Assembly (NCBI RefSeq): GCF_001429185.1
Contig: NZ_LMIW01000013.1
Coordinates: 62,937-126,936 of the forward strand
Reading direction: 5' to 3'
DNA length: 64,000 nt
From: Terrabacter sp. Root85
GTDB lineage: Bacteria > Actinomycetota > Actinomycetes > Actinomycetales > Dermatophilaceae
Positions 1 through 64,000 of this stretch are shown piece by piece. The position numbers were made by a program, and so were the translations under genes. Numbering within the stretch: position 1 is the stretch's first letter; each line of letters opens with the position of its first letter. Below the pieces are notes generated by a model. That model saw only the letters and a program-made list of their open reading frames with translations. It made no database searches and was not told where the DNA came from.

Positions 1-270
1 CCCTGGCCCACCGGACCCACCAGCGTCGGCAACCTCCACGCCAAACACCGCCTCCACCACAACCTCAAGACCGACGACATCTGGACCTCCACCCCGACCG
101 ACGACGACGGCCTCACCTGGACCACCCTCACCGGCCGTACCTACACCACCCACCCCAAGAACTGGCGCGCCGGCATCGCCCCGCTGGATCCACCGGATCC
201 ACCGGACCCACCGGATCCGAAGAGCCGGCCGAGCATGCTCGGGACGGACGACGACCCACCACCGTTCTGA
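1..270 (+). CDS. C-terminal end of a 13E12/DUF222-type HNH endonuclease family protein (partial)
   Basis: The window opens inside this gene; 89 codons remain before the TGA at 268-270. The visible tail has the run KHRLHHNLKT followed by WTTLTGRTYTT, which matches the end of the HNH region in actinobacterial DUF222/13E12 repeat proteins, where the text after the HNH motif reads like a quoted formula (TGRTY). The last 30 residues are a proline-aspartate tail coded by repeated ccggatcca units. These proteins are multicopy and probably mobile in Micrococcales; their true role is not established. The catalytic HNH residues lie mostly upstream of the window, so activity cannot be judged. Confidence 0.72.
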   Translation, partial: PWPTGPTSVGNLHAKHRLHHNLKTDDIWTSTPTDDDGLTWTTLTGRTYTTHPKNWRAGIAPLDPPDPPDPPDPKSRPSMLGTDDDPPPF

Positions 271-300
271 TGCTGTCGACGGCGCCGTGGCGTGAATCAC

Positions 301-335
301 TAGGACGTCCTACTAAACCGAACTCGCGAGTAGGA
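301..335. promoter_or_regulatory. Palindromic candidate operator upstream of the acyl-CoA dehydrogenase
   Basis: TAGGACGTCCTA at 301-312 is a perfect 12-bp palindrome. TCCTACT at 308-314 pairs again with AGTAGGA at 329-335, which also contains the ribosome binding site of the next gene. The position just upstream of a fatty-acid gene suggests a TetR-like repressor site or a translation-masking hairpin; this is inference. Confidence 0.35.
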
Positions 336-344
336 TGACGATTC

Positions 345-1508
345 GTGAGCACGAATGCCGACTTCGACCTGTTCCGGACCAGCGAGGACCACGAGGCCCT
401 GAGGGAGGCCGTCCGCGCGGTCGCCGAGGACAAGATCGCCCCGTACGCCGCCGTCGTCGACGAGGAGGCGCGCTATCCCCAGGAGGCGCACGACGCCCTC
501 GTCGCCTCCGACTTCTTCGCTCCGCACGTGCCCGAGGAGTACGACGGCGTCGGTGCCGACGCCCTCGCGACGTGCATCGTCATCGAGGAGGTCGCCCGGG
601 TCGACGCCTCCGCGTCCCTCATCCCGGCCGTCAACAAGCTGGGCTCGCTCCCGCTCATCCTCGCCGCCAACGACGACGTCAAGGCCCGTTACCTGCCGCC
701 CCTCGCCAAGGGCGAGACGACCTTCTCCTACGGTCTGTCCGAGCGCGAGGCCGGCTCCGACACCGCGTCGATGAAGTGCCGGGCCCGCCAGGACGGCGAC
801 GGCTGGGTGCTGAGCGGCCAGAAGTCGTGGATCACGAACGCCGGTGTGTCGGAGTACTACACGGTGCTTGCCGTCACCGACCCCGACGGACCTCGCGGCG
901 GCAACGTCACGGCCTTCGTCGTCGAGAAGTCCGACCCGGGCTTCACCTTCGGCGCGAAGGAGCGCAAGCTCGGCATCAAGGGCAGCCCCACGCGCGAGCT
1001 GATCTTCGACAACGTCCGGATCCCCGGCGACCGCGTCGTCGGTGAGGTCGGCGACGGCCTCAAGATCGCCCTGCGCACGCTCGACCACACGCGCGTCACC
1101 ATCGGCGCCCAGGCCGTCGGCATCGCCCAGGGCGCCCTCGACCAGGCGGTGGCCTACATCAAGGACCGCAAGCAGTTCGGCACGCGCATCGCCGACTTCC
1201 AGGGCATCCAGTTCATGCTTGCCGACATGGCGATGGAGCTCGAGGCCGCCCGCCAGATGGTCTACGTCGCGGCCGCCAAGTCCGAGCGCGGCGACAAGGA
1301 CCTCACCTTCTTCGGTGCGGCCGCCAAGTGCTACGCCTCGGACGTCGCGATGAAGATCACGACCGACGCCGTGCAGCTGCTCGGCGGGGCGGGCTACACG
1401 AGCGACTTCCCGCTCGAGCGGATGATGCGTGACGCGAAGATCACCCAGATCTACGAGGGCACCAACCAGGTCCAGCGCCTGGTCATGGCCCGTCACGTCC
1501 TCAAGTAG
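345..1508 (+). CDS. Acyl-CoA dehydrogenase
   Basis: A 387-residue FAD-dependent acyl-CoA dehydrogenase of normal family length, expected to oxidise acyl-CoA to trans-2-enoyl-CoA in beta-oxidation or branched-chain amino-acid breakdown, passing electrons to ETF. The sequence shows the flavin/substrate signature YGLSEREAGSD near residue 130, the GIKGSPT segment near 210, and the C-terminal IYEGTNQVQRL with the presumed catalytic glutamate at about residue 371. The GTG start at 345 follows an AGGA at 332-335. It stands alone, with no ETF or hydratase beside it, so the chain-length class (short/branched or medium) cannot be fixed. Confidence 0.9.
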   Translation: MSTNADFDLFRTSEDHEALREAVRAVAEDKIAPYAAVVDEEARYPQEAHDALVASDFFAPHVPEEYDGVGADALATCIVIEEVARVDASASLIPAVNKLGSLPLILAANDDVKARYLPPLAKGETTFSYGLSEREAGSDTASMKCRARQDGDGWVLSGQKSWITNAGVSEYYTVLAVTDPDGPRGGNVTAFVVEKSDPGFTFGAKERKLGIKGSPTRELIFDNVRIPGDRVVGEVGDGLKIALRTLDHTRVTIGAQAVGIAQGALDQAVAYIKDRKQFGTRIADFQGIQFMLADMAMELEAARQMVYVAAAKSERGDKDLTFFGAAAKCYASDVAMKITTDAVQLLGGAGYTSDFPLERMMRDAKITQIYEGTNQVQRLVMARHVLK

Positions 1509-1576
1509 GCTGGGCGCCGCTCGCGCGGGGAGGCCGGGCCATCGCGCCATGACACCCGACGACGAGAAGGACGCCT

Positions 1577-2557
1577 GTGGACCTGACTCCTGACCCCCAG
1601 CCCTCGGTCAGCGTCATCATGCCGATCCTCAACGAGGCGAGGCACCTTCGCGACGCCGTCGCGATGATCCTCGCGCAGGACTACTCCGGACCGCTCGAGA
1701 TCGTCCTCGCGCTCGGGCCCTCGACGGACCGCACCGACGAGGTCGCCGCCGACCTCGCGGCCGCGGATGCCCGCGTGCACGTCGTGGCCAACCCGAGTGG
1801 GCGCACGCCCGACGGGCTCAACGCCGCCATCGGCGCCAGCACCGGCGCGGTCATCGTCCGCGTCGACGGTCACGCGGAGATCCCCGACGACTACATCAGC
1901 GTCGCGGTTGCCGAGCTGCTCCGGGTCGGCGCCGACAACGTGGGCGGGATCATGGACGCCCAGGGCACGTCGGCCTTCGAGCGCGCGGTGGCCGCCGCGA
2001 TGCGCAGTCCGCTCGGCGTCGGGAGCGCCCGCTTCCACACCGGCGGCGAGCCCGGCGATGCCGACACCGTCTACCTCGGTGTCTTCCGTCGCGCGGCGCT
2101 CGAGCGAGTGGGCGGCTACGACCCGCACTTCGCCCGCGCGCAGGACTGGGAGATGAACCACCGCATCCGCGAGACGGGCGGCAAGGTGTGGTTCACACCC
2201 GACCTCAGGGTCACCTACCGCCCCCGCGCATCCGTCCAGGCCCTCGCCAAGCAGTACTTCCACTACGGACGGTGGCGCCGGGTCGTCGCGAGGCACCACG
2301 AGGGGACCATCAACCCGCGCTACCTCGCACCGCCGACGATGGTCGGCGTCACGACGGTGGCCACGATCGCCGGTTTCGTGTGGCCGCCCGCCTGGATCGT
2401 CCCGGCGGCGTACGCCGCGGGCGTGACGGCCGGCGGACTCGCCATCAGCAGGGGCGAGTCGGCGGCGACCCGGGCCGCGACGCCCGTCGTCCTCGCGACG
2501 ATGCACTGGTCGTGGGGCATAGGGTTCCTGACGAGCCCGAGCAGCCTCAAGCGCTGA
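1577..2557 (+). CDS. Family 2 glycosyltransferase, membrane-anchored (ExoA-like)
   Basis: A 326-residue GT-A fold transferase. The N-terminus has SVSVIMPILNEARHL, typical of GT2, and a DGH acid motif near residue 98 in place of DXD for the nucleotide-sugar metal. AQDWEMNHRIRETGG near residue 190 corresponds to the ED/QxxRW-type catalytic region. The last 75 residues hold about two hydrophobic segments, so it probably sits on the cytoplasmic face of the membrane. GTG start with GAGAAGGA seven bases upstream. It leads the envelope operon that runs to 9741 and probably adds a sugar to a lipid-linked intermediate; donor and acceptor are unknown. Confidence 0.85.
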   Translation: MDLTPDPQPSVSVIMPILNEARHLRDAVAMILAQDYSGPLEIVLALGPSTDRTDEVAADLAAADARVHVVANPSGRTPDGLNAAIGASTGAVIVRVDGHAEIPDDYISVAVAELLRVGADNVGGIMDAQGTSAFERAVAAAMRSPLGVGSARFHTGGEPGDADTVYLGVFRRAALERVGGYDPHFARAQDWEMNHRIRETGGKVWFTPDLRVTYRPRASVQALAKQYFHYGRWRRVVARHHEGTINPRYLAPPTMVGVTTVATIAGFVWPPAWIVPAAYAAGVTAGGLAISRGESAATRAATPVVLATMHWSWGIGFLTSPSSLKR

Positions 2558-2619
2558 TCCGCGGGCGACCCCGCCCGACCTCTCCTCACACGACACCTCA
2601 TCGGAAAGGGACGTCGATC

Positions 2620-3840
2620 GTGCTCGACAACGCGAAGCTGCTGGTTCAGCTGGGCCAGCAGGCCGTCCGCCGCCAGATGGCCAAGCGCAAGCTCTCCGCG
2701 CGGATGGAGCGCTCGGGCCTCGAGCGCGGCACCGACGCCCCGTTCCGCTGCGCCGTCTACTTCTCCGACGAACCGGTCAACCTCTACCAGATCCGGCAGT
2801 GGTACGCCCCCCTCCAGGAGCTGGCCAAGACGCAGCCCGTCGTCGTCATCTCGCGCATGCCCGAGACGACGAGCCTGCTCCTCGACGAGTGCCCGCTCCC
2901 GGTCCTGCACGGACCTCGTGTCACCGACATCGAGGCGTTCATGGCGGCCCACGAGATCGGTCTCGTCCTCTACGTCAACCAGAACGTCCGCAACTTCCAG
3001 ATGTTGCGCTTCGCCGAGCCGGCCCACGTGTTCGTGAGCCACGGCGAGAGCGACAAGTCCTACATGGCCTCCAACCAGCTCAAGGCCTACGACCGGGTCT
3101 TCATCGCGGGACCGGCCGCCGCCGAGCGCCTCAGCGGTGCACTCGTCGAGTTCGACGTCGCCACGCGAGCGGTCGAGATCGGTCGGCCGCAGGCGGACGT
3201 CACCTACGAGGCGCCGCAGTTGCCCGACGACGGGCGCACCACGATCCTCTACGCCCCCACCTGGGAGGGCGACCGCCAGAGCATGGCCTACGGCTCCATC
3301 GCGACCCACGGCGCGGCGCTGCTGACCAGCCTGCTCGCCGACCGCCGGTTCCGGATCGTCTACCGACCGCACCCGCGCTCGGGGACGTTCGACCCGGCAT
3401 ACGGCACGGCGTCGACGCACCTGGCCCGCCTCGTCGCGGAGGCCAACCACGCCGACCCCGCGGCCGGGCACCTCGTCGACACGGAGACGGCGTTCGGCTG
3501 GCACCTGGCCCGGCTCGACGCGTGCATCACCGACATCTCGGCCGTGGCCCTCGACTGGCTCGCCACCGGCAAGCCGCTCGTGCTGACGCGTCCCGCGAAC
3601 CCGCGCGCCGACGTCGAGCCGACCCGGCTCAACACGAGCGTGCCGATGGTCGAGGTCGACCGCGCCCGCGAGATCATCGGCATCCTCGACGACGCGATGT
3701 CGGCGTCCGATGACTCCCGGGCCGGGGTCGTGCGGCACTACTTCGGCGACACGAGCCCCGGCGCAGCGACGCAGCGGTTCGTGCGGGCCTCGACCGATCT
3801 CATCGAGGCGCGGCTCACCCGGATGGTGCGCCAGACCTAG
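2620..3840 (+). CDS. CDP-glycerol:poly(glycerophosphate) glycerophosphotransferase-like protein
   Basis: A 406-residue protein with the pattern of the TagB/TagF family (Pfam Glyphos_transf). VSHGESDKSY at 139-148 matches the HG.xxK motif; TTILYAPTWEGD at about 207-218, YRPHP at 248-252 and ACITDISAVALDW at about 301-313 match the other conserved blocks. It would move glycerol phosphate from CDP-glycerol to a membrane-linked acceptor. The substrate could be made by the cytidylyltransferase at 9340 in the same operon. GTG start preceded by AAAGGGA; a longer in-frame extension to 2188 overlaps the previous gene and is rejected. It lacks the long N-terminal domain of TagF, so it may be a primase (TagB-like) rather than a polymerase. 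Confidence 0.82.
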   Translation: MLDNAKLLVQLGQQAVRRQMAKRKLSARMERSGLERGTDAPFRCAVYFSDEPVNLYQIRQWYAPLQELAKTQPVVVISRMPETTSLLLDECPLPVLHGPRVTDIEAFMAAHEIGLVLYVNQNVRNFQMLRFAEPAHVFVSHGESDKSYMASNQLKAYDRVFIAGPAAAERLSGALVEFDVATRAVEIGRPQADVTYEAPQLPDDGRTTILYAPTWEGDRQSMAYGSIATHGAALLTSLLADRRFRIVYRPHPRSGTFDPAYGTASTHLARLVAEANHADPAAGHLVDTETAFGWHLARLDACITDISAVALDWLATGKPLVLTRPANPRADVEPTRLNTSVPMVEVDRAREIIGILDDAMSASDDSRAGVVRHYFGDTSPGAATQRFVRASTDLIEARLTRMVRQT

Positions 3841-3999
3841 ACCGACCCGAGAGTGCCCCGGCACGGACCCGTAGCGGCCGTGGACGCGGCACATGGCGAG
3901 CACCCCTAGACTTCGGCGAGGATCGGGTGGGGGACCGCCCAGCCCGGCCCTGGATGCAGAGGCCTCGAGACAGCACGAAGGAGAAGGTGGTCTGCGCGC

Positions 4000-4800
4000 A
4001 TGATCGGCGTGTCCCAGTTCCGTGGCCTCATGGCCAACCGTCAGGTGGTGCGCACCCTCGTGGAGCGCGACCTGCGCGTCCGGTACGCCGGCAGCGTGCT
4101 CGGCTGGGTGTGGACGGTGCTCGACCCGCTGCTGATGGCCCTCATCTACCTGGTCGTCTTCACCGTGATCTTCCAGGCACGTCGAGGCGGCCACCAGCCC
4201 TACTTCCTGCACCTCGTGACCGGCCTGTTCCTGTGGCAGTGGTTCGCCCAGAACATGACGGAGACGTCGCGGGCGCTGCTGTCGGAGGCACGGCTCGTGC
4301 GGTCGGCCAACCTGCCGCGTGAGCTGTGGGTCGTGCGCGTCGTCCTCGCCAAGGGTGTCGAGTTCGTGCTGACCCTCCCGGTCATCGCCGCCTTCACGAT
4401 CTTCTACATGATCACCGGGCAGACGAAGCTGCACTGGACCATCGTGCTCCTGCCCGTCTCGCTCGTGCTGACCTTCCTGCTGTCCGTGGGCATCGGCATG
4501 ATCCTCGCGCCGGTCACCGTGCTCGTGAACGACATGGCTCGCGTCGTCCGCATCGTGCTGCGTCTCGGCTTCTACGCCACCCCCGTGCTCTACAGCGCCG
4601 ACATGGCGCCGCCGGTGCTGCAGAAGCTGCTCCTGTTCAACCCGATGAGCGGCATCCTCGAGCTCTTCCGGTCCGGCTTCTTCAAGGGTGAGATGAACAT
4701 CCTGTCGGTCAGCTCGGCCGTCGTGCTGACGGTCGTGCTGCTCTTCGTGGGGGCTTTCGTGTTCAAGCGGCTCGAGCCGGCCGTGCTGAAGGAGATCTGA
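4000..4800 (+). CDS. ABC-2 type polysaccharide/teichoic-acid export permease (Wzm/TagG-like)
   Basis: A 266-residue integral membrane protein with about six transmembrane segments and the N-terminal VRTLVERDLRVRYAGSVLGWVW, the hallmark of ABC-2 polymer exporters (TagG, Wzm, RfbA). It would form the channel that flips a finished polymer across the membrane. Strong AGGAGAAGG lies upstream of the ATG. The stop overlaps the start of the ATPase gene by one base, so the two are translationally coupled. Confidence 0.88.
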   Translation: MIGVSQFRGLMANRQVVRTLVERDLRVRYAGSVLGWVWTVLDPLLMALIYLVVFTVIFQARRGGHQPYFLHLVTGLFLWQWFAQNMTETSRALLSEARLVRSANLPRELWVVRVVLAKGVEFVLTLPVIAAFTIFYMITGQTKLHWTIVLLPVSLVLTFLLSVGIGMILAPVTVLVNDMARVVRIVLRLGFYATPVLYSADMAPPVLQKLLLFNPMSGILELFRSGFFKGEMNILSVSSAVVLTVVLLFVGAFVFKRLEPAVLKEI

Positions 4801-5555
4801 TGGCCAAGCCGGTGATCGAGGTGCGCAACCTCGGGATCGAGTTCTACCGCTCCCGTCGTCGGCGCATGTCGCTGCGCGAGATGGTGCTCAAGCGACAGAA
4901 CAGCGCGCCGAGCGAGACGTTCTGGGCGCTGCGGAACATCTCCTTCGACGTCGCCCGGGGCGAGGCCGTCGGTCTCGTCGGCGGCAACGGCAGCGGCAAG
5001 AGCACGCTCCTGCGGATGATCGCCGGCGTCATGCTCCCCGACGAGGGGCACGCCACGGTCCGGGGCAGGGTCGCCCCGCTCATCGAGCTGACCGGTGGCT
5101 TCCTCGGTGAGCTCACGGCGCGCGAGAACGTCTATCTAGCGGCGGGTCTGCACGGCCTGACCAAGGAGCAGATCGACGCTCGCTTCGACGAGATCGTCGA
5201 CTTCGCCGGCCCCCAGGTGCAGGCCGGCATGGACATGCCGTTCCGCCACTTCAGCTCCGGCATGCAGGTGCGCATCGCCTTCGCGCTCATCACCACCCTC
5301 GACCAGCCCGTCGTGCTCGTCGACGAGGTCCTTGCCGTCGGCGACCGCGCCTTCCGCGAGAAGTGCTACGAGCGGATGGAGAACATGCTCTCGGGCGGCA
5401 AGACGCTCTTCCTCGTGTCGCACAGCGAGCACGACCTGCGTCGCTTCGCCGAGCGTGGCCTCTACCTCGCGTCGGGCCAGCTCAAGAGCGACGGTCCCAT
5501 CGACGAGGTGATCGCCCAGTACAACGCCGACGCCGACGCGGACGCCGCTTCGTGA
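4800..5555 (+). CDS. ABC exporter ATP-binding subunit (Wzt/TagH-like)
   Basis: A 251-residue ATPase: Walker A LVGGNGSGKST at about 58-68, signature FSSGMQVRIAF in place of LSGGQ (usual in the Wzt/TagH branch), Walker B VVLVDEVLAVGD. It energises the permease at 4000. It is short and lacks the C-terminal carbohydrate-binding domain of some Wzt proteins, so export should not depend on recognition of a polymer end cap by this subunit. The TGA overlaps the GTG of the next gene (GTGA). Confidence 0.9.
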   Translation: MAKPVIEVRNLGIEFYRSRRRRMSLREMVLKRQNSAPSETFWALRNISFDVARGEAVGLVGGNGSGKSTLLRMIAGVMLPDEGHATVRGRVAPLIELTGGFLGELTARENVYLAAGLHGLTKEQIDARFDEIVDFAGPQVQAGMDMPFRHFSSGMQVRIAFALITTLDQPVVLVDEVLAVGDRAFREKCYERMENMLSGGKTLFLVSHSEHDLRRFAERGLYLASGQLKSDGPIDEVIAQYNADADADAAS

Positions 5556-7471
5556 GGCTCGACGAGCGCCCGCTCGTCGGCGACGCTCGTGCCCGGGCCG
5601 TGCACGGCCGGTCCTCCGGTGGCGACCTCCTCGTGGTCGGCGGTGCCCCGGCGTCGGACCTGCTCGAGTCGCTCGAGGCCTTCGGCCTCGCCCGCCACTT
5701 CGCGCCCGTCGACGCGCACACGGTCTCCTCGGACCTGCTGGCCGCAGCGGACGTGGCCGCGGCCGCGAGCGACGTGCCGCTCGTCGTGGTCAGCCACGAC
5801 GTGCGGATCAGCCCCGTCGCCCTCCTCGACCTGCTCGACGGACCGCGCGACGTGACCTCGACCGCGGTCGTCGACGGCCCGGTCACCGACCTGCGCGGTG
5901 ACGCCTCCGACGTGGCGCCGGGCGGCTTCGCCCCCGTGCGGGTCGACCCCGTGTCCCGACGCGTCACCTCCGTCGGGACCGTGCGGCACGTCGTGAGCGG
6001 ACCGACGACGTATGCCGCCGGCATCCTGCGCGTCGCCGCGTCCGACCGCATCCGCGTGGCCGAGGTCCTTCGGGCGGCAGCGACGAGCGAGTCGGCAGGG
6101 GAGCCCGGCATCCAGGTCTTCGACCTGGCGGTGCTCGCCGTCGTCCGCGACGCCGTGGTCCCGGTCGCCGCGACACCCCTGGCCCACGTCACCGTCGAGC
6201 GCGGCCACGAGCAGCGTCCCGGCGTCGTCGGCTCCGCGTGGCAGCAGCGCCTCCGCGCCGCCTCGCGCGGCAATGACGGCGTCTTCTCGACGCACGCGAT
6301 CCGTCCGCTCTCACGTCGCCTCACGGCATACGGCCTCGGGCGCGGCTGGACGCCCAACGTCGTGACGTTCGTCAGCCTCCTGCTCGGCCTGGCGGCGTGC
6401 GCCCTCGCCGCCTTCGACACGCGCTGGACGTGGGTGCTCGCCGCCGTCCTGCTCCAGGCCTCGCTCGTCGTCGACTGCGTGGACGGCGAGCTCGCCCGGT
6501 TCACGCGTCGCTACAGCCCCCTCGGCGGGTGGCTCGACGCGGTCAGCGACCGCATCAAGGAGTTCACGCTCGTGGCGGCCGTCGCGTGGGTCGCAGCGCG
6601 CCGGGGCGACGACCTGTGGTGGCTCGCCATCGTCGTGCTGGCCCTCCTAGCCGTCCGTCACGCCGAGGACTTCGCCTACGCGACCCGCCACCGTGCCCTC
6701 TCAGCCCGACCCGTCGTGCCACGCGCGCTCGACGTGCCCGGCGACGGGGGAGCGCAGGGGGCCCGCACCGACGTGCCGGCCGCGCCGACGGGCCGCGCCC
6801 GTCTCGTCCGCGACGTCAAGCAGGTGCTGCACCTGCCCATCGCCGAGCGCTACCTCGTCATGTCGGTCGGGCTCCTCCTCCACAGCCCTGCCCTCCTGCT
6901 GTGGGCGCTCGGGGTCGCGTCAGCCATCGCGTTCGCGTGGACCCAGGCGGGGCGCCTCGGCAAGGCCCTGACCGGGCGGGACCACTTCCGCGCCGACCAG
7001 CCCGACCCCACGCTGCCGCACCTCGTCGACCTCGCCATCGTGCCGCGACCGACCGGGCGCGGGCGGCTCGCCTGGCAGCTGCCCGGCCTGCTCGTCGCCG
7101 TCGAGGCGGCGGCCCTGCTCCTCGCCGCCGGCGGTGACCCGGTCGCCCGCGCCGCCGCGTACGCGTGGCTGGCGGCCGTGTGCTGGCACGTCTACGACAA
7201 CGTCTACCGGCTGCGCGAGACCGGCCGCGGCACGCCGCACGCCCTCGTCCGCGCCACTCTCGGGGTCGAGGGCCGCGTCGTCGTCCTCGCGATCATCGGC
7301 GGCTTCACCGACCGGCCGGCCGTGCCGCTGCTCGTCGGCGCGGTCCTGCTCATCGTGGCGTATGCCGCCGAGTCCGCCCGCGCGTGGCGCGCGGTCATCG
7401 GGTCGGCCCCCTCCGGTGGGGCCACCGATGCGGCAGCGGACGGGTCGACACGGCAGGATGGCTCCTCGTGA
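5552..7471 (+). CDS. CDP-alcohol phosphotransferase fused to an N-terminal nucleotidyltransferase-like domain (DUF5941-like)
   Basis: A 639-residue protein. Residues 1-210 look like a soluble alpha/beta domain resembling NTP-sugar transferases but without a clear GXGXR loop. The CDP-alcohol phosphotransferase motif starts with D307 (DCVDGELAR, then G, D, D with canonical spacing), so all four acidic residues are present. Further transmembrane segments and a C-terminal membrane domain follow. The family moves a phospho-alcohol from a CDP-alcohol to an acceptor at the membrane. The start is placed at the GTG overlapping the ATPase stop; the longer in-frame reading is out of context. The substrate is unknown; in this operon a phosphodiester step of polymer or lipid-head synthesis is a reasonable inference. 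Confidence 0.78.
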   Translation: MRLDERPLVGDARARAVHGRSSGGDLLVVGGAPASDLLESLEAFGLARHFAPVDAHTVSSDLLAAADVAAAASDVPLVVVSHDVRISPVALLDLLDGPRDVTSTAVVDGPVTDLRGDASDVAPGGFAPVRVDPVSRRVTSVGTVRHVVSGPTTYAAGILRVAASDRIRVAEVLRAAATSESAGEPGIQVFDLAVLAVVRDAVVPVAATPLAHVTVERGHEQRPGVVGSAWQQRLRAASRGNDGVFSTHAIRPLSRRLTAYGLGRGWTPNVVTFVSLLLGLAACALAAFDTRWTWVLAAVLLQASLVVDCVDGELARFTRRYSPLGGWLDAVSDRIKEFTLVAAVAWVAARRGDDLWWLAIVVLALLAVRHAEDFAYATRHRALSARPVVPRALDVPGDGGAQGARTDVPAAPTGRARLVRDVKQVLHLPIAERYLVMSVGLLLHSPALLLWALGVASAIAFAWTQAGRLGKALTGRDHFRADQPDPTLPHLVDLAIVPRPTGRGRLAWQLPGLLVAVEAAALLLAAGGDPVARAAAYAWLAAVCWHVYDNVYRLRETGRGTPHALVRATLGVEGRVVVLAIIGGFTDRPAVPLLVGAVLLIVAYAAESARAWRAVIGSAPSGGATDAAADGSTRQDGSS

Positions 7472-8286
7472 CGCACGACCCGACGCACGACCCGACGAAC
7501 GACCGTCCGAGCATCGCCGAGCTCAAGGCCGTCGCGCAGCCGCCCGAGCACATCGCCCGCTACAACGCGGAGCACTGGGCCGGCGCGCTCTACATCCGTC
7601 ACCTCTCGATCTACGCGACGCGCGCCCTCCTCCCGACGCACATCTCGCCCAACGGCGTCACGTGGCTGATGATCCTCACCGGCCTCGTCGGTGCGCTCGC
7701 CATCCCGTTCGGCGGTCTCGTCGGGCCGATCGTCGCGGTCCTCGCCATGCAGCTGCAGATCCTGCTCGACTGCTCCGACGGTGAGGTCGCCCGGTGGCGC
7801 CAGCGGTTCTCGCCCGCCGGCATCTACCTCGACCGCATCGGGCACTACGTCACCGAGGGGGCGATCCCCGTCGCGATCGGCCTCCGAGCCGACGGGTGGA
7901 GCCTGTCGGCGCCCGGCGACGTCGGGGGCTGGACGGCGCTCGGCATGCTCGTGGCGCTCGGCGTCCTGCTCAACAAGGCCTTCACCGACCTCGTCCACGT
8001 GGCCCGCGCCAAGACCGGACGCCCGCCGCTCGAGGACGTCGAGGGCACGGCCCGCCCCAAGGCGTCGGGCATGGCGCGCCTGCGACGCGCCTTCGACTAC
8101 GTGCCGATCTTCAGGGCCTTCGTCGCCGTCGAGGCCTCGATCCTCGCGCTCGTCGCTGCCGTCGTCGACGCCGTCCACGGCGACCTGCTCGGCACGCAGG
8201 TCCTCGTCATCGCGATGGTGCCGCTCATCGTCGTCACGGCCGGGGGCCATCTGCTGGGCGTGCTGTCCAGCTCGAGGCTCGACTGA
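7468..8286 (+). CDS. CDP-alcohol phosphotransferase-like membrane protein with Asp-to-His change
   Basis: A 272-residue membrane protein starting at GTG in a 4-base overlap with the previous gene. The family motif is DCSDGEVAR from D101, with G118 and D122 in place, but the fourth acidic residue, which acts as general base in the family, is histidine (codon CAC at 7843-7845, H126). The protein could be a catalytic variant, a partner of the complete enzyme encoded just upstream, or a substrate-specific branch. About five to six transmembrane helices are visible. The TGA overlaps the ATG of the next gene. Confidence 0.75.
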   Translation: MTHDPTHDPTNDRPSIAELKAVAQPPEHIARYNAEHWAGALYIRHLSIYATRALLPTHISPNGVTWLMILTGLVGALAIPFGGLVGPIVAVLAMQLQILLDCSDGEVARWRQRFSPAGIYLDRIGHYVTEGAIPVAIGLRADGWSLSAPGDVGGWTALGMLVALGVLLNKAFTDLVHVARAKTGRPPLEDVEGTARPKASGMARLRRAFDYVPIFRAFVAVEASILALVAAVVDAVHGDLLGTQVLVIAMVPLIVVTAGGHLLGVLSSSRLD

Positions 8287-9269
8287 TGACCGGCAGCGAG
8301 GCGTCGGTCGCGCCGCTCCCGGTGCTCCAGTGGGCCCAGGAGCACGGCGAGGTCGGCGGGGTGCGCACGAGCCACGCCCAGCTGACGAGCGTCCTTCGGG
8401 CAGAGGGCATCCCGGTGTCCTACGTCGACACGGGATCGGCGCGGCGCGCTGCCTCGATGCTGCCGCGGCTCACGCACCGGTCGCTTCACCTGCTGCACCT
8501 GACCCGCCTGTGGCGGGCCATGCTGCTCGCACCCGTCTTCGCACTGCTGTCGGGCCGCACCGTCCTCGTGCTCCACTCCGGCTCGACCGGGGGGCAGGTC
8601 GCGCGGATGACCGCCTGGCGCCGTCGGGCCCTGGTGCTCGCGCTCTACGCCTATGACGAGATCTGGGCGGTCAACGACGAGATCGGGGCCATCCTCCCCG
8701 CCGCGCTGCGTGCGCGGATCACCGTCGTGACGCCCTTCGACTCGTCCGCGGCTCCGGTGCCGAGCCCGTACGAGCGGCAGCCCCACGCACTCGCCCTCGC
8801 GACGAACGCCGGTCTGGCGCACTACAACGCCCAGCTCGGCATCGACACGGTCCGTCGCGTGCGTGAGCGCTGGAGCGACGCGACGCTCACGGTCCTCGCC
8901 TACGGCCACGACTCCCCGGAGGTCGAGGCGCTGCGTCGTCTCGGCGAGGTGGAGCCGTGGCTGACCGTGGCCTTCGACTCCAGCGCCGACGAGGTGTCGG
9001 CCGTCCTGTCCCGCGTCGGCACGTTCCTGCGGCCCACGAGCTGGGACGGTGACTCCGTCATCGTCCGGGAGGCCCAGGCGGCCGGAGCCACCGTCGTCGC
9101 CAGTGACACGGCGCCCCGGCCGGCCGGCGTCGTGCTCGCCCCTCTCGATGCCGAGGCGCTCGCGGCAGCCGTCACCGACGGGGGCCCCGTGAGCGACGGC
9201 AGTGGTCTCGCCCAGACGACCCTGGCCGACGCGGTGCGCTCCGCCGAGTCCGCGGCGACTCGTCGCTGA
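8286..9269 (+). CDS. GT4-like glycosyltransferase
   Basis: A 327-residue protein with a GT-B layout: an N-terminal domain (HGEVGGVRTSHAQL, then LVLHSGSTGG) and a C-terminal domain containing LRPTSWDGDSVIVREAQAAG, which carries the glutamate of the EX7E region of GT4 enzymes. Shorter than usual for GT4 (350-400). ATG overlaps the preceding stop by one base, so it is co-translated with the CDP-alcohol transferases. It probably glycosylates the polymer or lipid carrier made by the operon; the sugar is unknown. Confidence 0.72.
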   Translation: MTGSEASVAPLPVLQWAQEHGEVGGVRTSHAQLTSVLRAEGIPVSYVDTGSARRAASMLPRLTHRSLHLLHLTRLWRAMLLAPVFALLSGRTVLVLHSGSTGGQVARMTAWRRRALVLALYAYDEIWAVNDEIGAILPAALRARITVVTPFDSSAAPVPSPYERQPHALALATNAGLAHYNAQLGIDTVRRVRERWSDATLTVLAYGHDSPEVEALRRLGEVEPWLTVAFDSSADEVSAVLSRVGTFLRPTSWDGDSVIVREAQAAGATVVASDTAPRPAGVVLAPLDAEALAAAVTDGGPVSDGSGLAQTTLADAVRSAESAATRR

Positions 9270-9339
9270 GCACCCGGACCGGTACCCTCGCTGACGACGC
9301 GATGGGTCTCCCACCCCGTCCACCTGCCCTAGGAGAAGA

Positions 9340-9741
9340 GTGACCCACCGGACCGTCATCACCTTCGGGACCTTCGACGTCTTCCACGTCGGGCACGTCC
9401 GAGTGCTCCAGCGAGCCGCCGAGCTCGGCGACCGCCTCGTCGTCGGAGTCTCGGCCGACGCGCTCAACATCGCGAAGAAGGGTCGCCCGCCCGTCTTCAA
9501 CCAGGACGAGCGCCTCGAGATCATCTCGGCGCTCAAGGTCGTCGACGAGGTCTTCGTCGAGGAGTCCCTCGAGCTCAAGCGCGACTACATCGTCGAGCAC
9601 GGTGCCGACGTCCTCGTCATGGGCGACGACTGGGCCGGCAAGTTCGACTGGGTCGGCGACGTGTGCGAGGTCGTCTACCTGCCGCGCACGCCGTCGGTGT
9701 CGACGACCGGCCTCATCGAGCACATCGCCAGCCTCGGCTGA
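9340..9741 (+). CDS. tagD: Glycerol-3-phosphate cytidylyltransferase (TagD-type)
   Basis: A 133-residue cytidylyltransferase, the normal size for TagD/GCT. It has HVGH at 16-19 for CTP binding and RTPSVSTT at 116-123, equivalent to the RTxGISTT signature. It makes CDP-glycerol from glycerol-3-phosphate and CTP in the cytoplasm, the donor for the transferase at 2620. Start GTG with AGGAG four bases upstream. Last gene of the envelope operon, followed by a strong hairpin. A related ethanolamine-phosphate or other alcohol-phosphate specificity cannot be excluded. Confidence 0.88.
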   Translation: MTHRTVITFGTFDVFHVGHVRVLQRAAELGDRLVVGVSADALNIAKKGRPPVFNQDERLEIISALKVVDEVFVEESLELKRDYIVEHGADVLVMGDDWAGKFDWVGDVCEVVYLPRTPSVSTTGLIEHIASLG

Positions 9742-9764
9742 GGTGCTCGCACACCGCCACGGAA

Positions 9765-9799
9765 GGGGCCCGGGACCGATGCACCCGGTCCCGGGCCCC
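9765..9799. terminator. Strong hairpin between convergent genes
   Basis: A 14-bp perfect stem (GGGGCCCGGGACCG pairing with its complement at 9786-9799) with a 7-base loop lies between tagD and the convergent amidase gene. It has no long U tract on either side but its place suggests bidirectional termination. Confidence 0.75.
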
Positions 9800-9813
9800 C
9801 GCCGACGGCAGCC

Positions 9814-12800
9814 TTACTGCCCCCAGGCGGCCGTCGACGCGTAGGTCCCCGCGGAGAGCGGAGACGTGAGCCGAGCCGCTCCCTGGACGCGGTAGACGAG
9901 CAGCCTCCCGTCGCTCGCGCGTCGGGCCAGGATGTCGTCGCGGCCGTCACCGGTGATGTCACCCGCGCCGCGGACCGCGCTCATGGCGTTCCACCCGCCC
10001 AGACCGATGACCTGTGCAGCACCGAGGGTTCCGGATCCCGAGCCCGGGTAGAGCACCAGGGCGCCGTCGGACGCCCGGACGCACAGGAGATCCGGATGTC
10101 CGTCACCCGTGAACTCGCCAGCACTGAGCTGCGTCAGCCGGCTCCAGCCCGACGCGATGGTCGAACTGCTCCGGATGCCGCCGGCTCCGTTCCCTCGGTG
10201 CAGCACGACTCTGCCGTCGGTCCACCGCGTGACGAAGTCCGTGTAGCCGTCCTCGTCGAAGTCGCCCACGGGCAGGATGTGGCTGGCGCCGGTCCATCCC
10301 GACGCGAGCAGCGTGCGCCCCGCATTGAGGTTGCTGCGTCCCAGGCCCGGATAGACCCACACCTGTCCCGCCTTGTCGATGGCGGCGACGTCGCCGAGGT
10401 TGTCCTGGGTCCACGGCCCGATCAGGGCAGTCGCTCGCATGTCGGCGAAGCCGCTCCCCGCGATCTGTCTCACGGTGAAGCTCAGGGACCCGGTGTACGA
10501 GAGGGTCTTCATCGCGCCGCCCGATGGCAGAAGTACATCCGCGAGGGAGTCGCCCGTGACGTCACGAGGGGAGAAGTTCGTCGACCACGGGGGTGTCGAC
10601 GTCACGACCCACCACGTGCTCCGCAGCTTCTGCGAGGTGCGGAAGGCGTCCGCCGACACCGTCACTGTCGATGCCGACCCCGTCAGCGTGACGGAGGCGA
10701 CGCGTCCTCCCCATGTCCCGCTGCCGCCGCCACCGACACGGGGACCGACCGTCAGGCGGACGAACCGTCCGATCGTCGGGTAGGCGCGCTCCACCGAACC
10801 GACCGGGAGCGTGGCAGTCCACGAGTGCGGGTTGGACGACGAGGCGACCGCGCCGTCGTAGGGGTCGGTCTTGCCCGGGAGGTAGGCCGTGCCGCCACTG
10901 ACCGTGCGCCCACCGTTCGACGCGGAGTACTGGGTGAAGGCGGGCTTGCCTCCGTAGGTCAGGACGGTCCCGGCCGTGGCCGTCGTGGCGTTCGTCGAGC
11001 GCGTGTCCTCGTAGCGGCGCACGAGGGTGCCTGCCGAGCTGTAGTCGGCGATGCCGTTGTACGCCTGGCACGACACGTCGCAGATGTCGTAGACGCGGGA
11101 GCCGGCAGCGGCACGCGAATGGGCGGCATACGTGCGGGCGGCCACGGCCTGCGCCGACAGGGCTGCTGCGGGCCAGCTCGCCGACATCTCGACGGGCACC
11201 ACGGCGCGTGTGTAGCGCTCGGAGCCGACGAGGTTGACGGCGTATGCCTTCCCGGAGACGGGCACGACGCGGACCGACCCTGCGTACTCCCGTTGGGTGC
11301 CGCTCGGCAGCAGCACCCGGACCGACGACGTGGAGGGGCGGCTCACCGTGAGCGGCAGCGTCGAGCCCCGCCATGTCGTCACGGTGGACCAGCCCGCGCC
11401 CGAGTTCGCCTGCAGCGTCAGGGCCGAGCCTTCCGGGACGATGCGCCATCGGTACGCGCTCGAGAGGGTGGACTGCCGCTTGCCGTCCGAGATGACCATG
11501 CCGCTGACCTTCGAGAACTGGGTGCCCGACGTGCCGACGGCCGAGAGCCACACGCGCAGCGTCGGGTCGGCCTGGGCGGCGCGCGTCGTGCCGGGGTAGT
11601 AGAAGCCGACGATCTGCTGCCACGTCAGGGCCTTCGTGGCCGCGCCGTAGGCACCCCACTGTGAGAGGCCGACGCCGTGGCCGAATCCGTGGCCCGCCAA
11701 CGTCAGGACACCGTTCGTGGGGCGAGGGTAGGTCTCGGACGCGGCCCGCGGGGCCATCGGGTTCCATTGCCCGTCACGCCAGATCGCGCCGGCGTTGCTG
11801 CGGATCGTCGGCAGCTGCTTGGCGTATGCCGTGTCGCCCGGGCAGCCGGTCAGGCTGAGGTCGCGGTGTCCGACGGTCCGCGGCAGCGTCACCTTCTGGC
11901 CCGGGTCGAACTTCGAGTTGCCGCTGGAGGTCAGCGTCACCGACGATGTCGGGTCGAAGAGGGACCGGTCGGCCTCCCAGGCGACGAGCTTGGTCACGGT
12001 GCTCTGGGTGGCGGCCGGGAAGGGGACCGACGTGAAGTCGCCGATGACCGAGATGCCTGTCGTCTCGGCGTTGAAGCCGCCGGCCTGGGCGCCCTGGACG
12101 AAGCCGGCCGGGCTGCCCTTGCGGCCCTCGTACGCACGGCCGAAACGGTCGACGAGGATCTGGTAGCCGATGTCGCACCAGCCCTGGCTCTGCGTGTGGT
12201 ACGCGTAGATCGAGCGGATGATGGCGGGCGCCTGGTCGGCGGTGTAGGTGTTCGAGTTGACCGTGTGGTGCACGACGACGGCCTTGAAGCCGGGGAGGCG
12301 CTCGGCGTCGCACGTGCGCAGGCTCTCGTCTGCGCCCCACTGCGCGCGCGAGATGATCGTTGGTCGGGTGACGGCCGCGACGGCCGAACCAGCGGGGGCG
12401 GAGAGTGCGTCGTCCGCGCTCGACCGGCCGCCGTCGACGAGACTCGCCCGGAGACCGCGCGGGAGGGTGCCGTCGGGGGTGGTGACCCGGATGTCGATCC
12501 CGTCCGAGCCCGCCGCGGCCACGGCCTCGGTGCCCGGGCGCGCGTGGCGGGCGTCGGCCGAGCCGGGGTCGGGTCCGTCGCCGTCGAGGCCGAGGTCGGT
12601 CCAGCCCGACCACCCGCTCTCCCCGTGGGTGCGCACCTCGACGTGGGTGCCGGCGGGTGGCGTCGTGTCGAAGGTGACGCCGGCGAGGTCGAAGTCGACA
12701 CCCTGGACCTGCTTCGTGGCCACGACGGGGTCGCCCGCGCCGTGTCGGTCACCGGTGGCGGCGGCGGTCCCGGAAACGGTCGCGGACCGTTTCGCGGTGC

Positions 12801-12957
12801 CCGTGCCGACGCCCGCGACGGCCGGGACGGCGACGTCGTGGACGACCGGTGAGACGGGGCGCGGCGTAGCGCCGGATGTCACGGTGGGGACCACCATGAA
12901 GGTGGCGGTCAGCGCGACGACGGCGAACGAGGTGGGGATGGGGCGCACGGGAGTCAC
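9814..12957 (-). CDS. Secreted N-acetylmuramoyl-L-alanine amidase with SpoIID and VCBS repeat regions
   Basis: A 1047-residue exported protein. An N-terminal signal segment covers residues 1-30. The amidase_2/PGRP domain spans about 199-395, with zinc ligands expected at H230 (VVHHT), H364 (VGHRD) and C372 (TGCPG). A SpoIID/LytB-like region follows from about 415 (HGFGHGVGLSQWGAYG) to about 700, including VPVEM and AVAARTYA, the lytic-transglycosylase-type stretch. The last 270 residues are FG-GAP/VCBS-type repeats (DVTGDSLADVLL, DFDEDGYTDFV, GEFTGDGHPDLL, DITGDGRDDIL) that probably form a calcium-binding propeller. It would cut both the stem peptide and glycan of peptidoglycan at the cell surface. 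It has no close operon partner. Confidence 0.88.
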   Translation of the reverse strand: MTPVRPIPTSFAVVALTATFMVVPTVTSGATPRPVSPVVHDVAVPAVAGVGTGTAKRSATVSGTAAATGDRHGAGDPVVATKQVQGVDFDLAGVTFDTTPPAGTHVEVRTHGESGWSGWTDLGLDGDGPDPGSADARHARPGTEAVAAAGSDGIDIRVTTPDGTLPRGLRASLVDGGRSSADDALSAPAGSAVAAVTRPTIISRAQWGADESLRTCDAERLPGFKAVVVHHTVNSNTYTADQAPAIIRSIYAYHTQSQGWCDIGYQILVDRFGRAYEGRKGSPAGFVQGAQAGGFNAETTGISVIGDFTSVPFPAATQSTVTKLVAWEADRSLFDPTSSVTLTSSGNSKFDPGQKVTLPRTVGHRDLSLTGCPGDTAYAKQLPTIRSNAGAIWRDGQWNPMAPRAASETYPRPTNGVLTLAGHGFGHGVGLSQWGAYGAATKALTWQQIVGFYYPGTTRAAQADPTLRVWLSAVGTSGTQFSKVSGMVISDGKRQSTLSSAYRWRIVPEGSALTLQANSGAGWSTVTTWRGSTLPLTVSRPSTSSVRVLLPSGTQREYAGSVRVVPVSGKAYAVNLVGSERYTRAVVPVEMSASWPAAALSAQAVAARTYAAHSRAAAGSRVYDICDVSCQAYNGIADYSSAGTLVRRYEDTRSTNATTATAGTVLTYGGKPAFTQYSASNGGRTVSGGTAYLPGKTDPYDGAVASSSNPHSWTATLPVGSVERAYPTIGRFVRLTVGPRVGGGGSGTWGGRVASVTLTGSASTVTVSADAFRTSQKLRSTWWVVTSTPPWSTNFSPRDVTGDSLADVLLPSGGAMKTLSYTGSLSFTVRQIAGSGFADMRATALIGPWTQDNLGDVAAIDKAGQVWVYPGLGRSNLNAGRTLLASGWTGASHILPVGDFDEDGYTDFVTRWTDGRVVLHRGNGAGGIRSSSTIASGWSRLTQLSAGEFTGDGHPDLLCVRASDGALVLYPGSGSGTLGAAQVIGLGGWNAMSAVRGAGDITGDGRDDILARRASDGRLLVYRVQGAARLTSPLSAGTYASTAAWGQ

Positions 12958-13125
12958 TCCTGGGTCGGAAGACGCAATGGTCCCAAATGTCCCATTTATC
13001 GGAGTGAACGCAAGGCATTGGTGGCCAATTCGTGACCGTGCCAGCCGAATTCACAGGAAATGCGGCATCGCCTGTCCCGTGAATGACAGCGGACGGTAAA
13101 TTCCGGCGCCTGCCGGTGAATGGGA

Positions 13126-13160
13126 AAAGGCGCGGTCACGACCTTCGTGACCGCGCCTTT
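13126..13160 (-). terminator. Terminator after scoAB
   Basis: A perfect 16-bp stem (13126-13141 with 13145-13160) and 3-base loop. On the minus strand it is followed by TTTT then CCC. It sits 24 bases after the scoB stop. Confidence 0.85.
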
Positions 13161-13183
13161 CCCGGTGGTCCGGAGGCCGGGGC

Positions 13184-13840
13184 TCAGCCGTGCGACGGCG
13201 CCGGCTGGAGGTCGACCGTGAGCTCGGGCTCGGTCTTCTCGCGCACCTCGGCCTCGGTGACCCCGGGCGCGAGCTCACGCAGCACGAGGCCGGTCTCGGT
13301 GACGTCGAGGACGCAGAGGTCGGTGATGATGCGCTGGACGACGCCGCGCCCCGTGTAGGGCAGCGAGCACTCCTTGACGATCTTGTAGGAGCCGTCCTTG
13401 GCGTTGTGCTCCATGAGCACGATGACCTTCTTGGCACCGTGCACGAGGTCCATCGCGCCGCCCATGCCCTTGACCATCTTGCCGGGGATCATCCAGTTGG
13501 CGATGTCGCCGCCCTGCGAGACCTGCATGGCGCCGAGGATGGCGGCGTCGACCTTGCCGCCGCGGATCATCCCGAAGCTCGTCGCCGAGTCGAAGAAGGC
13601 CGCGCCCTTGCGCAGGGTGACGGTCTCCTTGCCGGCGTTGATGAGGTCGGGGTCCTCGTCGCCGTCGATCGGGTAGGCGCCGACGCCGAGGATGCCGTTC
13701 TCGGACTGGAGCACGATCTCGACGTCGTCGGGGACGTAGTTGGGCACGAGCGTCGGCAAGCCGATGCCGAGGTTGACGTAGGCACCGTCGGCCAGCTCGG
13801 CGGCGGCGCGGGCCGCCATCTGCTCACGGGTCAGAGCCAT
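13184..13840 (-). CDS. scoB: 3-oxoacid CoA-transferase subunit B
   Basis: A 218-residue class I CoA-transferase beta subunit. The catalytic glutamate is in QSENGILG (E47), which forms the glutamyl-CoA thioester. GIGLPT near residue 25 and a GGAMDL segment near 140 are also typical. With the alpha subunit it would transfer CoA between succinyl-CoA and acetoacetate or another 3-oxoacid; a 3-oxoadipate (PcaJ) role is possible but no aromatic-degradation genes are present. The start lies two bases after the scoA stop. Confidence 0.9.
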
Positions 13841-13841
13841 C

Positions 13842-14633
13842 TCAGGCCTCCTGCTCGGTCGTCGTGCGCGGGCGGACGGTGCGGCGCTCGATGCGCTTGT
13901 CAGCGGCCTGCTCGGGGGTCAGCGGGAGGACGCGCTGCACGAAGATGCCGGGCAGGTGGATCTCGTCGGGGTCGAGCTGGCCGGGCTCGACGAGCTCCTC
14001 GACCTCGGCAACGGTGACGCGGCCGGCCATGGCGCACAGCGGGTTGAAGTTGCGGGCGGACTGGTTGAAGACGAGGTTGCCGTGGCGGTCGCCCTTCGCG
14101 GCCCGCACGAGCCCGAAGTCGGTCGTGATGGCCTGCTCGAGGACGAACGTCCTCGTCTCGCCCATCCACTCGAAGTCCTGGGTCTGCTTCGGCGGGGACG
14201 CCACGGCGATGGTGCCGGAGTCGTCGTAGCGCCAGGGCAGTCCGCCGTCGGCGATCTGGGTGCCGACGCCCGTCATCGTGAAGAACGCGCCGATGCCGGA
14301 CCCGCCGGCGCGCAGGCGCTCGGCGAGCGTGCCCTGCGGCGTCAGCTCGACCTCGAGCTCGCCGGAGAGGTACTGCCGCTCGAACTCCTTGTTCTCACCG
14401 ACGTACGAGCTGACCATGCGGCGGATCCTCTTGTCGCGCAGCAGGATGCCGAGGCCCCAGTCGTCGACGCCACAGTTGTTCGAGACGGCCTCGAGGTCGG
14501 TGAGGCCGGCGTCGTGGATCGCCGCGATGAGGACGGAGGGGATGCCGCAGAGACCGAAACCGCCGACCGAGAGCGACATTCCGTCGCTGATCCCGGCGAT
14601 GGCCTCCTGGGGGGTGGAGACGACTTTGTCCAT
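13842..14633 (-). CDS. scoA: 3-oxoacid CoA-transferase subunit A
   Basis: The alpha subunit of the CoA-transferase, about 263 residues. The glycine-rich CoA-binding segment [10 protein letters not shown] is at about 23-32, and [11 protein letters not shown] lies near residue 113. The ATG at 14633 is preferred over an upstream in-frame start because the family starts a few residues before the helix with [11 protein letters not shown]. First gene of a two-gene operon. A dyad at 14744-14761 lies about 110 bases upstream. Confidence 0.9.
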
Positions 14634-14743
14634 GGGTCGGACTCTATCCGCGCCGTCGCGCCCGGGTGCCGTGGGGTCGTCCCACACGAGCGCGCCGACC
14701 TGTGGTCGCCGAGCACGTATGCCGTACGGCGTGCGGGGGAGGG

Positions 14744-14761
14744 AATGACAGTCGTGTCATT
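14744..14761. promoter_or_regulatory. 18-bp inverted repeat between divergent genes
   Basis: AATGACA-GTCG-TGTCATT: perfect 7-bp arms and a 4-base spacer in the divergent region between scoA and the secreted M15-like gene. Size and symmetry fit a binding site of a dimeric repressor such as TetR. Which of the two genes it serves cannot be told. Confidence 0.4.
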
Positions 14762-14878
14762 TGTGACCCCAGCGAAGAACACGTCTGTAATTCGTCGAAC
14801 CGCCTTGTGATGGGTGTGACTGGAGTGCATAAATGGTGCGGGAGTAAACCCGCTCCCTCCCCTGACAAGAGGTTCACC

Positions 14879-16738
14879 ATGGCCTTGCGCCGACACCGAC
14901 TGGGCCTCGTCCTCGCTCTTCCCGCGCTGACCGTGCCCATGACGGCGAGCCCGGCTGCGGCGGTCCAGGCGCCGCCGACCCGGACGCTCCCGAGCACCCT
15001 CGACGTGTACGTGCCCTACCAGGAGCAGACGGTCTGCGACCCCGTGGCGCGTCCTGGCGTGCTCGCGTTCGCCCGGCTCATGACCTCTCACTACGGGATG
15101 GGCTCGACGGGACTCATCGGGCGCGCCTGCGGCAGCGGTCCGTCGGAGCACTACGACGGGCGGGCCTGGGACTGGATGCTCAACGTCGACAACCCTTCGC
15201 AGGAGGCCGTCGCCCAGTCGGTGCTCGCGTGGCTGACCGCCCCCGACAAGAACGGCGTCAAGGGCGCCATGGCCCGTCGCTTCGGGATCATGTACATCAT
15301 CCACGACCGCAAGATGTGGCGCTCCTACGCGACGGAGCGGGGCTGGGCGCCGTACTACGGCTCATCGCCCCACACGGACCACGTGCACTTCAGCTTCAAC
15401 TACGACGGGGCGGCCGGCCGCACGTCGTGGTGGACGGGGGTCGCGACCCGCAGCTACCTCACCTCGCTCCCGCCGGCGGCGACGACGCTGCCGACGACCC
15501 CGCCCAGCACCCCGACGCCGTCGACGCCCGTGACGACGAAGCCCGTGCTGCTCTCCTACGGCATGCGCTCCGAGGCGGTGCGCCAGCTGCAGGTCCGGCT
15601 CGGCAACCTGCCCACGACCGGCTACTTCGGCGACCAGACCAAGGCCCGTGTCGTCGCCTACCAGACCTTCGTCGGGCTGCCGCGGACCGGCGTCGCCGAC
15701 CTGCGGACACAGGAGATCCTCGCGGCCCGCGGGTGGCGGAGCGTGACCGCGGCCTACCCGACGCTGAAGCCGGGGACGACCTCGGCCGCCGTCAGGACCC
15801 TCCAGGGCAAGCTCGGCTCGCTGCCGACCACCGGCTACTACGGCAGCCTGACCCAGGCTCGGGTGACGGCGTACCAGAAGTTCGTCGGCCTGCCGCAGAC
15901 CGGAGTCGCCGACCCGGTGACGCAGGCCCGACTCTGGGTGCGCGGCTGGACCGGGACCGCTGCGGCGTCCGGCACGACGACGAAGGCCTACCCGACCCTG
16001 CGGTTCGGGATGACGTCGGCGGCGGTCAAGGCGCTCCAGGCCAGGCTCGGCTCGCTGCCGACGACCGGCTACTACGGCACGCTGACGCGCGCCCGGGTGA
16101 CGGCCTACCAGCGCTTCGCCGGGCTGCCGCAGACCGGTGTCGCCGACTCGGCCACGCAACAGCGGCTCTACACGCGCGGCTGGTCGGCGACGACGAGCAC
16201 CGTCGCGCTCGTCACCAGCACCACCACGGCCGGGAGGGACCTCGCCATGACCACCTATGCCAGCACGTCGTCACGCAGCAGCGCCGGGGTCGCCAGCGTC
16301 GACATCGCCACGAGCTACACGGCATACAAGAGCCTGACGCTCGCGACCGGGTCGCGCGGCGCCGCGGTGCGCGTCCTCCAACGGGCGCTCGGCGGCCTCG
16401 CCGTCGACGGTGTCTTCGGCTCCGTCACACGCGACAAGGTCGTCTCGTTGCAGCGCTCGCTCGCGCTGCCACAGACCGGGGTCATGACCCCCGAGCTCTG
16501 GGACGTCCTCGAGGCCCGTGACTTCCCCTTCGTGGCCGACCGTTCGACGGTGCTGCGCGCGGGTGACACGGGACCTCAGGTCGTCGCCGTGCAGCGCCTG
16601 CTCGGCGTCCGTCAGACGGGCGTCTTCGACCTGGCGACGCGCGAGGCCGTCAAGGCCGTGCAGGCGCGGGCGGGCCTCGCCAGCACCGGGGTCGTCGCGT
16701 CCCGGACCTGGTCGCTCTTCGACCGGCTGTCGGCGTAG
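14879..16738 (+). CDS. Secreted M15-like domain protein with five peptidoglycan-binding repeats
   Basis: A 619-residue exported protein. Signal peptide at 1-29. Residues 40-195 form a domain with SEHYDGRAWDW (H91, D98) and HTDHVHF (H165, H168, H170), the metal-site pattern of M15-like/ARB_07466-type domains. A Pro/Thr linker follows, then five PG_binding_1 repeats from about 225 to 615; the first three end in LP(R/Q)TGVAD, and repeats 2 and 3 are nearly identical (LGSLPTTGYYG), pointing to recent duplication. It probably binds or trims peptidoglycan. ATG chosen because the signal peptide begins there; the in-frame sequence upstream is non-coding. Confidence 0.8.
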   Translation: MALRRHRLGLVLALPALTVPMTASPAAAVQAPPTRTLPSTLDVYVPYQEQTVCDPVARPGVLAFARLMTSHYGMGSTGLIGRACGSGPSEHYDGRAWDWMLNVDNPSQEAVAQSVLAWLTAPDKNGVKGAMARRFGIMYIIHDRKMWRSYATERGWAPYYGSSPHTDHVHFSFNYDGAAGRTSWWTGVATRSYLTSLPPAATTLPTTPPSTPTPSTPVTTKPVLLSYGMRSEAVRQLQVRLGNLPTTGYFGDQTKARVVAYQTFVGLPRTGVADLRTQEILAARGWRSVTAAYPTLKPGTTSAAVRTLQGKLGSLPTTGYYGSLTQARVTAYQKFVGLPQTGVADPVTQARLWVRGWTGTAAASGTTTKAYPTLRFGMTSAAVKALQARLGSLPTTGYYGTLTRARVTAYQRFAGLPQTGVADSATQQRLYTRGWSATTSTVALVTSTTTAGRDLAMTTYASTSSRSSAGVASVDIATSYTAYKSLTLATGSRGAAVRVLQRALGGLAVDGVFGSVTRDKVVSLQRSLALPQTGVMTPELWDVLEARDFPFVADRSTVLRAGDTGPQVVAVQRLLGVRQTGVFDLATREAVKAVQARAGLASTGVVASRTWSLFDRLSA

Positions 16739-16749
16739 AGCCTTGTCGC

Positions 16750-17478
16750 TCAGGCGCTCTCGCGGGCGTCGACGGTGACGCCCTCCGAGGCGAAGCGGTC
16801 TGCGAGGTCGTCGCGCTGACCGCGCACGAGCACGACCGACCCGTCGACCGCCCAGGCGGCGAGCGCCCGGCGCAGCACCGGCTCGAGGGCGCCGCCGAGC
16901 ACGACGCGCGGGGACGTGCCCCAGCCGTCCTCGGGCGCGACGACGGCGCCGTATGCCGTGTCGACGCCGTCCGCCGCCAGCGCGACGTCGCCGGGCTCGG
17001 CGTCGGACATCGGCGAGAAGAGGTCGCCATGGGTGGCCAGCTCGCGGGCCTCGTCGACGGCGCCACCCGCATCGTCGGCCTCCGGGTGCCGACGGGCCAG
17101 GGCCGGCAGCGAGACGAGCACCGCGTCACCTCCGTGGCCGGCGGCGGCAGCGGGGGAGCCGGTGACGAGCACGTCGGCCCCGGTGGCCGCGTCGCCGACG
17201 ACGACCGTCGCGCCGACCGACCACGCCGCGAGGGCCCAGTAGAGCGAGCGCCAGTGCGCCGGGAGGTCGATGCCGACCGTCGTGCCGGGGCCCGCCGCGG
17301 CGTCGTCCTGGAGGAGGTTCGCAGCCTTGGCGACCCAGTTGGCCAGGACGCGGGCGCTGAGCTCGATGCGCTCGCCCGCGGTCGGTCCCGGCTCGTCGTC
17401 GTACCACGTCAGGCGCGGCCGGCCCGGGTCCGCGGCGACCATCCGCGCGAGCACGTCGGCGGGCAGCAGGTCGGCCAT
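16750..17478 (-). CDS. TIGR03089 family protein (AMP-binding-like)
   Basis: A 242-residue protein of the actinobacterial TIGR03089 family, which resembles the N-terminal portion of AMP-binding/acyl-activating enzymes but is too short to hold a complete adenylation domain. The segment LSARVLANWVAKAANLLQ near residue 40 is the clearest family mark. The start overlaps the stop of the LCP gene by one base, so the two genes are coupled. Function unknown; the link with an LCP ligase gene suggests an envelope role. Confidence 0.8.
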   Translation of the reverse strand: MADLLPADVLARMVAADPGRPRLTWYDDEPGPTAGERIELSARVLANWVAKAANLLQDDAAAGPGTTVGIDLPAHWRSLYWALAAWSVGATVVVGDAATGADVLVTGSPAAAAGHGGDAVLVSLPALARRHPEADDAGGAVDEARELATHGDLFSPMSDAEPGDVALAADGVDTAYGAVVAPEDGWGTSPRVVLGGALEPVLRRALAAWAVDGSVVLVRGQRDDLADRFASEGVTVDARESA

Positions 17479-18632
17479 CAGCTGTTCTTCGCTCCTTCGA
17501 CGGTGGTGCCGGCTGGCGGCTCGGTCAATGGCTCGTCGTCCTTGAGGGCCTTGAAGAGCGCCTTGGCGCGCTCGGTGTCCCACTTGACGGCGAGGGCGCC
17601 GGCGCTCGTGCGGTAGGCGAGGTCGGAGGTCGGCACGGACAGGGAGAGGCCCTCGTCGTTGCTGACGGCACGCATGGCCTGGAGCACCCGGACGGCGTCC
17701 ACGATCCCCGTGTCCTGGCCGACCGCGAGGCCCGCTGCGGAGGCGTCGGCGAAGCTCTTGTAGCGCCAGGGGATGAGCACGGTCGAGGGCGTCGCGGCCT
17801 TCTTCATGAGCGCGCCGAGGAACTGGCGCTGCCGGGCGGCGCGCCCGATGTCGCCCAGCGGGTCCTCGTAGCGGGAGCGGACGTAGCCGAGGGCATTGCC
17901 ACCGTCGAGCGTCTGGCAGCCCTTCTTGAGGTCGATGCCGGCCTTCTTGTCCTTCATGTCGCGCGGCACGCAGAGGTCGACGCCGCCGACGCTGTCGACG
18001 ACGGCGGCGAAGCCACCCAGGCCGATCTCGATGTAGCCGTCGACGTGGATGCCGGTGACCTGCTCGACGGTGTCGGTCAGCAGCTTGGGTCCGCCGATGG
18101 AGTACGCGGCGTTGATCTTGTTGGAGCCGTGCCCAGGGATGGGCACGTAGGAGTCGCGGGGGAGCGAGACCATGACCGGCTTGCCGCCGCTCTCGGAGAC
18201 GTGGACGAGCATGATCGTGTCGGTGCGGTTGCCGGCCGCGTTGCCCGTCGCGTACTTCTTGCGCTGCTCCTTGGTCAACCCCTCACGGCTGTCGGAGCCC
18301 ACGAGGAGGTAGTTGTAGCCCGACGTGTCGGTGGGCCGCTCGCCAGCGGGGATGTTGTCGACCTTGTTGACGGCCCCCCACGCCTGCATCGGCACCCAGA
18401 CCATGAAGCCGATCCAGGCCAGGAGCAGCACGAGCAGCACGACGAGCGCGATGCGTCCTCGGCGCCAGCGGTAGCGGGGCTCACGCGCCGGGGTGTCCGG
18501 TCCGGCGTCCCTCTCGTCGATGCGCGAAGCGGCGACGGCCGCGCCGCCGGGTCGCTTGGGGCCACGCCGGGTGTCGACGACGTAGGCGTCGTCATGGCCG
18601 GGACGACGCGGAGTGCTCGGATCAGTCGGCAT
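17478..18632 (-). CDS. LCP (LytR-CpsA-Psr) family glycopolymer ligase
   Basis: A 384-residue protein with a cytoplasmic N-terminus, one membrane helix at about 60-80 and an extracellular LCP domain. GSDSR (112-116), NRTDT (135-139) and SLPRDSYVPIPG (156-167) hold the acidic and arginine residues that bind the pyrophosphate-lipid substrate; YVRSRYEDPLGDIGRAARQ is the conserved C-terminal block. LCP proteins attach lipid-linked anionic or arabinogalactan-type polymers to peptidoglycan. It overlaps the DUF2304 gene by 11 bases. It is a candidate ligase for the polymer made by the 1577-9741 operon, but that link is only inferred. Confidence 0.92.
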   Translation of the reverse strand: MPTDPSTPRRPGHDDAYVVDTRRGPKRPGGAAVAASRIDERDAGPDTPAREPRYRWRRGRIALVVLLVLLLAWIGFMVWVPMQAWGAVNKVDNIPAGERPTDTSGYNYLLVGSDSREGLTKEQRKKYATGNAAGNRTDTIMLVHVSESGGKPVMVSLPRDSYVPIPGHGSNKINAAYSIGGPKLLTDTVEQVTGIHVDGYIEIGLGGFAAVVDSVGGVDLCVPRDMKDKKAGIDLKKGCQTLDGGNALGYVRSRYEDPLGDIGRAARQRQFLGALMKKAATPSTVLIPWRYKSFADASAAGLAVGQDTGIVDAVRVLQAMRAVSNDEGLSLSVPTSDLAYRTSAGALAVKWDTERAKALFKALKDDEPLTEPPAGTTVEGAKNS

Positions 18633-19050
18633 CGGCTGCCTTCACGCTCGGGGACGGGGGAACTTCGCCGGACAGTGTGACAGCCGTTCCTGTCGACTTC
18701 ACGTGCTCGGCTGCGGACCCCGCCTCGTCGAGGGCGATGCGGCGCGCCAGGCGGGTGTAGCGCGTCTCCATCGCACGGAAGCGCTTGTAGGTCGTCACGA
18801 CGAAGCCGAGGAAGGCCACGACCAGCCCGTAGAGGATGAGGTCGGCGCCGCGTCCGATCCCCAACGCCTTGGCGAGGTTGGTCCACGTCTTGCTCGGGTC
18901 GATGATCGAGTAGATGACGAGGCCGAGCAGGAAGAGCAGCCCCAGGCGACGCAGCGCCTGCGTGCGCTGTCCCGAGCCGATGAGCAGCCGCCAGGCGATC
19001 GCGAGGACCGCGGCGATGAGCAGGATCTGGATGACACTCTGTCGACTCAT
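18622..19050 (-). CDS. DUF2304 membrane protein
   Basis: A 142-residue protein with three hydrophobic segments (residues about 5-22, 36-47, 68-87) and a charged C-terminal tail (TTYKRFRAMETRYTRLARRIA). This is the DUF2304 pattern, a small membrane protein nearly always next to a DPM1-like GT2 gene. It probably anchors or helps the transferase encoded just upstream, with which it overlaps by four bases. Confidence 0.85.
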   Translation of the reverse strand: MSRQSVIQILLIAAVLAIAWRLLIGSGQRTQALRRLGLLFLLGLVIYSIIDPSKTWTNLAKALGIGRGADLILYGLVVAFLGFVVTTYKRFRAMETRYTRLARRIALDEAGSAAEHVKSTGTAVTLSGEVPPSPSVKAADAD

Positions 19051-19733
19051 CGCCAGATCAGCTCCGCGAGGATGTTGACGGCGTTCCAGAGCGACTGGCC
19101 CTTGGCCTTGGAGTAGTCGGTGTAGAGGATGTGCACGGGCTCCTCCGCGTAGGCGACCTTCGCGCCGTCGAAGCGCATCGAGCCGATCTGGGCGACGATC
19201 TCGGAGGCGTGCGCCATCCGGTTCTGGGTGATGTCGAGGCGCTGCACGACGTCACGGTGCAGGACGCGCAGGCCGTTGTGCGCATCGGTCAGTCGGGTGC
19301 CCGTCGTGAAGTTCGTGTAGGCGACCGCGGCCCGCAGGACGAGCCGCTTCGAGGCCGAGGCGTCGGTGCGCTCGTCAAGGAAGCGTGAGCCGAACACGAC
19401 ACGCACGTCGCCCTGCCGGATGCGGTCGACCATGACCTCGGCGTCGTGGATCTGGTGCTGGCCGTCGGCGTCGTAGGTGACGACGTAGCGCATGGCCGGG
19501 TCGCCCAGGGCGTAGTCGAAGCCCGTTTGCAGGGCCGCGCCCTGCCCGAGGTTGACGGGGTGGCGCACGACGGCCGCACCCGCCTGCTCGGCACGGTCGG
19601 CCGACCCGTCGTGCGACCCGTCGTCGACGCACACGATGTTGGGGAAGACGGCGCGGGCCTCGCGCACGACGTCGGCGATGACGGCTGCCTCGTCGTAGAG
19701 CGGCACGACCAGCCACACGTCCTCGTTCTGCAT
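19047..19733 (-). CDS. Family 2 glycosyltransferase (polyprenyl-phosphate sugar synthase-like)
   Basis: A 228-residue GT-A protein: WLVVPLYDEAAVI at the N-terminus, CVDDGSHDGS, then YDADGQHQ as the metal-binding DXD. TDAHNGLRVLHRDV and the final IPVHILYTDYSKAKGQS-type block (here EPVHILYTDYSKAKGQ) are typical of the DPM1/DUF2304-linked group. It probably makes a polyprenyl-phosphate sugar used outside the membrane. First gene of a four-gene operon with DUF2304, LCP and TIGR03089. ATG 19733 chosen; longer in-frame extension lacks family similarity. Confidence 0.85.
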   Translation of the reverse strand: MQNEDVWLVVPLYDEAAVIADVVREARAVFPNIVCVDDGSHDGSADRAEQAGAAVVRHPVNLGQGAALQTGFDYALGDPAMRYVVTYDADGQHQIHDAEVMVDRIRQGDVRVVFGSRFLDERTDASASKRLVLRAAVAYTNFTTGTRLTDAHNGLRVLHRDVVQRLDITQNRMAHASEIVAQIGSMRFDGAKVAYAEEPVHILYTDYSKAKGQSLWNAVNILAELIWR

Positions 19734-19831
19734 GCGCCCAGCGTAGAGCGCCGTCGGTGCCCTGACCGACACGCGAGGCGCGCGCGGCAGCACGCCCGGG
19801 AGCCGGGGCCGGGAACTAGAGTCGGGGCACC

Positions 19832-21847
19832 ATGACGGACGACTCGACGGGCTCGGCCGCGCTCCGCATCGCGATCGTCGGCCCGACCCACCCGCACAAG
19901 GGCGGCGTCGCCGCGCACACGACGATGCTCGCCCACCACCTCGCGGACGCCGGGCACGACGTCACGCTCGTGTCGTGGGCACACCTCTACCCCTCGAAGC
20001 TGCACCACGCCGATGCGTCCGTGCCCGACGGGGTGCCCGAGGTGCCTCCGTTCCCGCGGACGATCCGGGCGCTCAGCTGGGCTCGGCCCGACACGTGGGT
20101 GCGGGCCGGTCGGCGGCTGCGCGATGTCGACGCGATCCTCGTCGTCCACGTCATGCCTCCCGTCGTCCCAGCCCACCTGGCGCTGCTGCGGGCCGCTGGC
20201 GCCGTGCCGGGTGGTGATGGTCCGCGCCCTCAGTCGGTCGTCGTCTGCCACAACGTCCTGCCGCACGAGCCGCACCCGGGTGATGCCCGGCTCATGTCAG
20301 TGCTCTTCTCGCGCGTCGACTCCGTGCTCGTGCACAGCGCCGACCAGGCCACGGTGGCCCACGAGCTGGGGGCCCGACGAGTCTCCGTCGCCGACCTCCC
20401 GCCCCACCTCCCCGGGGGCGACCCGATCCACCGCGGACCGCGGCCCGGTCCCACCCGCCTGCTCGCCCTCGGCCTGATCCGGGAGTACAAGGGCATCGAC
20501 GTGCTCCTGCGCGCCATGCGGACCGTGCCCGAGGTCACCCTCACGATCGCCGGTGAGATCTGGGGCGCCAACCGCGGCGTGATCAGCCGCCTCGCCTCGG
20601 ACCCGGCGCTCGCCGGGCGGGTCGAGATCCGCGACGGCTACGTCCCCGCCGACGCGCTCGCCTCGCTCCTCGCCGACCACGACGTGCTCGCGCTGCCCTA
20701 CCGCTCGGCGACGGCCTCGCAGAACGTCATCCTCGGCCACGCCCACGGGCTGCCCGTCCTCGCCTCCGACATCGCCCCCTTCTCCCAGCAGGTGGCCGAC
20801 GGCGTCAACGGGATCCTCGTCCCGCCTGAGGACGAGCGAGCGCTCGCGGGTGCGCTGCGCCGTCTCGGCGACCCCGACGTCCGCCGCCGCCTCGCCGAGG
20901 GCGTGCAGACCCCCGACCTGTCGGGACCGTGGGCGCACTACCTCGGAACCCTCGAGGCGCTCTCCGTCGACGAGAGCGTGCTGCTCGGCGACCCGGGCCT
21001 CCCCGCCGACGAGCCCGGCGTGCCTGCTGACGACCCCGACGACCCCGACGACCCCGACGACCTCCACCCCAGGGACGACGATGGGCCGGCGGAGCAGGGC
21101 CTGCTCCCACACGCCCGCCGCGTCCTGGGTCGCGGGGCTCGCAGCGTCGCCGGCCGGGCCCGTCGCAGCGCGACCCGGGCCGTGGCGGCGCGGCGTCCGC
21201 TCGTCTCGCTCCGTCCCGACGACCTTCCCGAGTGGGTGCTCGCGACCGACGTGCTGGGCGAGCCCGACGAGGCCGACGACGCCCGCCGGCTCTCACGCAT
21301 CCTCGGCCTGCCGCGATCCCTCGACAGCGTCTCGGCGTGGGCGGCCCTCGGCAGTCTCGCCGCGATCCTGCGGGTGCGCGACGACGGCCGCCGGAGCGCC
21401 GTGATCGTCGACGAGGGCGGCACGCGCTCCCTCCTCTCCCGGTGGGCCCGCGCGGTCGGCTTCGCCCCCGTCGAGATCGACTTCACCGGCTCGCACCCGA
21501 GCGTGGCGGCGCTCGACGTCGACACCGGATCCCTCGACGTCATCGTCCGCATCCACCCCCATGGCTGCGACGCCGACGACGTCGACCACGTGCTCGAGCA
21601 GGCCTCGTGGGCGCTGCGCTCCGGCGGCCTCCTCGTCGTCACGGTCCCGATCGGCCCGCGCGCGGCCGAGGGGGCCGTCGGACCCGCCGACGTGCGTGGC
21701 ATCCTGGCCCGCGCCCACGACCTCGGGTTCGTGCTCATCGGCGACCTCGACGGCGACGTCAACGCCCGGATGCGGGAAGCGGCGTCACGCGCCCGGGCCG
21801 ACGACGCGGCATACGGCCTCGTGCGTCTCACGCTGCGACGGCGCTGA
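19832..21847 (+). CDS. GT4 glycosyltransferase fused to a methyltransferase-like domain
   Basis: A 671-residue protein. Residues 1-375 are a GT4 enzyme: IVGPTHPHKGGVAAHT at the N-terminus, ALGLIREYKGIDVLLRAM near residue 210, and LPYRSATASQNVILGHAHGLPV near 290. After an acidic linker rich in DDPDDPDD (about 390-405), residues 450-671 resemble the back half of a class I methyltransferase (DVIVRIHPHGCDADDVDHVL, then LRSGGLLVVTVPIG), but no glycine-rich SAM-binding loop is evident. Divergent from the GT2 gene and followed by a flippase-like gene. The fusion may join sugar addition with a modification or a structural role. Confidence 0.78.
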   Translation: MTDDSTGSAALRIAIVGPTHPHKGGVAAHTTMLAHHLADAGHDVTLVSWAHLYPSKLHHADASVPDGVPEVPPFPRTIRALSWARPDTWVRAGRRLRDVDAILVVHVMPPVVPAHLALLRAAGAVPGGDGPRPQSVVVCHNVLPHEPHPGDARLMSVLFSRVDSVLVHSADQATVAHELGARRVSVADLPPHLPGGDPIHRGPRPGPTRLLALGLIREYKGIDVLLRAMRTVPEVTLTIAGEIWGANRGVISRLASDPALAGRVEIRDGYVPADALASLLADHDVLALPYRSATASQNVILGHAHGLPVLASDIAPFSQQVADGVNGILVPPEDERALAGALRRLGDPDVRRRLAEGVQTPDLSGPWAHYLGTLEALSVDESVLLGDPGLPADEPGVPADDPDDPDDPDDLHPRDDDGPAEQGLLPHARRVLGRGARSVAGRARRSATRAVAARRPLVSLRPDDLPEWVLATDVLGEPDEADDARRLSRILGLPRSLDSVSAWAALGSLAAILRVRDDGRRSAVIVDEGGTRSLLSRWARAVGFAPVEIDFTGSHPSVAALDVDTGSLDVIVRIHPHGCDADDVDHVLEQASWALRSGGLLVVTVPIGPRAAEGAVGPADVRGILARAHDLGFVLIGDLDGDVNARMREAASRARADDAAYGLVRLTLRRR

Positions 21848-21880
21848 GCACCCGGATGACGCTGCGATGATGGGTGCGAC

Positions 21881-22843
21881 ATGACCCGTAAGAAGATCCT
21901 CACCGTCCTGCGCGTGGCCATCGCGCTCATCACGCTCGCAGCCGTGGTCTACGCAGTCGTCCACAACTGGGCCGACGTGTCCGTCCACCTCGACAAGATC
22001 TCGTGGACGACGTTCCTGTGGTCGACGCTCGCGGCAGGCATCGGCACGTGGCTGACGATGATCGGCTGGAAGACGCTGCTGCGCGACCTCGGCTCCGACC
22101 TGCACCTCGCGCCCGCGTCCGGCGTCTACTTCGTCGGCCAGCTCGGCAAGTACCTCCCGGGCTCGCTGTGGTCGGTGCTCGTGCAGGCGGACATCGCGAG
22201 CCACCTCAAGGTGCCGCGTCGGCGCACCGCCGTGACCGGCCTGCTCGCGCTCGGGCTGGCCCTGCTCACGGGCCTGCTCGTCGGGCTCCCGGCGGCGTCG
22301 TTCCTGCTCACGAGCACCTCGTCGGGCTTCGACTGGTGGCTGCTCCTCGGCATCCCGATCCTCGTCGTGCTCTGCGTGCCCAAGCTGCTCAACGCGATCA
22401 TCGACAAGATGCTGCGCACCATCAAGCGCGAGCCCCTCGAGCACGGCCTCTCGGCGGGTGCCGTGATGCGCGCGGTCGTCATCTTCGTCCTCGTGTGGGT
22501 CGCCTTCGGCGTGCACACCCTGCTGCTCGCCCGGGCGGTCGCCGGGGACGCCTCGCCGCACCCCGACCTCACGACGGCGGCGATGACGGGCTACGCCCTG
22601 TCGGTGTCGCTCGGCATGCTGACGATCGTCCTGCCGGCCGGACTGGGTGCGCGCGAGGGACTGCTCACCCTCATCCTGTCCACGGCCATGCCGACGCCGG
22701 CGGCGGCCGCCGTCGCGATCATGTCGCGCTTCATCGTCACGATCGTCGACGTCGTCGCAGCGCTCGGCGGGTGGCTCTACGCCCGCTCGCACCACCTCAT
22801 CACCGAGCGGCACGCCGCCGCCGAGAGCGACGTCAGCGTCTGA
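21881..22843 (+). CDS. Lysylphosphatidylglycerol synthase TM-region-like flippase (UPF0104)
   Basis: A 320-residue integral membrane protein with about eight helices and the family marks VYFVGQLGKYLPGSLWSVLVQ near residue 86 and LPAGLGAREGLLT near 253. This is the AglD/MprF transmembrane domain (PF03706) without the synthase domain. Such proteins move or bind lipid-linked glycans. It follows the GT4 fusion by 33 bases and is likely in the same transcript. Confidence 0.85.
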   Translation: MTRKKILTVLRVAIALITLAAVVYAVVHNWADVSVHLDKISWTTFLWSTLAAGIGTWLTMIGWKTLLRDLGSDLHLAPASGVYFVGQLGKYLPGSLWSVLVQADIASHLKVPRRRTAVTGLLALGLALLTGLLVGLPAASFLLTSTSSGFDWWLLLGIPILVVLCVPKLLNAIIDKMLRTIKREPLEHGLSAGAVMRAVVIFVLVWVAFGVHTLLLARAVAGDASPHPDLTTAAMTGYALSVSLGMLTIVLPAGLGAREGLLTLILSTAMPTPAAAAVAIMSRFIVTIVDVVAALGGWLYARSHHLITERHAAAESDVSV

Positions 22844-22876
22844 CCCGTCGCGGTCCGACCCGTCGCGCGCGGACGC

Positions 22877-23311
22877 TCAGCGGCGCTCGAGCACGAAGAC
22901 GGGGATGAGGCGGTCCGTCCTCGTCTGGTACTCCGCGTAGGGCGGGTAGGCCGCGACGCACCGCTGCCACCACTGCTCGCGCTCCTCGCCCTCGAGCTCG
23001 CGGGCGTGCACGGGGAACGTCTCGGTGCCGGCCTGGAGGTCGATGTCGGGGTGGGCGAGGAGGTTGTGGTACCAGTTCGGGTGCGCCGGTGCCCCGCCCT
23101 GGCTCGCCACCGCGGCGAACGACCCGTCGTGCTCGACGCGCATGAGCGGCACCTTGCGGATCGCCGCGGTCTTCGCGCCGCGCATCGTCAGCATGACCAC
23201 GGGCAGGCCCATGATGTCGACCGATTCGGTGGTGCCCGTGCTCTCGATCGTCTCGACCTGCTTGCGGACCCACTCGCTGGGGCTGGGGACGTACTCGCCG
23301 GTGATCGTCAT
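22877..23311 (-). CDS. F420-type nitroreductase/quinone reductase family protein (Ddn-like)
   Basis: A 144-residue split beta-barrel protein of the PF04075 family. It shows GLPVVMLTMRGAKTAAIRKVPLM near residue 35 and PAHPNWYHNLLAHPDI near 75, the typical Ddn/FqrA blocks. Members use F420H2 to reduce quinones or nitro compounds; some members bind other flavins or heme. Single gene. ATG 23311 gives the family length. Confidence 0.85.
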   Translation of the reverse strand: MTITGEYVPSPSEWVRKQVETIESTGTTESVDIMGLPVVMLTMRGAKTAAIRKVPLMRVEHDGSFAAVASQGGAPAHPNWYHNLLAHPDIDLQAGTETFPVHARELEGEEREQWWQRCVAAYPPYAEYQTRTDRLIPVFVLERR

Positions 23312-23339
23312 GACGGCAGAGTAACCCGCTGCACACGCA

Positions 23340-23370
23340 CCCAGCCCCCGGTGGGTCACCGGGGGCTGGG
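23340..23370 (-). terminator. Terminator after the DUF3105 gene
   Basis: A 14-bp perfect stem (23340-23353 with 23357-23370) and GGT loop, 19 bases past the DUF3105 stop and upstream of the Ddn-like gene. Confidence 0.8.
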
Positions 23371-23388
23371 AGGCGAACGGGGGAGGGC

Positions 23389-24132
23389 TCAGGCGGCGCC
23401 GGGCTCCGGGGCAGAGCTCCACGGGTACTTCTTGACGAAGTCCTCGACGACCGTCGTGTTGAGTCCTCCGCACAGCTGACGGTGACCCATCTGGGCGCCG
23501 ACCTTGCCGGTGGCCTGGTCGACGTCGGCGGCCCAGTGGGACAGGGCGTACTTCTTGCCCGCGGGGAAGGCGCCGTGGGCGGGGTCCCACGGGCTGATGA
23601 GGAACTTGTTGGCCGACTCCTTCATGGCGTTGACCTTGGTCGACAGGGCCTGGAACGCGGCTGCCTGCTCCTTCTCGACGGAGCGGTCGTACCAGAGGAT
23701 CGTGTAGCCGTGCTCGAGGTTGTGCACCAGCGTCTCGATCTGCGGGGCGTCCGCGACGGTGTAGACGCGACGCCCGTCGACGGCCGGGACGGCGAAGTGC
23801 TTGCCGCTCGACGGCGGGACCGTGGAGTACGTGATCTTCGTGACGTCCGGCTGGTTGGTGCCCGGGCCGACGTGGTCGCTCGAGCCGCTCGCGGGGTCGT
23901 TGGTGATGGGGTCGCACGAGGCGGCGGCGACGTCGCCGCTGATGTTCTGGAGCGCCTCGTCCTTCTTGTTCTGCTCACCGATGATCGCCCAGGCGACGGC
24001 CGCGCCGATGATGGCGATGACGGCCACGCAGGCGCCGATCACGACGAAGAGGCGACGGCGCTCGGCCTTCTTCTGGGCGGCCTGCATCTCGGCGACGCGC
24101 TCGCGGCGGTCTCGGCTCGTCTCGCGGGCCAT
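23389..24132 (-). CDS. DUF3105 membrane-anchored protein
   Basis: A 247-residue protein with a charged N-terminus, one membrane helix at about 28-52 and an extracellular DUF3105 domain. The domain shows VPPSSGKHFAVPA, LVHNLEHGYTILWYDR and SPWD; the histidines and cysteines (C73, C221) are conserved in the family. Function unknown. Close to the DNA glycosylase gene on the other strand (127-base divergent gap). Confidence 0.85.
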   Translation of the reverse strand: MARETSRDRRERVAEMQAAQKKAERRRLFVVIGACVAVIAIIGAAVAWAIIGEQNKKDEALQNISGDVAAASCDPITNDPASGSSDHVGPGTNQPDVTKITYSTVPPSSGKHFAVPAVDGRRVYTVADAPQIETLVHNLEHGYTILWYDRSVEKEQAAAFQALSTKVNAMKESANKFLISPWDPAHGAFPAGKKYALSHWAADVDQATGKVGAQMGHRQLCGGLNTTVVEDFVKKYPWSSAPEPGAA

Positions 24133-24259
24133 CGTTCCTCGTTCCTGTCGGTCTGTCGGCGGCGGCCGGTGGGGCCGGTGGGGCGGGGGTGTGAGTCGCT
24201 CGTCGACGGACGGGTCGTCCCGTGCGGCGACGGTGCCGAGTGTAGGCGAGGATGTTGTG

Positions 24260-25183
24260 GTGCCCGAAGCCCCGACCCGCCTGTGGCGCAGCGACCGCGA
24301 GATCGCGCTGCGTGCCCAGCTCGGCGTCTTCCGCCGGGGCTCGGGTGACCCGACCTCACGCTTCGGACGCGACGGCACGGTGACGCGGGCGGCGCAGACG
24401 CCCGACGGCGTCGGCACCCTCCACCTCGTGTGCCGTCCCGGGGACTCCGAGGTGCAGGCCCAGGCGTGGGGTCCGGGAGCGGCGTGGCTGCTCGACGCCG
24501 TGCCGGGTCTCCTCGGCGACGACGACGACCCCTCGGGCTTCGAGCCCCACCACGACCTCGTCGCCGAGGCGTGGCGGCGCTTCTCCCACTGGCGGGTGCC
24601 ACGCTCGGGTCTCGTCTTCGACGCGCTCGCTCCGGCGGTCATCGAGCAGAAGGTGACCGGTCAGGAGGCGTTCTCGGGCTACCGCGTGCTCGTGCGTCGC
24701 TTCGGCGAGCCGGCCCCCGGACCCTTCCCGGGGCTCATGGCCCCGCCGACGGCAGCCGGGTGGGCGGCGGTCCCGTCATGGGCGTGGCTGCAGGCGTCCG
24801 TCGACGGCGCGCGCTCGCGCACCGTCGTGCGGGCGGCGGGGTATGCCGGCCGGCTCGAGCAGGGGGCGTCCGTGTCCGTCGCGGAGGCACACCGTCGCCT
24901 GCGGGCCCTGCCGGGCGTCGGGGTGTGGACCGCCGCCGAGGTGGCGCAGCGAGCGCTGGGCGACCCCGACTCCGTGTCCTTCGGCGACTACCACGTGGCC
25001 AAGGACATCGGGTGGGCTCTGACCGGGACCCCGGTGGACGACGACGGCCTCGCCGAGCTGCTCGAGCCCTACCGCGGGCACCGCTACCGCGTGCAGCACC
25101 TGCTCGGTCTCGCGGGGCACCACCGGCCGCGCCGCGGGCCGCGGATGGCGCCACGCACGCACCTGCCGACGCGCACCCGCTGA
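24260..25183 (+). CDS. HhH-GPD DNA glycosylase (AlkA/3-methyladenine type)
   Basis: A 307-residue glycosylase. VFDALAPAVIEQKVTGQEA near residue 120 is the substrate helix, and LRALPGVGVWTAAEVAQRA near 218 is the helix-hairpin-helix, followed by the presumed catalytic aspartate D243 in FGDYHV. It removes alkylated bases from DNA. Two adjacent GTG codons (24257, 24260) could start it; AGGA at 24249-24252 is better spaced for 24260. It ends before a strong hairpin facing the phoX gene. Confidence 0.85.
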   Translation: MPEAPTRLWRSDREIALRAQLGVFRRGSGDPTSRFGRDGTVTRAAQTPDGVGTLHLVCRPGDSEVQAQAWGPGAAWLLDAVPGLLGDDDDPSGFEPHHDLVAEAWRRFSHWRVPRSGLVFDALAPAVIEQKVTGQEAFSGYRVLVRRFGEPAPGPFPGLMAPPTAAGWAAVPSWAWLQASVDGARSRTVVRAAGYAGRLEQGASVSVAEAHRRLRALPGVGVWTAAEVAQRALGDPDSVSFGDYHVAKDIGWALTGTPVDDDGLAELLEPYRGHRYRVQHLLGLAGHHRPRRGPRMAPRTHLPTRTR

Positions 25184-25233
25184 GCGAAGCCGGACGGCAT
25201 ACCAACTCGTGGTCACGACGTGTCACGCACGAC

Positions 25234-25261
25234 GGCCCGGCACCCCTGACGGTGCCGGGCC
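25234..25261. terminator. Bidirectional terminator
   Basis: GGCCCGGCACC at 25234-25244 pairs with 25251-25261 around a 6-base loop, with further outer pairing. It separates the convergent glycosylase and PhoX genes. Confidence 0.8.
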
Positions 25262-25282
25262 TTCGTGCGTCGTGCCGCTCGG

Positions 25283-27337
25283 TCAGCGGCGGTAGGAGAC
25301 GACCACGCTCGGGCGCGGGAAGCCGTCGGTGTGCGGCCAGGTGCTCGACGGCGTCTCGAAGGTCGCGCCGTCCGTCTCACCGGGGTGCTGCACGGCGACG
25401 AAGACCGAGCGCTGGTCCTCGGTGACAAGTGGGCCGCACGTCTCGGCGCCGAACGGCACGGTGAGGAACTGCTCGACGCGTCCGCGGTCGGGTCCGGAGA
25501 CCGGCACCCGGAAGAGGCCGTCGTTGGAGCCGAGGACGTTGCCGTCGGTCGAGATCCAGAGGTTGCCGACGGCGTCGAAGGCGACGTTGTCGGGGCAGCT
25601 GATCGGGCTCACCTTGGCCTTGTCGTAGCCCGCGAAGTACGTCTCCGGCGCTGCGGGGTCTCCGCAGACGAGGAAGAGGTCCCACGTGAACGTCATTGCG
25701 GTGTGGTCGTTCCCGAGCTCGGTGAGCTCGAGGACGTAGCCGTTGCGGTTGCCCGACTTGCTCGTGAGCGGTGCGTCCAGGCTTGCGCGGACCATGCTCG
25801 AGGCAAGCGGGTTGGTCTCGTCGGTCGGGTACTTCACCCCGCGGTCCGAGTTGTTCGTCAGGGCGGCGTAGATCTTGCCGTTGACGGGGTTGGGCTCGAC
25901 GTCCTCGGGACGGTCCATCTTCGTCGGGCCGACGGTGTCGGCGGCGAGCCGGGTGTTGACGAGCACCTCGGCGACGCTCATGCCGGGGACGTGGGACCGG
26001 GTGTCCGAGGTGAGGGCGATCCACGTGCCCGCGCCGTCGAACTCGCCGTCGCCCGTGCCGTCGCCGACGAACTTCGCGACGTAGAGGGTGCCCTTGGTCA
26101 GGAGGGTCTTGTTGTGCGTGCGGGCGGCGCGCGAGTCGCCCTTGCGGAAGCGTTCTGCCGAGACGAACTTGTAGAGGTAGTCGCCGCGCTCGTCGTCACC
26201 CATGTAGGCGACGGCGTGGCCGGAGTCGGAGATCGTGACGTTGGCGCCCTCGTGCTTGAAGCGGCCGAGCATCGTCTGCTTGACCGGCGTCGAGTCGGGC
26301 TCGAAGGGGTCGACCTCGACGACCCAGCCGAAGCGGTAGGCCTCGTGCGGGTGCTTGGTGAGGTCGAAGCGCTCGTCGACGGTCGACCAGCCGCGGTTCG
26401 TCACGGCTGCGGTGGCGAGGCCGTAGCGCTTGAACGACGTGGCGTTCGCCGGGTCGACGGCGCCGCTCGCGTCGAAGTAGCCGTTGAAGTTCTCCTCGCC
26501 GGACAGGACGGTGCCCCACGGCGTCGTGCCGCCGGCGCAGTTGCCGAAGGTGCCGTTGACGCGGGTCCCCGTCGGGTCGGCTGCGGTGCGGAGCAAGCTG
26601 TGGCCGGCGGCCGGGCCGTGGAAGGCGAACTCGGTGTGCACGGTGATGCGGCGGTTGTGGTGGGCGCGCCGGTGGTCGGCGCGGATCCAGGATCCTTGGG
26701 CGCGTCCGCGCTCGATCGTGACGACGGACATGCCGTGGGCGGCCATCGCGATCTTCTTGATCATGGCGTCGTCGTACTCGCCCGTCGGGAACATGAGGTT
26801 CTCGTCGGTGTACTCGTGGTTCGTGACGAGCAGGGCGCGTCGGCCGTCGAGCGGCAGCACGCCGACGTAGTCGTTGTTGTAGCCGAACTGCTTGGCCTGG
26901 GCCTCCGGCGTCTGGGCGTGCGCGTCGAAGCGGGGCGCGCCGGCCTCGACCGGGTCGCCCCAGCGGATGACGACGTTGTGGGTGAACTCGGGGGCGTTCG
27001 TCACGGCGTCGGCCCGGTTGGGCGCGACGGGCGTGAAGGCGGCGCGGCCGACGTCCGCGGTGGTGCGGCTTCGGCCGGCTGCGGCGCTGGCGCCGGCGGC
27101 CGCGGCGGGGGTGGCGGTCGCGAGGCCGCCGACGACGAGTGCGCCGGCGCCGATGGCGCCGCCCTTGAGGACGGACCGGCGGGCGAGAGCGCCCTCGACG
27201 AGGTCGCGCATCGCGGGGTTGGCGCTCTCGTTGGGGACCGGGGCGTCGCAGGCGTCGTTGCAGCGGTAGTGGCACGTCATGCGGCTGCGCGAGCCGTGAC
27301 GTGGCGTGGCGATGAGGGGGAGAAGCTTGGGGGTCAC
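25283..27337 (-). CDS. phoX: PhoX-type alkaline phosphatase (DUF839), Tat-exported
   Basis: A 684-residue PhoX-family protein. The twin-arginine signal is RRSVLKGG (R53, R54) followed by a hydrophobic stretch ending in ATPAAAAGA. Family blocks include YTDENLMFP, CAGGTTPWGTVLSGEENFNG, YMGDDERGDYLYKFVS and MDRPEDVEPNPVNGKIYAALTNN, which hold the calcium/iron ligands of PhoX. It releases phosphate from phosphomonoesters outside the cytoplasm and is often phosphate-regulated. GTG 27337 has AAGGAG seven bases upstream, a better start than longer readings. The signal is preceded by an unusual 50-residue N-region with two cysteines. Confidence 0.88.
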   Translation of the reverse strand: MTPKLLPLIATPRHGSRSRMTCHYRCNDACDAPVPNESANPAMRDLVEGALARRSVLKGGAIGAGALVVGGLATATPAAAAGASAAAGRSRTTADVGRAAFTPVAPNRADAVTNAPEFTHNVVIRWGDPVEAGAPRFDAHAQTPEAQAKQFGYNNDYVGVLPLDGRRALLVTNHEYTDENLMFPTGEYDDAMIKKIAMAAHGMSVVTIERGRAQGSWIRADHRRAHHNRRITVHTEFAFHGPAAGHSLLRTAADPTGTRVNGTFGNCAGGTTPWGTVLSGEENFNGYFDASGAVDPANATSFKRYGLATAAVTNRGWSTVDERFDLTKHPHEAYRFGWVVEVDPFEPDSTPVKQTMLGRFKHEGANVTISDSGHAVAYMGDDERGDYLYKFVSAERFRKGDSRAARTHNKTLLTKGTLYVAKFVGDGTGDGEFDGAGTWIALTSDTRSHVPGMSVAEVLVNTRLAADTVGPTKMDRPEDVEPNPVNGKIYAALTNNSDRGVKYPTDETNPLASSMVRASLDAPLTSKSGNRNGYVLELTELGNDHTAMTFTWDLFLVCGDPAAPETYFAGYDKAKVSPISCPDNVAFDAVGNLWISTDGNVLGSNDGLFRVPVSGPDRGRVEQFLTVPFGAETCGPLVTEDQRSVFVAVQHPGETDGATFETPSSTWPHTDGFPRPSVVVSYRR

Positions 27338-27541
27338 GCGGGTGCTCCTTCGGCGAGTGAGTCCGCCGCGCCCCTCTGGTCGGCGCGGCTGGGAACCGTC
27401 TGTGACGTTAGGAGCGCCGGGGGAGCGGGTGGGTGCTCCTTCGGTGGCCATCGGGTGAACTCCGCGTGTCCCCTTCGTCAGCGGGTGTATGCCGTCCGAC
27501 ACCACTCGTCGCGCGCCGCCGCGGGTGGGACTCTGGTCGAC

Positions 27542-28738
27542 ATGCGGATGCTCTTCGCGACGACGGCGGGAACGGGGCACTTCGGCCCCATGGTCCCGGT
27601 GGCCCGGGCGTGCGTCGAGGCAGGGCACGAGGTGCGGGTCGCGGCCCCGGAGTCCTTCGCGAACCACGTGGCGCGGGCCGGACTCGAGCACGTGCCGTTC
27701 GACGACGTACCGCAGGAGGTCATGGGCCCGGTCTTCGCGCGGCTGCCGTCGATGACCCCGGAGGAGGCCAACGCGACGGTGGTCCGGGACGTCTTCGGTC
27801 GGCTCGACGCGCAGGCGGCCTGGCCGCGGGTGCAGGAGCTCGTCGACGCGTGGGCGCCGGACGTCGTCCTGCGCGAGCCGTGCGAGTTCGGGTCGCTCGC
27901 CGCCGCGGTGCGGTCCGGTGTGCCGCACGTCGAGATGGCGATCGGGCTCGGGAGCCTCCAGCAGTGGGCCGGGCAGGCGCTCGTCGATCCGCTCGGCGAG
28001 CTCGACTGCGTCACCGGCCTCGACGACGGGTCGTGCGCCGCGGCGATGTCGTCGGCGCCCGTCCTGTCACAGGTCCCACCGAGTCTCGACGTTCTGGACC
28101 ACGGTCCGGGCACGAGCGACGCTGCGGTTCAAGACGTCCCGAGGGTCACCCGCTATCGCGACGGTGCGGCGCGCTCCGGCTCGGGGAAGGTCCCGTCCGG
28201 ATGGGGCGATCCCGACCTCCCTCTCGTCTACGTGACGTTCGGGTCGGTGACGGCGGGCTTCGACGCGCTGAGCTCGGTCTTCCGGCTCTCGCTCGACGCG
28301 CTCGCCGACCTGCCCGTGCGGGTGTTCCTCACGACCGGGCACGCGGGCGATCCCGAGACCCTGCGGCCGTGGCCGCACAACGCTCACGTCGAGCGGTGGT
28401 GGCCGCAGGACGACGTCATGCCTGTCGCGTCGGCGGTGGTCGGTCACGGCGGGTTCGGCACGATGATGTCCGCGCTGATCGCCGGAGTGCCGCAGGTGCT
28501 CGTGCCGCTCTTCGCCTTCGACCAGGAGGTCAACGCCCGGCGCATCGAGGAGGTCGGGGCGGGACTTCGCCTCGGAGGTCGCCACGAGGCGATGCCCGAG
28601 CTGGCCGGCGCCCTCACCCGGGTCCTCGGCGACACCGCCATCCGTTCCAGGGCGGCCGCGCTGGCCGAAGAGATCGCGGCGCTCCCGGACGCGTCCGCGA
28701 TCGTCGGCACGGTCGAGGCCATCGCCGTCGGTGGCTGA
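27542..28738 (+). CDS. UGT/GT1-like glycosyltransferase
   Basis: A 398-residue GT-B glycosyltransferase of the macrolide/antibiotic and flavonoid UGT type. MLFATTAGTGHFGPMVPVA holds the N-terminal acceptor histidine; GHGGFGTMMSALIAGVPQV (H302) and FAFDQEVNARRIEEVGAG form the nucleotide-sugar site. Such enzymes glycosylate small lipophilic compounds. Divergent from phoX with a 204-base gap; no biosynthetic partner is near, so the natural acceptor is unknown. Confidence 0.82.
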   Translation: MRMLFATTAGTGHFGPMVPVARACVEAGHEVRVAAPESFANHVARAGLEHVPFDDVPQEVMGPVFARLPSMTPEEANATVVRDVFGRLDAQAAWPRVQELVDAWAPDVVLREPCEFGSLAAAVRSGVPHVEMAIGLGSLQQWAGQALVDPLGELDCVTGLDDGSCAAAMSSAPVLSQVPPSLDVLDHGPGTSDAAVQDVPRVTRYRDGAARSGSGKVPSGWGDPDLPLVYVTFGSVTAGFDALSSVFRLSLDALADLPVRVFLTTGHAGDPETLRPWPHNAHVERWWPQDDVMPVASAVVGHGGFGTMMSALIAGVPQVLVPLFAFDQEVNARRIEEVGAGLRLGGRHEAMPELAGALTRVLGDTAIRSRAAALAEEIAALPDASAIVGTVEAIAVGG

Positions 28739-28788
28739 CTGGGCCAGACGTGGTCCGGCTGTGGCCCGGCCGTCAGCGAGCGGCGTGG

Positions 28789-29739
28789 TCAGGGGATGTG
28801 GCGCTCGGTGTCGACCTCGTTGCGCATCTCGACGAGGGCCTGCGCGTGGTCGCGCAGCGCCACGTCCTCCTCGCTGACCGGCACCCAGGGCCGCGCGGCG
28901 AGGGCCGTGCCGCCGACGTCGAGCGGCACGAAGACGATGAGCGAGTGGGTCGTCAGGTCGAGGTCGCCGGTCGAGGGGTCACCGGAGCGGACGTGGACGC
29001 TGATGTGCATGCTCGACGTGCCGGTGAGGAGCAGTCGCGCCTCCACCTCCACGAGGTGGCCGATCCGGAGCGGACGGTAGAAGCGGACCCCGCCGGCGTA
29101 GACGGCGACGTTGGACGCCGAGCCGGTCCACTGCGTGGCGAGCACGTGCGCGGCCTCGTCGATCCAGCGCATGACGATGCCGCCGTGCACCTTGCCGCCC
29201 CAGTTGACGTCGGTCGGGGCGGCCAGGAAGCGCAGCACGACGCGGGGCGCGGTGCCGGCGTCGCTGTAGGTCTGGGCGGCCATGGCGGCGGCGATCTCGT
29301 TGCGCAGACCGATCCGGGTGACCGCGCTCTCCTGCCACTCGCGGTCGTGCTCGTCCTCCGGGACGAGCTGGGCGACCGGGGTCGGCCGGCCGTGCTCGTC
29401 GACGGCGACGAAGACCATGATGCAGTCGGTGGTCGGGCGCAGGTCGCCGTCCTTGGGGTTTCCGGCCGAGACGGTGACGAGGATGTGCATGCTCGTCGTT
29501 CCGGTGTGGATGATGCGAGCGGTGGCCTCGACGAGGTCGCCGACCTCGACCGGCCGGGTGAAGCGCACGTTGCCGACGTATGCCGTGACGCTGTACGTCC
29601 CGCTCCACCCCGCGGCCGCGGCGTAGCCGGCCTTGTCGATCCACTCGAGCACACGTCCGCCCCCGACCGTGCCGGAGTAGCCCGCGTCCGTGGGTGCGGC
29701 GAGGAAGCGCAGGGTGATCTCTCGGGCGCCGCGCGGCAT
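28789..29739 (-). CDS. Double hot-dog acyl-CoA thioesterase
   Basis: A 316-residue protein made of two hot-dog thioesterase domains (about 1-130 and 160-295) with parallel blocks: FLAAPTDAGYSGTVGGGRVLEWID in the first and FLAAPTDVNWGGKVHGGIVMRWID (both given here only as landmarks) in the second. Only the second keeps the HGG motif; the first has GGG. This suggests one active and one structural half, as in BFIT/ACOT proteins. Start ATG has AGGAGG just upstream. It hydrolyses acyl-CoA; specificity unknown. Confidence 0.85.
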   Translation of the reverse strand: MPRGAREITLRFLAAPTDAGYSGTVGGGRVLEWIDKAGYAAAAGWSGTYSVTAYVGNVRFTRPVEVGDLVEATARIIHTGTTSMHILVTVSAGNPKDGDLRPTTDCIMVFVAVDEHGRPTPVAQLVPEDEHDREWQESAVTRIGLRNEIAAAMAAQTYSDAGTAPRVVLRFLAAPTDVNWGGKVHGGIVMRWIDEAAHVLATQWTGSASNVAVYAGGVRFYRPLRIGHLVEVEARLLLTGTSSMHISVHVRSGDPSTGDLDLTTHSLIVFVPLDVGGTALAARPWVPVSEEDVALRDHAQALVEMRNEVDTERHIP

Positions 29740-29767
29740 GGGTCCTCCTGGGGGCCTGGGGTGTGCG

Positions 29768-32700
29768 TCACGAGAGTGGCAGAGCGGGGGCCGTCGTGGG
29801 CGGTGAGTCCGACGTCCGGTGCGCCGGGGGGTCGAGCAGGGCCACCTGGACCGGTGTCGAGCGGCCGTCGACGACGAGGTGGCCGCGACCGGCGCGGCGC
29901 GTGCTGTCGATCTCGAGACGGACACCCAGCACGTCGCCGTCGCCCGGGGCCGTCGCACCGAGCAGGATCCCGATCCCGTCGCGCGACACCTCGGGGAGGA
30001 GTCCGCGGAAGGCGCCGTTCGCGCGGGTCAGCTCCGCTGCGACCACGACGACGCCCTCCGTGTCGTCGACGAGGCGAGCAGCCTCGACGAGCGGCGCCTC
30101 GACCCGGCTGCCGTCCACGAGCTCGGCGTCGTCGACGAGCAGGCACAGATCTGGATCGTCACGTCGCCTGCCGATGAGCTCCGTGGCGTCGTGCGGTGTC
30201 AGGGTCGGGCACTCGCGGCCGGCCGCCCACAGGGACAGGACGGACCGGCGGGGACTGACGACGCAGGCGCTTCGTCCCAGCCTGAGCAGCTGCTCGCCGA
30301 TGGTCACCAAGGTGGTCGAGCGCCCGGACCTGTTCTGTCCCGCGACGACGACGCGACGGTGACCGGCCCCGAGCGGCAGGGCGAGGGGTGCGGCGTCGTC
30401 ACCGCCGACACCGACCCACAAGCCGTCCCGGACCGGTGGCAGGTCCTCCAGCCGCGCCTGCTGCGGCAGCGCCGAGATGCGCCAGGGGACGCAGCCGCCT
30501 CGGTCCCGGGAGCCGGCACGGTGGACGTCCACGGCCCGGGCCACGGCCTCCGCGACCTCGCCGGGTGAGGTCGCGGCCAGCTGCACCTCGTGGCCGGTGC
30601 GGAGGTCGATCGCCCGTCCGGGCGTCCTCGCCGTGGTGGCGAGCTCCGGGGAGACTCCGGCCAGGGTGAGGTCGAGCGGGTCGGGCAGGTGGAGGGCCAA
30701 CCGCTGGTCGAGCAGGCCCGGCAGCCTGCCGGAGAGGATGGCCCGGCCACCCGTGACGGCGAACCTCACCCCCGCCCGGGGGCCGTCTCGGAGCAGGCGG
30801 TGCAGCTCGTCGACGGCGGCGCCGTGGTCGAGGCTCGACAGGGCCTCTTCGAGCGACTCCCAGCCGTCGACGAGCACGACGGTGCGGGCGGCCGCGGGCT
30901 CGTCGCCGTCGACCAGTCGGAGGAGGCGGGCGACGAGGCGTCGGGTGCGTGTCGGGTCTGCGCTGTCGGTCACGGTCCCGACGTGCGGGAGCGACGCGAG
31001 TGCGGCGCACGGCCCGGCGACGCCCTGGAGCACGTGCACGTGCAGGTCGTCGGGTGAGGTGCTCCCGGCAAGGCCGAGGGTGAGGGTGACGAGCGCGGTG
31101 GAGCGACCCGAGCGTGGCCCACCGGCGATGCCGAGGTGGCCGCGGTCGCCTGCGCGCCACCAGAGGGTGTCCCGTCGCTGTTCGTCGGGCACGTCCACGA
31201 GACCCATCGGCACGTCGAGCGTCGTCGACCCCGACGATGTCGCCGCATCTACCATCAGGTCGGCCGGGGTCAGCTCGGTCGGCAGCGGCGGCAGCCAGGG
31301 AGAGGGCTGGGAGGGGATGCCGGCGCGACGAGCGGCGTCGCGTGCTGCGTCGACGACGGCGAGGAGCTCGCTGGGGCGGGGCTCCTCGTCCGAGACGTCC
31401 TCGGGAGGGGCGATCGGGGCCAGCAGGTCGCGCGGGACGACGCGGGTGCGATCCGCCGAATCGGGCCCCTCGGCCAGCGCGCCGCCGAGGTAGGCGGTCT
31501 GCACCATGGTCAGGCTCCGGTCGCCGGAGCGCAGGCAGGCTCGTCCGGGCGCTCGCGGGTCGAGCGACGCGGCGTCTGCGGCGTCGACGACGTCCTCGCT
31601 GTCGGCGCGGTCACGGACCCGGAGCGCGATGCGCAGGGCGATGTTGGCCCGCATGTCGGCGGAGACGATGCCTGCCGGGCGCTGGGTCGCCAGCACGAGA
31701 TGGAGACCGAGCGACCGACCGAGGGCCGCGACGCGCACGAGGCCCGCGATGAAGTCCGGGAACTCGTCGGCGAGGGCCTTGAACTCGTCCACGACGATGA
31801 TGAGGCGGGACAGCGGAGGGAGCTCACGGCATACGCCAGCGGAGCGCCGGTAGTGGTCGAGGTCGCGCGCGGACACCCGCGCGAGCAGCCGCTCACGGCG
31901 CTTCATCTCGGCATCGAGCGAGGTGAGCGCCCGCGCCGTCAGGTGTGCGTCGAGGTCCGTGACGAGGCCGACCGTGTGCGGCAGCCGCGCGCAGTCGCCG
32001 AAGGCCGAGCCACCCTTGTAGTCCACGAGGAGCAGGCCGAGCTCGTCCGGGCGGTTGCTCACGGCGAGGCCGGTCACGAGGGTCTGGAGCAGCTCCGACT
32101 TGCCCGACCCTGTGGTCCCGCCGACGAGCACGTGCGGTCCGTCCGTCGCCAGGTCGACCATGAGGTCGCCGTCGGTCGACCGCCCGAGGAGGGCGACCGG
32201 ACGACCGGTGCTGCGTGCCCACGACAGCGCCAGGCCGTCGCCGGTCGTGGGGTCGACGCCCGCGCCCCGGTGCAGCTCGACGAACGACACGTCACGGGGT
32301 AGCGCTGCCGATCCTGACTCCGGTGTGGCGTCGACGTACGGCGCCAAGGCCCGGCTGACGCCTTCGAGCCAGCCGACCGACGGCAGGTCCGGGACCACCC
32401 CTGTGAGGGTGTGCCCCTCCGCACGAACCGTGGCCGCCGGTGCGGCGGCGTCCAGCTCCACCGTGGCGCGCGTCTCGGCCGGAAGCGCGGAGACGTCCGT
32501 GTCCACGCAGACGGCGACGATCCCGGCCGTGGGTCCGTCGCGCAGCAGGTCGGCGACCCCCGGACGGGACCGCAGCCCGCTGGCTCCGTCGAGGAGCACG
32601 ACGACGTCGGGAGCAGGACGTCGTGAACCTGTCCAGCGACCGTCGTCCGCCCCACGTCGGCTGTCGACGAGCTCGCGGAGGGCCGAGACATGGCGTGCCA

Positions 32701-34054
32701 CGTCTGCCGCGCGGCCGGTGACGCGCGCCGGCGAGCCGTCGTCGTCCCGGACGTGGGGGAGGTGTGCGGCCCACTCCCAGTCGAGCGCGTGCTCATGGGT
32801 GTCGGCGAGGACATGGACCTGGACGGTGCGGGGCGTGTGCCACGTCGCCACCTGCAGGAGCAGGCCGCCGACGAGCGAGAGCGTGTGGGCCCGGGGGCCC
32901 GCGACCCCGACTACACCCGAGGTCGCGACATCCAGCAGGGCGGGGAGCCCGTTCACGTGGGGTACGCCGTCGGGTGCCGGACCGGACACGTCGACCCGGG
33001 TCGGCTGGGTCGCGGTCCCGAGGCGGAGCACCAGGTGGTCGTCGTCCGAGGGCCGTCGCTCCCACAGCCGGGTCCCGCGCCGACGGGCGACGGCCTCGAG
33101 GTGGCCGAGGTCGGGATGGTCCGCGCGCAGGCCGGCCGCGTCGGCCGCGACGGCCTCTGCGAGGGCGCTGCGGGCCTGGGCCAGCAGCGCGGCGTGCTCA
33201 CGGACCTGCCGGCGATACGACACCCGACCAGCGCGTCGGTCGCTCCACCACTGTCCGATGAGGAGGACCGGCGACATGAGGGCGAAGAGGAGGAGGGCGG
33301 GGGAGGAGAGCGCGGCGGCGAGCACGGCCGACAGCGCCACCGGAGCCAGCGAGGCAAGGAGCGGCACACGCTGGCGGTCCGGGCGCGACGGGACCTCGGG
33401 AAAGGTGACGGCCGGAGGGACGCCCGCGTCGCGGAAGCGCGGCTGGCGGTGGATCCGGACCTCGCCGTCCACGACATCGTGGTGGCCGCCGCGGACGTCC
33501 ACGCCGCCCAGGACGAGCGTCGTCGACCCCACGGTCAGCAGCTGACCGGGCTCGAGGCGCGCGCCGTCGCTCGGCAGCAACGTCCCCTCGATGGATGACC
33601 CGTTGGTCGGGTGGTGGTCGACGACGCTGACGTGGTGAGGCGTCACGGTCACGACCGCGTGGGCGCGGGAGACGCCCGGGTCGTCGAGGCGTACGTCCGC
33701 GGACGCGGCTCGCCCGATGACGTGCTCGCCCCGGCCGAGGGACACGACCCGCCCCGCGCCGACGCCACCGGCGAGCCGCAGCTGCACGGCGCCTCGACCC
33801 GTCGCGACCGCGATGGGAGCACCCGGCCGGGTGATGGTCAGCAGGGCACCCCGCAGGAGGGGCGGTGCCCCGACGAGGGCGTCGTCGGTGACGAGCCGAC
33901 CGTCGGTGCGGAAGCCGCAGCCCGGGACGCCGGCGACGTCGGTGAGCTCGGGACGGATCTCGCCGAAGCATGTGCCCGCCGGGGCCTCGATCGTCACGTG
34001 TCGCGGACGTGCGCCCAGCCCACGGGTGTCGACGACGGTCATGGTCAGGCGCAC
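29768..34054 (-). CDS. FHA and FtsK/SpoIIIE (EccC-like) multi-ATPase membrane protein
   Basis: A 1428-residue protein. An FHA domain (about 88-185, with IGR and SRAH) binds phosphothreonine. Two transmembrane helices lie at 231-272. The first FtsK-type ATPase has Walker A GGTTGSGKSE (645-654) and Walker B LIIVVDEFKA (751-760). The second (GGPRSGRST, 978-986) and third (GQNRSGRST, about 1240-1248) P-loops have arginine in place of lysine and are probably degenerate, as in EccC of type VII secretion. GTG 34054 has AAGGAGG five bases away. No EccB, EccD, mycosin or WXG100 gene is in the window. It is divergent from the Tad operon. Confidence 0.88.
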   Translation of the reverse strand: MRLTMTVVDTRGLGARPRHVTIEAPAGTCFGEIRPELTDVAGVPGCGFRTDGRLVTDDALVGAPPLLRGALLTITRPGAPIAVATGRGAVQLRLAGGVGAGRVVSLGRGEHVIGRAASADVRLDDPGVSRAHAVVTVTPHHVSVVDHHPTNGSSIEGTLLPSDGARLEPGQLLTVGSTTLVLGGVDVRGGHHDVVDGEVRIHRQPRFRDAGVPPAVTFPEVPSRPDRQRVPLLASLAPVALSAVLAAALSSPALLLFALMSPVLLIGQWWSDRRAGRVSYRRQVREHAALLAQARSALAEAVAADAAGLRADHPDLGHLEAVARRRGTRLWERRPSDDDHLVLRLGTATQPTRVDVSGPAPDGVPHVNGLPALLDVATSGVVGVAGPRAHTLSLVGGLLLQVATWHTPRTVQVHVLADTHEHALDWEWAAHLPHVRDDDGSPARVTGRAADVARHVSALRELVDSRRGADDGRWTGSRRPAPDVVVLLDGASGLRSRPGVADLLRDGPTAGIVAVCVDTDVSALPAETRATVELDAAAPAATVRAEGHTLTGVVPDLPSVGWLEGVSRALAPYVDATPESGSAALPRDVSFVELHRGAGVDPTTGDGLALSWARSTGRPVALLGRSTDGDLMVDLATDGPHVLVGGTTGSGKSELLQTLVTGLAVSNRPDELGLLLVDYKGGSAFGDCARLPHTVGLVTDLDAHLTARALTSLDAEMKRRERLLARVSARDLDHYRRSAGVCRELPPLSRLIIVVDEFKALADEFPDFIAGLVRVAALGRSLGLHLVLATQRPAGIVSADMRANIALRIALRVRDRADSEDVVDAADAASLDPRAPGRACLRSGDRSLTMVQTAYLGGALAEGPDSADRTRVVPRDLLAPIAPPEDVSDEEPRPSELLAVVDAARDAARRAGIPSQPSPWLPPLPTELTPADLMVDAATSSGSTTLDVPMGLVDVPDEQRRDTLWWRAGDRGHLGIAGGPRSGRSTALVTLTLGLAGSTSPDDLHVHVLQGVAGPCAALASLPHVGTVTDSADPTRTRRLVARLLRLVDGDEPAAARTVVLVDGWESLEEALSSLDHGAAVDELHRLLRDGPRAGVRFAVTGGRAILSGRLPGLLDQRLALHLPDPLDLTLAGVSPELATTARTPGRAIDLRTGHEVQLAATSPGEVAEAVARAVDVHRAGSRDRGGCVPWRISALPQQARLEDLPPVRDGLWVGVGGDDAAPLALPLGAGHRRVVVAGQNRSGRSTTLVTIGEQLLRLGRSACVVSPRRSVLSLWAAGRECPTLTPHDATELIGRRRDDPDLCLLVDDAELVDGSRVEAPLVEAARLVDDTEGVVVVAAELTRANGAFRGLLPEVSRDGIGILLGATAPGDGDVLGVRLEIDSTRRAGRGHLVVDGRSTPVQVALLDPPAHRTSDSPPTTAPALPLS

Positions 34055-34215
34055 CGGATCCTCCTTCTCGTGTGCCCCCATGAGACAGCCCGCGAGCCGG
34101 TCGCCCGGGGTCGCGTGCACAGGTGTGGACGATGGCGGCGACGAGATCCCGGGGCCCGTTACGGTGCCCGGCGCTCGCACCACCCACGGCGACCCTGTGG
34201 AAGAAGATCACGCGT

Positions 34216-34243
34216 TTGGACGCATTTGACCTAGCTTGGACGC
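34216..34243. repeat. Direct repeat TTGGACGC x2, 20 bp apart, in divergent promoter region
   Basis: TTGGACGC occurs at 34216-34223 and 34236-34243, on the same face of the helix (two turns). They lie in the 252-bp gap between the divergent FHA-FtsK and Tad operons and bracket a TTGACC that could be a -35 box for the Tad promoter. Candidate regulator site. Confidence 0.35.
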
Positions 34244-34306
34244 GCCAGATCGCGACAGTCCGGGCAGGATGTCGGGCGTAGCAACTCACAGGGTTCAGGG
34301 GAACGC

Positions 34307-35545
34307 ATGTCCACACAGGAAGCGGTGCGCCACGTCGAGGGCGAGGTCCGTGAGCTGATCCGTCGCTCGGGTCTCGATCCCGCACATGACTCCAAGGCCG
34401 TACGCCGTCTCGTCCAGGACGCCGTGCAGGACTACGACGAGCGCTCCCTGCACGGGGGTCTGCCGACGCTCGGAGACCAGCGACTCGCCGTTCACTCGAT
34501 CCTCGCCGTCGTCGCCGGCTACGGTTCGCTCCAGCAGTACTTCGACGACGCCGCCGTCGAGGAGATCTGGATCAACGAGCCCTCGCGCGTCTTCGTGGCC
34601 CGCGGCGGGATCGCCGAGCTGACCCCCACGATCCTGACGGCCGACGACGTGCGCGACCTCGTCGAGAGGATGCTCAAGAGCAGCGGCCGGCGCGTCGACC
34701 TCAGCAGTCCCTTCGTCGACGCGACGCTCGCCGACGGCTCGCGGCTCCACGTCGTCATCCCCGACATCAGCAGGGCGCACTGGCAGGTCAACATCCGCAA
34801 GTTCGTCGTCAAGGCCGACCACCTCGACGACCTCGTCCGGCTCGGCACGATGCCCCGACAGGCGGCGACGTTCCTCGAGGCCGCCGTCGCGAGCGGTCTC
34901 AACGTGCTCGTGGCCGGCGGCACCCAGGCGGGCAAGACGACGCTGCTCAACTGCCTCGCCGCCGCGATCCCGCCCCGCGAGCGCATCGTGACCTGCGAGG
35001 AGGTCTTCGAGCTGAAGATCCCGCAGCGCGACGTGGCCGCCATGCAGTGCCGCCAACCCAGCCTCGAGGGCACGGGCGAGGTCCCGCTGCGCCGCCTCGT
35101 CAAGGAGGCGCTGCGGATGCGGCCGTCGCGCATCATCGTCGGCGAGGTGCGGCAGGAGGAGAGCCTCGACCTGCTCATCGCCCTGAACAGCGGCGTACCG
35201 GGCATGTGCACCGTGCACGCCAACAGCGCCCGCGAGGCCGTCACGAAGATGTGCACGCTGCCTCTGCTCGCCGGGGAGAACGTCTCGAGCCGCTTCGTCG
35301 TTCCGACGGTGGCGGCGGCGGTCGACGTCGTCGTCCACGTCGCCCTCGAGCGCGACGGCGTCCGACGGGTCCGAGAGATCGTTGCCGTTCCCGGACGGGC
35401 CGAGGGGGACGTCATCGAGATCGCCGACCTCTTCGTCACGCGCGAGGGTGCCCTGCGACGGGCCGACGGGTTCCCGCCGCACCGGGAGGCCTTCGAGCGG
35501 GCGGGTTACGACGTGGCGGCCCTTCTCGGTCAGGCGGACTCGTGA
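34307..35545 (+). CDS. tadA: Tad/Flp pilus secretion ATPase (TadA/CpaF)
   Basis: A 412-residue secretion ATPase. Walker A is GGTQAGKTT (204-212), followed by the Asp box TCEEVFELKIPQ and the Walker B/His region SRIIVGEVRQEESLDLL and GMCTVHANSAREAV. It powers assembly of Flp-type pili. ATG follows CAGGGGAA. A GTGA overlap couples it to tadB. An EccC-like gene is divergent. No TadZ/CpaE-like gene is upstream within the window, where one is common. Confidence 0.92.
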   Translation: MSTQEAVRHVEGEVRELIRRSGLDPAHDSKAVRRLVQDAVQDYDERSLHGGLPTLGDQRLAVHSILAVVAGYGSLQQYFDDAAVEEIWINEPSRVFVARGGIAELTPTILTADDVRDLVERMLKSSGRRVDLSSPFVDATLADGSRLHVVIPDISRAHWQVNIRKFVVKADHLDDLVRLGTMPRQAATFLEAAVASGLNVLVAGGTQAGKTTLLNCLAAAIPPRERIVTCEEVFELKIPQRDVAAMQCRQPSLEGTGEVPLRRLVKEALRMRPSRIIVGEVRQEESLDLLIALNSGVPGMCTVHANSAREAVTKMCTLPLLAGENVSSRFVVPTVAAAVDVVVHVALERDGVRRVREIVAVPGRAEGDVIEIADLFVTREGALRRADGFPPHREAFERAGYDVAALLGQADS

Positions 35546-36411
35546 TCTCGCCGCTGGCGATCGGCCTGTTGCTCGGCGTCGGCGTCTTCTTCGTCTACTG
35601 GTCGTCCTGGCCCCAGGAGCCCGCCCGCGAGAAGGTCGACAGGGGCGGCTTCATGGTCGAGCTGCGTGACCACCTCACCCAGGCCGGGTACTCGTCGGTC
35701 ACGCCCGGCAACGTCGTCGCCGGGTCGGTGGTGCTCTTCGTCGTGGCCTTCGTCCTGGTCCTCGCCCTGACGCGCGTCGTCCCGATCTCGTTGTGCTTCA
35801 GCCTCATGGCCGGCGCGATCCCGCTCTCGCTCGTGCGAATGCGAGCGCGCAAGCGCCGCAACAAGCTTCGCGACCTGTGGCCCGACGTCGTCGACAACAT
35901 CACGTCGGGCGTGCGGGCGGGCCTGGCGCTCCCCGAGGCACTGTCGCAGCTCGCCGTCCGCGGTCCGGCCGAGCTGCGTCCGGCCTTCGCCGCGTTCGCG
36001 GAGGACTACCGGACGACAGGGCGTTTCCACGACTGTCTCGACCGGCTCAAGGACCGGCTCAGCGACCCGGTCGGAGACCGCATCGTCGAGTCGCTCCGGA
36101 TCGCCCGCGAGGTGGGTGGCAGCGACCTCGGGAAGCTGCTCCGCACCCTGTCGTCGTTCCTGCGCGAGGATGCCCGCACCCGCTCCGAGCTCGAGACCCG
36201 GCAGAGCTGGACGGTCAACGCAGCCCGTCTCGCTGCCGGCGCCCCGTGGGTCGTCCTCGGGCTGCTCGCCCTCAACGGCAGCTCGCTCGCGGCCTACGCG
36301 TCGCCAACGGGCTGGGCCGTCCTCGCGGTCGGGGCTGCGCTGTGCGTCGTGGCCTACCGGGCCATGGTGTGGATCGGGCGACTCCCCGAGGAAGAGCGGG
36401 TCCTCCGGTGA
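35542..36411 (+). CDS. tadB: Tad pilus inner-membrane platform protein TadB
   Basis: A 289-residue T2SF-type protein with N-terminal helices (residues 3-20 and 55-90), a cytoplasmic domain with DNITSGVRAGLALPEALSQL, and two C-terminal helices. It forms half of the Tad platform. GTG start overlaps the tadA stop, and the tadB TGA overlaps the tadC GTG. Confidence 0.9.
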   Translation: MISPLAIGLLLGVGVFFVYWSSWPQEPAREKVDRGGFMVELRDHLTQAGYSSVTPGNVVAGSVVLFVVAFVLVLALTRVVPISLCFSLMAGAIPLSLVRMRARKRRNKLRDLWPDVVDNITSGVRAGLALPEALSQLAVRGPAELRPAFAAFAEDYRTTGRFHDCLDRLKDRLSDPVGDRIVESLRIAREVGGSDLGKLLRTLSSFLREDARTRSELETRQSWTVNAARLAAGAPWVVLGLLALNGSSLAAYASPTGWAVLAVGAALCVVAYRAMVWIGRLPEEERVLR

Positions 36412-37205
36412 ACGGGCTGGCGGGTCGACTCGGAGAGCTCGTCGCCGACGGGTGGTCGTGGGTCGGCGCGAGCGCGGGCGTGTGCCTCGTCGCGGGCGTC
36501 GCTCTCGTCGTCGCCGGACTGCCGGCGAGCCGCCGCCCGACCCTCGACGACCGCCTGGAGCCCTACCTGCGCGACACGCCCCGCCCGTCGAGTTTGCTCG
36601 CCCGGCCGGCCCCGTCGCGTGGTCCGTTCGGCTTGGGTGAGCTGCTCGCGCCCTACGTGGCCAGGTTGGGGTCCGGGGTGGGCGCGCTCGTCGGCGGCGC
36701 CCCGTCCGTGGCGCGTCGACAGCTCCGCGCGGGGCAGCCCGCGGACGTCGAACGGTTTCGCGCCGAGCAGGTCATGGCCGGGGCAGTCGGGGGACTGGGT
36801 GGTCTCGCCTTCACTGCCGTCGTCGCCGTCGCGCAGCGACGCTTTCCGGTGCCGGTCCTCGTGTCGATGGTGATCGTCGGGGTGCTCGGCGGGATCGCCG
36901 GCCGCGACTACCTCCTCAGCCGTGCCGCGAGCCGGCGCGAGGCCCGCATGCTCACCGAGTTCCCCACCGTCGCAGAGCTGCTCGCCCTTGCCGTCAGCGC
37001 GGGAGAGGGTGCCGTCGGCGCGCTCGAACGCGTCTGCCGCCTGTCCCGCGGAGAGCTCTCCGACGAGCTGCGTCGGTGCCTGGCCGACGCTCGGGCGGGG
37101 GCCAACCTGCCCACGGCACTCCAGGGTCTCGCCGACCGCACCGGGTTGATGAGCCTGACCCGTTTCGTCGACGGCATCGTCGTCGCCGTCGAGCGCGTGC
37201 AATGA
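36408..37205 (+). pseudogene. tadC: TadC 5-prime part, interrupted by the integrative element
   Basis: The first 260 codons of TadC (T2SF-type platform protein), running normally to VVAVER at about 37187-37196, then R-V-Q and a TGA from element DNA. The remaining 65 residues (starting VERGTPLADVL) lie at 47365-47562 in the matching frame after the common GTCGAGCG core. The truncated product lacks the last membrane helices (VPIVFLTLPVTVLFALYPG). Unless the element leaves, TadC should be defective and the pilus not assembled. Confidence 0.9.
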
Positions 37206-37210
37206 GCACC
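37168..37210. other. attL (bacterial left half plus phage-type right half)
   Basis: The tadC side ends ...GTCGTCGCC-GT; after GT the element side runs CGAGCGCGTGCAATGAGCACC. The 8-bp GTCGAGCG at 37188-37195 is repeated in attR. Confidence 0.85.
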
Positions 37211-37215
37211 TCGTC

Positions 37216-37962
37216 TTAGCCAGCGCGTGGCTCTCCCAGAATCATTTCGCTGCGCGCTTGCATCCCGGGGTGAATCGCACGCGACAGTGTCAGCCCTCGA
37301 ATCGCAGTGCCCACGCGCTCGGCCGCCGCGATGAAGGAGAGCGCAGCGGATAGCGATACGTCCGCGCCACCGTGAGTCACGTCGTTGCGGAGCCCGACGA
37401 GGTTCCTGACGACTGGGTTGAACTCGTCAGTCAAACCCTTGTGGCTCAATGCCTCGACGCTCGCGAGGGCCGAACGCCGCTCGCGTGGCGGCACTCCCGC
37501 CTGGGCGGCTCCATCCGAGGCGATCTGTTCGAGGTAACGAAAGGCTGTCAGGACGGCGGCGTTGGGATCGACAATGGCGACCTTCCGTGCCAGTTCGAAT
37601 TCTCGCTCGTTGTTCGTCATCCAACGGATGGCGCGCTCTACCACGGGATTCCCAAGGTCCTCAGCCCTCAGTGAGGGCTCCTTGGCGCCGTTCACCTCTG
37701 CCCCTGCCTCGCTGGCGGAAGGCTCCCCGTCCGACCCGGAGATGGGCTGCAAGGTCTGATCCTCGGCTGCGGCGTCAGCGCTGGCCTCCACCTCGCGAGC
37801 GGCCTTGTCGAAGAAGGTGCCTCCGCCGATGGGCGTGTTCACGTCCTTCAACTGGCCGATCTTCTCTGACACCTGTCTGCGGAAGGCGATGAGCGCTCCG
37901 ACCGCGACTAAGGGCCACGCCAGGGCTTGCAGATATTGCAGCACGAGTTCGGCAACGTCCAT
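37216..37962 (-). CDS. Membrane protein with HEPN-like Rx4H motif
   Basis: A 248-residue protein, not assigned to a named family. An N-terminal membrane helix spans about residues 10-28, a low-complexity acidic region about 60-95, and a helical C-terminal domain follows. The segment LVGLRNDVTHGG contains R-x4-H, the catalytic pattern of HEPN RNases, in a helix pair typical of HEPN/Abi and DUF4145-like folds. Next to the divergent DUF4145 gene. Base composition is lower in G+C than the flanks. Suggested role: membrane-anchored effector of an antiphage or abortive system; this is inference. Confidence 0.6.
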   Translation of the reverse strand: MDVAELVLQYLQALAWPLVAVGALIAFRRQVSEKIGQLKDVNTPIGGGTFFDKAAREVEASADAAAEDQTLQPISGSDGEPSASEAGAEVNGAKEPSLRAEDLGNPVVERAIRWMTNNEREFELARKVAIVDPNAAVLTAFRYLEQIASDGAAQAGVPPRERRSALASVEALSHKGLTDEFNPVVRNLVGLRNDVTHGGADVSLSAALSFIAAAERVGTAIRGLTLSRAIHPGMQARSEMILGEPRAG

Positions 37963-37997
37963 GGCATGAAGGCTATGCGAGGCTAGGCTCCCGCGGC

Positions 37998-38639
37998 ATG
38001 AGTGAAGCAGGGAACTATGTTGCTCCGAGTAGGGGTCTCGAAGCCTTCAATTGCCCGAACTGTGGCGCGTACGCGCATCAGCGCTGGGCAAATCTTGGGC
38101 ACGACAGCGTGGCAGGCTTCCAATCCTTCGAGCAGTGGAGCACGGCACGATGCATGGCTTGCAGCAGGAGGTCGGTGTGGTCGGCCTTAAGGCTGGTCGA
38201 TCCTCCGGCGCGGATCGGGCCCAGACCCCACAGCGACATGCCCGACGAGGTCGTCAACCTATACAACGAGGCGCGCGAGGTGGCGGGGCTCTCACCGCGC
38301 AGCGCCGCGGCGCTGCTTCGCCTTGCGCTGGAAACGCTGGTGAACAGTCTTGTCGAGTCGAGTCAGAGCCTCCATCAGAAGATCGGCGTGCTTGTCTCCC
38401 GAGGCTTGGAGACGCAGGTGCAGCAGGCGATGGACATCGTGCGCGTGGGCGGCAACAACGGGGTTCATCCGGGGCAGATCGAACTCGCCGAGGGCGGGGA
38501 ACTGCTAGAGGCGATGTTCGAGCTCTTGAATCTGATCGTCGAACAGGTGATTGCCCGACCGAAGCGGCTCGCCTCCCTATATGAGGCGCTCCCTGCGGGC
38601 GCGCGGGAGGCCATCAGCCGACGCGACGGCGCAGGGTGA
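37998..38639 (+). CDS. DUF4145 domain protein with N-terminal zinc ribbon
   Basis: A 213-residue protein. Zinc-ribbon cysteines CPNC (about 19-22) and CMAC (about 52-55) precede the DUF4145 helices: MPDEVVNLYNEAREVAGL, SPRSAAALLRLALETLVN and VRVGGNNGVHPG. DUF4145 proteins are found in defence and toxin-like loci and relate to HEPN-type folds. Start ATG is 36 bases from the divergent membrane protein. Probably acts with that protein. Confidence 0.75.
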   Translation: MSEAGNYVAPSRGLEAFNCPNCGAYAHQRWANLGHDSVAGFQSFEQWSTARCMACSRRSVWSALRLVDPPARIGPRPHSDMPDEVVNLYNEAREVAGLSPRSAAALLRLALETLVNSLVESSQSLHQKIGVLVSRGLETQVQQAMDIVRVGGNNGVHPGQIELAEGGELLEAMFELLNLIVEQVIARPKRLASLYEALPAGAREAISRRDGAG

Positions 38640-38663
38640 GAACGACGGGTGGGAGGGAAGTAG

Positions 38664-39053
38664 ATGCGACACGAAGTCCCGTTGACGCGGATCACTTGGG
38701 AGGTGTTGAGCAGCTTCGCCGAGGCGACGCGGGGAGACCCGCGAACCGACTCGCTCACTCGGTCAGCACTGCGTCAGGTCGAGGCCGGGGAGAAGGTCCA
38801 CGTCCCGGCCGACAACGACTTCGCGGTCTTCGTGAAACTCGACACGGGCGAGGCGCTCACCCTGAAGGCCGTCGCCTCCACCTTGCTTACCGACTGGATG
38901 GCGACGTTGCCCGAAGACCGCGCGCTGTGGACCGAGCAGGATCGCGTGAGCGCGCAGTGCCTGGAGATGGACATGGCCGAGATGGTCGTGCACGCGACCG
39001 GCGTCCAGGCAGAGCCGAAGACGAAGCGAGGATGGTTCCGCAGGCGGACCTAG
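38664..39053 (+). CDS. Hypothetical protein
   Basis: A 129-residue soluble acidic protein of no family that I recognise. GGGAGGGAAG just before the ATG is a good ribosome site. It follows the DUF4145 gene by 24 bases and ends before a perfect terminator, so it may be the third member of the DUF4145 unit. Confidence 0.6.
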   Translation: MRHEVPLTRITWEVLSSFAEATRGDPRTDSLTRSALRQVEAGEKVHVPADNDFAVFVKLDTGEALTLKAVASTLLTDWMATLPEDRALWTEQDRVSAQCLEMDMAEMVVHATGVQAEPKTKRGWFRRRT

Positions 39054-39065
39054 GCAGAATGGCGA

Positions 39066-39095
39066 AAGGCCCCCACCTCGCGAGGTGGGGGCCTT
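39066..39095. terminator. Perfect 30-bp palindrome terminator
   Basis: AAGGCCCCCACCTCG at 39066-39080 is followed directly by its exact complement. It ends the plus-strand unit and faces the minus-strand genes of the element; usable in both directions. Confidence 0.85.
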
Positions 39096-39099
39096 CGTG

Positions 39100-39354
39100 T
39101 CAGCCGTCGCGGCCTCGGAGTCGTTCTGCCATCTCGATCAGTGGGGCCTCGGCTTCCGTGACTGCGGTCAGCAAGTCCGCCTCCGTGGAGAAGAACCCGC
39201 CGCCGCCACCCCCGAATCGGATGTGCCCGACTGCCCAGCCGTCCTCATCCGGGACGAAGGTGATTCCGATGCCGTGGGCGTGCCCGATGGTGAGGAGGCG
39301 ACCGACGACCTCCAGTGCCTCAGGTTCGATGACTTGTGCTGTCGTGTTCGTCAT
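39100..39354 (-). CDS. Small hypothetical protein
   Basis: An 84-residue protein with an unusual six-glycine run between two halves (HIRFGGGGGGFFSTEAD). No family recognised. Last gene of the minus-strand phage-type set. Confidence 0.5.
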   Translation of the reverse strand: MTNTTAQVIEPEALEVVGRLLTIGHAHGIGITFVPDEDGWAVGHIRFGGGGGGFFSTEADLLTAVTEAEAPLIEMAERLRGRDG

Positions 39355-39380
39355 GTGTGCGATCTTCGCAGCCGCCCCCG

Positions 39381-39662
39381 TCAGGGGCGGGGGCGCGTCG
39401 CCGATGTCGTCGCCGGAACGCCGAGACGCGCCGCCAGTGCAGGCCCGACGTACGGCGAGCGCGGGCGCGTCCGGCGCTCCTCGTCAGCGAGGACGCGCGC
39501 GCGGAGGGCAGCCGCGGCGGCGGCGTGCTCGGCGCCCCTCCCGGAGGAGGCGTAGAACGAGCGCCACGCCTTCCCCGGCGGCGCCGGACGAGGCGGCTCC
39601 GCGCGCCACACGGCGAATGGATCGGACGGTTGCGAGTAGCGGTCAGGGTTCCACGTGTAGAT
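39381..39662 (-). CDS. Small hypothetical protein, apparently ATC start
   Basis: The reading frame carries a plausible 93-residue protein (YTWNPDRYSQPSDPFAVWR at its start). A perfect AGGAGG at 39669-39674 is six bases upstream of ATC at 39660-39662, with no ATG, GTG or TTG at that spacing. An ATG upstream (39761) extends through an overlapped gene and is less likely. Function unknown; basic, with an Ala-rich helix. Confidence 0.45.
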   Translation of the reverse strand: MYTWNPDRYSQPSDPFAVWRAEPPRPAPPGKAWRSFYASSGRGAEHAAAAAALRARVLADEERRTRPRSPYVGPALAARLGVPATTSATRPRP

Positions 39663-39700
39663 GACGAGCCTCCTCGGACAGGGGCGGACAGGCGGACAGG

Positions 39701-39880
39701 TCAGGCGAGGCGGGTGTCGCGTGGCAGCGACACGAGGACAGACCACGAGACATCGCCACAAGGGAGCGACGGGCCAGCGCCGAGAGCGACAGCAGTTGAG
39801 ACAGGCGCCGTGTCGAGCCCGACGAGGTGCGTGACGAGGAGCGTGTCCGGGGCGACAGGCTCGGCGTCAGTCGTCGTCAT
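39701..39880 (-). CDS. Small hypothetical protein (59 residues)
   Basis: Starts MTTTDAEPVAPDTLLV and ends LPRDTRLA. Its ATG overlaps the end of the upstream gene by 14 bases and its stop is followed closely by the AGGAGG of the next gene. The tight packing supports it as real. Unknown function. Confidence 0.55.
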   Translation of the reverse strand: MTTTDAEPVAPDTLLVTHLVGLDTAPVSTAVALGAGPSLPCGDVSWSVLVSLPRDTRLA

Positions 39881-40175
39881 CCGGCACGGTCACGAGGTCG
39901 TCAGGGTGGACAGCTACGACGGCGCCGAGGTCGTCCAATCTCCGCGGGACGGACAGCGCCCACGAGAACGCGCGCGGCGAGGTGACGACGGGCTCGCCTG
40001 CCTCCAGCGCGGCGAGGCGCTCGTGCGGGAGACAGTGCTCCTCGGCGTCAGGGTCGAGCGGCGGGAGGTCGCAGACACAGAATCCCGCCATCTTGCGGGC
40101 GTTCGCGAGGAGGACGGCGTACGCGCCCGGGACGAGGACGCCGACGCGACGCCGGGATGAGGAGCGGCGTCCCAT
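39867..40175 (-). CDS. Hypothetical protein
   Basis: A 102-residue protein with a basic N-terminus (MGRRSSSRRR) and an acidic end. A loose Cys pair (FCVCDLPPLD) is present. Its ATG overlaps the last base of the terminase-like gene, so it is coupled to it. Not recognised. Confidence 0.6.
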   Translation of the reverse strand: MGRRSSSRRRVGVLVPGAYAVLLANARKMAGFCVCDLPPLDPDAEEHCLPHERLAALEAGEPVVTSPRAFSWALSVPRRLDDLGAVVAVHPDDLVTVPDDDD

Positions 40176-40585
40176 CAGCGCCCCCAACGCGCAGCGGCAG
40201 CCTTGCGCGCCGCGGTCGAGGTCGTCGCCGAGCCGATGCCAGAGCGGCCCGTCGCGAGGTTGACCACGGCGCCCTCCTCGTCGGGCTCGGAGAGGTCGAG
40301 GCGCCGGAGGGTGAGGGCCAGGAGCGCTCGCGTCTGGCGTAGTTCCGGGATCAGCGGGTTGACGATGGTGCCGCCGTGAGAGCCGCGCGCCGTCAGGGGC
40401 GCCGCGGCGAGCGCGGCCTCCAGTCGGTCGATGTGGTCGGCGAGGCGGGCAGCGTCCTCCAGCCATCGGAGGTCTCGCGCGTCAGGCTCCACGCCGAGGG
40501 CGTCGAAGTCCGCGAGGATGCCGCGCCAGAGGCGCTCTCCCGGCGTGCAGAGCGCCTCCGGGAGGTCGTGGTCGTGTTCGGTCAT
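40175..40585 (-). CDS. Phage terminase small-subunit-like protein
   Basis: A 136-residue protein whose pattern resembles the P27-type terminase small subunits: a basic/Leu-rich start (GERLWRGILADFD), a helical DLRWLEDAARLADHIDRLEAAL block, GSHGGTIVNPLIPELRQTRALL, LRRLDLS, and a basic tail. Such proteins bind pac/cos DNA and direct packaging. In the element it is the only packaging-type gene. Start ATG follows AAAGGGG. Assignment is from pattern only. Confidence 0.65.
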   Translation of the reverse strand: MTEHDHDLPEALCTPGERLWRGILADFDALGVEPDARDLRWLEDAARLADHIDRLEAALAAAPLTARGSHGGTIVNPLIPELRQTRALLALTLRRLDLSEPDEEGAVVNLATGRSGIGSATTSTAARKAAAARWGR

Positions 40586-40949
40586 GAGGGCCCCTTTCAG
40601 GGTCAGGACAGGCCCCTCGGGAGGTTCCCGGGGAGCCCCTTCGAGAGTTCGGGGGACTTCGTTCGCTGGACTTGCTGCTATAGGAACCGCGCCCAGAGGA
40701 GGGCGGGGGAGGGGGTGCCTCCCCCACGGGGTTGAGAGCGGTGCGACGAGCGCCGCGAGCAGCACGCGACGTGCGTGTGAGAGTCGAAGCTCTCAGTGCG
40801 GCGAGCGCGTAGCAGGGCAGCGACGACGAGCGCGACGAGCAGCGCCAGAGCCAGCCAGGGCGAGGCCAGGACGCGACGAGGGCCCGGCCCGTCGCCGGTC
40901 AGGCGAGCAGGGTCGAGCCCTCGTCGTCAGCGCGTCATGCGCTCAGTCG
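40586..40949 (-). other. Gene-poor gap with hairpins and a broken membrane ORF
   Basis: It contains hairpins at 40705-40725 (7-bp stem GGGGGAG) and 40779-40796 (6-bp stem). On the minus strand an in-frame ATG at 40938 reads M-T-R then TGA, and the same frame continues open with a clear membrane helix (WLALALLVALVVAALL). No normal start lies after the stop, so it is either a decayed holin-like gene or not translated. Confidence 0.4.
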
Positions 40950-41840
40950 TCAGGCGTTCGCGGCCTTGCGCGTCGAGCGCTTCGCCGGAGCAGGAGCAGG
41001 AGCCTCCTCCTCGGGCGCCTCCAGCATCGGCAGGGAGCCGAACGCGGGCAGCGTGTCGCGGATGTCGTGGGCGTGCAGGGCGTAGACGTACCGTGCCGCC
41101 TCGGTCACCCGTGCCACCTTTCCGCGGACCCGGGCGAGCGTCCGCTCGGCCTCCGCCAGTTCCTCGGCGAGCGCGGCCTCGCCAGCCTCCGCGGTCGCCG
41201 TGACGGCGCCGGACTGGACGAGCGCGCCCGCCGCCATCGACAGGTCGAGGACAGCCTCGCGCAGCGGGCCCGCGAACGTGCGAGCGCGGACACGAGCCGC
41301 CGCCATGCGAGCGCGGATGCCAGCCTCCTCCACGGCGTGCTCGGCGGCGATGCGCTTCACGGTGTCGTCGGACAGGTCGCCGGTCGCGAGCATCTCCTCG
41401 GAGAACCGAGCGTCGAGCGAACGGATGCCCGCGAGGTCGTCCTCCGCCAGCCGGTAGTCCCGGACAGCGGCGAGCCACGAGTCCGAGAGGCGCGTGTGCT
41501 CGGCGGCGAGGAGGCGGAGGTCGGCGTCCTCCGGGACGAGGCCCTCGTCCATGAGGCGTGGGAGGTCCGGGATGGCGCCCGCCGTCGGCTGGTCGAGCGG
41601 GTCGGCGAAGACGCTCGGGACGCCGGAGTGGGCGCCGGGAATGGGCACCGGGCGGTGCTCGTCCCTCAGCGCCTCCATGCGAGCGACGGCGGAAGCGATG
41701 GCGGCGGAGTGGTCGAGCGCCGGAGCGGGCTCGGCAGCGGGCGCCTCGGTGCCGCGAGCGGTCGCCGTCACGAGGCGCGCGTGCTCCACGATGTCCTCGG
41801 TCGAGGCGTTGTCGGGCAGGGTCGGGGTCGAGTGAGACAT
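40950..41840 (-). CDS. Hypothetical helical protein
   Basis: A 296-residue, mostly helical, acidic protein with an Ala/Pro/Lys-rich C-terminal tail (APAPAKRSTRKAANA). Its middle (VKRIAAEHAVEEAGIRARM, RTLARVRGKVARVTEA) looks coiled-coil. Not recognised. GAAGGA lies before the ATG. It may be a scaffold- or head-associated-like phage protein or a regulator; neither is shown. Confidence 0.6.
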   Translation of the reverse strand: MSHSTPTLPDNASTEDIVEHARLVTATARGTEAPAAEPAPALDHSAAIASAVARMEALRDEHRPVPIPGAHSGVPSVFADPLDQPTAGAIPDLPRLMDEGLVPEDADLRLLAAEHTRLSDSWLAAVRDYRLAEDDLAGIRSLDARFSEEMLATGDLSDDTVKRIAAEHAVEEAGIRARMAAARVRARTFAGPLREAVLDLSMAAGALVQSGAVTATAEAGEAALAEELAEAERTLARVRGKVARVTEAARYVYALHAHDIRDTLPAFGSLPMLEAPEEEAPAPAPAKRSTRKAANA

Positions 41841-41867
41841 GAGTGTGTGGTCCTTCGGGGTGAGAGG

Positions 41868-42212
41868 TCAGGCGGAGAGGGCGGAGCGGGCGGACATGCG
41901 GGCCGCGTGGCGAGCGGCGTTGCGCCGGAGGTCCGACGGGGAGCGGCGTTTGCCGTGCGTGTTCTTCGGGCGGACGGGCGCGTTCGTCATCGCCCACGAC
42001 GACGCGGGCAGCCCGAGCAGGGCGCGCGCCTCCATGAGGTCGAAGAGGCTCGCCGCGGCGTTGTGCTCGGCGAGCGACACGGCGAAGATGCGCGACGCGC
42101 GCTCGCCAGCCACGCCGGAGTCCAGAGACGGGGCGATGTCCTCCCGGGCCAGATCGCCGGAGTAGACGAGCGACAGGAGCGGGTTCGCGAGGTCAGCCGT
42201 CAGGGCGCTCAC
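41868..42212 (-). CDS. Hypothetical protein
   Basis: A 114-residue protein with a basic C-terminal tail (RRNAARHAARMSARS). Starts four bases before the end of the upstream gene (ATGA overlap). Unknown family. Confidence 0.6.
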   Translation of the reverse strand: MSALTADLANPLLSLVYSGDLAREDIAPSLDSGVAGERASRIFAVSLAEHNAAASLFDLMEARALLGLPASSWAMTNAPVRPKNTHGKRRSPSDLRRNAARHAARMSARSALSA

Positions 42213-42532
42213 TTCGTGCCCGCCGCCAGTCGAGCGCGGCGAGCAGCCATGCGGGCGGCGAAGGCATCGGCGTCACGAGCGGCAGCGGGCTCCACGGTCA
42301 GCGCCTCCAGTTCGCCGGAGCGCTTCTGCCGGATGAGCGAGCGCAGGATGCCAGCGTGTGACTCCGTGGGGTCGTCGGACAGGTCCAGGCGAATGGACCG
42401 GGGCTCGCCGCCGCGAGGCGTCGCCGTCACGAGGACGGGCCCGCGCGGGATGTCGTCGGGGAGCACGGTCACGGGCGCGGCGTGCGAGGGCGCGTCGCTG
42501 GACGAGCGCCGGGAAAGGATGGTCAGGGACAT
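42209..42532 (-). CDS. Hypothetical protein
   Basis: A 107-residue protein with a beta-rich N-terminus (VLVTATPRGGEPRSIRLDLS) and basic helical end. AAGGAG upstream of the ATG. Coupled with the next gene. Unknown family. Confidence 0.6.
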   Translation of the reverse strand: MSLTILSRRSSSDAPSHAAPVTVLPDDIPRGPVLVTATPRGGEPRSIRLDLSDDPTESHAGILRSLIRQKRSGELEALTVEPAAARDADAFAARMAARRARLAAGTK

Positions 42533-42603
42533 GCGGGAATCTCCTTGTGTAGGAGCGGGATGCGGAAGCCGTCCGCGGCGGTGTGGTCAGGAGGGTGGCG
42601 CGT

Positions 42604-42864
42604 TTACATGCGCGCCGAGCGTCGAGCTGCTTCGTCGGTGCGGCACTCGCGGCAGTAGGTGGCGAAGCCGTCACGGCGCGAGGCGTCGAGGCCGAACGCG
42701 CCCGTCGTCTTCACGGTGCGGCAGCCGGGGCAGCGCTTCGGCGTCCCAGCAAGCCACGCGCGACGCCGAGCGAGGGCAGCGCCCAGCAGGAGGGCGGCGT
42801 CGTCGGAGTCATGCCGAGCAGCCAGCGAAGAGGCCAGCCGCAGAGCCAGAGGCGCGGCGCTCAC
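42604..42864 (-). CDS. Small CxxC zinc-binding protein
   Basis: An 86-residue protein with two CxxC pairs, RCPGC and YCRECR, spaced like the leader of phage HNH/endonuclease VII proteins (CxxC, then phenylalanine-rich turn, then CxxC), but without an HNH core. GTG start overlaps the stop of the 58-residue gene upstream (GTGA). Could be a DNA-binding or decayed nuclease domain. Confidence 0.6.
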   Translation of the reverse strand: MSAAPLALRLASSLAARHDSDDAALLLGAALARRRAWLAGTPKRCPGCRTVKTTGAFGLDASRRDGFATYCRECRTDEAARRSARM

Positions 42865-43037
42865 GGGCGTGCGCTCGGCGCTGGGAAGGGCACGAGGTCG
42901 AGGCCAGCGAATCGGCCGGCCTCGTCCACGAGGCGCACGACGCGGAGGCCCGGGGAGGTCGAGCCGTAGGAGGCAGTCGGGGCCGCGAGAGCGACGACGG
43001 GGGGAGCAGGGGCAGGGGGCAGGGCGGCGAGAGCCAC
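42861..43037 (-). CDS. Small hypothetical protein (58 residues)
   Basis: GTG start with GAAGGA nearby. The sequence begins VALAALPPAPAPPVVAL and ends LVPFPAPSARP, its TGA overlapping the next gene's GTG. Overlap and ribosome site support it. Unknown function. Confidence 0.5.
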   Translation of the reverse strand: MALAALPPAPAPPVVALAAPTASYGSTSPGLRVVRLVDEAGRFAGLDLVPFPAPSARP

Positions 43038-43238
43038 GGGGTCGTCCTTCGGTAGGGGTGATGGCCCAGCCCCGCCCCGTCGCGAAGGACGAGGGCGAGG
43101 GGCGGGACCGGGGAGCCCGCGGGGATCAGTCGCGGGGGTCGAGAGGGGCGCCGCAGGAGAGTCCAGGCGGCACCGAGCAGGGCGGGCGGCGAGGCCCGCG
43201 GGTCACGCGAGGGCGCCGGAGCGGGGCGCGAGGGGGCG
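43038..43238. other. Gap: no convincing gene
   Basis: Very G+C-rich sequence without a supported gene. A long minus-strand reading frame across it (42809-43270) is low-complexity, Pro/Arg-rich and overlaps two better genes. Confidence 0.5.
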
Positions 43239-43365
43239 TGTGTCAGAAACGCGTCACGAACGTGTGCCAACGAGCACTAGACGTTCTTCCTCCTAGAGAG
43301 AGAGCGCCTAGGTAGGTAAAGGAGAGATGCACGTTGGCGCGTCATCGTGACGCGTTTTTGACACA
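43239..43365. repeat. Long inverted repeat, 21-bp arms 85 bp apart
   Basis: Arm 1 is 43239-43259 and arm 2 is 43345-43365; 20 of 21 positions pair. Each arm includes an ACGCGT core. Inner GCCAACG/CGTTGGC at 43266-43272 and 43332-43338 extend the symmetry, and a smaller CCTAG/CTAGG pair is at the middle. It lies in the 358-bp gap between two minus-strand genes. Possible roles: operator pair, replication origin, or RNA hairpin. Confidence 0.75.
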
Positions 43366-43395
43366 GAGCCCGCCCATCCCGGCGCCGCTCCGGCG

Positions 43396-43602
43396 TCAGG
43401 CAGAGCGCCGACGCCGCGCCGGGAGGCTCGTCACGTTCGGCGAACGTTCCGCCGCGCGCGAGCGGGCCTTCGCGGCCTCCTCGCGCTGGAGCATCACGGG
43501 CCGAATCTCGGCCCACATGAGCGCCGCCACGCGGTCGAGCACGTCGGAGAGCATCTCCTCGGGCACGTCGGCGAGGGTCAGGGTCACGGGCAGGTCAGCC
43601 AT
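43396..43602 (-). CDS. Small hypothetical protein
   Basis: A 68-residue protein with an acidic helical start (ADVPEEMLSDVLDRVAALMW) and a basic tail (LPARRRRSA). Unknown family. Located beside the inverted repeat. Confidence 0.55.
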   Translation of the reverse strand: MADLPVTLTLADVPEEMLSDVLDRVAALMWAEIRPVMLQREEAAKARSRAAERSPNVTSLPARRRRSA

Positions 43603-43705
43603 GTTCGGGTGTTCCTCTCTCAGGGTGTTTCAGGTCAGGGCGCCGAGGCCCCGGCGCCGCCCCGTCGAAGGGCAGCGCCGGAGGCTCGGCGGTCGAAGCT
43701 CTCGC

Positions 43706-44635
43706 CTACGCGGCGCGTCGAAGTGGCATCTCCGGCGCCGCCTCGGCGGCATGACGAGCCAGGGCGTCCGCGAGCGTGTCGAGGCCCAGCGCGCGCCGAC
43801 GCGCGTCGGTCGTGACGTACACGGAGCCCCGTCCGCCGCTTGCGCGGCGTCGAGGTCCGATCACGTCATCCGCGACCCGGTAGAAGCCGGTCGCGCCGCC
43901 CACGCGGGGAAGGCAGTCGAGCCCCGCCTCCTCGTCGCCGCCGCCGTCGAGCCAGTCCTCCGGGTCGTCCTCGGCGTACTCGTGCCACTCGCCGAGGACA
44001 GGGCACGCGGCGTACGTGTCGTACAGGGCGCGCGTGCCGATCACGGCGGGCGGCTCCTCGTCGTCGGCGAGCCAGAAGCGCAGCCAAGCGCGAGCGGTCT
44101 CGCCCTCGCGGTGCTTCAGGCTCGCGCGGCTCCGGCGCTTGCGTTCGTCCTCGGGCAGCGGCTCGCGACGCCCACGTGCCACCTTCGGCGGCTCGTACTT
44201 CGTCGCTGCGGTCTTCGCATGGCCCACGACGGCGCGTAAGTAGTCGAGCGCGTCGCGCTCACGCACCCGCGCGCCGAGGGCCCAGAGGGCGGCGTACGTC
44301 TCGGAGTCGCTCGGCGTCGGCGTCGGGAGCGCGCGCAGGCGAGCGAGGAGGACACCCGCCAGCGCGTCGGGTGCGACGCGGAGAGGCGTCTCCTCGCCGG
44401 TCTGGAGGAGCAGTGCTCCGCCCTGTCGGCGGAGGCGATTCCCGGCGTCGCGCAGGGTTGGCGCGAGCCAGCGAGAGGCCAGCACGCGCGGGCCCGGGAG
44501 GTCGAGCGTCTGCGGGTGCTCGTCGCCGTCGAAGGCGTACACCTTGCGCGAGGTCGAGCGGTCTCCGGCGTGTGTGGCGCCGGGTGCGTGGAGCGGTGTT
44601 CGCTGGAGGCGTCGGCCCCAGTCGGTCTCAGTCAT
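43706..44635 (-). CDS. Hypothetical protein, possible replication or DNA-binding role
   Basis: A 309-residue protein, the largest element gene besides the integrase. It contains a basic middle (EDERKRRSRASLKHREGE) and ALYDTYAACPVLGEWHEY, which is faintly like the C-terminal winged-helix of phage and plasmid primases, but the primase and helicase motifs are absent. Not assigned. Confidence 0.6.
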   Translation of the reverse strand: MTETDWGRRLQRTPLHAPGATHAGDRSTSRKVYAFDGDEHPQTLDLPGPRVLASRWLAPTLRDAGNRLRRQGGALLLQTGEETPLRVAPDALAGVLLARLRALPTPTPSDSETYAALWALGARVRERDALDYLRAVVGHAKTAATKYEPPKVARGRREPLPEDERKRRSRASLKHREGETARAWLRFWLADDEEPPAVIGTRALYDTYAACPVLGEWHEYAEDDPEDWLDGGGDEEAGLDCLPRVGGATGFYRVADDVIGPRRRASGGRGSVYVTTDARRRALGLDTLADALARHAAEAAPEMPLRRAA

Positions 44636-44770
44636 CAGGGAATCCGTTCGTTGTCAGGGTGAGGCGCCGCTGGCGGGCGGCGTTGTGTCATGGGCGGGCT
44701 CGGCGGCGTAGGTGTGTGGCGACGCCGCCCCTCCGTCGAGGAGCGGCGCCGCGCACGGCCCGCCAGAGCC

Positions 44771-44908
44771 TCATCCCGCCGCGGAGATCCGCGGAGGCGT
44801 GAGGTGCCCGCCCGCCGCCCGGGCTCGGACCTCGGCGCATGGCAAACCGAGGGAGCCGCACGAGACGACGGGCGGGCGGTCCTCCTCGGGCGACACCTTC
44901 ACGAGCAC
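44771..44908 (-). CDS. Possible small gene (45 residues)
   Basis: GTG start; the sequence begins VLVKVSPEEDRPPVVSCG and ends PPRISAAG. No clear ribosome site. It is the only plausible frame found in the 389-bp gap 44636-45024, which otherwise shows nothing. Confidence 0.25.
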   Translation of the reverse strand: MLVKVSPEEDRPPVVSCGSLGLPCAEVRARAAGGHLTPPRISAAG

Positions 44909-45024
44909 CGAGGAGGAGCAGAGGCCCAGGAACGCGCCACGCGGCGCCCTCCCGGGCGGAGAGGAGGCGCCCAGCCCAGGGCAGGGCGGGGGCGGAATCG
45001 CTTGTCAGACAGGCGCGTACGGCA

Positions 45025-45210
45025 TCAGAGGCCGCGGAGCGTGTCCACGATGTCGAGCGCCTCGCGGGCCTCGGCCAGCGCGATAGCGGCGTCGATGCGG
45101 CGGTTCCGCTCTCGGCGGTTCCACGAGGCGCGGCAGCGGTCCGAGCAGAACCGAGCATCGGAACGCGCGTCGGCGTCAAGGAAGTGACTCGGGTCGTTCT
45201 GGCAGCGCAT
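45025..45210 (-). CDS. Small zinc-ribbon protein
   Basis: A 61-residue protein: MRCQNDPSHFLDADARSDARF then CSDRCRASWNRRERNRR. The cysteines C3, C22 and C26, with H9, could bind zinc. Strong AGGAGGTG upstream. Such small ribbons occur in phages and plasmids next to regulators. Confidence 0.7.
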   Translation of the reverse strand: MRCQNDPSHFLDADARSDARFCSDRCRASWNRRERNRRIDAAIALAEAREALDIVDTLRGL

Positions 45211-45548
45211 GGGCGTTGCACCTCCTCTCGGAGCCGGTCGTTCGGATATCTGCGAAATGAGAAGCGCCCGCGGCGAAGACGCCGGGGGCGCACGGCACAG
45301 GGGGGGTCAAGAAAGGAATCCGCCAGCACCGTGTCAGGTGCTCACGGCCAGATCGTTGGCTACATGAGTAGAGGGCCAGTCGTGAGGTCTGTGCTCACGC
45401 GCCGCACGGGTGGTGCGTGGTTGCCACAAGAGGAATGGGCCGACGCAGTGCCGTCTGCTCATCGTTCGGGCGGCGTTTACACGAAGCTCCGACGCGGGGA
45501 CGCCAGAGGCCCCCACCCGTGGAAGGGCGAGGGCCTCGGTAGTTGTCG
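45211..45548. other. Gap holding a possible 62-residue plus-strand ORF
   Basis: An ATG at 45364 opens a 62-codon frame to 45552 (MSRGPVVRSVLTRR...GGVYTKLRRGDARGPHP), without a clear ribosome site. It runs against the integrase-side genes. It might be a recombination directionality factor, but the size alone does not show this. A hairpin (45506-45537) lies within. Confidence 0.25.
45506..45537 (-). terminator. Hairpin after the Zn-ribbon gene
   Basis: A 7-bp stem GAGGCCC/GGGCCTC lies just after the 45549 stop on the minus strand. Confidence 0.45.
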
Positions 45549-45719
45549 CTAGCGCGTGTGGTCGCCGGGCAAGGCGGAGCGTGTCTCCTCGCCGCAGTCC
45601 GGCGACTCGCAGCGGGTCTCCCAGACAGTCACGACGCCCGTCTCTCGATGATCGAGCGTGCGAGTCATGACCGCGGGACCGAGGCACTTGGCGCAGAGGA
45701 CGCGCTCCTGCTTGCTCAT
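45549..45719 (-). CDS. Small two-CxxC zinc protein (56 residues)
   Basis: MSKQERVLCAKCLGPAV... followed by a second cysteine pair C-E-S-P-D-C. A typical phage-type zinc ribbon of 56 residues. It directly follows the integrase gene (35 bases). Ribosome site weak. Confidence 0.6.
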   Translation of the reverse strand: MSKQERVLCAKCLGPAVMTRTLDHRETGVVTVWETRCESPDCGEETRSALPGDHTR

Positions 45720-45753
45720 GCGCTCAGGCTAGGCGGGGCGACTCGGCAGCGTG

Positions 45754-47343
45754 TCAGGCGCGCCAGTGGAACTTCAGCCGCTCCGCGCCGCGGAACGCGG
45801 AGTTCCCGCCGCTGTGCCTGCCCTTGTTGACGACGACACGGACGAGGAACAGGTCGAGGAACTCGCGCCACTCCTCGACGGACCACGAGGCCCAGGGGCC
45901 CTCTAGGAGCGGGTCGCCGCTCGGGTCGTCGGCAGAGGCGAGAAGGTCGAGGAAGGGCACGACCGGCGCCGACGGGGCGAGCGATTCGAGCGTCGCAGCT
46001 GCGCCCTCCACTCGCGCGGACAGGTTGCGCACCTGACGGGCGTAGCGCTCGGCACCGTTCGCGCCGTCGAACAGGCCCGCAGCGCGGTCGTCGTCCAGCC
46101 GGTCCAGCGCCGCCAGCGCCTCCGCTCGCGCCCGCTGCGCGGCGCTACGCGCCTCGATGTCGGCGCTCGCGGTCGTCTTCGCGGCGAACCGCTCCGACGC
46201 CGCCGACAGAAGCGCGGCGTCCGCCTCGTCCTCCGGGTCGAGGTGGGAGAGACGCCGCAGCACCTCGCCGGTCACGTACGCCTCTGAGTGGCGGACTGCG
46301 ACCGCCACGCCGTCGCATCCGGTCTGCCCTCGACGGGCCTTCATGCAGCGGTAGGCACCGCCTCCGGGCGCCGAGAGGCGCCGGTCGATGCCCATGCGCG
46401 AGCCACAGGCGCACTCCATGAGGAAGCCGCCGAAGAGAGAGGGCGCCGTGCCGCGTCCGCGGACGGGCGCTCGGGAGTCGAGGACGCGCTGGAGGGCGTG
46501 CCACGCCTCCGGCGAGACAATGCCCTCCCACGGGCGGATGAGCGAGCCATCTTCGGCGAGCGCGATGCGCTTCACGTTCGGACCTGACTCCTTGCCGTCA
46601 CGGGCCTCGGGCATGTAGCCCGCGAGTTGCGGCGAGCGGAGCCAGCGCATGAGGGTCGAGGTGCCCCACTCGGCGCCGTTGATCGTGCGGACCTCCCGGG
46701 CGTTGAGGTCGCGGACGACGGAGCGGACCGACTCGCCCTCCATGACCCGGGCGATGATCTTGCGGGCCTCGCCCGCGGTCTCCAGATCAGGCACGAGACG
46801 CCGGACTACGAGGCGCCCGTCGAGGACGCTCTCGGCGCGCATCCCGAAGGGCGGGCGTCCTCCGGCGTGCGAGCCTGCCTCGCGCAGCAGGGCCTTGCTC
46901 GCCTTCGTGCGCGTCGAGATGCTCGCCGACTCCTGCTCGGCCATCGCCGCGAAGAGGGCGAAGATGCCGCGGCCCATCGGCGAGCCAGTGTCGAGGAAGG
47001 GCTCGTTCACGGAGAGGAGGCTCGCGCCGTTCTCGGCGAGTTCGCCGACGAGGCGGACCGCCTCGATGACGCCGCGCCGGGTGAGTCGGTCGAGTCGGTA
47101 GACGACGAGAACGGAAGCCTCGCCGCGCCGGATGGCATCGAGAGCGGCGTCCAGCCCGGGGCGAGCCGCTCGGGGGTCGTAGCCGCTCGCGCCCACGTCC
47201 TCGAAGTGGTCCACGAACGTCCAGCCGCGCGCCTCCACGAGCGCCTTCGTCTTGCGCCTCTGCGCTTCCGGCGACGCGGCGGAGTCGTCTTCGCGGGCCT
47301 TGCTCTGGCGGGCGTACGTGATGGCGCGGGTCGGGGTCGGCAT
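45754..47343 (-). CDS. Large serine recombinase (integrase)
   Basis: A 529-residue large serine integrase. The N-terminal resolvase domain has the nucleophile in YARQS (S14), EAQRRKTKAL, VYRLDRLTRR and the AEQESASISTRTK helix. A recombinase domain (AGYMPEARDG, RPWEGIVS) and zinc ribbon (C-A-C-G-S...C-M-K-A...C) follow, with a coiled coil near 410-470. The ATG is 24 bp from the attR core. It integrates the element into tadC; excision should need a directionality factor not identified here. Confidence 0.93.
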   Translation of the reverse strand: MPTPTRAITYARQSKAREDDSAASPEAQRRKTKALVEARGWTFVDHFEDVGASGYDPRAARPGLDAALDAIRRGEASVLVVYRLDRLTRRGVIEAVRLVGELAENGASLLSVNEPFLDTGSPMGRGIFALFAAMAEQESASISTRTKASKALLREAGSHAGGRPPFGMRAESVLDGRLVVRRLVPDLETAGEARKIIARVMEGESVRSVVRDLNAREVRTINGAEWGTSTLMRWLRSPQLAGYMPEARDGKESGPNVKRIALAEDGSLIRPWEGIVSPEAWHALQRVLDSRAPVRGRGTAPSLFGGFLMECACGSRMGIDRRLSAPGGGAYRCMKARRGQTGCDGVAVAVRHSEAYVTGEVLRRLSHLDPEDEADAALLSAASERFAAKTTASADIEARSAAQRARAEALAALDRLDDDRAAGLFDGANGAERYARQVRNLSARVEGAAATLESLAPSAPVVPFLDLLASADDPSGDPLLEGPWASWSVEEWREFLDLFLVRVVVNKGRHSGGNSAFRGAERLKFHWRA

Positions 47344-47386
47344 GGTGCACAAGGTACGCGCTCGGTCGAGCGTGGGACGCCGCTCG
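47344..47386. other. attR (element left half plus bacterial right half)
   Basis: The element side GGTGCACAAGGTACGCGCTCG precedes GT at 47365-47366, and the tadC coding sequence CGAGCGTGGGACGCC follows. Joining the two element halves gives an attP in which 17 of 21 paired positions are complementary around the central GT. Confidence 0.85.
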
Positions 47387-47562
47387 CCGACGTGCTCCGG
47401 GCCCAGGCGCAGGACGTCCGCGAGGACGGGCGACGCACCCTCATGGAGGAGGGCGGGAAGAAGGAGATCTACATGATGGTCCCCATCGTCTTCCTCACCC
47501 TGCCCGTGACCGTGCTTTTCGCGCTCTACCCCGGCCTCAGCTTCCTCCACCTCAAGCTCTGA
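47365..47562 (+). pseudogene. tadC: TadC 3-prime part, separated by the element
   Basis: Codons VERGTPLADVLRAQAQ through FALYPGLSFLHLKL, the C-terminal tail and last helix of TadC. No start of its own. Joined in frame to the 5-prime part at 36408-37187 it makes a 325-residue TadC of normal length. Confidence 0.9.
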
Positions 47563-47614
47563 CACCCGGCCCACCGAGTGTCCTGTCACCGCAGTCCCAC
47601 ACAGGGAGAAGAGA

Positions 47615-47830
47615 ATGAACCGCATCATCACCACACACGCCCGAGCCCGAGCGGCCGTCACGACCGCCGTGTCGCGTCGGATCGCCGGCCCTCGTGACCG
47701 CGGGGACGTCCCCGGCTGGGTCCTCATCACGATCATGACCGCAGGGCTCGTCACCGCGCTGTGGGCCCTCGCCGGCCCCCAGCTCGGGCAGCTCTTCAGC
47801 GACGCCATCTCGGACGTCAAGGGCCCGTGA
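47615..47830 (+). CDS. Small Flp/Tad pilin-like membrane protein
   Basis: A 71-residue protein with a basic leader (about 1-30) and one helix (GWVLITIMTAGLVTALWAL). It matches the short pilin-type proteins of actinobacterial Tad operons but lacks the Glu at position 5 after the Gly cleavage site. Probably a pilin or pseudopilin. Its TGA overlaps the GTG of the TadE gene. Confidence 0.7.
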   Translation: MNRIITTHARARAAVTTAVSRRIAGPRDRGDVPGWVLITIMTAGLVTALWALAGPQLGQLFSDAISDVKGP

Positions 47831-48276
47831 CGCCCGGGTCGCTCCTGGCCCGACTTGAGCACCGCTCGACCAGCGCACCTGATCGCGAGCGTGGTTCTGC
47901 CATAGCGGAGTTCGTCATGGTGGCTGCCCTCCTTCTGGTCGTGGCGATGGGGGTGTTCCAGCTCGGCCTGGCGCTCTACGTCCGCAACACGCTGATCTCG
48001 GCCGCGTCCGAGGGCGCCCGCTACGGCGCTCGAGCCGATGCGCAGCCCGGTGACGGCATCGCACGCACCGAGGCGCTCATCACCTCGGCGTTGAGCTCGA
48101 CGTTCGCCCAGGACGTGAGCGCCACCCGTTCCGTCACCGCCTCGGGGGTGCGCGTCGTGGAGGTCCGCGTGACGGCGCCGCTGCCGGTCATCGGTCCGAT
48201 CGGACCCGCGGGCGCGCTCACGGTGTCCGGTCGCGCCTTCAGCGAGGAGCAGGTCGTGGCCGGAGGCACCCGATGA
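47827..48276 (+). CDS. tadE: TadE-like pseudopilin
   Basis: A 149-residue protein with the TadE pattern: ERGSAIAEFVMVAALLLVVAMGVFQLGLALYVRN (helix near residues 28-55), then an extracellular region. Processing would follow the Gly of RGS. ATGA overlap with the next gene. Confidence 0.85.
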   Translation: MTPGSLLARLEHRSTSAPDRERGSAIAEFVMVAALLLVVAMGVFQLGLALYVRNTLISAASEGARYGARADAQPGDGIARTEALITSALSSTFAQDVSATRSVTASGVRVVEVRVTAPLPVIGPIGPAGALTVSGRAFSEEQVVAGGTR

Positions 48277-48749
48277 TCCGGCCGCAGGACGTCCTCGCCC
48301 GGGCCGCCGGTCGGGCTGGCTGCCGGAGTGACGTCGAGGCTGGTCGCGCCATCCTCGAGTTCATCTTCCTCGGCCTCCTGCTCCTGCTCCCGCTCACCTA
48401 CCTCGTGCTCACCGCGGCTCGGCTCCAGGCAGCCTCCTTCTCGGCGTCGCTGGCCGGGCGGGAGGCCGGCCGCGCCTTCGTCACGGCGCGGTCCGACGAC
48501 GACGGCTATGCCCGCGCCCGAGCGGCGGCCCAGCTGGCCTTCACCGACTTCTCCTTCGAGGACGCCGCAGCGGTGTCCGTGGCGTGTGACGGCTCTCCCT
48601 GCCTGCGCCCCGACGGAACGGTGACCTCCACGGCGACGATCGAGGTCCGGCTCCCGCTCGTGCCGGACTTCATCGCCTCGCACGTGCCGGCCTCCGTGAC
48701 CATCTCGTCGGTCCACGTCGCCTCCGTCGACCGGTTCGTGGCGCGATGA
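48273..48749 (+). CDS. TadE/TadF-like pseudopilin
   Basis: A 158-residue protein with N-terminal EAGRAILEFIFLGLLLLLPLTYLVL and a helix near 27-48, and one disulphide candidate (CDGSPC). A TadF-like minor pilin by position and pattern. It overlaps its neighbours by four bases on both sides. Confidence 0.75.
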   Translation: MIRPQDVLARAAGRAGCRSDVEAGRAILEFIFLGLLLLLPLTYLVLTAARLQAASFSASLAGREAGRAFVTARSDDDGYARARAAAQLAFTDFSFEDAAAVSVACDGSPCLRPDGTVTSTATIEVRLPLVPDFIASHVPASVTISSVHVASVDRFVAR

Positions 48750-49255
48750 CGAGCACGTATGCCGTCCGCCTCCGGGCCGTCGTCCGTCGCCTCCGCGCTC
48801 GGACAGGTCACCGTCGAGTCCGCGACGAGGGCCAGATCGGCGTCCTCGCCCTCGGCCTGTTCGTGCTCGCGACCCTCCTGGTCCTCGGCGCCGTCGACGT
48901 CACTGCGGCCCAGCTGGCGCGGATGCGCCTGCTCGACGCCGCAGACTCGGCGGCTCTCGACGCCGCCGACGCGCTGGACGAGCGCGCCGCCTACGAGGCC
49001 GGCGTCCTCGACCAGCTCGCCATCACCGACGAGTCCGTGGCCAGCGCCGCCACGGCCCATCTGGCGCGCACGCCGCTGCCGTCCGGGATCACCGCGTGGT
49101 CCGTCGTCCCCGACACCGGCACGAGCGACGGCGCCACAGCCGTCGTCACGATCCAGGGGACGGCGACGCTGCCGATGAGTGGGTGGGTCCTCGAGTCCCT
49201 CGGCGGCAGCGTCACCATCACCGTGACGTCCCGGGCCCGTGCGCCGCTCGGGTGA
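48746..49255 (+). CDS. TadG-like / TIGR03816-type secretion-neighbourhood protein
   Basis: A 169-residue protein: DEGQIGVLALGLFVLATLLVLGAVDV at about 27-52, then AQLARMRLLDAADSAALDAADAL. This is the Tad-neighbourhood TadG-like type, a membrane-anchored protein of the pilus operon. Last clear gene of the Tad operon. Confidence 0.75.
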   Translation: MTSTYAVRLRAVVRRLRARTGHRRVRDEGQIGVLALGLFVLATLLVLGAVDVTAAQLARMRLLDAADSAALDAADALDERAAYEAGVLDQLAITDESVASAATAHLARTPLPSGITAWSVVPDTGTSDGATAVVTIQGTATLPMSGWVLESLGGSVTITVTSRARAPLG

Positions 49256-49326
49256 CTCGGGGCGGCGCCGCGGCACACGGACCACCTGTCGTGATCACCG
49301 TCCGTCGAGAGGAGTGACGGAGATAC

Positions 49327-49491
49327 GTGGCGCAACCGCCTGATCCGCGTCGCCGATCGACAGGAGTTCCCGCGGCCGACCCCGATCCGTTCGAGCACCT
49401 TCCGGCTGACCTGCGGCGCGAGGCCCAGCAAGCCGCAGTGGACAAGGCCCGGGCCGAGGCGGACAAGGCTGCGGCGCGACGTCTGCCGTGA
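49327..49491 (+). CDS. Small basic protein (54 residues)
   Basis: GTG start with GGAG nearby; the sequence has DPFEHLPADLRREAQQAA and a helical KARAEADKAAARR end. Its TGA overlaps the next GTG. Unknown. Confidence 0.45.
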   Translation: MAQPPDPRRRSTGVPAADPDPFEHLPADLRREAQQAAVDKARAEADKAAARRLP

Positions 49492-50388
49492 CGCACGAGG
49501 ACTCCACGTGTGCGGTCGCGGTGGTCGACGCACTCGCCACTGCCGGGTGCACGGTGTCCCTCGACACCTTCCGGACCTTGGGTCGCAGTCCGCTGCAGAA
49601 ACGGCTCGGTCGCCTCGGGGGCCGCCGTGAGCACCTTCGCCCTGGGGGCGACTCGCGACCGCCAAGGCGGGAACAGCCACCGCCGTGGCCGAGGCCACCG
49701 CTGCGCTGGCCAAGGCCACCGCTGTGCTGGCCAAGGCGAAGGCCGAGCTCGCCGACCTCCTTGCCGACCCGCCCGTCCCGGACTCGGAGAGCAGTCCCTG
49801 GAGGATGCCGTCGAGGTGGCGCCCCTCGGCCTCGCCGCCGGACAGGAGCACCTGGCCGCCGTGGCGCTCGTGGCCGACAAGGGGACGCTCGTGCTCGGCC
49901 AGGTCGACGCGTTCCTCGTCTCGGTCGAAGCCACGCCGGCCACCGGTCGGTCGGCGTGGGCGACGGCGCGCATGCTCGAGTGGCTCCACCTCGCGCCCGG
50001 AGCCGGTGGATGTTCCGACCACGAGCGGCCGACCACGCACGCGGTGCTCGTGCGCTCCGGCAAGGGCGACGTCACCATGACGACGTCCAGCCGCGCACTC
50101 TGGCTCCCCGACCGCTTCTCGGCCGACGGCACCCAGTCCATGTCCTACCTGTGCCTCGACGTGGACACCGACACCGTCCTCGCGGCGGGGGTCGTGGCTC
50201 GCACCGGAGTGGTCGGGGGAAGCTGGGCCGCACCCAGGACGTCGCCAACCCTGATCGCCCACTCACCGACGCAAAAACCCCCAAAACGCTCACACGCCAG
50301 ACTGATCCGCACTAGCGTCCGTCGACGACGCCCACACCGCCCAGCACGTCCAAGGCCTGGCGGCGTGGCACGTCGAGACAGGGAGTGA
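49488..50388 (+). pseudogene. Degraded gene with frameshifts
   Basis: Coding-like sequence passes through three frames: a start VTHEDSTCAVAVVDALATAG (frame of 49488), a coil-like Ala/Lys-rich middle with a 21-bp tandem repeat at 49694-49735, and EVAPLGLAAGQEHLAAVAL plus TGRSAWATARMLEWLHL in a third frame. No single open frame keeps the pattern. Either a pseudogene or a frameshift in the sequence. Product not recognised. Confidence 0.4.
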
Positions 50389-50415
50389 TGGCGCCGTCCG
50401 AAGGGCGGCGCCATC
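50387..50415. promoter_or_regulatory. Hairpin in leader of lamin-tail gene
   Basis: GATGGCGCCG pairs with CGGCGCCATC (10 bp, 9-base loop), 45 bases before the ATG. Possible leader hairpin or end of the upstream transcript. Confidence 0.45.
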
Positions 50416-50459
50416 CGCACGTGCCGCGACCACGGGGTCGCGACGACAGACAGGGAAGC

Positions 50460-50918
50460 ATGCGCACGTTCATCACCAAGGCCCTCGTGGCCACCGCCGG
50501 TCTCGGCTTCGCCGTGGCCGCACCCATCGCCGCCGCGAGCTCGGCCCAGGCGCTCCCGGCGATCATGATCTACAAGGTCCAGTACGACTCGCCCGGCTCC
50601 GACACCGGCAGCAACACGAGCCTCAACGCGGAGTTCGTCGTCATCAAGAACACGACGCGCAGCAACCGCGTCCTCACCGGCTGGACCCTGCGCGACAAGA
50701 CCGGCTACACCTACCGGTTCCCGACCTTCACCCTCAAGGCGGGCGCCACCGTGACGGTCCACACCGGCCGCGGGTCCGCGACGTCGACGCACCGCTACTA
50801 CAACAAGACCTGGTACGTCTGGAACAACTCGGGCGACACGGCATACCTCAAGAACGCCTCGGGCACGACGGTCGACACGTGCGCGTGGAGCGGGGGCGGC
50901 ACCGCGAAGTACTGCTGA
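50460..50918 (+). CDS. Secreted lamin-tail domain (LTD) protein
   Basis: A 152-residue exported protein: signal peptide (residues 1-32, AAASSAQA cleavage), then an Ig-like LTD: LNAEFVVIKNTTRSNRVLTGWTL, FTLKAGATVTVHTGRG, WNNSGDTAYLKNASG. LTDs bind cell-wall or DNA partners in bacteria. Followed by a terminator; probably monocistronic. Confidence 0.85.
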   Translation: MRTFITKALVATAGLGFAVAAPIAAASSAQALPAIMIYKVQYDSPGSDTGSNTSLNAEFVVIKNTTRSNRVLTGWTLRDKTGYTYRFPTFTLKAGATVTVHTGRGSATSTHRYYNKTWYVWNNSGDTAYLKNASGTTVDTCAWSGGGTAKYC

Positions 50919-50950
50919 GCCCAGCTCCGCACGACCGACGCCGCAGATCG

Positions 50951-50980
50951 AAGGCCCGCCCCGCATCCGGGGCGGGCCTT
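50951..50980 (+). terminator. Terminator after LTD gene
   Basis: A perfect 13-bp stem AAGGCCCGCCCCG around CATC, 33 bases past the stop. Confidence 0.85.
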
Positions 50981-51206
50981 CGTCGTGCCCCCATATCTGG
51001 GAGTTGTCCCACCAACGCGCCAGTAATGGTCAAGAGATCGTCAAAAAGGCCGCATTACGTCGCGAAGTCGATAATTTGGACAAACAGCGCCAACTCCCCT
51101 CGAGACCACCTACCCCACGGGTGGTCTCGGCGTCTGTCCGAACACACCGCATGGAGCCCCATCAGTCCTGAGCCCCCAGCACATCCCCCACAGCAGGAGA
51201 AGGCAC

Positions 51207-51734
51207 ATGAAGCGGATCATCTTCGTCGTCCTCGCAGCCGTCGGTCTCGCCGTCGGCGCGGCCGCACCCTCGCAGGCCGCCAAGCCCACCCCCACGCCCA
51301 CCGTCACGGCGGCCTACTGGGGCCACTGGGCGACCCAGGCACTCGTCTACGACTCCACCGGCGGAAACAACTCGTACAAGGTCGCTGAGGCAGTCTCGGA
51401 GTGGCGCAAGTCAGGGTGGAACGTGGCCATGACGAGCGACGCCACCAAGGCCAACATCAAGGTCCTCGCGCAGCAGGCGACCTCGGACGGCGCGATCGGT
51501 GATGCAACCCTCGTCAGTGGTGGAGGTGTCATCACGGGCTGCACCGTTCGTCTCGACCCGCTGTTCGCGACCATGTACGCGGGCGAGCACCTCGCCATCC
51601 ACGAGCTCGGCCACTGCGGCGGCCTGCCGCACTCGACGTCGGCCAAGAGCGTCATGTACCCGTCGACGAACTCCAACACGGCACTCACCCGGCCGACGGC
51701 CGCCGACATCCGCTGGATGGCCGGCAACTACTGA
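51207..51734 (+). CDS. Small secreted metzincin (matrixin-type) protease
   Basis: A 175-residue exported protein: signal peptide to about residue 25, then a compact domain with HELGHCGGLPHS, the full HExxHxxGxxH zinc motif, followed by SVMYP as the Met-turn. This is the M10A/matrixin pattern. No propeptide or cysteine switch is obvious. ATG with AGGAGAAGG upstream. It may cleave surface or exported proteins. Confidence 0.88.
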   Translation: MKRIIFVVLAAVGLAVGAAAPSQAAKPTPTPTVTAAYWGHWATQALVYDSTGGNNSYKVAEAVSEWRKSGWNVAMTSDATKANIKVLAQQATSDGAIGDATLVSGGGVITGCTVRLDPLFATMYAGEHLAIHELGHCGGLPHSTSAKSVMYPSTNSNTALTRPTAADIRWMAGNY

Positions 51735-51776
51735 TCGACCCGCACCACTGCTCGGGGGAGCTTGCACCACAACCAC

Positions 51777-51810
51777 ATCGGGCCCACGGCGTATGCCGTG
51801 GGCCCGATGC
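51777..51810 (+). terminator. Terminator after protease gene
   Basis: A perfect 15-bp stem with a 4-base GTAT loop; the motif GTATGCC sits at the loop. Confidence 0.85.
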
Positions 51811-51905
51811 GCGTACCGGCGACCCCGGTCACGGGGTGGGAGATGCCCCGGGAGCGCAGCCCGGCGTGCGCGGGGCGGCTCGCCGCTGCCGTAGGCTGTT
51901 CGATC

Positions 51906-53018
51906 GTGGCTGTTGACTTCACGCAAGAGATCAAGGACCTGCGCGCGACGATGGACTCCGTGCGCGGGGTCACGAACCTCGACGAGCTCGCCCGGACCAT
52001 CGACGAGCTCGAGCAGCAGGCCTCCGCCCCCGACCTCTGGGACGACCCCGACGCGGCGCAGCAGGTCACGAGCGCCCTCTCCCGCGCCAACTCCGAGCGC
52101 GACCGCATCCTCGGGATGGACGCGCGCATCGAGGACCTCGAGACCCTCGTCGAGATGGGCCAGGAGGAGAGCGACGCCGCCACCCTCGAGGAGGCCGAGC
52201 GCGACCTCTCCACGCTGAAGAAGGACGTCGGCGAGCTCGAGGTCCGCACCCTGCTGTCGGGGGAGTACGACGAGCGGGAGGCCGTCGTGACGATCCGCTC
52301 CGGTGCCGGTGGCGTCGACGCCGCCGACTTCGCCGAGATGCTCATGCGGATGTACCTCCGCTGGGCCGAGCGCCACGGCTACCCGACGAAGGTCATGGAC
52401 ACCTCGTACGCCGAGGAGGCCGGCCTCAAGTCCGCCACCTTCGAGGTCAACGTGCCGTATGCGTTCGGCCACCTCTCCGTCGAGGCCGGCACGCACCGCC
52501 TCGTCCGGATCAGCCCGTTCGACAACCAGGGTCGTCGGCAGACGAGCTTCGCGGCTGTCGAGGTCATCCCGCTCATCGAGAGCGACGACTCGGTCGACAT
52601 CCCCGAGAACGAGCTCAAGGTCGACGTCTTCCGTTCGAGCGGTCCCGGTGGCCAGAGCGTCAACACGACCGACTCGGCGGTGCGCATGACGCACATCCCG
52701 ACCGGCATCGTCGTCTCGATGCAGAACGAGAAGAGCCAGATCCAGAACCGCGCCGCCGCCCTGCGCGTCCTCCAGTCGCGCCTGCTCCTGCAGCGCAAGG
52801 CCGAGGAGGCCGCGGTGAAGAAGGAGATGGCGGGCGACGTCAAGGCGAGCTGGGGCGACCAGATGCGCTCCTACGTGCTCAACCCGTACCAGATGGTCAA
52901 GGACCTGCGCACCGAGTTCGAGACCGGCAACCCGAGCGCCGTCTTCGACGGTGACATCGACGGCTTCATCGAGGCGGGCATCCGGTGGCAGATCGGTGAG
53001 AACCGCCGCGAGGACTGA
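51906..53018 (+). CDS. prfB: Peptide chain release factor 2
   Basis: A 370-residue class I release factor. SPF at 203-205 is the UGA/UAA recognition tripeptide and GGQ at 248-250 is the peptidyl-tRNA hydrolysis motif. No in-frame UGA or frameshift site is seen near the start, so the autoregulatory frameshift of many bacteria is absent. GTG start; usual actinobacterial neighbour of ftsE-ftsX. Confidence 0.95.
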
Positions 53019-53153
53019 CATCTCGGGCGATCTCCGCTTTCGGCGGGCGCGCCGGCCTCCGCGCTCGTAGGGTCGCGTCGTCGGCTCCACCCGACGGCCC
53101 CCGCCCACGGGTGGGTCGGCGCAGCTCACGCTCCCGCCTGAGAGGTTCCGCCC

Positions 53154-53621
53154 ATGTCACCCCTCCACCGCCTCGTCACGACCCTCGCCGCCCTTCTCGT
53201 CGCCGCCACCGTCACCGTCGGGCTGGCTCCTGCGGCGTCGGCCGCCACCAGCGCCTCCCCGCCGTGCAGCAGCGTCCGCCAGATCGGCGACCGGAAGGTC
53301 GTCTCCGACCTCGGGATGTCCGCCTTCACGGTCCGCCAGTACGTCGGCTGGTGCCGCGACGCCCGAGGGTCGGCGTGGATGAACTTCACGTCCGTCTACG
53401 TCTGGGACCAGTACCACGTGCGCGGCTTCGCCTACCGCTCGCTCGCCGGCGTCGCCGTGCGTGGTGAGCCCGAGGCGCGCGGCTTCACGACGGGCGCCAG
53501 CCGCCAGCAGCTGAGCTACTCGACCCCGGTCCGCACGACCTCGCTCTGCACGCAGGGCTGGGGCAAGCTCTCCCGCGCCGGCTCGGAGTCGGCCCAGGGC
53601 CTCACGACGCTCGTCTGCTGA
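53154..53621 (+). CDS. Secreted hypothetical protein
   Basis: A 155-residue exported protein with a signal peptide (to AASAATS at about residue 31) and four cysteines (likely two disulphides). Repeated aromatic-rich strands (VGWCRDARGSAWMNFTSVYVW). Not recognised. It lies between prfB and ftsE, where it is an extra gene. Confidence 0.7.
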   Translation: MSPLHRLVTTLAALLVAATVTVGLAPAASAATSASPPCSSVRQIGDRKVVSDLGMSAFTVRQYVGWCRDARGSAWMNFTSVYVWDQYHVRGFAYRSLAGVAVRGEPEARGFTTGASRQQLSYSTPVRTTSLCTQGWGKLSRAGSESAQGLTTLVC

Positions 53622-53803
53622 GCCCCGGCGGGGCATCGCGGGCCGCCACGCCGGGGCCGGCCGTTTTCCGGGGGTTTCGTCCGTCGGCCCGTAGCCTCGG
53701 AGCCGGTCCTGTTCACGCCGGCGTATGCCGTCACGTGCCACGGGGGCCAGCCGCCGTCCCGCTGATGCCCAGCTGATGTCCAGTACGAGTCGAGGCCCGT
53801 CGC

Positions 53804-54703
53804 ATGATCCTCTTCGAGAACGTCACGAAGACCTACCCGCGGACGACTCGTCCGGCCCTCGACGACGTCAGCCTCGAGATCCCGCGCGGTGAGTTCGCCT
53901 TCGTCGTCGGCACGTCCGGTTCGGGCAAGTCGACGATGATGCAGCTCGTCATGAAGGAGCAGGACGTCTCCCGGGGGCGCATCCTCGTCGCGGGGCGCGA
54001 CCTCGACCGGCTGCCGGAGCGCAAGGTGCCGGCCCTGCGGCGCGAGATCGGCTGCGTCTTCCAGGACTTCCGACTGCTGCCCAACAAGACGGTCTTCCAG
54101 AACGTCGCCTACGCCCTCCAGGTTCTCGGCAGCAGCCGGGCCCGCATCCGCCAGACGGTGCCCGAGACGCTCGAGCTCGTGGGCCTGGCCGGCATGGAGA
54201 AGCGCCTGCCGCACCAGCTCTCGGGTGGTGAGCAGCAGCGCGTCGCCATCGCCCGGGCCTTCGTGAACCGGCCGCCGGTCCTGCTCGCCGACGAGCCCAC
54301 CGGCAACCTCGACCCCGACACGAGCCTGGGCATCGTCCAGCTGCTCGACCGCATCAACCGCACCGGGACGACCGTCGTCATGGCCACCCACGACACCGTC
54401 ACCGTCAACGCCATGCGCAAGCGCGTCATCCGCCTCGACCGCGGCGTGCTCGTCAGCGACATGGAGGCCGGCGACTACACGACCGGTTCCATCCCGCGCA
54501 TCCGGCTCGACGAGGAGGCCGAGGCGCCGCGCCGCGCGGCCGAGCCCGAGGTGTCCGACGGATACGACGACGGGGACCCCACGGCATACGACCAGGACGG
54601 CGAGTCTGAGGGCCTGCCTCCCATCGGGCGCGATGCCGACGCGCCACGCGGCAAGAGCGGAATCTTCCGGCGGCACAAGGCCGTCCAGACGAGCGACCGC
54701 TGA
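53804..54703 (+). CDS. ftsE: Cell division ATP-binding protein FtsE
   Basis: A 299-residue ATPase: Walker A GTSGSGKST (36-44), LSGGEQQRVAIARA, Walker B VLLADEPTGNLD. The first 230 residues match the usual FtsE. An extra acidic, likely disordered tail of about 70 residues (GYDDGDPTAYDQDGES...FRRHKAVQ) is added. Works with FtsX to activate the peptidoglycan hydrolase encoded downstream. Confidence 0.95.
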   Translation: MILFENVTKTYPRTTRPALDDVSLEIPRGEFAFVVGTSGSGKSTMMQLVMKEQDVSRGRILVAGRDLDRLPERKVPALRREIGCVFQDFRLLPNKTVFQNVAYALQVLGSSRARIRQTVPETLELVGLAGMEKRLPHQLSGGEQQRVAIARAFVNRPPVLLADEPTGNLDPDTSLGIVQLLDRINRTGTTVVMATHDTVTVNAMRKRVIRLDRGVLVSDMEAGDYTTGSIPRIRLDEEAEAPRRAAEPEVSDGYDDGDPTAYDQDGESEGLPPIGRDADAPRGKSGIFRRHKAVQTSDR

Positions 54704-54727
54704 GCGCGAGACGAAGCGAGACACGAC

Positions 54728-55633
54728 ATGCGATTCCAGTTCCTCCTCGGCGAGATCGGCAACGGCCTCCGGCGCAACCTCTCGATGGCCGTCTCGGTCG
54801 TCATCGTCACGATGATCTCGATGTACCTCCTCGGCCTCGGCCTCATGGGCCAACGGCAGGTCGACACCATGAAGGACTACTGGTACGACCGCGTCCAGGT
54901 CACGGTGATGCTCTGCGCCGAGAAGACCCGCTTCACCAACTGTGCGGGCGAGGCCACGACCGACGCCCAGCGCACGGCGATCAAGGCCGAGCTCGAGGCC
55001 CTCAAGCCGACGGTCAAGGAGGTCTACTACGAGTCGCGCGACGAGGCGTTCGAGCGGTTCAAGCAGACCTACAAGAACTCGCCGCTCGCGCGGGCGGGGG
55101 AGTCCTACTTCGCCGACTCCTACCGGGTCAACCTCAACGACGCCGGGAAGTTCGACGTCGTCGCGAGCTCGATCAAGGGCATGCCCGGGGTCGCCGACGT
55201 CCAGGACCAGAAGAAGCTCCTCGAGAAGTTCTTCACCTTCATGAACACCGTGTCCTGGGCGGCGATCGCGCTCTCCTCACTCATGGTCCTCGCGGCCGTC
55301 ATGCTCATCTCGACGACGATCCGCCAGACCGCCTTCAGCCGCCGGCGTGAGACCGGCATCATGCGCCTCGTCGGCGCCTCGAACTTCACGATCCGCTTCC
55401 CGTTCGTCATGGAGACCGTCCTGTCGAGCGTGCTCGGCGCGGTCCTGGCGATGGGCATGCTCTGGGCCACGGTGCGCTACGGCGTCGTCGGCTTCCTGAG
55501 CCAGACCCTGACGGACACCGCCTTCATCGGGGTGGCGGACGTCTACTACGTCGCGCCGTTCGTCGTCGTCGGCGTCATCGTGCTCTCGAGCCTCACGTCC
55601 TGGGTGACGCTGCGCCGTTACCTGCGCGTCTGA
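54728..55633 (+). CDS. ftsX: Cell division protein FtsX
   Basis: A 301-residue membrane protein with an N-terminal helix (about 18-40), an extracellular loop with two cysteines (C60, C69), and three C-terminal helices, including the motif RRRETGIMRLVGASNFTIR. Normal FtsX size. Couples FtsE ATP hydrolysis to hydrolase activation outside. Confidence 0.93.
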   Translation: MRFQFLLGEIGNGLRRNLSMAVSVVIVTMISMYLLGLGLMGQRQVDTMKDYWYDRVQVTVMLCAEKTRFTNCAGEATTDAQRTAIKAELEALKPTVKEVYYESRDEAFERFKQTYKNSPLARAGESYFADSYRVNLNDAGKFDVVASSIKGMPGVADVQDQKKLLEKFFTFMNTVSWAAIALSSLMVLAAVMLISTTIRQTAFSRRRETGIMRLVGASNFTIRFPFVMETVLSSVLGAVLAMGMLWATVRYGVVGFLSQTLTDTAFIGVADVYYVAPFVVVGVIVLSSLTSWVTLRRYLRV

Positions 55634-55700
55634 CGCGGCCCGAACTGCACAATTTCCCGAATTTGCTGCAGGGGGCCGAGGCGGCGTCGCATGCTGTCCC

Positions 55701-55716
55701 GGGCCGCATGCGGCCC
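55701..55716. terminator. 16-bp palindrome after ftsX
   Basis: GGGCCGCATGCGGCCC, perfect, 68 bases after the ftsX stop. Possible terminator or leader element of the hydrolase gene. Confidence 0.4.
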
Positions 55717-55769
55717 TGATCGTGACGATTTCTCCCCAACGCGAGTGACGTGTGGTACCAATGGAGCAT

Positions 55770-57281
55770 ATGTGGCTCATGAGGCGTTCTGAGAAGAGCG
55801 GGCCCGCGACCAGGCTGACGGCCGCCGGGCTCGTCATCACGTGTTCCGTCTCCCTGGGATCGGCGCTCGTCGCGCGTGCCGACTCCGTGTCGGACCAGAA
55901 GAAGCGCAACGACCAGAAGATCGCCGCGCTCGGTCAGCAGCTCGAGGGCACCAACGCCGCGCTCGCGCGCGCCTACGTCAACCTCCAGCGCACCAACGCC
56001 GCGCTCCCGATCGCCCAGCAGCGCGTCACCTCCGCGCAGGCGGCCCAGGCGCGCGCCCAGGCCGCCCAGGTGGCGGCCGAGGCCACCGAGGCCCGCGCGA
56101 TCGCCGCCGAGGCGAAGGCCCGGGCCCACAACGAGGCCGTGGCCCAGAAGCTCGCCGTGGCCAAGGCCAACGAGCAGCGCGCCAAGGAGCAGCTCGCCAA
56201 GAGCGGCGCCGACCTCGTCAGCAGCCAGGACGCCCTCGACTCGTACGCCGCCGAGGTCTTCCAGGGGTCCGGCCAGGAGTCGCAGCTCGGGATGGTCTTC
56301 GGATCCACCTCACCCGAGGACTTCGCGAACCGACTCGTCATGGCCGACACCGCGAGCGCGGTCGCCAGCGACACCATCGACAAGCTCGCCGCGATGACGG
56401 CCGACAACACCTCGACCCGCTCGTACCTCACCTCGGTGCGCGGCGAGATCGCCGAACTCAAGCGACAGGCCGAGGCCGCCCTGCGCGGGGCCGAGGCGGC
56501 CGCCGCGGCCGCCACTCAGGCCAAGAACCAGGCGATCATCGCCAAGAACAACGCCGTCACCGCCGCGCAGAACGCCGCCGCGGCCAAGACGCAGCTCGAC
56601 CAGCTGAAGTCCAAGCAGTCGGCCTACACCGCCGACCTCGCGGTGCAGAAGCAGGGCGAGGCCGCAGACCTCGCCTCCGCCCGCGCCGAGTCGGCCCGCC
56701 TGCAGGCCGTCCTCGTCGAGCGGGCCCGCCAGGCCCGGATCGCCGAGCAGAAGCGCCAGGCCAGGCTGCGCGCCGAGCGCGCCGCGAAGATCCGCGCCGA
56801 GCGGGCCAAGGCCGCCGCCGCCAAGAAGCGCGGACAGGTCTACATCCCCAAGACGCCGCCGCCGGTGCAGAGCGACCCGACTCCGTCGAACTACCTCAGC
56901 TACCCCGCCATCGGCCCGACGACCTCCGGCTTCGGCATGCGGTGGCACCCAGTGCTCCAGAAGTGGATGCTGCACGACGGTCTCGACTGGGGCATCGCGT
57001 GCGGCACGCCGGTGTATGCCGCGGCGCCGGGCGACATCATCCGCGCGGGTTGGCGGGCGAGCGGGTGGGGCAACCAGATCCTCATCGACCACGGGATCCA
57101 CCGCGGCGTCGACCTCGTCACGAGCTACAACCACCTGTCGAGCATCGTGAAGTTCGGCGGCAGCGTGAACCGCGGCCAGCTCATCGGCTACTCCGGCACG
57201 ACGGGCTACTCGACGGGCTGTCACCTGCACTTCGGCACCTACGAGGACGGCACGCCGGTCAACCCCCGCAAGTGGCTCTGA
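55770..57281 (+). CDS. M23 peptidase with coiled coil, FtsEX-linked hydrolase
   Basis: A protein of about 503 residues: signal segment (RRSEKSGPATRL then hydrophobic, to VARA), a long coiled coil (residues 35-330, Ala-rich), then a LytM/M23 domain: GMRWHPVLQKWMLHDGLDWG and GCHLHFG give the zinc ligands H, D, H. It should be the extracellular partner of FtsEX, cutting peptidoglycan during division. Starts at 55752, 55761, 55770 or 55779 are all possible; 55779 begins a natural signal peptide, 55770 is a compromise. Confidence 0.88.
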   Translation: MWLMRRSEKSGPATRLTAAGLVITCSVSLGSALVARADSVSDQKKRNDQKIAALGQQLEGTNAALARAYVNLQRTNAALPIAQQRVTSAQAAQARAQAAQVAAEATEARAIAAEAKARAHNEAVAQKLAVAKANEQRAKEQLAKSGADLVSSQDALDSYAAEVFQGSGQESQLGMVFGSTSPEDFANRLVMADTASAVASDTIDKLAAMTADNTSTRSYLTSVRGEIAELKRQAEAALRGAEAAAAAATQAKNQAIIAKNNAVTAAQNAAAAKTQLDQLKSKQSAYTADLAVQKQGEAADLASARAESARLQAVLVERARQARIAEQKRQARLRAERAAKIRAERAKAAAAKKRGQVYIPKTPPPVQSDPTPSNYLSYPAIGPTTSGFGMRWHPVLQKWMLHDGLDWGIACGTPVYAAAPGDIIRAGWRASGWGNQILIDHGIHRGVDLVTSYNHLSSIVKFGGSVNRGQLIGYSGTTGYSTGCHLHFGTYEDGTPVNPRKWL

Positions 57282-57377
57282 CCAACCCTCCCGGACAAAA
57301 CCGACTCTGAGCCGAGGGCCCCTTCGGGGTAGCGTTGGTGCGCTGACCACACACCCTCAAGGCGGAAGGACGGTCTG

Positions 57378-57851
57378 GTGCCGAAGGAGAAGGGGCGGTC
57401 GCTCATCGCGAGCAACCGCAAGGCCCGACACGACTACCTCATCGACGACACCTTCGAGGCGGGCATCGTCCTTTCCGGCACCGAGGTCAAGGCGCTGCGG
57501 ATGGGGCGCGCGTCCCTCGTCGACGGCTTCGCCATGTTCACCGGTGACGAGCTCTACCTCGAGAACGTCCACATCCCCGAGTACCTCAACGGCACGTGGA
57601 ACAACCACGCCCCGCGTCGCAAGCGCAAGCTGCTCCTGCACCGCGCCGAGCTGACGAAGATCGCGCACAAGACCCGTGAGAGCGGGCGCACCATCGTGCC
57701 CCTGGCCCTCTACTTCAAGGACGGCCGCGCCAAGGTCGAGATCGCCATCGCGACCGGCAAGAAGGAGTACGACAAGCGCCACGCGCTGCGCGAGCGCCAG
57801 GACAACCGCGAGGCCGACCGGGCGATGAGCGCGGCCAACCGCCGCCGCTGA
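57378..57851 (+). CDS. smpB: SsrA-binding protein SmpB
   Basis: A 157-residue Smp[40 protein letters not shown], and the basic tail [16 protein letters not shown] that reaches the decoding centre. Binds tmRNA for ribosome rescue. GTG start. The expected ssrA tmRNA is not immediately downstream. Confidence 0.95.
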
Positions 57852-57929
57852 CCCTTCCGCCGGAACCGCGCGACCCGACGCAGCGTCCGGTGTCAGGATG
57901 CAAGGGACCAACGACGTGGAGGCACTCCG

Positions 57930-59903
57930 ATGGCTGGACCGACCGGACCGACCCGATCGAGCGTGACGCGCGGCCGCCGACTCGGGGTGCTGGGTCTGCT
58001 CCTGGCAGCCGCGCTGTTCCTGCTCGTACCGGCCACCGCGCAGGCTGCCGGCGACGAGGGCATGGACTCCTTCGCCGCGGTCTACGACGTGCAGCCCGAC
58101 GGCAGCATGAAGGTCACCGAGACCATCACGTGGCGCTTCCCGAGCGGCGAGCAGAAGCACGGCATCTTCCGCGACGTCGTGGTGCGGATGGGCTGGAACG
58201 GCGAGGAGAACCGCTACCGCTACTACGACCTGACGGACGTCGCGGTGTCGAGCCCGAGCGGCGCCCCCGACGCCTTCCGCGTCACCGACAGCGGTGCGGC
58301 CAAGGAGATCCGGATCGGCTCCCTCGACGAGTACACCAGCGGCACTCAGGTCTACACCATCAGCTACACGCTTCATGACGTGCTCAACCCGATCACCGCC
58401 GACGGCAAGCCGGCCGCCGACTCGAGCACGGCCGACACCGTCGAGCTCTACTACAACGTCTTCGGGACCAACGAGACCACCGTGCGTGACCGCGTGTCGA
58501 TCACCGTCAAGGCGCCGGCGACGCCGACCCAGGTGGCCTGCTACCAGGGCGTCAACCGGTCGGACACGCCCTGCCAGGCGACGAAGGGCGACCCGGCCAG
58601 GTTCTCGGCCACCGGGCTGACCGCGGGGGATGCCATGTCGGTGCTCGCCTCCTACCCGGCCTCGGCCTTCGGCAACGTGCGCCCCGACGTCCGACAGGGT
58701 GACTCGGCGTCCTCGATCGGTTCCGACGCGGCCCCGGCCGCCAACGCCGCCGCCTGGGCCGGCGCCATCGGCGCTCCGGTGCTGGCACTGGCCGTGATGG
58801 GTGCCCTCGTCTGGACCCGCGGTCGGGACGAGCGCTACGCCGACCTCACGCCGGGCCTCTCGCCGGCGTACGGCACCGGCGCGGCGGGCGACGGGACCCC
58901 GAGTGCCGCCACGGTGCGCGGCGGGTCGTCCACCGTCGCCGTCCAGTTCCAGCCGCCGAAGGGCGTGCAGCCGGGCATGGTCGGCACGATCATCGACGAG
59001 ACCGCCAACCCGATCGACGTCTCGGCCACGGTCATCGACCTCGCGGTGCGCGGCTTCATCCGGATCGAGGAGAGCGACGGCGGGGGAGCCTTCAGCCGCA
59101 CCGACTGGACGCTGACCCGGCTCGCGCCCCCGGCAGACGAGCGACTGCTGCCCTACGAGCGCCAGCTGCTCGACGGCATCTTCTCCAGCCGGGGCGACGT
59201 CGTGCGTCTCTCGGAGATGAAGAACACCTTCGCGAGCACCCTCAAGCGCATCCAGTCCGGGATGTACGAGGAGGTCGTGACACGGGGATGGTTCCGCTCC
59301 TCGCCCCAGACCCAGCGCGGCGCGTGGCAGGGCCTCGGGCTCGTCATCGCCGTGCTCGGCGGGCTCATGCTCTTCTACGGCCGACCTGCGATCAGCGCGA
59401 TCCTCGGCGGCAGCTTCGGTGGCGGGGTCGCACTCGGCATCGGTCTCGTCGTCGCCGGCCTCATCGTCTGGTTCCTCGGCGGGCGGATGGCCGCCAAGAC
59501 CGCCGAGGGCTCGGCCGTGCTCGCCCAGTCCCTCGGCTTCAAGGAGTACCTCACGACCGCCGAGGCCGGGCAGATCGTGTTCGAGGAGGCGTCCAACATC
59601 TTCAGCCGCTACCTGCCGTATGCCGTCGTCTTCGGTGTCGCGGACCGGTGGGCCAGCACGTTCGCCGACGTCGCGAAGGCGGCCGAGGCCGCCAATCAGC
59701 CTCTCGTGATGCCGACGTGGTACGTCTGGAGCGGCAACGCCTTCCCCGACTTCACGAGCATCGCCGACGGTGTCGACTCCTTCTCGACGACGTCGACGGG
59801 CACCTTCACCTCGACGCCGGGCTCGTCGGGATCGTCCGGCTTCTCCGGCGGCGGTGGCTTCTCCGGCGGCGGTGGCGGCGGGTCGTCCTCCGGCTCCTGG
59901 TAG
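57930..59903 (+). CDS. DUF2207 membrane protein
   Basis: A 657-residue protein: signal/anchor at about 18-42, an extracellular DUF2207 domain (DVQPDGSMKVTETITWRF, KHGIFRDVVVR), a helix near 270, a cytoplasmic region, two helices near 465-515, and a Gly/Ser-rich tail (FSGGGGFSGGGG). Function unknown; common in actinobacteria. ATG 57930. Confidence 0.88.
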   Translation: MAGPTGPTRSSVTRGRRLGVLGLLLAAALFLLVPATAQAAGDEGMDSFAAVYDVQPDGSMKVTETITWRFPSGEQKHGIFRDVVVRMGWNGEENRYRYYDLTDVAVSSPSGAPDAFRVTDSGAAKEIRIGSLDEYTSGTQVYTISYTLHDVLNPITADGKPAADSSTADTVELYYNVFGTNETTVRDRVSITVKAPATPTQVACYQGVNRSDTPCQATKGDPARFSATGLTAGDAMSVLASYPASAFGNVRPDVRQGDSASSIGSDAAPAANAAAWAGAIGAPVLALAVMGALVWTRGRDERYADLTPGLSPAYGTGAAGDGTPSAATVRGGSSTVAVQFQPPKGVQPGMVGTIIDETANPIDVSATVIDLAVRGFIRIEESDGGGAFSRTDWTLTRLAPPADERLLPYERQLLDGIFSSRGDVVRLSEMKNTFASTLKRIQSGMYEEVVTRGWFRSSPQTQRGAWQGLGLVIAVLGGLMLFYGRPAISAILGGSFGGGVALGIGLVVAGLIVWFLGGRMAAKTAEGSAVLAQSLGFKEYLTTAEAGQIVFEEASNIFSRYLPYAVVFGVADRWASTFADVAKAAEAANQPLVMPTWYVWSGNAFPDFTSIADGVDSFSTTSTGTFTSTPGSSGSSGFSGGGGFSGGGGGGSSSGSW

Positions 59904-59960
59904 CCCGCAGGATCGATGTGACCCTCGGTGCGGGGCAGGTCCCGGTGACACACGCCGTCG

Positions 59961-61142
59961 CTACGACGCTGCCGGCTCGGCGTCTCGGGACGGTCGTCGC
60001 GACGCGAGGGCGAGCAGGGCTCCCACGCCGGCCACGACGCCACAGAGCGGCCACAGCAGACCGGGCGCGACGGAATACACCATCCCGCCCAGCGGGGCGG
60101 AGAGCATCGTCCCGCTCGTGGCGGCGCCGGTGTAGAGGCCCTGGTACTGGCCGACGAGATGGGCGGGCGCCGCGTCGAGGACGTGCGCGGTTGCCGTCGT
60201 CTTGTAGAGGATCTCGCCGGCGGTGAGCACCACCATGGCGACGACTGCTGCGGCCGTGACGCCCATCCACGTGAGCCCGAAGATGACGAAACCGACTGCC
60301 ACGAGGGCGTATCCGGTCGCGATGATGGGAATGGCAGGTCGGTCTCGGAGCCAGAGGGCCACGGGGATCTCGAGCGCGAGGATGAGCCCCGACCCGATCG
60401 CGACGAGGAGCGTGTAGAGCGCGAGCGGCTGCCCGTGGTCGCGCAGGTGCAGGGGGAGGGTCGAGTAGAGCTGACGGTAGACGAGGTCGACGAGCACGAC
60501 GCCCGGGAGGAGGAGCAGGAGCGACCGGTCGGCCCTGACCGCCCGCCAGAGGCCGGCCGGGGCGTCGGGCTCCGCGGCCACCGGCGCCTCGTCGGGCAGG
60601 AAGCGCGACGTGGCGTGGCGCAGCACGAGGGTGAGGACGCCGTCGACCACGAAGAGCGTGTCGTAGCCGTGCGTGGCGAGCAGGGCGCCGACGGGAGGGC
60701 CGATGACGAAGCCCGCGTTGGAGGCGGCGCGGCTCACGGCGACCGACGACCGGCGTGATCCGGCCGGCACGGCGAGTGCCGCGAGCGCACCCTGCCCGAG
60801 GGACGCGACGGCGCCCAGGTAGCCCGTCAGCGGCATCGTCACGGCGAGCAGCCACACCGGCTGCCACGGGATCAGGGCGGTGAGGACGCCGACCACGCTG
60901 GCCGTGAGGAGCAGGACCCGGCGGTGGCCGTAGCGGTCGCCGAACCGGCCGCCCGTGACGTTCCCGAGGAGCGCGCCGACACCGTTCGAGCCGGCGATGA
61001 TGCCCGCCGGCACGACGCCCAGCCCCCGCGGTCCGGTGAGGTAGAGCACGAGGAAGAGCATGAGGAAGGCGCTGGCCGAGCTGACGAAGCGCCCGGCGGC
61101 CAGCACCCAGACGACGCTCGGGAGGTCACGGAGGTCGCGCAC
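59961..61142 (-). CDS. MFS transporter (drug/metabolite exporter-like)
   Basis: A 393-residue protein with about 12 helices. The loop after helix 2, GGRFGDRYGHRRVLL, is the MFS motif A. The substrate is unknown. GTG start. Divergent from the HxlR-peroxiredoxin gene (53-bp gap), which may regulate it. Confidence 0.88.
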   Translation of the reverse strand: MRDLRDLPSVVWVLAAGRFVSSASAFLMLFLVLYLTGPRGLGVVPAGIIAGSNGVGALLGNVTGGRFGDRYGHRRVLLLTASVVGVLTALIPWQPVWLLAVTMPLTGYLGAVASLGQGALAALAVPAGSRRSSVAVSRAASNAGFVIGPPVGALLATHGYDTLFVVDGVLTLVLRHATSRFLPDEAPVAAEPDAPAGLWRAVRADRSLLLLLPGVVLVDLVYRQLYSTLPLHLRDHGQPLALYTLLVAIGSGLILALEIPVALWLRDRPAIPIIATGYALVAVGFVIFGLTWMGVTAAAVVAMVVLTAGEILYKTTATAHVLDAAPAHLVGQYQGLYTGAATSGTMLSAPLGGMVYSVAPGLLWPLCGVVAGVGALLALASRRPSRDAEPAAS

Positions 61143-61195
61143 CCGAACATCAGACCACAGTGAGTCTCTTTTAGGAACTCAGTTAGGATGAGGCC
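61143..61195. promoter_or_regulatory. Divergent operator region, HxlR type
   Basis: TGAGT-N11-ACTCA (61161-61081 read as 61161-61181) and two TTAGGA units (61171-61176, 61183-61188) lie between the divergent MFS and HxlR genes. The dyad is the type of site HxlR dimers bind; the second TTAGGA can be the ribosome site. Confidence 0.5.
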
Positions 61196-62038
61196 ATGAC
61201 CAGGCGACACGCGAGCGCCGTCGACCCGTGCGGCATCGCCCACGCCGTCGGCGTCCTCGGTGACCCGTGGAGCCTGCTCGTCCTGCGCGACGTCGCCGGT
61301 GGGCGCACCCGTTTCGACCAGCTCGTCGCCGAGACGGGGATCTCGCGCAAGGTCCTCGCGCAGCGTCTCGACGCCCTCGTGTCAGACGGCGTCCTCGAGC
61401 GCCGCGCCTACTCCGACCGTCCGCCGCGGCACGAGTACGTCCTCACCGCCCTCGGCCGGGGGGCGCTCCCGGTCCTCGCTGCCCTGCAGGAGTTCGGGGA
61501 CACGTGGCTGCTCGGCGACGGGAGCCCCGACGCCGGTGCCGCCACCGACTCCAACGAGGTCACCCGGGTGAGCGGCCTCGTCGGACAGGCGATCCCGCGC
61601 CTGCACGCCCTGGACCCCGTCACCGACGAGCCGTTCACGGTGGTCTACTGCTACCCCGGCAACGCGTTCCCCGGGGCCGACGAGATCCCTGGTGGCATCG
61701 GCTGCACGCTCGAGTCGTGCACGTACCGCGACCGGCTCGGCGAGTTCGCCGACCTCGGGGCCTCGGTCGTCGGGGTCTCGACCCAGCGACCGGGGGAGCA
61801 GGCCGCGTTCGCTGCGGCGAACCGCATCCGCTTCCCCCTGCTCTCGGACGCCGACCTCGAGCTGACGACCGCGCTGCGCCTGCCGACCTTCCGTGCGGGC
61901 GGCACGACCCGGCTCAAGCGCCAGACGTTCGTCGTCGACCGGGACCGTGTCGTGCGCGCCACCCTCTTCCCGATCCCCGACGTCACGGGGTCGGTCGAGG
62001 AGGCGCTGGGCCTCGTGCGTGCACTCGGACGCGGCTGA
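61196..62038 (+). CDS. HxlR regulator fused to a peroxiredoxin/redoxin domain
   Basis: A 280-residue protein. Residues 10-105 are a HxlR winged helix (CGIAHAVGVLGDPWSLLVLRD, C12 being the conserved sensor cysteine). Residues 122-278 are a redoxin-like domain: VVYCYPGNAFPG, GIGCTLESCTYRD (C152, C170, C175), GVSTQRPGEQ, and FPLLSDADLELT, typical of AhpC/TSA-type peroxiredoxins. Its own redox chemistry could feed into DNA binding. It is divergent from an MFS exporter. Confidence 0.85.
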   Translation: MTRRHASAVDPCGIAHAVGVLGDPWSLLVLRDVAGGRTRFDQLVAETGISRKVLAQRLDALVSDGVLERRAYSDRPPRHEYVLTALGRGALPVLAALQEFGDTWLLGDGSPDAGAATDSNEVTRVSGLVGQAIPRLHALDPVTDEPFTVVYCYPGNAFPGADEIPGGIGCTLESCTYRDRLGEFADLGASVVGVSTQRPGEQAAFAAANRIRFPLLSDADLELTTALRLPTFRAGGTTRLKRQTFVVDRDRVVRATLFPIPDVTGSVEEALGLVRALGRG

Positions 62039-62058
62039 CGCGGCTGACGCGGCTGACG

Positions 62059-64000
62059 TCAGCCGATGACGACGAGCAGGTCGCCACCCTCGACCTGCTG
62101 GTGCGCGCCGATGGCGACCCGCGAGACGGTGCCTCCGGTGGGGCTCGTGATGTTGGCCTCCATCTTCATGGCCTCGATCGTCGCGACGACGCCGCCGGCC
62201 TCGACGGTGTCACCCTCGGACACTGCGAGGGTGACGACGCCGGCGAAGGGCGCTGCGACCTGGCCCGTGACCCCCGCGTCGGCCTTCTCGGCGGACTTGA
62301 CGTCTGCCTCGACCGAGCGGTCGCGGACGGTGATGGGTCGGAACTGCCCGTTGAGGGTGCACATGACGGTGCGCATCCCCTTGGAGTCGGCCTCGCCGAT
62401 CGACTGGACCCCGAGGATGAGCCGCTTGCCCGGCTCGATCTCGACCTCGTACTCCTCACCTGCCTCGAGGCCGTGGAGGAACTCGACGGTGCCGAGCACC
62501 GACAGGTCGCCGTAGGACTCGCGCGAGCTCTCGAACTCCTTCGTCGGTCCGGGGAAGAGCAGCTCGTTGAGGGTGCGTCGCGGGGCCTCGACGAGAGCCT
62601 GCTCCTGCTCCGGCGTCAGCTCGGTGAGGCGCGGCTTGGACTGGCGGCCGGCGAGCGCCTTGGTGCGGAAGGGCTCTGGCCACCCACCGGGAGGGTCGCC
62701 GAGCTCGCCGTTGAGGAAGCCGATGACCGAGTCCGGGATGTCGAAGCGCTGGGGGTCGTCCTCGAAGTCCTTCGGGTCGGCGCCGGCGCCGACGAGCGCG
62801 AGCGCGAGGTCGCCGACGACCTTGGAGCTCGGCGTCACCTTGACGACGTTGCCGAGGATCCGGTTCGCCGCGGCATACATGTCCTCGATCGCCTCGAAGC
62901 GGTCGCCGAGACCGAGGGCGATCGCCTGCTGCCGGAGATTGCTCAGCTGGCCGCCGGGGATCTCGTGGAAGTAGACCCGGCCGGTGGGGGAGTCGAGTCC
63001 CGACTCGAAGGGCCGGTAGAGGTGACGCACGGCCTCCCAGTAGGGCTCGAGCGCGAAGACGTTCTCGATGTCGAGCCCCGTCGGGCGGTCGGTGTCGTCG
63101 GTCGCCGCGACGAGGGCCGAGAGCGAGGGCTGGCTCGTCGTGCCGGCCATCGTCGCCGTGGCGGCGTCGACGGCGTCGACCCCGGCGTCGATGGCGGCAA
63201 GGAGCGTGCCGATCTGGCCGCCCGCGGTGTCGTGCGTGTGCAGGTGCACCGGCAGGTCGAAGCGTTCGCGCAGCGCGCGGACCAGCCGCGCCGCCGCCGG
63301 AGCGCGGAGCAGCCCGGCCATGTCCTTGATGGCGAGCACGTGGGCGCCGGTGTCGACGATCTGCTCGGCGAGGTGGAGGTAGTAGTCGAGCGTGTAGAGC
63401 TTCTCGCCGGGGCTCATCAGGTTGCCCGTGTAGCAGAGCGCCACCTCGGCGACCGCGGTGTTCGTCTCGAGCACCGCTTCGACGGCCGGGCGCATCTGCG
63501 ACACGTCGTTGAGCGAGTCGAAGATGCGGAAGATGTCGAGGCCCGTCGACGCGGCCTCGCGCACGAAGGCGTCGGTCACGGCCGTCGGGTAGGGGGTGTA
63601 GCCGACCGTGTTGCGCCCGCGCAGCAGCATCTGCAGCGGGATGTTGGGCATGGCCTCACGGAGCGCGGCGAGCCGCTCCCACGGGTCCTCGGCCAGGAAG
63701 CGCAGCGCCACGTCGTAGGTCGCGCCGCCCCAGGCCTCCATCGAGAGCAGCTGCGGCGTCAGGTGCGAGACGTGCTTGGCGACGTGGAGCAGGTCGCGGG
63801 TGCGCATGCGGGTCGCGAGGAGCGACTGGTGTGCGTCGCGGAACGTCGTGTCGGTGACGGCGACGTCGTTCGCCTCGCGCAGCGCTCGCGCGAAGGCCGC
63901 CGGCCCGTCGGCGACGAGACGGTCGCGGGCACCGGGCGGCAGGGGCGCGTCGGGGAGCTGGGGAAGCTTGGTGCGGGGGCGGATCCGCGTCGTGACCGGG
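62059..64000 (-). CDS. pyc: Pyruvate carboxylase, C-terminal part (partial)
   Basis: The 3-prime 647 codons of pyruvate carboxylase; the 5-prime part (biotin carboxylase domain) lies beyond the window. Present: the carboxyltransferase domain (TDTTFRDAHQSLLATRMRT, GGATYDVALRFL, HTHDTAGGQIGTLLAAI), the PYC_OADA domain, and the biotinyl domain with the modified lysine in EAMKMEAN (codon 62164-62166). Carboxylates pyruvate to oxaloacetate. The stop lies in a palindrome (62050-62065). Confidence 0.95.
   Translation of the reverse strand, partial: PVTTRIRPRTKLPQLPDAPLPPGARDRLVADGPAAFARALREANDVAVTDTTFRDAHQSLLATRMRTRDLLHVAKHVSHLTPQLLSMEAWGGATYDVALRFLAEDPWERLAALREAMPNIPLQMLLRGRNTVGYTPYPTAVTDAFVREAASTGLDIFRIFDSLNDVSQMRPAVEAVLETNTAVAEVALCYTGNLMSPGEKLYTLDYYLHLAEQIVDTGAHVLAIKDMAGLLRAPAAARLVRALRERFDLPVHLHTHDTAGGQIGTLLAAIDAGVDAVDAATATMAGTTSQPSLSALVAATDDTDRPTGLDIENVFALEPYWEAVRHLYRPFESGLDSPTGRVYFHEIPGGQLSNLRQQAIALGLGDRFEAIEDMYAAANRILGNVVKVTPSSKVVGDLALALVGAGADPKDFEDDPQRFDIPDSVIGFLNGELGDPPGGWPEPFRTKALAGRQSKPRLTELTPEQEQALVEAPRRTLNELLFPGPTKEFESSRESYGDLSVLGTVEFLHGLEAGEEYEVEIEPGKRLILGVQSIGEADSKGMRTVMCTLNGQFRPITVRDRSVEADVKSAEKADAGVTGQVAAPFAGVVTLAVSEGDTVEAGGVVATIEAMKMEANITSPTGGTVSRVAIGAHQQVEGGDLLVVIG

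Follow-up and report, generated by a model that had tools for sequence, protein, structure and literature searches.

A probable phage-satellite-like element inserted in tadC by a large serine integrase

PICI elements are typically about 10 kb long, carry defence cargo and usually encode an integrase of the tyrosine type. In Vibrio, the satellite-like island PLE 1 acts against phages and is mobilised by a large serine recombinase, and PLE excision uses a directionality factor made by a phage (PMC6002521). Large serine recombinases with mapped sites show an enrichment in competence genes, and one target is common to distantly related members (PMC10083194). PD-T7-4 is a system selected in E. coli (PMC9519451). 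The first-pass annotation knew of no described serine integrase that uses tadC as its site, and this holds for the literature searched, supplementary tables apart, where no report of a serine-integrase element in tadC or in the tad locus was found. The words tad, pilus and pili are absent from the main text of PMC10083194, the supplementary tables of which may list tad sites. The locus described here lies in the window, the whole stretch of 64,000 nucleotides that was analysed, and very probably holds a 10,177-bp phage-satellite-like element put into tadC by a large serine integrase with a GT crossover.

The interrupted tadC gene and its counterparts

The window carries an intact tadA (34307..35545, + strand), encoding the pilus ATPase (Pfam T2SSE, 1.4e-37; full-length self-match) and broken in some relatives, as well as the intact reading frame of tadB (35542..36411, + strand), which was matched in 12 of the 13 tad loci tested, G064 being the exception. 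The frame of tadC is broken off at 37188 and taken up again in register at 47365. Its 5' part (36408..37187, + strand, 260 codons) matches positions 3-73 of the 125 in the T2SSF profile, read-on tail included, and its 3' part (47365..47562, + strand, 65 codons plus stop) matches positions 72-123 of 125, alone below the cut-off. The truncated TadC ends V-E-R-V-Q-stop, a tail encoded by the element arm; the frame joined across the insert, VVAVERGTPLADVL, gives 260+65 = 325 residues. The sequence GTCGAGCG is present at both 37188 and 47365, and 47365-37188 gives 10,177 bp. The split, the in-frame resumption and the length from core to core had all been proposed in the first-pass annotation and are borne out. 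The + strand of the window contains this 8-mer 27 times, so its identity at the two ends is not in itself evidence of insertion; the insertion is accepted because one gene continues across the insert with its frame kept and because the site is empty in relatives.

Indeed, when the best 29 non-self tadC loci from 164 genomes with a match (own genome included) were compared, 28 were uninterrupted through the insertion site and one was broken. Within the genus tadC was uninterrupted in 8/8, and G173, from the same genus, encodes an uninterrupted TadC of 325 residues. In G228, which belongs to another family, a 9,077-bp element within a 2.76-Mb contig splits tadC at the same codon, and its integrase is 48-49% identical to that of our element. 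With uninterrupted relatives and a second element at the identical codon, the earlier claim of a serine-integrase element within tadC is upheld. In the single-contig genome G178 tadC is cut at the same codons, and this genome probably keeps a decayed relative of the element at the site. From these comparisons tadC appears to be a repeated insertion site, used by our element, by that of G228 and likely by the decayed copy in G178. A further genome, G666, came from a class-wide draw for integrase relatives in which 2 of 394 genomes matched, self included; its 4.7-kb locus has no credible tadC match, and it was therefore left out of the comparison.

The crossover, the att sites and the integrase

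Comparison of the junctions, the joined frame and the reconstructed att sites place the integrated element at 37188..47364, between attL (37168..37209, crossover GT at 37188-37189) and attR (47345..47386, crossover GT at 47365-47366). GT is the most likely crossover dinucleotide, since the G228 junction shares GT alone, as against 8 bp in our element, and the remaining 8-bp identity is most likely a half-site common to attP and attB. GT is kept in 28/28 uninterrupted non-self tadC sites, of which 22 have GTCGAGCG and six differ within it, a pattern that fits a GT core and not an 8-mer core. These differences, which the first-pass annotation had named as a test, do not refute the insertion. Thus, its observation of GTCGAGCG at both ends stands, while the whole 8-mer as crossover core was dropped. 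Both reconstructed attP sites (own and G228) are inverted repeats around GT and are identical at 28/42 positions; 16/20 and 13/20 of the arm positions are palindromic, against a null from window positions in which at least 13 are reached at 0.17% and at least 16 at 0.005%. The att sites are short, with a dinucleotide crossover and without long direct repeats.

The integrase (45754..47343, - strand, 529 aa; phrog_95, 4e-86) has an N-terminal Resolvase domain (PF00239, 3.5e-33) with the catalytic serine in a YARQS motif. Its C-terminal part matches the Recombinase family PF07508 above the cut-off (4.3e-12) and Zn_ribbon_recom under it (18.2 against 25.3 bits). Close relatives of this integrase were found neither in viral contigs (none in one search, three at 27-28% in another), nor in phages (27-32% among the matches listed), plasmids (27-30% among the matches listed) or genome_contigs (one match at 28%). 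A set of 378 genomes of family f19, searched without a positive control, gave 0 matches, and no viral contig matched the attP pattern.

The integrase start codon lies 21 nt from the crossover, and a putative -10-like element, TACCTT (47351..47356, - strand), precedes its ATG by 7 nt. In the circular form TTGCAC (37197-37202, - strand) would stand 17 bp upstream of TACCTT, across attP. The pattern TANNNT occurs 6-7 nt before 8/16 integrase starts and before 7/220 other called starts, a comparison that may be biased because the background starts come from a caller rewarding Shine-Dalgarno sequences. The hexamer is absent before the other 8/16 integrases, four of which have a Shine-Dalgarno sequence, and counts of simple promoter consensus are equal in the circle and in attR (6 and 6, 7 and 7). 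The integrase may be translated from a leaderless mRNA whose promoter would straddle attP, in which case integration would swap its -35 half; if real, such a promoter would be a simple self-limiting switch of integrase expression. No claim is made for a general -35 across attP, as only our element, that of G228 and the G178 arm were compared and the G178 arm has CGTGAC in place of TTGCAC.

Gene content and nature of the element

Reading frames for the element scans came from a home-made caller and the ORF list. Beside attL lies a gene for a 248-aa protein (37216..37962, - strand) that is DUF4145-like below the cut-off (Pfam, E 0.019; PADLOC HEC-01A, 0.0048). It is followed by a PD-T7-4 homologue with a DUF4145 domain (37998..38639, + strand; PADLOC, 3.9e-69; DUF4145, 2.8e-13), possibly anti-phage cargo, residues 6-211 of which align to positions 3-208 of the 211-position PADLOC profile; it also matches phrog_1305 (7e-25), a PHROG that bears the name DNA binding protein. 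A small terminase subunit (TerS)-like protein of 136 aa (40175..40585, - strand; phrog_1496, 1.8e-13) aligns with proteins of G228 and G178, and a small endonuclease VII-like or Lar-like protein is encoded at 42604..42864 (- strand; phrog_1035, 4.4e-6; phrog_5558, 5.5e-6). In Pfam, PHROGs, NCBIfam and PADLOC there was no credible match for the 129-aa protein (38664..39053, + strand) and no match for those of 296 aa (40950..41840, - strand) and 309 aa (43706..44635, - strand). In a check for PICI regulator and replication genes a 61-aa protein had a weak primase match (0.0028), and the 309-aa and other element proteins matched nothing in Pfam, PHROGs and NCBIfam. When 16 element ORFs were compared with PHROGs, the TerS-like protein was the sole virion-type match, and none was obtained for a large terminase, a portal, a capsid or a tail protein.

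The element would have entered tadC through attP x attB recombination by its large serine integrase at the GT crossover, and a helper phage might excise and package it. The insertion is seen in the precise tadC split, the uninterrupted relatives, the inverted-repeat attP and, in a different family, a related integrase whose element splits tadC at this very codon; the putative helper phage is suggested by a TerS-like gene unaccompanied by other recognised virion or packaging genes. As in satellites, the element has its own integrase and 10,177 bp without a full virion gene set; since several of its ORFs match nothing, the term satellite is partly assigned by exclusion. Neither a helper phage nor a directionality factor was found for it. 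The probe phrog_2, which we take to be the large terminase, was uninformative for a helper phage, matching 11 of 14 control genomes and our own only weakly.

A full prophage that decayed and lost its virion genes would also leave phage-type genes such as TerS and the integrase, and tadA of G099 holds an insert of prophage size (about 35 kb by coordinates), while G178 suggests decay at this very tadC site. However, the reading frame of the integrase appears undamaged, as do both att sites, G173 and G228 carry elements of similarly small size, about 10.1 kb and 9.1 kb, with an integrase and cargo or a few head genes, and a TerS of the same PHROG recurs in the G164 element, so that we regard decay as unlikely. 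It is rather more doubtful that the element is an integrative mobilizable or plain genomic island, spread by conjugation or transduction, with its TerS-like protein misnamed. The ORFs without matches would suit such an island, as would the remoteness of the TerS profile match: a tblastn search of 50,697 phage records gave no match for the TerS-like proteins of our element and of G228, and that of G228 has no PHROG match and reaches 17.4 bits in Pfam against a cut-off of 24.7. Against it, no relaxase or conjugation protein was matched with 10 ORFs each against Pfam and NCBIfam, and TerS-like proteins are encoded by three elements at the tadC site and by one in tadA. Finally, the genome is a draft and the 8-mer is common in window DNA, and the first-pass annotation had raised an assembly error joining two contigs there. 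This is extremely improbable, as both junctions lie inside one 312-kb contig, G228 has a related element of the same architecture at the same codon, the single contig of G178 is cut at the same codons, and the attP symmetry is centred on the junction, which is not expected from a mis-join.

The tad locus as a landing site and known systems

Judged from the genomes compared, serine-integrase elements land recurrently in the tad locus in the family, where tadC is one of several such sites and tadA holds most of those seen. Of the 178 genomes from the family, at least 13 have a serine integrase next to a disrupted tadA, with the breaks falling at several codons. This count excludes tadA matches that were partial, lay at a contig end, contained an internal stop or stood on a different contig from tadC (G026, G167, G016, G180, G044, G051, G004, G156) and weak best matches (G074, G073, G118, G124, G093 and others near 1e-45). 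No serine integrase was found near tadA in G080, G162, G075 (both parts found, lying apart), G064 (5' part only) and G123 (3' part only, where a break is no more than possible). The integrases group by insertion site, same-site groups having support of 0.994-1.0, and in a 42-genome draw 5/38 PF07508 matches lay in tad genes, own included (4/36 without our genome). The elements are not uniform, since that of G228 has a head protein and an adaptor and those of G175 and G100 have head proteins; in the four ORFs of the G228 element that were scanned, no defence gene was matched in PADLOC.

One pilus locus appears to have been broken repeatedly by different integrases, which poses the question of why Tad genes are used and not other dispensable genes. 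The integrated element would inactivate the Tad pilus, and the PD-T7-4 homologue may act as anti-phage cargo. It could be speculated, at low probability, that the tad locus is favoured because pilus loss helps the element, removal of a possible phage receptor, which would eliminate rivals, and its own defence gene forming a two-layer anti-phage strategy, and that helper-triggered excision would restore the pilus gene. Moreover, the data add attB/attP pairs for a divergent clade of serine integrases and point to satellite-like elements with serine integrases, some carrying defence cargo, as a group in one actinobacterial order.

Among known systems, PLE 1 resembles our element in combining a satellite-like island with a large serine recombinase, and is anti-phage, but it has another host and other genes, and PLE excision relies on a directionality factor of phage origin whereas none is known for our element (PMC6002521). 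The small size, the integrase and a putative small terminase subunit are shared with PICI and cf-PICI (PMC6092414). Unlike the usual PICI, our element has a serine integrase and an actinobacterial host, and no PICI regulator or capsid-remodelling gene was identified in it. As with the large serine recombinases already mapped, insertion appears site-specific and within a host gene (PMC10083194), and the PD-T7-4 homologue, known here from its sequence, fills nearly all of the profile of the system described in E. coli (PMC9519451).

A serine-integrase insertion in tadC

The insertion in tadC is real, precise and belongs to a pattern. Truncated tadC stops after VERVQ at 37205 of the window, and the 65 codons absent from it are found at 47365-47562. 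When 37187 is joined to 47365 the frame is kept and the product has 325 residues, which bears out the first-pass annotation of a tadC broken at 37188 and resuming in frame at 47365. The sequence GTCGAGCG is common to both junctions, and the flanks diverge immediately on both sides. Since this 8-mer occurs 27 times on the + strand of the G+C-rich window, stronger evidence for insertion was sought.

An intact tadC carrying the empty site, proposed as a check on the insertion, was indeed found in relatives. Of 186 family genomes, 164 gave a match to the 5' part of tadC and 166 to the 3' part; among the best 29 non-self loci of the 164 genomes matching the 5' part (own included), tadC was uninterrupted at the site in 28, including 8/8 of the same genus, the exception being G178, from another genus. 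The dinucleotide GT was present at the site in all 28 uninterrupted loci, and the full 8-mer in 22.

The own integrase has no close family relative: at a cut-off of E 1e-30 it was matched in 3/186 genomes, its own among them. A draw of 396 genomes from the order yielded one good relative, with 48-49% identity, in G228, which belongs to a different family whose 47 searched genomes gave no other match. In G228, an insert of 9,077 bp interrupts tadC at the identical codon, and GT is all that both ends have in common, which fixes the crossover, most likely, as GT. Thus, of the shared core claimed at first, GT stands and the 8-mer does not. The reconstructed circle junctions (attP) are inverted repeats centred on GT, at 16/20 positions in the own element, where the centre had few possible places within the 8-mer, and at 13/20 in G228, where there was no such choice; in the window, at least 13 is reached at 0.17% of positions and at least 16 at 0.005%. 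The two attP are identical at 28/42 positions, and each element has its integrase ATG 21 nt away from GT. In both, one attP arm gives V-E-R-x-Q-stop (window 37188-37205; G228 attL), so that truncated TadC ends a few codons beyond the junction.

In the single-contig genome G178, tadC is cut at the same codons. The 3' part of tadC was not found there at E 1e-4, the own integrase was unmatched within the 38 kb read, and an integrase-like fragment lies ~80 kb away from the cut tadC. One protein beside the cut matches NsnA/PD-T4-2_A (DUF262; 2.4e-83), and a second one resembles the small terminase subunit TerS (phrog_1496, 1.2e-4; 40% identity to the TerS-like protein of G228). This locus would be a decayed element whose integrase end was lost. 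An ORF of many near-identical repeats (LVPDWQRQLFQKP) adjoins the cut tadC at L038:13598-14725.

Gene content and the integrase promoter

The own TerS-like protein matches phrog_1496 (1.8e-13) and aligns with those of G178 and G228 (own vs G228, phmmer 2.8e-6), the latter having no PHROG match and falling below the Pfam cut-off. A cargo gene is a homologue of PD-T7-4 (3.9e-69) that also matches phrog_1305, named DNA binding protein (7e-25), and it may therefore have a role other than defence. Besides TerS, no head, tail or large terminase match was obtained for the 16 element ORFs searched against PHROGs, which came partly from a home-made caller that may miss small genes. In the G228 element, head genes were recognized as well: a major head protein at 3.6e-29 and a head-tail adaptor at 3.9e-12. 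Judged by gene content, the picture appears to be that of phage satellites, and the element would depend on a helper.

TANNNT stands 6-7 nt before the start in 8/16 integrases (15 at tad plus that of G142) and in 7/220 other called starts in the loci (Fisher p 3e-7), a comparison in which related integrases are not independent and the start caller, by rewarding Shine-Dalgarno, lowers the TANNNT background. A Shine-Dalgarno match was seen in 0/8 integrases having TANNNT. This suggests that integrase mRNAs are leaderless, one arm of attP supplying the -10. In the circle form of the own and G228 elements, TTG lies 17 bp upstream of TANNNT, across GT, and is lost in attR; in linear DNA, TTGNNN-17-TANNNT was met twice over 351,008 strand positions. 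A switch of the integrase promoter upon integration could be read from this arrangement, but is somewhat less likely than not. Three points count against it: the plain promoter consensus count shows no drop in attR, TTG is absent from the G178 arm, and the TTG may be no more than a piece of an integrase-binding arm.

Serine integrases at the tad locus

In G173, of the same genus, tadC is uninterrupted and tadA is split by a different serine-integrase element of ~10 kb, which carries a Pycsar pair (L040:10450-11984; cyclase 1.5e-93, PycTM (2TM) effector 8.8e-20). Searching tadA in 178 family genomes, we followed up 18 with partial or weak matches, others like them being left out, and a serine integrase was within ~110 bp of broken tadA in 13. 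For 7 of these, the DNA examined contained both tadA parts; for the other 6, the 3' part only. The integrase adjoins breaks near codon 297 (G173, G175, G164, G045), codons 206-211 (G177, G160, G100, G099), codon 234 (G139, G147, G058), codon 84 (G007) and codon 92 (G111). The commonest breaks are in or beside the conserved stretches GGTQAGKTT and VPGMCTVHANS, presumably Walker A and His-box. No serine integrase was found at tadA in G080, G162, G075, G064 and G123 (break not established in G123); the G080 insert carries type III restriction-modification (methyltransferase 3.3e-221). At L062:849-4842, a 9.4-kb insert with an apparent tyrosine-recombinase gene, recognized by eye, interrupts tadA of G162 at codon 167.

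Among the tadA elements, that of G164 encodes TerS (5e-17) and those of G175 and G100 major head proteins (3.9e-34 and 1.3e-99). The PADLOC search covered 30 proteins, a subset of the element ORFs; one set of 10, from G228, G142, G173 and G178, gave no match. The G099 insert (contig C23, ~366446-401203) is ~35 kb by coordinates, prophage-sized, its serine integrase adjoining the tadA 5' part.

Across 42 family genomes drawn evenly, the Recombinase domain PF07508 had 38 matches, some of them fragments, in 26 genomes; 5 of the 38 were in tad genes (G000, G100, G045, G007, G099), each a different tree lineage; the own genome was drawn because of this finding, and without it the count is 4/36. Under an even spread ~0.02 would be expected (tadA plus tadC, ~2.2 kb of some 4 Mb), the true excess being smaller than computed because essential genes are unavailable as targets.

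In the tree the integrases group by site, with support of 0.994-1.0: own with G228 at tadC (48-49% identity), G177 with G160 (75%), G175 with G164 (67%), G139 with G147 (84%) and G058 (55%), and G173 with G045 (73%). No group is confined to a single genus (G139 and G147 are congeneric), and own and G228 come from two families; codon 297 is common to two integrase lineages, and three are near 207. A strict rule is opposed by G142: its element lies outside tad (L041:1550-11480), and the integrase there shares 52% identity with those of G173 and G045, which sit at tadA codon 297.

Comparison with known systems

No report of a serine integrase at tadC, tad pilus or tight-adherence genes was found in the literature searched, in keeping with the initial remark that no described one using tadC was known to its author. 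Competence genes are reported to be enriched among large serine recombinase targets (PMC10083194, the main text of which mentions neither tad nor pilus). Within the literature searched, use of the tadC site appears to be new, and the tad hotspot even more so. The element type is already known. Many small actinobacterial prophage-like elements are supposed to be possible satellites (PMC10023795), and the nearest precedent found is the serine-recombinase satellite described in PMC6002521.
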